Shown here in pieces: positions 1-20,174 of a stretch of 20,174 nt of DNA; position 1 is the first letter of the stretch; each line of letters starts with the position of its first letter. Made by a program: the position numbers and the translations under genes. Under the pieces are notes generated by a model that saw only the letters and a list, made by a program, of their open reading frames with translations, searched no databases and was not told where the DNA came from. Where the stretch lies: positions 1 through 20,174 of IMG/VR virus record IMGVR_UViG_3300047560_000469; one strand, 5' to 3'. This stretch comes from a virus.

Positions 1-85
1 AATCACGCAAATCCATGCCTTGATGCTGAACATCATGGGTTTCTCCGTTTGCGTTTACATAACTAAATATTGGAAATGCTTTCAT
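1..85 (-). CDS. Partial hypothetical protein (N-terminus only)
   Basis: This is an open frame running off the left edge of the window. It starts at an ATG (85-83) and reads MKAFPIFSYVNANGETHD and onward for 28 residues with no stop. A good Shine-Dalgarno, AAAGGAAG, lies about 7 bases upstream of the ATG, which supports a real start. It is the next gene down the leftward operon after the Sak3-like gene, with a gap of about 33 bases. I do not recognise the fragment, and its function cannot be judged from so few residues. Confidence 0.6.
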   Translation of the reverse strand, partial: MKAFPIFSYVNANGETHDVQHQGMDLRD

Positions 86-118
86 TTTCTAGCTTCCTTT
101 TCTTTTCTGAGAATGTCA

Positions 119-670
119 TCAAACATTGCTTTTAGTTGCCAGTTCTGCTTTTTTGGCATCTTTGGCTGCGGAAATCTTAGCGACTGCTGATTTATCTTTT
201 GACAACTGGTGATAGGCGTTGCCATATATAACTTTGAGTTCATCCATATCCTTTGCGGTATCAATAGCCAAGCACCATGTATCTGCTTGAGTTGTTAGGT
301 CAACTGCTTCTTCTTCAGGTATATCTTCGCCTGCGTAAATGTATAGACCAATGCCATGTAACGCGATTGCTTTAGCCAAGCATCGTTGCATAGCCGTATT
401 GACTGCAAAGGCATCAGGATTGGCAATGGCTTTGTTTTGGGCATTTAATACTGGCAACTGAGCAGTCATAGTCTTACCAAATGCCGTTACTGAGCAAAAG
501 ACCATCAAAGTATCGCCAAAAGCCATAGGAGCTTGATAATCCCATGTAGCCAATGGATCTGCTTGTAGTAGCTGATCTACTGCCCATGCCCAAGAAAGAT
601 AGGTAAATTTGCCTTTCTTTTCGGTATGTTCGTTTACATTAATTTTGCGTAGTTCTAAATATTTAGACAT
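119..670 (-). CDS. Sak3/DUF1071-family single-strand annealing protein
   Basis: This is a 183-residue protein that I recognise as the DUF1071 (Sak3) family of phage recombinases. They anneal complementary single strands during recombination and replication, as Erf, RecT and Red-beta do. The N-terminus (MSKYLELRKINVNEHTEKKG), the FTYLSWAWAVDQLLQ segment (22-36) and the block RCLAKAIALHGIGLYIYAGED (about 96-116) are the family landmarks. The last 50 residues are Ala/Lys-rich and less conserved. The frame is open further upstream from a TTG, but the ATG at 670 is preferred because AAGGGGAAAG lies directly upstream and just after the preceding gene's stop. It sits in a leftward operon of small early genes, where phages usually carry recombination functions. 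Family call is firm by eye; the biochemical role is inferred from the family. Confidence 0.8.
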   Translation of the reverse strand: MSKYLELRKINVNEHTEKKGKFTYLSWAWAVDQLLQADPLATWDYQAPMAFGDTLMVFCSVTAFGKTMTAQLPVLNAQNKAIANPDAFAVNTAMQRCLAKAIALHGIGLYIYAGEDIPEEEAVDLTTQADTWCLAIDTAKDMDELKVIYGNAYHQLSKDKSAVAKISAAKDAKKAELATKSNV

Positions 671-680
671 CACTTTCCCC

Positions 681-974
681 TTAATCATTGATTTCAAATT
701 CAGCTATTTCTTTGGCAAAGCCTTCCATGTAATCCATAGCAACATTAATTAATTTGCGACCTAAAGCTTCATAATCGCCTGAATCAATAATGTCTTGAAT
801 TGCATTGCTTGTATCAACATCAAGCTCTGATAGGGCTTCTGCTATAGCGCCTGTAGTTCTGTAATCAAACTTAGCGCCAACCTTCATTAGTTGCCATGCT
901 CGTTCTTCAATCTCATCTGAACGATCATCATAGTCATCAGGTTCGTAATAGGCATCGTGGCGATTCATTCCCAT
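681..974 (-). CDS. Small acidic hypothetical protein
   Basis: This is an acidic protein of about 97 residues that I do not recognise. The N-terminal part is rich in Asp, Glu and Tyr (HDAYYEPDDYDDRSDEIEER); the rest looks helical and contains no obvious catalytic motif. The longest frame begins at a TTG (992), but that lies inside the preceding 26-codon gene. The ATG at 974 follows that gene's stop by one base (TAACATG), so translational coupling is likely; the ATG at 968 is an alternative. Only a weak GGGTG serves as a ribosome binding site. The stop lies a few bases before the Sak3 Shine-Dalgarno. Acidic small early phage proteins are sometimes DNA mimics or inhibitors of host enzymes, but nothing here shows that. 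Confidence 0.65.
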   Translation of the reverse strand: MGMNRHDAYYEPDDYDDRSDEIEERAWQLMKVGAKFDYRTTGAIAEALSELDVDTSNAIQDIIDSGDYEALGRKLINVAMDYMEGFAKEIAEFEIND

Positions 975-975
975 G

Positions 976-1056
976 TTAAGCACCCATCGCAAACATCGCG
1001 CCCAATACTATGCCAAGAATAATTACGCCTAGCCAATCCATTAATGTTGGTTTCAT
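976..1056 (-). CDS. 26-residue hydrophobic membrane peptide
   Basis: This very short gene encodes MKPTLMDWLGVIILGIVLGA followed by MFAMGA and a TAA. The N-terminal seven residues carry one Lys and one Asp; the remaining 18 or so form a continuous hydrophobic stretch long enough to be one transmembrane helix. It is supported by a near-perfect Shine-Dalgarno (AAAGGAG, seven to eight bases upstream), placed inside the end of the upstream gene, and by its exact fit between two neighbours. The stop is one base from the next ATG. Function is unknown. Single-helix phage peptides can be superinfection exclusion proteins, lysis regulators or modulators of membrane proteins; none of these is demonstrated here. 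Confidence 0.6.
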   Translation of the reverse strand: MKPTLMDWLGVIILGIVLGAMFAMGA

Positions 1057-1059
1057 CAC

Positions 1060-1275
1060 TTATTCTCCTTTGTTTGCAGCTGAAATATTAAAAAATCTGA
1101 AGTTGTTGCCCATAACATCGTCAACAATAGATTTGAGCTTGTAAAAGCATGAGTTGTCAGGATCTTTAACGCATATAGCTTGATATGCGTTATTGGCAGA
1201 TTCTTCAGAATCAAACCATTTGTAAACATTCCAATCTGAAAATGTATACATTTGAATTGCGTAAATTGTTTTCAT
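1060..1275 (-). CDS. Small hypothetical protein
   Basis: This is a 71-residue protein, MKTIYAIQMYTFSDWNVYKW at the start, not recognised. The composition suggests a compact alpha/beta fold: a beta-strand start, aromatic residues (DWNVYKWF), then a helix-like SEESANNAYQAI and the pair Cys-Phe-Tyr near KDPDNSCFYKL. No catalytic motif is visible. The start is fixed by AAGGAG eight bases upstream of the ATG at 1275; a GTG one codon earlier is less likely. The gene's last codons (AAA GGA GAA TAA) form the Shine-Dalgarno of the downstream 26-codon gene, so the two are tightly coupled. It is part of the leftward early operon. Confidence 0.75.
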   Translation of the reverse strand: MKTIYAIQMYTFSDWNVYKWFDSEESANNAYQAICVKDPDNSCFYKLKSIVDDVMGNNFRFFNISAANKGE

Positions 1276-1290
1276 CACTTACTCCTTAAA

Positions 1291-1506
1291 TTAACGATCA
1301 ATACGATTGGTTACATCAAAACGATCAGATTGGCGCTGATCTTCTAAGTAGATCAATTTAGCGTGATCTGCGCTTTTAGCTTGGTAATCAGCACAAATTG
1401 GAAACTCATCACCATTTGCTAAAACTGCCATCCAAGCGCCACTAACAGTAGCTTTGATTCTTGGGTTGTAACGCTCAGGTTGTAAATAGATTTCTACGAT
1501 TTTCAT
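1291..1506 (-). CDS. Small hypothetical protein, first gene of the leftward operon
   Basis: This is a 71-residue unknown protein starting MKIVEIYLQPERYNPRIKAT. It seems to have beta-strand character in the first half (KIVEIYL, IKATVSGAWMAVLANG) and a charged second half ending in DRFDVTNRIDR. I recognise no family. The ATG at 1506 has GGGAAAGC about seven bases upstream. It is the first substantial gene downstream of the predicted leftward promoter. A 15-codon frame (1522-1475) overlaps its start in another register and could be a leader peptide or chance. Confidence 0.75.
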   Translation of the reverse strand: MKIVEIYLQPERYNPRIKATVSGAWMAVLANGDEFPICADYQAKSADHAKLIYLEDQRQSDRFDVTNRIDR

Positions 1507-1541
1507 TTTGCTTTCCCTTCATCACTTGTTTAAGTTCAGTC

Positions 1542-1568
1542 AGTATATACCAAATTAGACCTTTGCAA
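1542..1568 (-). promoter_or_regulatory. Predicted leftward early promoter
   Basis: On the minus strand a TATACT hexamer (1547-1542, five of six matches to the -10 consensus) lies in the context TTTGGTATATACTGAC. TTGCAA (1568-1563) is a candidate -35, but the spacing is 15 bases, shorter than ideal. Transcription would begin near 1535 and read the leftward early operon. TTGCAA is its own reverse complement, so it could also serve the rightward promoter. This is a prediction from motif matching only. Confidence 0.45.
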
Positions 1569-1591
1569 TAGATTTATTCAATTATTTTTAT
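1563..1591 (+). promoter_or_regulatory. Predicted rightward promoter for the Cro-like/replication operon
   Basis: On the plus strand TTGCAA (1563-1568) and TTTTAT (1586-1591) are spaced by 17 bases, giving a weak but well-spaced sigma-70-like promoter. The start would fall about 1598, inside the inverted repeat at 1591-1605, leaving a leader of about 60 bases before the ATG at 1659. Each hexamer matches the consensus at four positions or so. A TATGAT at 1634 is too close to the Shine-Dalgarno to be a convincing alternative. Confidence 0.35.
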
Positions 1592-1605
1592 AGGGACATT
1601 CCCTA
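1591..1605. promoter_or_regulatory. Inverted repeat TAGGGA-CAT-TCCCTA, candidate operator
   Basis: This is a perfect dyad: TAGGGA and TCCCTA with a three-base centre, 15 bp in all. It lies in the divergent control region, downstream of the predicted rightward -10 and upstream of the Cro-like gene. Its size and position suit an operator for a small helix-turn-helix dimer, most simply the adjacent YdaS/Cro-like protein repressing its own operon. No second equally good copy is evident in this 150-base region; TAGGTGTATTTATCCA at 1607-1622 is at best a degenerate relative. Confidence 0.5.
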
Positions 1606-1658
1606 ATAGGTGTATTTATCCATAGTTTTGCTATATGATTACGAAAAAGGAGCTATTT

Positions 1659-1856
1659 ATGAACCCAACTGACCTATTAAAAATTGAGTTTGGAAGCCTT
1701 GTAAACCTTGCCGAAAAGCTTGGAATCAAGCCTCAAACCATCTATTTATGGAACTCAACCAAGATTCCATTTAAATATTTGCGCCAAATTGAGCAGCTTT
1801 CTGAGTTGCGTTTAACAAGAGAAATGCTAAGACCTGACCTTTTTAAAAAGGACTGA
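1659..1856 (+). CDS. YdaS/Cro-like helix-turn-helix repressor
   Basis: This is a 65-residue DNA-binding protein of the YdaS/Cro-like type. Residues 11-43 (FGSLVNLAEKLGIKPQTIYL and on) form a helix-turn-helix with the usual AEKLGIKPQTIYLW recognition pattern. The ending RLTREMLRPDLF is characteristic of these small Cro-like proteins, where the matching stretch is often LTRxxLRPDxF. The start at 1659 is chosen because AAAAAGGAGC lies six bases upstream; the ATG at 1635 has no such site. It heads the rightward replication operon directly after a control region with a dyad, so autoregulation and control of the lytic/lysogenic choice are plausible. In the Escherichia coli Rac prophage, YdaS is likewise near a YdaU-like gene. 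No CI-type repressor is visible in the window. Confidence 0.8.
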   Translation: MNPTDLLKIEFGSLVNLAEKLGIKPQTIYLWNSTKIPFKYLRQIEQLSELRLTREMLRPDLFKKD

Positions 1857-1857
1857 A

Positions 1858-2502
1858 ATGCACTATTACAAGTTCAACATAGGGGACTGGCATTTGGCTA
1901 CTAGCCATCTAAGTCTTGAAGAAGAAGCCGTTTATTTCAAGCTTATTAACTACTATTACGATACTGAATTGCCTATCCCAGTAGAAACCCAATCGGTTAT
2001 TAGACGCTTACGCTTGGGTTCTGTTAAGGATATTGTTGGGATAGTTTTATCTGAGTTTTTTGTTTTGCAAGATGATGGTTGGCATCATTTAAGGTGTGAT
2101 GAGGAAATTTCTAAGTATCACCATAAGGCAGAAGTCAATCAGCGTATAGGGAAATTAGGTGGTAGACCTAAGAAAACCCAATCGGTTTCGGAAGGGTTAC
2201 CACAAATAACCCTAACCACTAACCAAGAACCACTAACCAGTAGTAAGCCAAAAAAGAGAAAGACTGCTATGACTTTAAATAAAGATACGATGCCTGAAAA
2301 GTATGAGGACTTTATTCGCGAAGAACGACCTGACCTAGATCCTTTACAAACCTATTACAAATTCTGCGATTACTGGCTTGGTAATGGAGAAACCAAAGCT
2401 GATTGGTTAGCAACATGGCGTAATTGGGTACGAAATGAGAAGAAGCAATTTAAACCCAAATCTGACAATAACTTTGATGACTTAATGAGGATGGCAAAAT
2501 GA
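1858..2502 (+). CDS. DUF1376 (YdaU-like) replication protein
   Basis: This is a 214-residue protein with an N-terminal DUF1376 domain: MHYYKFNIGDWHLATSHLSL, then EEEAVYFKLINYYYDTE and RRLRLG, covering roughly residues 3-85. After a polar linker rich in Lys, Thr and Ser (about 100-140) comes a C-terminal segment with many Trp residues (YWLGNGETKADWLATWRNWV, about 171-190). That segment resembles the tails of phage replication initiators and DnaT-like primosome proteins. DUF1376 proteins lie in the initiator/helicase-loader position of many lambdoid-type operons. The gene starts one base after the Cro-like gene's stop, behind an AAAAAGGAC site, and overlaps the next gene by ATGA. I infer that it recruits or loads the downstream DnaB-type helicase at the origin. 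Confidence 0.75.
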   Translation: MHYYKFNIGDWHLATSHLSLEEEAVYFKLINYYYDTELPIPVETQSVIRRLRLGSVKDIVGIVLSEFFVLQDDGWHHLRCDEEISKYHHKAEVNQRIGKLGGRPKKTQSVSEGLPQITLTTNQEPLTSSKPKKRKTAMTLNKDTMPEKYEDFIREERPDLDPLQTYYKFCDYWLGNGETKADWLATWRNWVRNEKKQFKPKSDNNFDDLMRMAK

Positions 2503-2810
2503 TTGGACAAAATGAATTGTTGAAATACTTGACGAATGGTGGAGTTGTAAAAAGCGTATTTTTGCTAGTAGGTGAAAAACCTGATTGGTTTGATCCTAAA
2601 AAGCAAGAAGATATGTCCATGCCAATGATCTATACAGGCAAGAGAAATCCTCAGCCATTAGACCTAAAGTTTCTTAAAGGTCAAAATATACAGTTAATTC
2701 ACGCTAAAAACGCCTCTGACGAGCTTTTTGCTAGGTGGTATATACATACCCATCAACTTCAGTCAAAAACGCTTGTAGCGCTTGATAGCGATGGGGTCAT
2801 TCATGTTTAA
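2499..2810 (+). CDS. Hypothetical protein in the replication operon
   Basis: This is a 103-residue protein I do not recognise. The sequence alternates strands and helices (VVKSVFLLVGEKPDWFDP, QNIQLIHAKNASDELFARWY, KTLVALDSDGVIHV), suggesting a small alpha/beta fold. HAKNASDELFARWYIHTHQL may be an amphipathic helix. No nuclease or zinc motif stands out. It begins at an ATGA overlap with the DUF1376 gene and its stop overlaps the start of the helicase gene, so it is certainly co-translated with both. A replication accessory role fits the context, but this is inference only. Confidence 0.65.
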   Translation: MIGQNELLKYLTNGGVVKSVFLLVGEKPDWFDPKKQEDMSMPMIYTGKRNPQPLDLKFLKGQNIQLIHAKNASDELFARWYIHTHQLQSKTLVALDSDGVIHV

Positions 2811-3714
2811 AAATATTGTTTCTGATATTGATTTTCAGGAATATTCCGAACTGCATAATTTAGTTTATGAAGTTTCACAACTTTCAGAACTTGCTGATGA
2901 CATCAAAGCATTTTCAAGAGGTGAATATTTTGCTAAAGGCGTTAAGTTGCCGTGGTCAAAAACCCATCAGCAAATTGAGCTTAGACCAGCTGAGTTGTCG
3001 TTATGGGGTGGATCTACTGGTCATGGCAAATCTTTGTTGATAGGACAAGTCATCCTTTCAATCATGGAGCAAGGTAAAAAATGCTTGATTGCAAGCTTTG
3101 AAATGCCACCAGTTTCAACCCTTTTTAGGATGACTAGACAAGCTACAGGCATGAAACATCCAACTGAAATGTCTATTGATGCTTTTGCTGATTGGGGTAA
3201 TGACCATCTTTATATTTATAAACATACAGGAATGGTTGATGGATTAAAAGTTTTGGCTATGTGCCGATATGCCTCAGAAGTCTTAAAAATTGAACATTTG
3301 GTCATTGATAATTTGATGACTTGCGTTAATGGCGAAGATGACTACAACGCGCAGAAGAACTTTGTATCGACGATCAAATCTATTGCGCTATCAACTGGAA
3401 TGCACATTCATTTAATTTGCCATGTAAGAAAGGTAAATAGTGAAAAAGAGATTCCAATAATGAGCGACATTAAAGGCTCGTCAGCCGTTACTAGCTTTGC
3501 AGATAATGTATTTTTAGTGTGGAAAAATGCAGAAAAAGCTCAAAAAGTAGCTGAAAATCCTCATCATTTTGATCGCGAAGAAGCTGATGCAATCCTAAGA
3601 TGCACTAAGAATAGGAATGGCGAATCAACTCCTATGTATAAGCTTTGGTTTGATTACAAATCTCAGCAATATTTAGAAGAAGCCGATAGCCATTTGCATA
3701 GGTATTTGGAATGA
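2803..3714 (+). CDS. DnaB-family replicative helicase (helicase domain only)
   Basis: This 303-residue RecA-fold ATPase has the hexameric replicative helicase motifs in order. Walker A is GSTGHGKS (70-77), then SFEMP with the likely catalytic Glu (E100), Walker B HLVIDN (165-170), the H3-like HIHLICHVRK (201-210), DIKGSSAVTSFADN (222-235) and CTKNRNGE (267-274), which may supply an arginine finger. There is only about 60 residues before the ATPase core, so neither a primase/Toprim domain nor a full DnaB N-terminal domain is present. This looks like the helicase half of a T7 gp4/Twinkle-type protein. The ATG at 2803 is chosen, with GATGGGG upstream; TTG 2782 and ATG 2791 are alternatives. It would unwind DNA at the phage fork with the DUF1376 protein as probable partner and with host or unseen primase. 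Confidence 0.85.
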   Translation: MFKNIVSDIDFQEYSELHNLVYEVSQLSELADDIKAFSRGEYFAKGVKLPWSKTHQQIELRPAELSLWGGSTGHGKSLLIGQVILSIMEQGKKCLIASFEMPPVSTLFRMTRQATGMKHPTEMSIDAFADWGNDHLYIYKHTGMVDGLKVLAMCRYASEVLKIEHLVIDNLMTCVNGEDDYNAQKNFVSTIKSIALSTGMHIHLICHVRKVNSEKEIPIMSDIKGSSAVTSFADNVFLVWKNAEKAQKVAENPHHFDREEADAILRCTKNRNGESTPMYKLWFDYKSQQYLEEADSHLHRYLE

Positions 3715-4367
3715 AAGTTATCCCCATTAAAAATGAGGAAACCTATGAATGGTTGCTTAAAAAGCATTATGCCAAGCGCATTCCGCAGATCATGTTTGCC
3801 TTTGGTCTTTATGAGGATAGCCAGTTGGTAGGCGTTTGCACTTACGGAATACCGGCTAGTCCTAGCCTTTGCATGGGCATTTGTGGCAAAGAATATGCCG
3901 ATAAAGTCTTGGAGCTAAACAGGGTTTGCTTGATGGATAACTCAAAAAATCAAGCCAGTTTTCTTGTAGCCAACTCAATTAAGTTATTGCCAAAACCAAC
4001 CATAGTCGTTTCCTATGCTGATACTGGCAAAGGTCATGTAGGTTATGTCTATCAGGCTACGAATTTCTTGTATACAGGGCTATCCGCGCAACGAGTTGAT
4101 TGGACTGTCAAAGGCTTAGAGCATAAGCATTCCAAGACCTTATCTGATGGCATGACATTGGAATCCATTAAAGAAAAATATGGTGATGATTTTTACTATG
4201 TAGAAAGGTCAAGAAAGCATAGATACATTTACTTTCATGGTGATAAACGCCAAAAAAAGTTGATGAATAGTTTATTGAAATATGAGATCGAGCCATACCC
4301 TAAAGGCGATTCTCAGAAATACGATTCAGGTTCTAAAGTAGTTACTCAAGGGTTGTTATTTGGATAA
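3711..4367 (+). CDS. mom: Mom-family DNA adenine modification protein
   Basis: This 218-residue protein resembles the Mom family, named after the phage Mu protein that converts adenine in DNA to a bulky N6-acetamido derivative and so blocks many restriction enzymes. Recognisable blocks are KHYAKRIPQIMFAFGLY (18-34), LVGVCTYGIPASP (39-51), LELNRVCL (67-74), ASFLVANSIKLLPKP (82-96) and the most telling one, VSYADTGKGHVGYVYQATNF (100-119), followed by YTGLSA. The fold is GNAT-like. D104 and the His/Tyr pair at 19-20 are conserved-looking polar residues, but their roles are not shown here. It overlaps the helicase gene by ATGA, so it is expressed with the replication genes and not late as in Mu. 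No Com-like zinc-finger activator or DNA methyltransferase gene is visible nearby. Family call is good by eye; activity is inferred. Confidence 0.8.
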   Translation: MKVIPIKNEETYEWLLKKHYAKRIPQIMFAFGLYEDSQLVGVCTYGIPASPSLCMGICGKEYADKVLELNRVCLMDNSKNQASFLVANSIKLLPKPTIVVSYADTGKGHVGYVYQATNFLYTGLSAQRVDWTVKGLEHKHSKTLSDGMTLESIKEKYGDDFYYVERSRKHRYIYFHGDKRQKKLMNSLLKYEIEPYPKGDSQKYDSGSKVVTQGLLFG

Positions 4368-4376
4368 GGAGAAAAA

Positions 4377-4715
4377 ATGGAAGATATTAACCCCAATCAA
4401 GCAGTAGATTTTTTGTTAAAAAACGCAGGGCTATACGCCAAAGCTAAAGCTCAAAGGGTTTATTTAGAGGAATTTAGGAAATCTAAGAAAGCTTTATTGA
4501 TGCAAGAAGCTTTGTTAGCTGGCGTAGATACTATGGCTGGTCAGGAACGCGATGCCTATGCTAGAAGCGAATATAGGGAAATCCTAGATGGTCTTAAAGA
4601 AGCAGTTGAGATTGAGGAAAAACTAAAATGGCAACTAACTGGCGCACAACTCAGAGTTGATATTTGGAGAACTAATCAAGCTAATAATCGATTTATTGAA
4701 AAGGCTACACAATGA
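4377..4715 (+). CDS. Hypothetical helical protein, replication operon
   Basis: This is a 112-residue, strongly helical, charged protein (AKAKAQRVYLEEFRKSKKAL, then DGLKEAVEIEEKLKWQL and RVDIWRTNQANNR), probably coiled-coil. It resembles small proteins often found beside phage annealing or recombination genes, which have no assigned biochemical role as far as I know. AAGGAGAAAA lies directly upstream of the ATG. The gap from the Mom gene is nine bases and the stop overlaps the next gene by ATGA. Function unknown; a structural or recombination accessory role is only a guess. Confidence 0.75.
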   Translation: MEDINPNQAVDFLLKNAGLYAKAKAQRVYLEEFRKSKKALLMQEALLAGVDTMAGQERDAYARSEYREILDGLKEAVEIEEKLKWQLTGAQLRVDIWRTNQANNRFIEKATQ

Positions 4716-4981
4716 CAAAAAATGACCAAAACTTATTAAAACAGATGATCCGCGCAGGGCATTTTAGCTATGACATTTACTTGCTTTTAGTGGAGCATAA
4801 CAAGGTAGTGGCTAAAGAAATGATTGCCAAAATGGGTAACAAATGGTGTCTCCATCCTGACAATGCCGTAAAGCGCTTAAATACGCCTTTACCGCTTTTA
4901 AATCAACCAACTGAGGCAAAGGTATTAAAAAGGAAAAAAGCAGAGCCTAAAGAGCCTATTCCGTTCTTAGGATGGGCATAG
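4712..4981 (+). CDS. Hypothetical protein, last gene of the rightward operon
   Basis: This is an 89-residue protein without a family I recognise. Residues 1-45 look helical (LLKQMIRAGHFSYDIYLLLV), and the second half is basic and proline-rich (KVLKRKKAEPKEPIPFLGWA), suggesting a disordered tail. The N-terminal part has some resemblance to winged-helix or helical-bundle adaptors but no clear motif. It starts at an ATGA overlap with the preceding gene and is the last gene before the convergent gap, with the stop at 4979-4981. Confidence 0.65.
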   Translation: MTKNDQNLLKQMIRAGHFSYDIYLLLVEHNKVVAKEMIAKMGNKWCLHPDNAVKRLNTPLPLLNQPTEAKVLKRKKAEPKEPIPFLGWA

Positions 4982-5067
4982 GATGTAAATTTGGCGATTG
5001 CTAACTGTAGGTATGAAGGCAGAAAAAATCCCTACTTATCGCATCCTTTAGTGTCTGCCTAACCACC
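4982..5067. other. Convergent intergenic gap with interlocking inverted repeats
   Basis: This 86-base gap separates the rightward replication operon from the end of the leftward late operon. No gene is visible. Three complementary pairs occur: GGATG (4981-4985) with CATCC (5042-5046), GTAGG (5007-5011) with CCTAC (5031-5035), and AGGCAGA (5017-5023) with TCTGCCT (5054-5060). The first two are nested. The third crosses them, so all three could form only as a pseudoknot-like fold. None is followed by a good U tract, so I do not call a standard rho-independent terminator, although termination from both sides would be expected here. Confidence 0.35.
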
Positions 5068-5673
5068 CTATGCGTTTCTTAGAATTGCTAGGACTTTCTG
5101 AGTTCTAGCTTTTCTATCTTCTAAGCCTAAAGTGCCACCATTAATCTTTTTGGTAATGCCTTCAATGTCCATTTTGTCAGCTAATTCGTTTAGATTGCGC
5201 TTATTCCAATACCAACCAGCGCTTAAAGTCGCATATTCAGGAGTAGTAAGCAAATCAGGATTACTGAGAACATCCACACCAACATTATGTCCAAAGTTTG
5301 CATAGTTTTCGCGCCCAGTAAGTTGGATTAAGCCACGACCATGATACTTCCAACCATCACCTTCCTCAATGTTGCCCATACGACCGGCGTAGACTTTATT
5401 GGCAATCTTTTCAGGATTATGTTCAAACTTTTCAGCAGTATCAAGATCAGGGAAACGACTAGACCAAGTTCTCATTAAGCCTTGAGCAGAATAATTTAGG
5501 TTTTCAGATAAAGACTTAAAAGAGTTGCTTTCGTGCATTACCTGAGCTAGAAAACAAGCTTGTCTTTCAGGAGTATTGATGTCGTACTTGTCAAAACATT
5601 TATTTAAACCATCTAACCATTTTTCTTCTAAACCAAGCGCGTTGAGCTTTTCAGTTGTTATCTGAGCCATCAT
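5068..5673 (-). CDS. GH19-type endolysin (chitinase-like muramidase)
   Basis: This 201-residue protein is a glycoside hydrolase family 19-type lysin, which cuts the glycan strands of peptidoglycan at the end of infection. Landmarks are FLAQVMHESNSFKSLSENLN (41-60), with E48 as likely general acid and E57 as likely second acid, then YSAQGL, followed by YHGRGLIQLTGRENYANFG (110-128) and SAGWYW (151-156). It has no signal peptide or peptidoglycan-binding extension, so it would depend on a holin to cross the membrane. The start has two adjacent ATGs (5673 and 5670) behind AGGAC; the second has the better spacing. It overlaps the holin-like gene upstream by 23 bases and is the last gene of the late operon. 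Confidence 0.9.
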   Translation of the reverse strand: MMAQITTEKLNALGLEEKWLDGLNKCFDKYDINTPERQACFLAQVMHESNSFKSLSENLNYSAQGLMRTWSSRFPDLDTAEKFEHNPEKIANKVYAGRMGNIEEGDGWKYHGRGLIQLTGRENYANFGHNVGVDVLSNPDLLTTPEYATLSAGWYWNKRNLNELADKMDIEGITKKINGGTLGLEDRKARTQKVLAILRNA

Positions 5674-5875
5674 TCTGTCCTATCTTAATACCAGTTATAA
5701 GTCCTATAAAACCGCCTACAATCGTCTGAAAAGCCGGTCCAACTATTTGAAATACTACATTGTCATCTACATTAGGGTCAACAATGGCTACTACAAACAT
5801 AGCGATCATAGCCACTATAACCATTAGTAGCGCATAAGTAGCCACCAAAATAATGTGTTTGTTATTTTCCATCAT
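5651..5875 (-). CDS. Two-helix membrane protein, probable holin or antiholin
   Basis: This 74-residue protein has two hydrophobic segments: about residues 7-32 (HIILVATYALLMVIVAMIAM and on) and about 42-66 (VFQIVGPAFQTIVGGFIGLI), joined by an acidic loop DPNVDDN. The short N-terminus is charged and the C-terminus is polar. This is the size and topology of class II holins, but it has no family signature I know. Two ATGs lie in tandem behind AGGAAT. It overlaps both the three-helix holin-like gene upstream and the endolysin downstream, which is the normal place for a holin. It may act as holin, antiholin or both with its neighbour. Confidence 0.7.
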   Translation of the reverse strand: MMENNKHIILVATYALLMVIVAMIAMFVVAIVDPNVDDNVVFQIVGPAFQTIVGGFIGLITGIKIGQNDGSDNN

Positions 5876-6272
5876 TATTCCTATTTTTCATTTCCATAAT
5901 CTTTTCAAAGCTACGACCACCAAAATAGGCGGTCATCACTAACATTCCCCATTGACCTAGCAACTCCACATAAGCGCCTCTAGTCTCATGTCCTAGCATG
6001 GACATAAACGCAAAGAATGAGTATGCAAAAAGGATAAAAATAAGGGTTAAAGGTCGAATGTTCTTAGCTAACCAAGAATCGCTAGAAAGGTCTGATTTCC
6101 AACGATCTGAGATATTGTTAGCCTCATTCATATCAGCTTGCAACTCAGCTAATTTGCCATCCTGAGCTAGTTTCTGAAGCTCTAATTGAGCTTGTGCTTT
6201 GGCTTGTGGATCAGGTATTACCTTGTCGATAATCTTTAATCCTGCGCCAACAATATCGTCTATTCCAAACAT
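5862..6272 (-). CDS. GTA-holin-like (3TM holin family) membrane protein
   Basis: This 136-residue protein resembles the three-TM holin family first described for gene transfer agent release. The N-terminal third is amphipathic and helical (IIDKVIPDPQAKAQAQLELQ), then DRWKSDLSSDSWLAKNIRPL leads into a clear transmembrane helix (about 74-93, LTLIFILFAYSFFAFMSM). A second hydrophobic segment (about 101-117) follows and a charged tail ends the protein. The family's WLAKNIRP-type entry into the first helix is visible. The ATG overlaps the preceding stop (TAATG). With the adjacent 74-residue membrane protein and the endolysin it forms the lysis cassette; it would open the inner membrane for the lysin. 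Confidence 0.8.
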   Translation of the reverse strand: MFGIDDIVGAGLKIIDKVIPDPQAKAQAQLELQKLAQDGKLAELQADMNEANNISDRWKSDLSSDSWLAKNIRPLTLIFILFAYSFFAFMSMLGHETRGAYVELLGQWGMLVMTAYFGGRSFEKIMEMKNRNNDGK

Positions 6273-6727
6273 TATTTATCACCCCATACGATTACATAAG
6301 CTATCCATGCTGCTACGATAAAACACATTAGTTGCGCCCTACGAATGTTCTTTAAATCGCCATCAAACTGAGCCTTTTCTTTCTTTTCTAGCTCCTCAAG
6401 TTCTTTTTTGATCTTCAAGATTTCTGCCCATTCTTTTTCGCCAACGGCTTTATTAGGGAATTGTCTCAAAAAGTTGACCTTGAGGCTATACTCCTCTTGG
6501 CTAATAAGTTTGCGTTGTCTGTATTCAGCTAGGGCTTTATGAATAGCTAAACGCTTCTTTACATCAGCTTCACGCTTTGCCCTGATTCGGTCTTGTGCCA
6601 TCTGTGTGGCAACATCACGACCATCTTTCTTTATATCTTCTACGCTTTTGGTAAGCGATTTAGAGCTTTCCCGAGCAGAATCAAGGCTACCAGTTAAGGT
6701 CTTAACCCCTTCGGTAAAGTCAGGCAC
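6272..6727 (-). CDS. Coiled-coil protein with C-terminal membrane anchor
   Basis: This 151-residue protein has a Ser/Lys-rich start (DSARESSKSLTKSVEDIKKD), a long charged helix with coiled-coil character (to about residue 128, including KIKKELEELEKKEKAQ) and one hydrophobic helix near the C-terminus (about 132-147, AQLMCFIVAAWIAYVIVW). The start must be GTG (6727): no in-frame ATG occurs before codon 43, and the GTG has AGGA seven bases upstream. An out-of-frame ATG two bases earlier competes with it. It sits at the head of the lysis cassette. Its C-terminal anchor is opposite to that of a normal Rz inner-membrane spanin, so I do not call it a spanin. Function unknown. Confidence 0.75.
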   Translation of the reverse strand: MPDFTEGVKTLTGSLDSARESSKSLTKSVEDIKKDGRDVATQMAQDRIRAKREADVKKRLAIHKALAEYRQRKLISQEEYSLKVNFLRQFPNKAVGEKEWAEILKIKKELEELEKKEKAQFDGDLKNIRRAQLMCFIVAAWIAYVIVWGDK

Positions 6728-6728
6728 A

Positions 6729-6959
6729 TTATTTTCCTGTCCACCAATGAATTAACCATCCACCAATCGTGGATAGGGCAGTAAGCATACCAATGCCTAG
6801 CCATGCCATGCCTTGTTGCTTGTTGGAGTTTGCGATCAGTTGCTCAAGTTGTGCTTCCATCTTATCTTGCTTTTTCGATATTTCATCGAATTTGGCTTCG
6901 TAGGATTCAACTTTTTGCCACAAAACCCCATAGCGCACTAAGTCTATGCCTTCTTGCAT
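6729..6959 (-). CDS. Small coiled-coil membrane protein (XhlA-like layout)
   Basis: This 76-residue protein has an N-terminal helix (residues 1-47) with coiled-coil pattern (YEAKFDEISKKQDKMEAQLE) and a C-terminal transmembrane helix (about 52-70, WLGIGMLTALSTIGGWLIHW). This layout is the same as in hemolysin XhlA-type phage proteins that sit beside holins and endolysins, but sequence similarity by eye is weak. The ATG at 6959 overlaps the previous gene's TGA (TGATG), so it is preferred over the GTG one codon upstream. It is followed after one base by the GTG gene of the lysis region. Confidence 0.7.
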   Translation of the reverse strand: MQEGIDLVRYGVLWQKVESYEAKFDEISKKQDKMEAQLEQLIANSNKQQGMAWLGIGMLTALSTIGGWLIHWWTGK

Positions 6960-7126
6960 CACTCATCCGCTGGTAATGGTTCGTTACCTTCTTCTACCCA
7001 TTTTAGATAGGCTTGGTAGTCTGTGTTGTCTGGTGCATTGAGTGGAATACAAAGGCGATGATTGCCTTCTTGTTTTTCAACCACATCAACTTGTTCTGTA
7101 ATTGGGTTTTTAATTAGTTTATACAT
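6959..7126 (-). CDS. Small tail-fibre-associated protein
   Basis: This 55-residue protein reads MYKLIKNPITEQVDVVEKQE, then a short loop and NTDYQAYLKWVEEGNEPLPA. That pattern (a strand pair, then D-Y-Q-x-Y-L-x-W-V-x-E-G-N-x-P) is one I have seen in small phage proteins next to tail fibres, some of which are annotated XkdW-like or fibre-assembly related. The longest frame begins far upstream inside the fibre gene from a non-ATG codon; the ATG at 7126 is right, because GGAG precedes it. It starts one base after the adhesin gene's stop. Its role is probably in fibre folding or attachment, but that is inference. Confidence 0.7.
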   Translation of the reverse strand: MYKLIKNPITEQVDVVEKQEGNHRLCIPLNAPDNTDYQAYLKWVEEGNEPLPADE

Positions 7127-7127
7127 T

Positions 7128-8237
7128 TTATAACTCCGCAGAATAACCAACATAGGAAGATGCAGAATCACAACGAACTTCAGTTGCATTACCACCTGTG
7201 CCTGAATTGGAACAATATATGAGTGCAGTTTCAGCAGTAGAAGCTGAATTAATAGAAAGCGTAGTTACATAAGAACCAGCAGTATTTGCGTAAGTGATAA
7301 AATAATTTGAACCACTAGCAACATATAAAGTTGGCGTTGTTCTCATCGTTACTTTTAACGGAACTGCAAATTGTGCTGTTGTAGAATTATATTGAGAACC
7401 ATGAGAAATTGTTTTATTAGAACCATTAGCTTGCATCCAAAAATAGCGTTGGCATAATGCAAGTTCAGTAGTGTATTGACGATAATCAAAGCTAGTAGCA
7501 CTACTTCCTACTTCTAGTTGAACACCAGTAATGTAGAAGGTTGCACCATTTGTTCCTACTACGGATGTTGCACCTGTGCAAGTTACCACATTTCCTGTTC
7601 CCCAAGAACCAGCCGCTTGAGAATAAGTAGAACCAGCACCTAAACCAAATCGCACTACAATTCCTACGCCATTAGTTGTTAGCCAAGTTCCACTTGTATC
7701 TCCAGTAATTGTTACTGAAATTGATGTCCAAGTATTTGCGGAAGAAATTGTGTAAGAAAAAGCATAAGAACGATTTGTAGCACTATTTAATATTGCACCG
7801 CCAAATGTTCCTGTTAATGAGGAGTAAACTTGAAATGACAAAGTTACTGTTTTAGCATTAGCTGTTCCCCAAGATAAATCAGCAATGTTATAACCTTCAA
7901 TAGATTGCTGTAAAAAGAAATAATCGCCTGTAAGAACTGAATATGCTGAAGAAGAAGTGCATCCTAAATAATTGCTAAAACCTGCTGGTGGTGTTACTGA
8001 ACCAGCATTTTGTTGAACTGTATATTTAGATGATTGACTATTCCATGCTTTCCATCTGTCAAGTGTGTAATCATTTGCGGCAGTAACACTAGCACCAGCA
8101 TTTCTTTGGTCAATAACCATCGCTGAATTTATCAGCCTATTTTTCATGCTTACAGAAGGAGTAACTGCGTTAGCACTTATAGTGCCGTTATACATTGGCG
8201 TTGTTATGCCAGTATCGCCATTTAAAGTAATACTCAT
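7128..8237 (-). CDS. Tail fibre/receptor-binding adhesin
   Basis: This 369-residue protein is a phage adhesin of the common type with an N-terminal repeat-like start (SITLNGDTGITTPMYNGTIS), then KNRLINSAMVIDQRNAGASV and YTLDRWKAW. A carbohydrate-binding-like beta domain follows, with VQLEVGSSATSFDYRQYTTE leading to LALCQRYFW (about 241-268), which is a very frequent signature in phage fibres. The last 100 residues are a separate Ser/Thr-rich tip, probably the specificity part. The ATG overlaps the HNH gene's stop (ATGA). It is the largest of four adhesin-like genes in this stretch and likely binds a cell-surface glycan; the receptor cannot be inferred. Confidence 0.8.
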   Translation of the reverse strand: MSITLNGDTGITTPMYNGTISANAVTPSVSMKNRLINSAMVIDQRNAGASVTAANDYTLDRWKAWNSQSSKYTVQQNAGSVTPPAGFSNYLGCTSSSAYSVLTGDYFFLQQSIEGYNIADLSWGTANAKTVTLSFQVYSSLTGTFGGAILNSATNRSYAFSYTISSANTWTSISVTITGDTSGTWLTTNGVGIVVRFGLGAGSTYSQAAGSWGTGNVVTCTGATSVVGTNGATFYITGVQLEVGSSATSFDYRQYTTELALCQRYFWMQANGSNKTISHGSQYNSTTAQFAVPLKVTMRTTPTLYVASGSNYFITYANTAGSYVTTLSINSASTAETALIYCSNSGTGGNATEVRCDSASSYVGYSAEL

Positions 8238-8752
8238 GCTAACTCCTCATCTGTTGGTTTAGCTAGTGTTGGATGATTAGCAAACTTGCCATGAAACTTA
8301 TCTCTAGCTTCGCTTGCACATAATATAGCCAATTCTAAATCAGCTATGTCTTTTTGGAATTTAATTCCCATACTTTTGTTCTCCACGCTTACACGCCATT
8401 TTTGTTTGGCACGATTCCAACAAACATTTTTATAACCAGTAACATTATTTTTACGCAATCCAATATTGGCATTGTTTTCAGAATAACTAGCTGGTCGTAA
8501 ATTCTCAATACGATTATCTAATTTATTGCCGTTTACATGGTCAATAGTTTGTGGCAAATATCCGTTGTGATACACAAATACGGCACGATGAAACCAATGT
8601 AACTCTTGGTCAAACTTAATCTGTTCGTAGCGACCATCTGTGTTTCTATTAGCTTTATCACCTTTTTTGGCACGACCTTTATCCAACTTCCAATAGAAGT
8701 TACCATCTTTGTAATCAAAGAGTTGATGTAAGCGGTCTTTATTTAACGGCAT
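8234..8752 (-). CDS. HNH endonuclease with AP2-like DNA-binding region
   Basis: This 172-residue protein is an HNH endonuclease of the free-standing homing type. The HNH core is WFHRAVFVYHNGYLPQTIDH (53-72) and the following VNGNKLDNRIENLRP; H55, D71, H72, N80 and R81 match the expected metal/catalytic positions. Residues 105-150 (TGYKNVCWNRAKQKWRVSVE and on) resemble an AP2-type DNA-binding module. It is inserted between tail-fibre genes. Its first 14 bases overlap the end of the 59-codon gene upstream in transcription. Its last 14 residues (NHPTLAKPTDEELA) closely echo that gene's C-terminus and do not look like part of the nuclease, so the gene end may have been captured when the HNH gene entered. 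Confidence 0.85.
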   Translation of the reverse strand: MPLNKDRLHQLFDYKDGNFYWKLDKGRAKKGDKANRNTDGRYEQIKFDQELHWFHRAVFVYHNGYLPQTIDHVNGNKLDNRIENLRPASYSENNANIGLRKNNVTGYKNVCWNRAKQKWRVSVENKSMGIKFQKDIADLELAILCASEARDKFHGKFANHPTLAKPTDEELA

Positions 8753-8918
8753 CTAACTGTTCTTGTGTAGGTCTAGCAAGTTCAGGATGCGACCAAACGG
8801 CAATGTAATCGCCTTTGCCGTCTGAATCGTTTTGAAGCACAATAACACCGCTTATTGGGTGAAAATCGTTGTCAGTTAATTCAGGGTAAATAGATTTAAG
8901 TTTTTCGTATAAAGTCAT
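8739..8918 (-). CDS. 59-residue XkdW-like tail-associated protein
   Basis: This short gene fills what would otherwise be a gap between two fibre-region genes. It reads MTLYEKLKSIYPELTDNDFH, then PISGVIVLQNDSDGKGDYIA and VWSHPELARPTQEQLDAVK. The strand-helix layout resembles small XkdW-type phage tail proteins, although I cannot confirm the family. The ATG at 8918 shares its A with the previous stop (TAATG), and AGTGCA is upstream, so translation is probably coupled. Its end overlaps the HNH gene start. The segment HPELARPTQEQL is matched by HPTLAKPTDEEL at the end of the HNH gene, eight of twelve residues identical. Confidence 0.75.
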   Translation of the reverse strand: MTLYEKLKSIYPELTDNDFHPISGVIVLQNDSDGKGDYIAVWSHPELARPTQEQLDAVK

Positions 8919-9499
8919 TATGCACTCCGAATTAATGCGGCATCAAACCAAGTTCCAAAACTAGAAGCATATTTAGGTGTTCCTGCGGCTATGTAAGCAT
9001 AGGCTTCAACATAATCAGTAGAACCATTTAAGTAAACAATAGAACAACAATTTGAGTTAAATGTAGAACCAGCAGAAACTGCCACATTTCCACCATATCT
9101 CCAAGCAGAACCATTTTTATAAATGGCTGGCAAGGATTGGGTGGCTGAAGTGCTTGCACCAGCATCAACGCTAACAGATACTTGATAATAACCAGCTATT
9201 GTTGGTTGAAAACGATAATTTGTAGCGTTGTCATAAGCATTTGCAGTATCCCAATTTTCATTATTTAATTGCATTTTTGTCCAAGTAGCAGATGAAATTG
9301 TTACTGTTCCGCTTGCTAAAGATGCACTAAAAGCTGGTGCGGCAGTAGAAGCAACTGTAATATTGCCACTATTCATGGTTAAGCCACTAGAACTAATAGT
9401 AGCTATGCTTGTGCCATTAGATTGAAATGCTAACGAACCTGAAGTATCGCTAGTTACTACTACACCTGAACTGGTGCTTGCGTTAATTAGTGCAGTCAT
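8918..9499 (-). CDS. Tail fibre protein with C1q/TNF-like domain
   Basis: This 193-residue protein starts with a short virion-attachment-like segment (TALINASTSSGVVVTSDTSG, then SNGTSIATISSSGLTMNSGN). The rest (about 55-190) has the pattern of a C1q-like jelly-roll: AFSASLASGTVTISSATWTK, WDTANAYDNATNYRFQPTIA, then GYYQVSVSVDAG and IYKNGSAWR. These trimeric domains occur at tips of phage fibres, where they bind receptors or assist trimerisation. The ATG shares a base overlap with the preceding chaperone-like gene's stop (TAATG). It is one of four distinct adhesin modules in the region. Confidence 0.8.
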   Translation of the reverse strand: MTALINASTSSGVVVTSDTSGSLAFQSNGTSIATISSSGLTMNSGNITVASTAAPAFSASLASGTVTISSATWTKMQLNNENWDTANAYDNATNYRFQPTIAGYYQVSVSVDAGASTSATQSLPAIYKNGSAWRYGGNVAVSAGSTFNSNCCSIVYLNGSTDYVEAYAYIAAGTPKYASSFGTWFDAALIRSA

Positions 9500-9825
9500 T
9501 ATGCGTTACTCCAAACTGGTGTTGGTTCTGTTCCAAAATTAGGATTGGTAACAGGGTTTAATACAAGATTGCGTAAATTTGCACGATAAGCTACAAAGTC
9601 TGATTTATTCGTTAGGTTTACATCAGGCAAAGCTGACCAATCAGAACTTGCTAAAAGTGCTTGTGCTTTAGCTTTACAGTCATCCTTTTCTGCTTGTGTA
9701 GTAACGGCTTGTAGGTCATATTGGACTTGATTGCCGTCTGCATCAAAGGCTTCATCATTACGAATTACGACTACTTGTGGATAAAGTTTATAAATAGCAT
9801 CAATTTGTTGAACATTTAAACTCAT
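9499..9825 (-). CDS. Phage tail assembly chaperone-like protein
   Basis: This 108-residue protein begins MSLNVQQIDAIYKLYPQVVV and ends with a segment typical of small tail-fibre assembly chaperones: LLASSDWSALPDVNL, then FVAYRANLRNLVLNP and PTPVWSNA. The [LLxxSDWxxLPD ... YRxxLRxL ... PxxVW] order is the familiar signature of that family. Such proteins help fibre folding or attachment. The ATG at 9825 is chosen over an upstream non-ATG because AGGAGATT precedes it and the ATG overlaps the fibre gene's TGA (ATGA). It is placed between two fibre genes, which agrees with the call. Confidence 0.75.
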   Translation of the reverse strand: MSLNVQQIDAIYKLYPQVVVIRNDEAFDADGNQVQYDLQAVTTQAEKDDCKAKAQALLASSDWSALPDVNLTNKSDFVAYRANLRNLVLNPVTNPNFGTEPTPVWSNA

Positions 9826-10388
9826 GCCGCAATCTCCTGTGCAATAATAGTAACTCCTATTGAAGCTAAATCTGAATTTGGTGCTGCAAAGTAAGCAGTC
9901 CAACCGCCAGTTGCCGCTTGAAAATAAACTGTATATGTTATAGAAGAAGTTGTTGCTGGACTATCTAATACAGTCATATTTAATGGGGCTATTGGTGATG
10001 CACTAGTTGCATTATTTCTTAAAGAACTTAATGCTGAAGGTGCTGAACCATTCGCTAAATTTGTTGAATTTCGATAAATTGTGAAATAAGCCGAATTATT
10101 TGAAGCACCACCATTTGAAGATACAGTAACTAAAATTTTACTTGTCGAAAACTTTGGAGTTATTGAAATTGCATAACCAGTTGAAGTCCAAGAAGTATTA
10201 GTCGTGGATGTTAGTGCAGATGGAACCGAAAAATAATTTACAGTTTGAATAACACCACCTGATTGTGGATTAGCAGTAGAAAGCAAAGTGCCAGTAGATG
10301 ATGGCAAAGTAAGAGTTGCCGTTACCGCATCGGTAGGAGCTATGGTCGTAGAACCACTTGTTGCGCCAGTTAAAACGAGATTTCCCAT
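9822..10388 (-). CDS. Tail fibre-like adhesin
   Basis: This 188-residue protein is rich in Ser, Thr, Ala and Asn. The N-terminus (MGNLVLTGATSGSTTIAPTD, then LTLPSSTGTLLST) is a short attachment segment common in phage fibre modules. The remaining 140 residues form alternating beta-strands (SKILVTVSSNGG, AYFTIYRNSTNLANG, TYTVYFQAATGGWTAYF), resembling a jelly-roll receptor-binding tip. The C-terminal IGVTIIAQEI also fits such tips. The ATG has AAGGA about seven bases upstream. It follows the first fibre gene after nine bases and overlaps the chaperone-like gene by ATGA. Confidence 0.75.
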   Translation of the reverse strand: MGNLVLTGATSGSTTIAPTDAVTATLTLPSSTGTLLSTANPQSGGVIQTVNYFSVPSALTSTTNTSWTSTGYAISITPKFSTSKILVTVSSNGGASNNSAYFTIYRNSTNLANGSAPSALSSLRNNATSASPIAPLNMTVLDSPATTSSITYTVYFQAATGGWTAYFAAPNSDLASIGVTIIAQEIAA

Positions 10389-10397
10389 AATTTATCC

Positions 10398-10979
10398 TTA
10401 AAGAATGACCCAACGGCTTCCACTAGGTATTGTAACGCTAACACCACTATCTATGGTGATTTCTCCAACACTAGAAGCAGATTTACCACTAGGAATTGAA
10501 TAGCTTGTAGTAACTACCATAGAGTTTTCCACAAACACTTGATCTCCACCACCACCAGTTGCACCACCACCTAATTGACCCCAATCTCCATCAGCATAGC
10601 CTTCAAATTGCCCTGTATCTGTGTTGTAACGGATCATGCCGTTTACAGGGGTTACTGGCTCTTGAGCAGTTGTGCCTTTAGGAACTAGCAAAAAGCCTGT
10701 GCTTGAGCAAGTTACATCACCAGTAAAGGTAGGAGTTGTAAATTGAGCAAATTCTACGGAATCGCCTGATGATGTGCCAGTTCCTAAGCCTGTAAGCTTA
10801 TTGCCACCCATAGCAAGGTTGCCAGTAATAGGTGTTTGACCATCAGCTGCTATAGAACCAGTCAAAGCCGTAGCAATATCGGTCATGGTGTTATTAGCCC
10901 ATGTAGAGCTAATAGGAGTACCAGTTACTACAGGGTTAAGTGGTGGTAGGTTGTAAGTACCCGATCCATTTCTACTCAT
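10398..10979 (-). CDS. Tail fibre protein, first adhesin of the array
   Basis: This 193-residue protein has the start SRNGSGTYNLPPLNPVVTGT followed by ISSTWANNTMTDIATALTGS. It then carries GNLAMGGNKLTGLGTGTSSG, a repeat motif widespread in tail fibres. GMIRYNTDTGQFEGYADGDW (about 113-132) is another familiar phage-fibre element that precedes a tip region. It ends SVTIPSGSRWVIL, a common trimeric fibre terminus. AAAAGGAA lies upstream of the ATG, and the start overlaps the end of the large virion protein gene by eight bases. It may be the main fibre stem, to which the later adhesins attach or which they replace; this is inference. Confidence 0.8.
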   Translation of the reverse strand: MSRNGSGTYNLPPLNPVVTGTPISSTWANNTMTDIATALTGSIAADGQTPITGNLAMGGNKLTGLGTGTSSGDSVEFAQFTTPTFTGDVTCSSTGFLLVPKGTTAQEPVTPVNGMIRYNTDTGQFEGYADGDWGQLGGGATGGGGDQVFVENSMVVTTSYSIPSGKSASSVGEITIDSGVSVTIPSGSRWVIL

Positions 10980-12945
10980 TTGAATTTCCTTTTAAAGCAT
11001 TAATAGCGTTTACGCCACCTTGAGCAAACAATATACGAGCCAAATCTGCTTGTTCAGGGGTTACTGGATTTTTAGATGATTTTGCAGCCAATTTCATTAA
11101 AGCTGCAGCTTTTTTAGGATCTAAAAACGCTTCAGCCATTTGATTTGTAAGTTGTTTATTTGCACCACCATAAGCAACATCTGAAGCTCTAGCTGCAATA
11201 TTACCTAAAGTAGCTGATAAACCATGCCTTCTAAGCAAAGTAGGTAAATTAAGCTGATTTAGCATATTGCTATATGCCAGTTTTTGCATAGTATCTGAAC
11301 CAACTCCACGCCCTGCTGTTTCTGCAAAATCAGAATTAAGCAAATCTTGTTTAATATTTTGCAATACATTCATTTGATTAGGAGATAAAGTATTTTCTAG
11401 TGTTGCTCCAACTTGACCCGTTACTTTTTGAGCAGTTTTATCTTGCAATGCTCTAGCCAACGAAGCAGGCGTTAAGTTTCCTCTAAAATTCGCTGATTTT
11501 CCAATTTCCTCAATGATGTCAGCTTGACTAATTGGTTTTGAAAGCTCCGCATAAGTTTCTCTTGCAGCTTTATATGTAGGAAGTTGCGTTTCAATAGCAT
11601 TTAAAAATTGTTTTTTTGTATCTTTAATTGCACTTAATTCGCTACCTGAAATGCCATGCTCTTGGGGATAATTAGTTAAATCATCTAATCCGCGCTTAAT
11701 GTAATGAGCAGCTTTACCCAATAAAGATCCTTCTGTTGCAGGAATATTGCCTAATGGTTTGCCAGTTGCATCAAGAATAGAGCTTGCCATAGCAGGAATT
11801 TCTTTGGTAAATTCTAAATCTTCACCTTTTTCTTTGGCTAATTTTTTGGCTCTTTCAATAGCTTTTTCCATTGAAGGTCTGCTAAGCAAATCTTTAATTT
11901 CATCGGTTGCAATTACTTTTTGAGCATTTGCTCTGTTGTATAAATCTTCTGTAGCTTTTTCACGCAATTCAGCAATAGCTTCTTTTGGTGGCTTTATGTT
12001 TTCAATAGCCTCTATACGAGCTATGTTTTGTGCTTTTTTACGATTTGTTAAAGCATTCATAGCTATTTCTGAGGCATTTAAAGCTGCTCGTTGTGCAGCA
12101 GCAAGACTAGGTATTTGAGCAGCTTCAGCCAAAGTAGGTTGTGAACCTGCCACCAAAGGCTTAGCCTTACGCATATTTGCAATAGCAGTTTCAGCATCAT
12201 TTCCTGCTAATTGGCGCAAAGCTCTACCAAGAATTTCGTTTTGACCCATTTTGTAAAACGGCTCTACAAGCGATTTTCCTGCTCTAGCCACTACATCACC
12301 AGCTTTACCCATTAAAGGCGTAGCTGCGCCAAATACAGAGCCTAAAGCGGTATTTGCTAATTCAGCTTTAAGCAATTCATTGTCTTTTTTGCCTGTTTCT
12401 TCAGGTGTTAAAGCGCCACCTACGCCACCAATAGTGGCAGCTCTAGCATAAGGAGCTAATTTAGGAAACTCCATTGCAAAGCGTTCCATAGATGGCAATA
12501 CGCCAATCGTTTTAGAACCCAAAGTTGCAGGCGCTAATGCTCCAGCTACACGACCTGATCCATACCAAACTGGATTTTCTTGAGCATAAACATCAGCTTC
12601 TTTGCCTAATTTTTCAGCAAGTTCGCTAGTGCCTAAATTGCCTCTTGTAAGCAACTGCGCGCCACCAACAAAAGGATCAATAAATGATTTAGTAGCGCCA
12701 GCAAGGGCAGATTCCAATGGTCTTGGTTGTGGCAATACATTAGTCCGATCCATGCCTCTTGGTCGACCTACTGCAGCGCCACCACCAGTTTCACCAAATT
12801 GGTCAGGCGCAGGCATTACTTCAACGCTAGATTTAGGCTGATAAAGTTTTTGAGCCTGTGCAATAACTTCTGCTTGTGAAGCGCCATCCGGCCCTTCTAA
12901 AGTTATTGTCTGACCATCAGGAGCTTGAACAGTATATTGAGCCAT
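10972..12945 (-). CDS. Large internal virion protein, putative ejection protein
   Basis: This 657-residue protein begins with AQYTVQAPDGQTITLEGPDG and SQAEVIAQAQKLYQ, a short motif I recognise from the N-termini of proteins in podovirus internal-virion operons. The rest is mostly helical with Ala/Lys-rich stretches, plus a Gly/Ala-rich weakly hydrophobic segment (about 165-180, including ATIGGVGGALTPEE). No lysozyme or protease motif is visible. It probably sits inside the capsid and is ejected with DNA, as T7 gp14-16 or P22 gp7/gp16/gp20 are, but sequence similarity to these is not evident. There is no clear Shine-Dalgarno; the ATG follows the previous stop by three bases, suggesting coupled translation. 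Confidence 0.65.
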   Translation of the reverse strand: MAQYTVQAPDGQTITLEGPDGASQAEVIAQAQKLYQPKSSVEVMPAPDQFGETGGGAAVGRPRGMDRTNVLPQPRPLESALAGATKSFIDPFVGGAQLLTRGNLGTSELAEKLGKEADVYAQENPVWYGSGRVAGALAPATLGSKTIGVLPSMERFAMEFPKLAPYARAATIGGVGGALTPEETGKKDNELLKAELANTALGSVFGAATPLMGKAGDVVARAGKSLVEPFYKMGQNEILGRALRQLAGNDAETAIANMRKAKPLVAGSQPTLAEAAQIPSLAAAQRAALNASEIAMNALTNRKKAQNIARIEAIENIKPPKEAIAELREKATEDLYNRANAQKVIATDEIKDLLSRPSMEKAIERAKKLAKEKGEDLEFTKEIPAMASSILDATGKPLGNIPATEGSLLGKAAHYIKRGLDDLTNYPQEHGISGSELSAIKDTKKQFLNAIETQLPTYKAARETYAELSKPISQADIIEEIGKSANFRGNLTPASLARALQDKTAQKVTGQVGATLENTLSPNQMNVLQNIKQDLLNSDFAETAGRGVGSDTMQKLAYSNMLNQLNLPTLLRRHGLSATLGNIAARASDVAYGGANKQLTNQMAEAFLDPKKAAALMKLAAKSSKNPVTPEQADLARILFAQGGVNAINALKGNSNE

Positions 12946-12948
12946 AGC

Positions 12949-14043
12949 TTATTTATTAGTAGGTGCTACATTAATAATGTTCCAACCACCAGTTGTGTTT
13001 GCTTGTGGAATATTTAATTGCTGATTAGCGTTTACTGGTTGTTTTGGTGTTTTAGGTGGAGTAGTCCTAATCTGCATACCTTCATACGGATCATAGATAA
13101 TGTTTTCAGGATTAATCTTGTTCCTTGTTGATATATCAGAGTAATACTTTTTCTGAGTTTCAAATTGTGCTTTTTGGCTAGAAACCAAATCTCCAGCAGC
13201 TTGAGTAAACTCATTGCGTTGTTGTGGAGTAAGTCTTTGACCACTCATAACTCTGTTGTATTGCGCTCTTACAGAATCAGGTACGCCTCTTGCATTTTCA
13301 GCAGATGCGTATTCGCCTTCACGAACTGTTGATCCCGGATCAAGAATTTTCATGTATCCAAAGATTCTTGACATATCGCCAGCAGCAGTTTCAGGAGCAG
13401 ATTCAATCTTGCGATAAGCTTGACTAATCTGAACATGAGGCTGAATTTGACCTAAGAATGAAGTACGCAATCCTGCTTCTGCTGGATTTACTTTTTCTTC
13501 GCCAGTTAAAGGTGCGGTATAAACAACTTTGCCTGCAGAAGTAACCAAGTTTTTGCCTACTGTATGTAGCTTTTCACCACCTGATGCAACTTCTCGAACA
13601 GTACCATCAGGCATGGTCATAAAGCGTTTTTGACCTTCGCCTAATGTAATTTCTTCAGGCATTAATTTTTTCAATCCAACTTCACGCAACTGAGGAACAT
13701 AGGACTTAGAAGCAAAAGCATAAGCTTCGTTTGGATCTTTTTTCATCAATTCGCCAAATTTATTTAAGTCTGCTTCTTGTTGAGTTCTTAACTGTTGGGC
13801 TAACTGCAATGCTTGTTCATCGCCTTTTTTAGCCATATAAGCGCCAAGCATTTGATTGACCGGCCCTTGTAGGTTTTGAAAGAATGAATTTGGAACATAG
13901 CGACCTGATACCATTTGCCCTGCAGGATTGGCATTTTGTTGCGCGCCTTGTGCTAACAAGGCTTTAGCCATTTCTTGCTGACGATTTGTTTGTTGTTGTT
14001 GCAATAACAACTCAGGTGGCAAGTTTGAATAGAGATCAGCCAT
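12949..14043 (-). CDS. Internal virion protein, unknown function
   Basis: This 364-residue protein has a Gln/Ala-rich N-terminus (LLLQQQQTNRQQEMAKALLA) and is largely helical. The block from about residue 203 (QPHVQISQAYRKIESAPETA) through SRIFGYMKILDPGSTVREGE and VPDSVRAQYNRVMSGQRLTP is the most conserved-looking part and is familiar from proteins of podovirus virion operons. The C-terminus is Pro/Asn/Gln-rich and probably disordered. The start has AAGGAAC upstream of the ATG and overlaps the preceding gene by eight bases. By position between internal-core genes it is probably a DNA-ejection or core protein. No enzyme motif is seen. Confidence 0.65.
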   Translation of the reverse strand: MADLYSNLPPELLLQQQQTNRQQEMAKALLAQGAQQNANPAGQMVSGRYVPNSFFQNLQGPVNQMLGAYMAKKGDEQALQLAQQLRTQQEADLNKFGELMKKDPNEAYAFASKSYVPQLREVGLKKLMPEEITLGEGQKRFMTMPDGTVREVASGGEKLHTVGKNLVTSAGKVVYTAPLTGEEKVNPAEAGLRTSFLGQIQPHVQISQAYRKIESAPETAAGDMSRIFGYMKILDPGSTVREGEYASAENARGVPDSVRAQYNRVMSGQRLTPQQRNEFTQAAGDLVSSQKAQFETQKKYYSDISTRNKINPENIIYDPYEGMQIRTTPPKTPKQPVNANQQLNIPQANTTGGWNIINVAPTNK

Positions 14044-14794
14044 TTTCGTTCCTTAAAGCCATTGCTAATTTTAGTGGATCTTCGTCTTGAATAGGTAAAG
14101 CTTGTTGCATAGGAGCAAACGCATCTTGACCTTTGTAAATTTCTAAAGGTGGTTGTTGTGGTTGTTTTTGACCACCCATGTTCATTAATGATTTAGCCAT
14201 TAACTGCTTTTGAAATGGTGATAAACCACTATTTTGCGTAGGAGTATTCCAAGAATCAGGTTGACCAGTAGTGGATGTATTTCTAGCTTGCTCCATTACA
14301 TCCTGATTCATGTATTGCTGATCCCCTGCATACGGAGCTGCGCCTGTACCTGAATAAGTAGGTGTATATGTTGCGTTAGGATCAATAGTAAAATTTGATC
14401 CTTCAGTTGGCGTAAATGTTCCACCAGTTTCAAGAGCGCCTTCTCCAGCGTTAGCGCCTGCTCCTGCTTGACCAGCTGCATAACCACCTGCATAAAGCGA
14501 TGCAATAGTTTTAGCAACATTGTGCATGGAACGACCCGGACCAGTATTAATTCCAGCTGCTTCAGCTTTGGTGTAGCTATCTTTAGGAGCGCCACCCCAA
14601 TAATCAGTCATTGGTTCGTAATGACGATGGATTCCAGTTAAAGGTGCAGTCCAATCAAACGCCTTATTCCAAACCTTTGTGCTACCTTCATCCATAGCAC
14701 CAATAAAAGCGCGTTCAGGATTTTCCTTTAGCTTTTGCCAATTATTGTTGAGATTAAAATTCTCAAACTTGAAAACATCGCCTAGCCAGCTCAT
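14036..14794 (-). CDS. Hypothetical virion protein
   Basis: This 252-residue protein has no family I can name. Residues 1-65 are mixed (WLGDVFKFENFNLNNNWQKL, ERAFIGAMDEGSTKVWNKAF), a Gly/Ala-rich segment follows (about 90-120, IASLYAGGYAAGQAGAGANA), and the C-terminal half is Gln/Pro/Asn-rich and low in complexity (FQKQLMAKSLMNMGGQKQPQ). Low-complexity proteins of this size lie among internal virion genes of many podoviruses. It starts at an ATGA overlap with the S74-domain protein gene and overlaps the next gene. Role in the virion is inferred from context only. Confidence 0.6.
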   Translation of the reverse strand: MSWLGDVFKFENFNLNNNWQKLKENPERAFIGAMDEGSTKVWNKAFDWTAPLTGIHRHYEPMTDYWGGAPKDSYTKAEAAGINTGPGRSMHNVAKTIASLYAGGYAAGQAGAGANAGEGALETGGTFTPTEGSNFTIDPNATYTPTYSGTGAAPYAGDQQYMNQDVMEQARNTSTTGQPDSWNTPTQNSGLSPFQKQLMAKSLMNMGGQKQPQQPPLEIYKGQDAFAPMQQALPIQDEDPLKLAMALRNENG

Positions 14795-15849
14795 AATTTT
14801 GCGTAGTCCACAACTTTGTAACCATCAATAGTTTGTACGGCATCAGGAATAACTTGCTCAACTTCATGCGCCATAACACCAACAAACTTGCCATGTCCGT
14901 TAAATTTACGATCTTTAAATTCAGGCTTGTATTCGTATTCGTATACTGGTAAACCATTAGGCAACCAACCAATAGCTTTGATGTTTTCTTTCATGCGAAT
15001 GTCAGAACCCATCATATAAGCTGCGCCTAAAGAGCCACCTAGACCCATTAAGCCTTGATTAAATCCACTTTGAGCTGCTTGTTGGGCATTAAAGTTACCC
15101 AAGTTATATTGACCTTGAGCTTGAGCTGCGGTCAACATATCTGCGCCAGTTGTTGTGGCTTGTTGTGGAGCATTAATAAATGATGGGTTTTGAACCTGAG
15201 CGCCTGTACGCAATGCACTTAATGTGTTCAAAGGCATATTGTATTTTGTAAGCTCTTGATTGAATGCTTGCTGATTGGCTTGTTGACCAACGCCAAAACC
15301 TTGAGTTGTAGCGCCAAGCAATAAATCGTTTTCTTTTTGTGCTTGTTGGCGCATAGCGTTTTCATAAGCTTTAGTACCGGGCTCAATACCTTGATTAGCC
15401 AATCTTGCTTCTAAAGCGTTGCGATTTTGCTCGATCTGTGGAGCAAGACGAGCCATGTATGCTTCTTGGTATGTTTGCCCCGGATTCATTCCAGTAGAAG
15501 GCAGATTAGGATTAAATCTATCGCCCATAGTCTCTTGAACTTGACCTAACTGAGCATTAATAGCAGAACCAAGACCTAAAGAAGTCTGATTTTGATTGTT
15601 TAGGAGTTGTTGACCAACATCAGAAAGGGTTGTAGTAGCAGTCCAAGTAGGGTTTCCGTACTGATCTGTACCACTTTGTGTGTAGTTTAGGTTGCCATAA
15701 GGAGTAACTTGATTTACTCGATTGGCTGCCGTAGCTGCTCTTGCTGCTTCAAGATTGCCTTGAGCAGTAGCTTGCGCTGCGCCACTATAGTCAGGTGCAG
15801 CTGGCGCACTTGGAGCCGGTCCCAATCCTAAAAATCCACCACCACCCAT
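14791..15849 (-). CDS. Virion protein with C-terminal S74-like intramolecular chaperone
   Basis: This 352-residue protein has two parts. Residues 1-280 are Gln/Ala/Asn-rich (AAQATAQGNLEAARAATAAN, NALEARLANQGIEPGTKAYE, NLGNFNAQQAAQSGFNQGLM). Residues 282-352 resemble the S74 chaperone: SDIRMKENIKAIGWLPNGLP, VYEYEYKP, GVMAHEVEQVIPDAV, then GYKVVDYAKL. In the S74 family, self-cleavage occurs just before a Ser with a Lys five residues later; here S282 and K287 have that spacing. Cleavage would release a 71-residue tail. S74 domains are best known on trimeric fibres, so this long non-fibre context is unusual, although similar proteins occur in podoviruses. AAAGGAG lies six bases before the ATG. 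Confidence 0.75.
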   Translation of the reverse strand: MGGGGFLGLGPAPSAPAAPDYSGAAQATAQGNLEAARAATAANRVNQVTPYGNLNYTQSGTDQYGNPTWTATTTLSDVGQQLLNNQNQTSLGLGSAINAQLGQVQETMGDRFNPNLPSTGMNPGQTYQEAYMARLAPQIEQNRNALEARLANQGIEPGTKAYENAMRQQAQKENDLLLGATTQGFGVGQQANQQAFNQELTKYNMPLNTLSALRTGAQVQNPSFINAPQQATTTGADMLTAAQAQGQYNLGNFNAQQAAQSGFNQGLMGLGGSLGAAYMMGSDIRMKENIKAIGWLPNGLPVYEYEYKPEFKDRKFNGHGKFVGVMAHEVEQVIPDAVQTIDGYKVVDYAKL

Positions 15850-15850
15850 G

Positions 15851-16294
15851 TCATTCTCCTTTTAACTTCCTTAGAGGACATTGGATGTCTAGCCACCGAC
15901 AATCCTCTTTCCTCATAGCCATGATTACCAAATCGCCATCCATGTGTGCATCAGGTATTTCGGCTACTACTTTAAAGCCTAAGTGTCGGTTTAACCTTAG
16001 TGCATCTGTATTACTTTTACAGATTTGTCCTAGTATAACCTTTACGCCTAGTTTATTAAAGGGGTAATCGAAAGCTGCCCATAATAAATCGCGATTCATC
16101 CAATTTGTTTCATCTAGCGCACCTATGTGCATCTGACAAGCGTTTGGCATAAAACTGCAATACCCAACGACTGCCACTAAATTTCCATCAATTTCTTGTC
16201 CAATACATACTGTTTCTTCAGGTAATGGATGGTTCATTAAACGAACCAACCAATCGCCCATATATCTCTGATCTTCAGTAGTTACTCTACGCAT
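15851..16294 (-). CDS. GNAT-family N-acetyltransferase
   Basis: This 147-residue protein has the fold pattern of GCN5-related acetyltransferases. The middle strand region (CIGQEIDGNLVAVVGYCSFM, 30-49) and the C-terminal motif (SNTDALRLNRHLGFKVVAEI, 94-113) fit well; the latter is the usual N-x-x-x-x-x-L-x-x-x-L-G-F-x-x pattern. The acetyl-CoA pyrophosphate loop is not obvious, so activity is uncertain. The start at 16294 is chosen because it overlaps the nozzle gene's stop (TAATG) and AGAGGTGG lies upstream; an upstream non-ATG frame start lies in the nozzle gene. Position among virion genes suggests modification of a phage or host protein, but the substrate is unknown. It may also be a structural relative without activity. 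Confidence 0.8.
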   Translation of the reverse strand: MRRVTTEDQRYMGDWLVRLMNHPLPEETVCIGQEIDGNLVAVVGYCSFMPNACQMHIGALDETNWMNRDLLWAAFDYPFNKLGVKVILGQICKSNTDALRLNRHLGFKVVAEIPDAHMDGDLVIMAMRKEDCRWLDIQCPLRKLKGE

Positions 16295-18060
16295 TAGAGA
16301 ACGCCACCTCTTTCCATTACATAATCGGTAGAAGCCCAATGCAACTCGATTCCTTGAGAAGCAATATTGATGTTGATTGAGCCACTAAATCCTAATCCTG
16401 TTACACCTTGCCAAATCTTAGTAGTAGTTAATCCACCACCCCAATTAGCTTGATCCCAATTAGATTCATCCCATTTACCGATGTTGATAATGGATGGGTT
16501 AAACGCTATTTGATTTGTAAGAGGAACAGTATCGTAATCTACTGAGATTCCACAAAGAACAGTTGGTACGCCATTGGTTGTTTGTAGAATTGGTCGAACC
16601 AATGTGAATCGTTTTAATTGCCCCGGACTATCAAAGTATGAATACGCTTGTTGTGCAGTTGCAACAATGTTGTTCCCTGCATCAGAATAACCATCATAGA
16701 ACTTGCCAACAAATCCTTGACCACCAAAGTGCATATCAGCATCGCCTGATACTTCCCAACAATAAGCTTCTACGCCTGTAAATCGCGCCCAAGATTTAGT
16801 GATGGTGTGCATAACAAACTGTTCCATTCCTGAGCTTGTAGGAATAGACAAAATCAGCATATTTTCAGAGGCATAGTAATTAATTTGCCATCCAAAAAGG
16901 TCAAAGTATTGAGTTGCTGCTTGGCTTACTGCATAATAAATCTTGTCAGTAAGGTTAATTCTAGGATCTAAACGACTAGATTGAAGGGCAGAAGCAAGAG
17001 GAACTAAGCCATCTTGGGTTAGCAATAATAGATCGCCAGCCCATTTAAAAAAGCATCTACGAGCAAATGTTTGTCCAAGTTGCCAAATGCCCTTTAGTTG
17101 CCATGTTTCGGCAGTATCAGGATCAGTTCCGTTGTAAACAACCACTTCACCCATGCTTGTAACGAATACTGCATAGTCATCAACGCCTTGACCAGCATCA
17201 ATAGTCCATGTTCCCATAGCTTGTAAATAGCCTGAGTTACGGACTAAACCACCAAAAGGTAATGGAGAAGCAACTCCACCAATCTCATCAACGCCTAAAT
17301 ACCAAGCATTTAGACTGTCTTTTTCGGTGAAATAAAGACGATTTTTAAATAGGTTTACATTGACAAATTTGCTTGAATCTATGCCTGTAATGCCAATAAC
17401 TGTATATGATCCTACAACTGTAGCGTTAGCTGCTGGAGTTGAAGCCATCGTATATTGGAATGTGCTTGATCCAGTTACATTGATTACATAAGTTCCGTTG
17501 TATTCACTAGAACTAGCACCTGAAATGGTTACTCGGTTGCCATCAATTAATCCATGAGGACTAGCAGTTGTTAGAGTTGCGACTGAGCCTACATGGGTTA
17601 TTGAGCTAATGGTTTGAGCAGTTGATGTAGTTGCTACAAAGAACCATCTTGTGCCATCAAAAATGACTACTGGATCTACGCCATTACAAGCTACCAAGAA
17701 ATGACCAGCTGCGTTTGTCATGTTGGTGTGCTGAAGTTTTGAACTTGTCAATCCATCAAAGAACTCAACGGCAGTCGATGGTTTGGCATCGTAAATCTTA
17801 GTTCCTGCTGCAGCGAATAAGCGATAACCAGCTTCTAAGCTTGTATCGGTATAGTTCATCAAGGAATAAACATTCCCTGTAATGCCTGTAGATGACTTTG
17901 TATAGCCTTTTCTTAGCGTTACATCAGTAGGTGTTGGAAACAGATTAACTAAAGTAACTGCATCCAATGGATTCATGTTCGCTTGAGAATCCCTAGCGTT
18001 CCATCCACCTATAGGAGCTGCCAAAGAAGTAGTTACGGCAGAACGACCTTTTGCTTGCAT
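16294..18060 (-). CDS. Tail nozzle-type protein (beta-propeller)
   Basis: This 588-residue protein resembles the podovirus tail nozzle or packaged-DNA stabilising proteins (T7 gp12/P22 gp10 role). It starts with AAPIGGWNARDSQANMNPLD, AVTLVNLFPTPTDVTLRKGY, a very common opening in such proteins. Repeating beta blade-like motifs follow, such as GYRLFAAAGTKIYD, AGHFLVACNGVDPVVIFDGT and NVNLFKNRLYFTEKDSLNAW. Between residues about 151 and 220 there is an extra module (ISSITHVGSVATLTTASPHG, LIDGNRVTISGASS, YNGTYVINVTGSSTFQYTM), which is a small beta domain found inserted in various phage proteins. It forms the end of the tail tube. GGAAG precedes the ATG. The adaptor gene lies directly upstream. 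Confidence 0.8.
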   Translation of the reverse strand: MQAKGRSAVTTSLAAPIGGWNARDSQANMNPLDAVTLVNLFPTPTDVTLRKGYTKSSTGITGNVYSLMNYTDTSLEAGYRLFAAAGTKIYDAKPSTAVEFFDGLTSSKLQHTNMTNAAGHFLVACNGVDPVVIFDGTRWFFVATTSTAQTISSITHVGSVATLTTASPHGLIDGNRVTISGASSSEYNGTYVINVTGSSTFQYTMASTPAANATVVGSYTVIGITGIDSSKFVNVNLFKNRLYFTEKDSLNAWYLGVDEIGGVASPLPFGGLVRNSGYLQAMGTWTIDAGQGVDDYAVFVTSMGEVVVYNGTDPDTAETWQLKGIWQLGQTFARRCFFKWAGDLLLLTQDGLVPLASALQSSRLDPRINLTDKIYYAVSQAATQYFDLFGWQINYYASENMLILSIPTSSGMEQFVMHTITKSWARFTGVEAYCWEVSGDADMHFGGQGFVGKFYDGYSDAGNNIVATAQQAYSYFDSPGQLKRFTLVRPILQTTNGVPTVLCGISVDYDTVPLTNQIAFNPSIINIGKWDESNWDQANWGGGLTTTKIWQGVTGLGFSGSININIASQGIELHWASTDYVMERGGVL

Positions 18061-18062
18061 AA

Positions 18063-18968
18063 TTAGCTTCCATAACCAGTATCAGGAATGTTAGCCCAAC
18101 CAATAAGAACTTTGGATGGATAAGGAGCAAACGATAGGTTAGGAGCGCCTTTATCTTGAGCTTTGCATACATTTAGGTAACGGAAGTAATCTTGCGCTAA
18201 TGCAGTTGTATCAAAAGATTTAACTTGGAAATACTTGAGTTTAGTAGCCAAAACGATTAAACGATCATCCAAAACTGTGGTGTCGTTATCGTTGGTAAAG
18301 CTATTTTGAACCTGATCTGTAGGGCTTCTTACCCATCCTTTTGACTTGTATTCCCAACCCAAATACTCGTTGGTGTTCATTGGCGGCCAAACTTGGAACT
18401 GATTGTCCAAAATACGCCAACGAATGCGCGGCCCCGTTGAGATATAGCCTGACTTTAGCCATTGCCATTGTTGAGCATCTTCCGGCCCAAGCGCTTCCCA
18501 ATGCTTTGTCTTATCCCATTGAGTTCTATTGGTAATACGCTCAAAATCAGGTGGCAAATCATAAGCAGTCTGAGCTAATACGATTGATCCAAAGCCTGAT
18601 CCTGAAGCCATTTGGCTCATAGTGATGGTCTGACCTGAAACGCTTACAACTTGGGTATCTTGATTAACATTGTAGCCAGTAATACCCCATTGTTTATCTA
18701 CTGCAGTAAGGTCTACGCCATTCTCAATAACTAGCTGAGTTGAGCCATTTACAGTCGTGCCATTAGTGTTGATTGCTTGGGTATAAAAGCGATACTGAAC
18801 CTGAAGCGCTTGCCAATCGTATTCTTTAACTAGATCGTAGCCTGAGCCATTCATCAGAGCCAATACTTGTTGGACATCCTGTGATGTATTGCCTGCTACA
18901 TAGGTTGGAACTGCTAGGTTTAACTCGGCACAAGTCTGTTGCACAAGTTGAAGCATGGTTTGAGACAT
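18063..18968 (-). CDS. Head-tail adaptor/tail tubular A-like protein
   Basis: This 301-residue protein starts SQTMLQLVQQTCAELNLAVP, TYVAGNTSQDVQQVLALMNG, and YDLVKEYDWQALQVQYRF (about 44-61). This opening, with a helical bundle and a conserved [LVKEYDWQAL] block, is characteristic of podovirus adaptor or tail tubular A proteins. The protein continues with YDLPPDFERITNRTQWDKTK and WRILDNQFQVWPP, also familiar there. Its position directly before the nozzle fits this function, which is to join portal and tail. The ATG has AAAGGTG six bases upstream. The leader upstream has two mutually exclusive hairpins. Confidence 0.8.
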   Translation of the reverse strand: MSQTMLQLVQQTCAELNLAVPTYVAGNTSQDVQQVLALMNGSGYDLVKEYDWQALQVQYRFYTQAINTNGTTVNGSTQLVIENGVDLTAVDKQWGITGYNVNQDTQVVSVSGQTITMSQMASGSGFGSIVLAQTAYDLPPDFERITNRTQWDKTKHWEALGPEDAQQWQWLKSGYISTGPRIRWRILDNQFQVWPPMNTNEYLGWEYKSKGWVRSPTDQVQNSFTNDNDTTVLDDRLIVLATKLKYFQVKSFDTTALAQDYFRYLNVCKAQDKGAPNLSFAPYPSKVLIGWANIPDTGYGS

Positions 18969-18980
18969 AGATTCACCTTT

Positions 18981-19006
18981 ACTTGGAGATTAGCCAAGTA
19001 GTTGGC
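18981..19006 (-). promoter_or_regulatory. Leader with two mutually exclusive hairpins before the adaptor gene
   Basis: On the minus strand, GCCAA-CTAC-TTGGC (19006-18993) forms one hairpin, and ACTTGG-CTAATCT-CCAAGT (18999-18981) forms another. They share the bases 18999-18993, so only one can form at a time. The second hairpin ends at the Shine-Dalgarno AAAGGTG (18980-18974) of the adaptor gene. A TATAAT hexamer (19020-19015) lies immediately upstream without a convincing -35. The arrangement looks like a simple RNA switch or transcript-end processing site, but chance remains possible for stems of 5-6 bp. Confidence 0.4.
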
Positions 19007-19023
19007 TTTTCCTGATTATAAAC

Positions 19024-19045
19024 AAAAAAGGGGAAATAATCCCCT
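19024..19045 (-). terminator. Rho-independent terminator after the coiled-coil protein gene
   Basis: On the minus strand, AGGGGA-TTATT-TCCCCT forms a six-pair stem with a five-base loop (19045-19029), followed by a run of six T (19029-19024). It starts just five bases after the TAA of the 209-residue protein gene, which is where a terminator is expected. The stem is short but GC-rich and the U tract is uninterrupted. Confidence 0.8.
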
Positions 19046-19049
19046 AATT

Positions 19050-19679
19050 TTATTCAGTTACTTCTTCTTTTTTAGCTTTAGCTTTAGGCTTATTTTTAGC
19101 GACCATTTGCATAAGGGCATCAATTTGCTCTTGTTGCCTTGCAAGCTTGGCATCGTTTTCAGCTTTTAAAGCAGCGTTTTCTTGGCGTAGCTTTTCCAAC
19201 TCGGCTTCGCGTTGATTGACTTCACCAACTTTATCAGCAAGGTTAATAAAGGATTTAGCCTTTTCCCTGAAGCTATGTGGAGACATACCAGCGATCATGC
19301 CAATACGCTGAAGTTGCTGATCTGAGCAATTAGCCACATCCTCAACTGTACGGAATTTAATGCCTTTTAGTTCCTCAGCTTGGGAACGGCTAATTAAAGT
19401 CCATTCTTCAATAGGCGTTCCAACTACTTGATCTTGGCTAGAAACTTGGTTTTGGTAATAAGCCCATTGGCGTGGAAATCGTGCTTTATGACTGTTATTA
19501 GCGTAAGTATCAATTTCGTTCAGGTTATCACCGGGAATATTAATACGAACAAAGTCAAATTCTTTAAAGATTGGTCTGCCAGCTGCAGCGGATTCATCTT
19601 CTTGTTTTATGGATTTTTTGTAAAAAACGACTGCTAGGCGTGAATCAGCGTTTCCTTCATCGGATGGAAGCATTGCCAT
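19050..19679 (-). CDS. Conserved head-region protein with C-terminal coiled coil
   Basis: This 209-residue protein has an N-terminal region (about 11-110) with beta-type segments (RLAVVFYKKS, FDFVRINIPGDN). A short helix-hairpin-helix-like segment follows at about 112-145 (VEDVANCSDQQLQRIGMIAG). From about 151 to 192 there is a charged coiled coil (REAELEKLRQENAALKAEND), and the end is basic (KNKPKAKAKKEEVTE). Similar proteins are encoded beside the major capsid protein of many podoviruses, with no known function as far as I recall; scaffold-like or DNA-binding roles are possible. TTAGGAGA precedes the ATG. Terminators flank it on both sides. Confidence 0.75.
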   Translation of the reverse strand: MAMLPSDEGNADSRLAVVFYKKSIKQEDESAAAGRPIFKEFDFVRINIPGDNLNEIDTYANNSHKARFPRQWAYYQNQVSSQDQVVGTPIEEWTLISRSQAEELKGIKFRTVEDVANCSDQQLQRIGMIAGMSPHSFREKAKSFINLADKVGEVNQREAELEKLRQENAALKAENDAKLARQQEQIDALMQMVAKNKPKAKAKKEEVTE

Positions 19680-19706
19680 TTTAATTCTCCTAAGTGGTTA
19701 GGTTGT

Positions 19707-19737
19707 TAAAAAGAAAAGGGTAGCCCGAAAGCTACCC
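19707..19737 (-). terminator. Rho-independent terminator after the decoration-like gene
   Basis: On the minus strand, GGGTAGC-TTTCGG-GCTACCC forms a perfect seven-pair stem (19737-19718), followed by TTTTCTTTTT (19717 to about 19708). It lies in the 82-base gap between the decoration-like gene and the 209-residue protein gene, 24 bases after the former's stop. Stem, loop and U tract are all strong. Because the next gene has a good ribosome binding site but no visible promoter in this gap, termination may be partial or overridden by antitermination. Confidence 0.85.
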
Positions 19738-19761
19738 CTATGGTACTACAGAATGACCTGA

Positions 19762-20070
19762 TTAAACGCTAGTAGCAGCGAACCAAGCATAATCACCTGA
19801 AGCCAATGCAACTGCTGGAGAAGTGTAAGAACCACCTGATCCAGTTGCTACAAAGGTTGAAGCGTTAACTGTGCAAGTTGCAGTAGAAGCGGTAATCGCT
19901 GCGCCTGCTTGACCTAATACATAACGCTTGCCATCAGATCCAAAAGTCTGAGTGCCTAGCGGCCCCATATTTGGGATTGTGATTGCAGTTGTACCTTCGG
20001 TGTATGCAAATTCGATAGGTACTGTGATTGCCAAGTTAATACCGGCGATGGGTAGTGTGCTATATGCCAT
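19762..20070 (-). CDS. Head decoration-like small structural protein
   Basis: This 102-residue protein begins AYSTLPIAGINLAITVPIEF, AYTEGTTAITIPNM and continues with GPLGTQTFGSDGKRYVLGQA (about 56-75 of mixed polar/aromatic positions). It ends GSYTSPAVALASGDYAWFAA. The composition is beta-strand, small-residue rich and lacks charge, as in head decoration or fibre proteins of phage capsids (the phage heads with DUF2190-like or Hoc/decoration proteins). I cannot confirm the family. AAGGAAAC is upstream of the ATG. Its neighbours are a terminator downstream and an unassigned gene end upstream, presumably that of a capsid gene. If it is decoration, it stabilises the head after expansion. Confidence 0.65.
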   Translation of the reverse strand: MAYSTLPIAGINLAITVPIEFAYTEGTTAITIPNMGPLGTQTFGSDGKRYVLGQAGAAITASTATCTVNASTFVATGSGGSYTSPAVALASGDYAWFAATSV

Positions 20071-20110
20071 GATATGTTTCCTTAAATAATGAAATTAACA
20101 ATTAGTCGTA

Positions 20111-20126
20111 GAAAGGGCTTTCGCCC
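20111..20126 (-). terminator. Weak hairpin with GAAA tetraloop, possible terminator
   Basis: On the minus strand, GGGC-GAAA-GCCC (20126-20115) is a small stem with a stable GNRA tetraloop, followed by TTTCT. It lies seven bases after the stop of the frame running in from the right edge. The stem has only four certain pairs and the U tract is interrupted, so it is either a weak terminator or an RNA processing/stability element. Confidence 0.4.
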
Positions 20127-20132
20127 AATCTA

Positions 20133-20174
20133 TTAACTGCCTGTCAACAAGCCTTGTAAGAAGCTATTGGAAGT
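20133..20174 (-). CDS. Partial C-terminus of an upstream leftward gene
   Basis: From the right edge, the minus strand reads the open frame TSNSFLQGLLTGS and TAA at 20135-20133. It is placed directly before the small hairpin at 20126 and before the decoration-like gene, where a head gene such as the major capsid protein often ends. The other two frames hit stops sooner. Thirteen residues are too few for any family call, so its reality rests on position. Confidence 0.35.
   Translation of the reverse strand, partial: TSNSFLQGLLTGS

Follow-up and report, generated by a model that had tools for sequence, protein, structure and literature searches.

Mom-like genes are common in phages, and nearly all of them are unstudied beyond that of phage Mu. 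In Mu, mom is located at the genome end beside com, which overlaps it and encodes a zinc-finger translational activator, and its expression is late, activated by C and Dam-dependent. Mom was reported to be toxic when expressed artificially (PMC12707154). Genes whose products are 40-44% identical to the Mom protein studied here are found in phages LeeroyJenkins, CRP-902, Riggi, A511 and vB_EauM-23, most of them placed with early or replication genes. DNA is also modified by the orphan methyltransferases of phages and by glucosyltransferases of the T4 type, but these enzymes are unrelated to Mom and have another chemistry. The leading region of conjugative plasmids, as outlined in PMC11541004, is an early-entering site for varied anti-defence genes. 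The locus described below resembles that region in this respect, and differs from it as outlined there in that it is a single-gene slot in a phage replication operon and apparently receives DNA-modification enzymes alone.

The window, which is the whole stretch of 20,174 nucleotides that was analysed, is a 20 kb IMG/VR fragment. Its replication operon lies on the + strand and begins with a gene for a YdaS/Cro-like regulator (1635..1856; YdaS E=6.2e-13), followed by genes for a DUF1376 primosomal/replication-initiation protein (1858..2502; Pfam and PHROGs), a 103 aa protein found together with the helicase in relatives (2499..2810) and a DnaB-like replicative helicase (2782..3714). The helicase ORF matched DnaB_C (E=1.2e-12), phrog_5482 (E=1.8e-60) and phrog_239, and an in-frame ATG at 2806 is a likelier start than 2782. 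The mom gene (3711..4367) is next, and then come p112 (4377..4715), which is conserved in relatives and had no Pfam or PHROG match, and p89 (4712..4981), the final gene of the operon. Just past it is a terminator-like hairpin (5087..5109, + strand; 10-bp stem and T-run), which is a consensus match only. The genes for holin, endolysin and tail proteins are on the strand opposite to this Cro-led operon, and a Sak-type annealase was recognised by Pfam at 119-697. Among the tail genes there is a second GNAT-like acyltransferase (15851-16339, - strand; phrog_4470, E=6e-37), which is not Mom-like. An HNH endonuclease gene is inserted in the tail region (8234-8752, - strand), and its phrog_99 relative is adjacent to a methyltransferase gene in one related locus (L408).

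The ORF at 3711..4367 (+ strand, ATG start, 218 aa) is intact and has exactly the bounds proposed in the earlier note, which had read it as a Mom-family gene downstream of a helicase gene. Its product matched PF25680 over profile positions 4-202 of 202 (E=2.7e-40; 138.7 bits against a cut-off of 27.1) and phrog_1384, 'Mom-like DNA modification protein' (E=8.8e-59), far above chance, which confirms that it is a Mom-family protein. The gene is thus a further member of a well-known family. Its start shares an ATGA with the stop of the helicase ORF, as the earlier note had described. That note also gave no methyltransferase gene nearby, in agreement with the Pfam and PHROGs scan, which named none among the window proteins scanned (some small ORFs were outside the scan); these absences refer to the 20 kb that were recorded. 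A scan of bacterial genomes returned four distant Mom relatives, all in MAGs, and no others.

The position of mom was then compared with the same junction in related phages, which is here called the slot and is defined as the interval from the last replication gene to p112. The helicase gene is its left flank in the window and p112 its right flank. Relatives with helicases about 90% identical had either p112 directly at the helicase stop or another gene at this place. The tally comprised dereplicated loci with p112 at least 70% identical and at least 1 kb of upstream sequence; its proportions are not population frequencies, because the loci came from several baits. In the near lineage, among the matches listed, there were 42 dereplicated loci, with 16 empty slots, in which the flanking genes abutted, and 26 occupied ones. 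All 26 occupied slots among these matches held a predicted DNA-modification enzyme, four of them recognised by predicted structure only. C5 methyltransferases were present in 12 slots, ten of one type and two of a second (PF00145 or DNA-methyltransferase PHROGs, phrog_842), and Mom in seven. A phrog_757 methyltransferase, an N6/N4 methyltransferase (PF01555) and a TET-associated glycosyltransferase (PF20691, TAGT) were each found at a single locus, and four loci had a 338 aa protein that neither Pfam nor PHROGs matched, again among the matches listed. Relatives of orphan methyltransferases and of T4-type glucosyltransferases are therefore positional alternatives to Mom in sister phages. Six of the seven Mom-bearing loci were retrieved with baits other than Mom or were the window itself, and one (L026) came through the Mom scan alone. 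Relatives retrieved with the helicase or Sak bait were mostly without Mom.

In one slot a C5 methyltransferase gene of the commoner type is followed by an HNH gene. The C5 methyltransferase-like ORF of another (L321) matched Pfam over residues 4-85 only and then diverges, and is possibly broken or recombined.

The borders of the slot were the same in empty and occupied relatives. Nucleotide homology to relatives with an empty slot or a methyltransferase ended at 3687/3688 in blastn alignments and junction sequences, placing the left border at 3688..3714 (+ strand), and restarted at 4356-4374, placing the right border at 4356..4377 (+ strand). In one empty-slot relative (L220), homology to the window extended over 1646-3687 and 4356-4718 and excluded mom. 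The reciprocal pattern was seen in two Mom-bearing loci with unrelated flanks (L009/L010), in which the matching block around mom covered 3711-4365 only. The helicase-p112 distance had two ranges, -7 to 7 nt and 646-1275 nt. As controls, three further junctions of the operon were measured in the same loci; they spanned 1 to 6, -70 to 24 and -38 to -1 nt, and none contained an insertion. At 65% identity the helicases formed four groups. At least two slot states were seen in each; empty slots occurred in all four and Mom in three of the four. The empty, Mom and methyltransferase states each occurred with different helicase alleles. The fact that slot states vary within helicase groups indicates that exchange happened repeatedly.

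The best reading of this junction is a cargo slot that exchanges whole DNA-modification genes, Mom among them. The earlier note was correct in placing a Mom gene in the replication operon, and it overlooked that the gene is exchangeable cargo. It is probable that the Mom-type enzyme modifies adenines of its own phage DNA against restriction while sitting in a one-gene slot that swaps unrelated DNA-modification enzymes. We also lean, with less assurance, towards a dedicated single-gene cassette site that rotates unrelated DNA chemistries as a unit, in answer to both host restriction and modification-dependent restriction; the chemistries would be adenine carbamoylmethylation, cytosine/adenine methylation and base glycosylation.

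Phage genomes are mosaic, and mom could have arrived by chance as an ordinary anti-restriction gene at a general moron insertion point without functional preference. Mom-like genes occur in diverse contexts, in 308 of 50,697 phage records, many relatives of the window Mom have quite different neighbour genes, and the slot also holds small extra ORFs, one GNAT gene and one HNH gene, as this explanation would expect. We consider it unlikely in view of the uniform cargo, which comprises at least five unrelated kinds of DNA-modification enzyme in the 26 occupied slots listed, and of the three neighbouring junctions without insertions. The unannotated 338 aa cargo, which was examined last, is a further argument against it. 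The model of this protein (pLDDT 81) was closest to T4 beta-glucosyltransferase (Z 21.2), followed by T4 alpha-glucosyltransferase (Z about 19), as compared with at most 17.4 for generic glycosyltransferases, and many generic GT-B enzymes ranked below the two T4 enzymes in Foldseek. That this cargo acts on DNA was predicted from its slot position and then matched by its modelled fold.

Glycosyltransferase cargos require a hydroxylated base. A TET/JBP search of the records with such cargos gave no match, and its positive control was likewise silent; no hydroxymethylase of the thymidylate-synthase family (dCMP-hydroxymethylase type) was found in these records. The loci concerned are L378 (= L298), L331, L349, L350 and L353, and these negative searches count against the slot reading.

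The exchange of whole modification genes also bears on what the window Mom acts upon. Its AlphaFold model, built with 59 relatives, had a pLDDT of 90.5. The earlier note had expected a GNAT core, and the closest PDB entry to the model was Mu Mom 8bv8 (VIA-align Z 19.0 over 173 residues), which phmmer also matched over residues 17-198 (E=4.4e-11). The two proteins are about 30% identical, share family, fold and the Ser, His-Tyr, Arg, Tyr and Gln positions, and differ in an N-terminal extension that is present in Mu Mom and missing here. The codon of Ser83 (3957..3959, + strand) aligns with Ser124 of Mu Mom, and this residue was serine in 70 of 70 sequences; the title of 8bv8 describes the inactive mutant S124A of Mu Mom, and the entry accordingly has alanine in this column of the phmmer alignment. 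His19-Tyr20 (3765..3770, + strand) were invariant in the 70 sequences including Mu, as were Arg71, Tyr114 and Gln115. The SYADTGKGHVGYVYQATNFL block (4011..4070, + strand) contains S101, conserved in 69 of 70, and G111, Y114 and Q115, conserved in all 70. The blocks VSYADTGKGHVGYVYQATNF, NRVCL and KLLPKP, on which the earlier note had based its assignment, were all found and sit in conserved columns.

Purifying selection on Mom was evident from a median pairwise dN/dS of 0.12 (384 pairs with usable dS, of 1,225 among 50 sequences). The five computable pairs that include the window Mom had dN/dS of 0.03-0.09 at a synonymous divergence of 0.8-2.5; synonymous sites are saturated, and the strong constraint on Mom is therefore real. 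Mom was also more conserved than the neighbouring genes, which is not used as main evidence because the loci had been selected by Mom similarity.

A GNAT acyltransferase with a Mom fold could instead act on another substrate, such as a protein, a tRNA or a small molecule, and the fold does belong to the GNAT superfamily, in which generic enzymes reached Z values up to 12.7. The gap between this value and the 19.0 of Mu Mom, the conservation of the active-site Ser and HY motif of Mu and the alternation of the gene with DNA-modifying enzymes in the slot make another substrate quite improbable. By inheritance from its family, the predicted Mom would add the Mu-type group to adenine, which adds 57 Da in Mu, and so give N6-modified (methylcarbamoyl) adenine in DNA.

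Several loci contain additional proteins of these families. In L022-L026 the gene between helicase and Mom, directly upstream of the latter, encodes an acetyltransferase of the GNAT type (195 aa; Acetyltransf_7, E=1.7e-8). In L009/L010 a divergent second Mom-like protein (175 aa; phrog_1384, E=2e-20) directly precedes Mom (Mom at 6001), and tandem Mom-like pairs were also seen in L155 and L167.

The setting of mom differs from that in Mu, with the gene in a Cro-led replication operon without Com. The PF10122 zinc-ribbon search over 42 records recovered Mu's Com alone (E=1.2e-10), as the positive control, and found none in the window, in another 33 IMG/VR records or in seven named phages that carry Mom-like genes; no match to Com was obtained in LeeroyJenkins, CRP-902, Riggi and vB_EauM-23. 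A com-mom operon like that of Mu was thus not found in the window, in line with the earlier note, and the position of the gene argues against late, C-activated, Dam-dependent expression. From a Cro-led operon opposite to the lysis and tail strand, it is reasonable to expect that mom is timed differently from its Mu counterpart. The earlier note was right about the replication-operon position and the lack of Com, and this setting is not special. In the named phages with annotated regions, the Mom-like genes also lie among early or replication genes, as in LeeroyJenkins, where the gene is between primase/polymerase and DNA polymerase I. Because the 33 IMG/VR records and the seven named phages yielded no Com and the genes are sited early or with replication genes, an early Mom without Com is the common case in the family and no peculiarity of the window.

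Three other features of the mom start were considered. A special coupling of Mom to the helicase through the ATGA was rejected; several slot genes besides mom have the same overlap with the upstream gene, and the overlap therefore reflects the slot. An internal mom promoter was not indicated, with 8 promoter-like sites against 11.8 expected, which is not above shuffles and lends no support to a timing different from that in Mu. An inhibitory RNA structure at the mom start was rejected as well. Regulation of mom by Com-like control of translation or by a late activator of the Mu type, despite the position of the gene, is hardly credible. Although a fold of -18.4 kcal/mol (z -1.8) can form in the start region, 10 of 200 shuffles did as well and a 55-nt window gave z 0.03, Com was not found, no CxxC...C zinc-finger reading occurs around mom in any frame, and the late genes are on the opposite strand.

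In the exchange slot, the predicted Mom would covalently modify adenines of the phage DNA and so protect it from host restriction. At this junction the lineage would alternate between Mom, methyltransferases of several types, glycosyltransferases of two kinds and no gene. The start of each cargo coincides with the stop codon of a replication gene or lies next to it. Run-on translation within the early operon is therefore the probable mode of expression, and this position suggests that DNA would be modified during or just after replication. Swapping may proceed through homologous recombination between flanking genes, which the phage's own Sak annealase could promote.

To our knowledge the exchange slot has not been described before, and no earlier description of such a slot was found in the open-access literature. 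The helicase-p112 slot was found in none of LeeroyJenkins, CRP-902, Riggi, A511 and vB_EauM-23. No cultured model of it was found, since the cultured phages with p112 (FBPa19 and two Vibrio phages) have no annotated modification gene directly before p112. We read the IMG/VR contigs as placing the phage lineage mostly in freshwater. The slot, rather than mom itself, is the part worth following. Empty, Mom, methyltransferase and glycosyltransferase states at one junction form a natural isogenic series, which would permit a direct comparison of cost and benefit for each DNA modification. Slot position may also be a route to unannotated DNA-modification enzymes, as the structural model of the 338 aa protein suggests, and the locus bears on how a protein with such reported toxicity is tolerated without the layered controls of Mu.

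Two minor features of the related loci concern the genes next to the cargo. An ORF of 51-53 aa (YYIYDE...) precedes Mom in L354 (-818 to -663 from p112) and the T4-BGT-like cargo in L331, L349, L350 and L353 (-1182 to -1021), and a similar start is found in the TAGT locus (L378). In L381, L385, L409, L349, L350 and L353, the 103 aa protein and helicase are replaced as a unit by an unrelated protein, which is about 160-180 aa long and contains a Cys/His-rich segment, and the slot persists after it.
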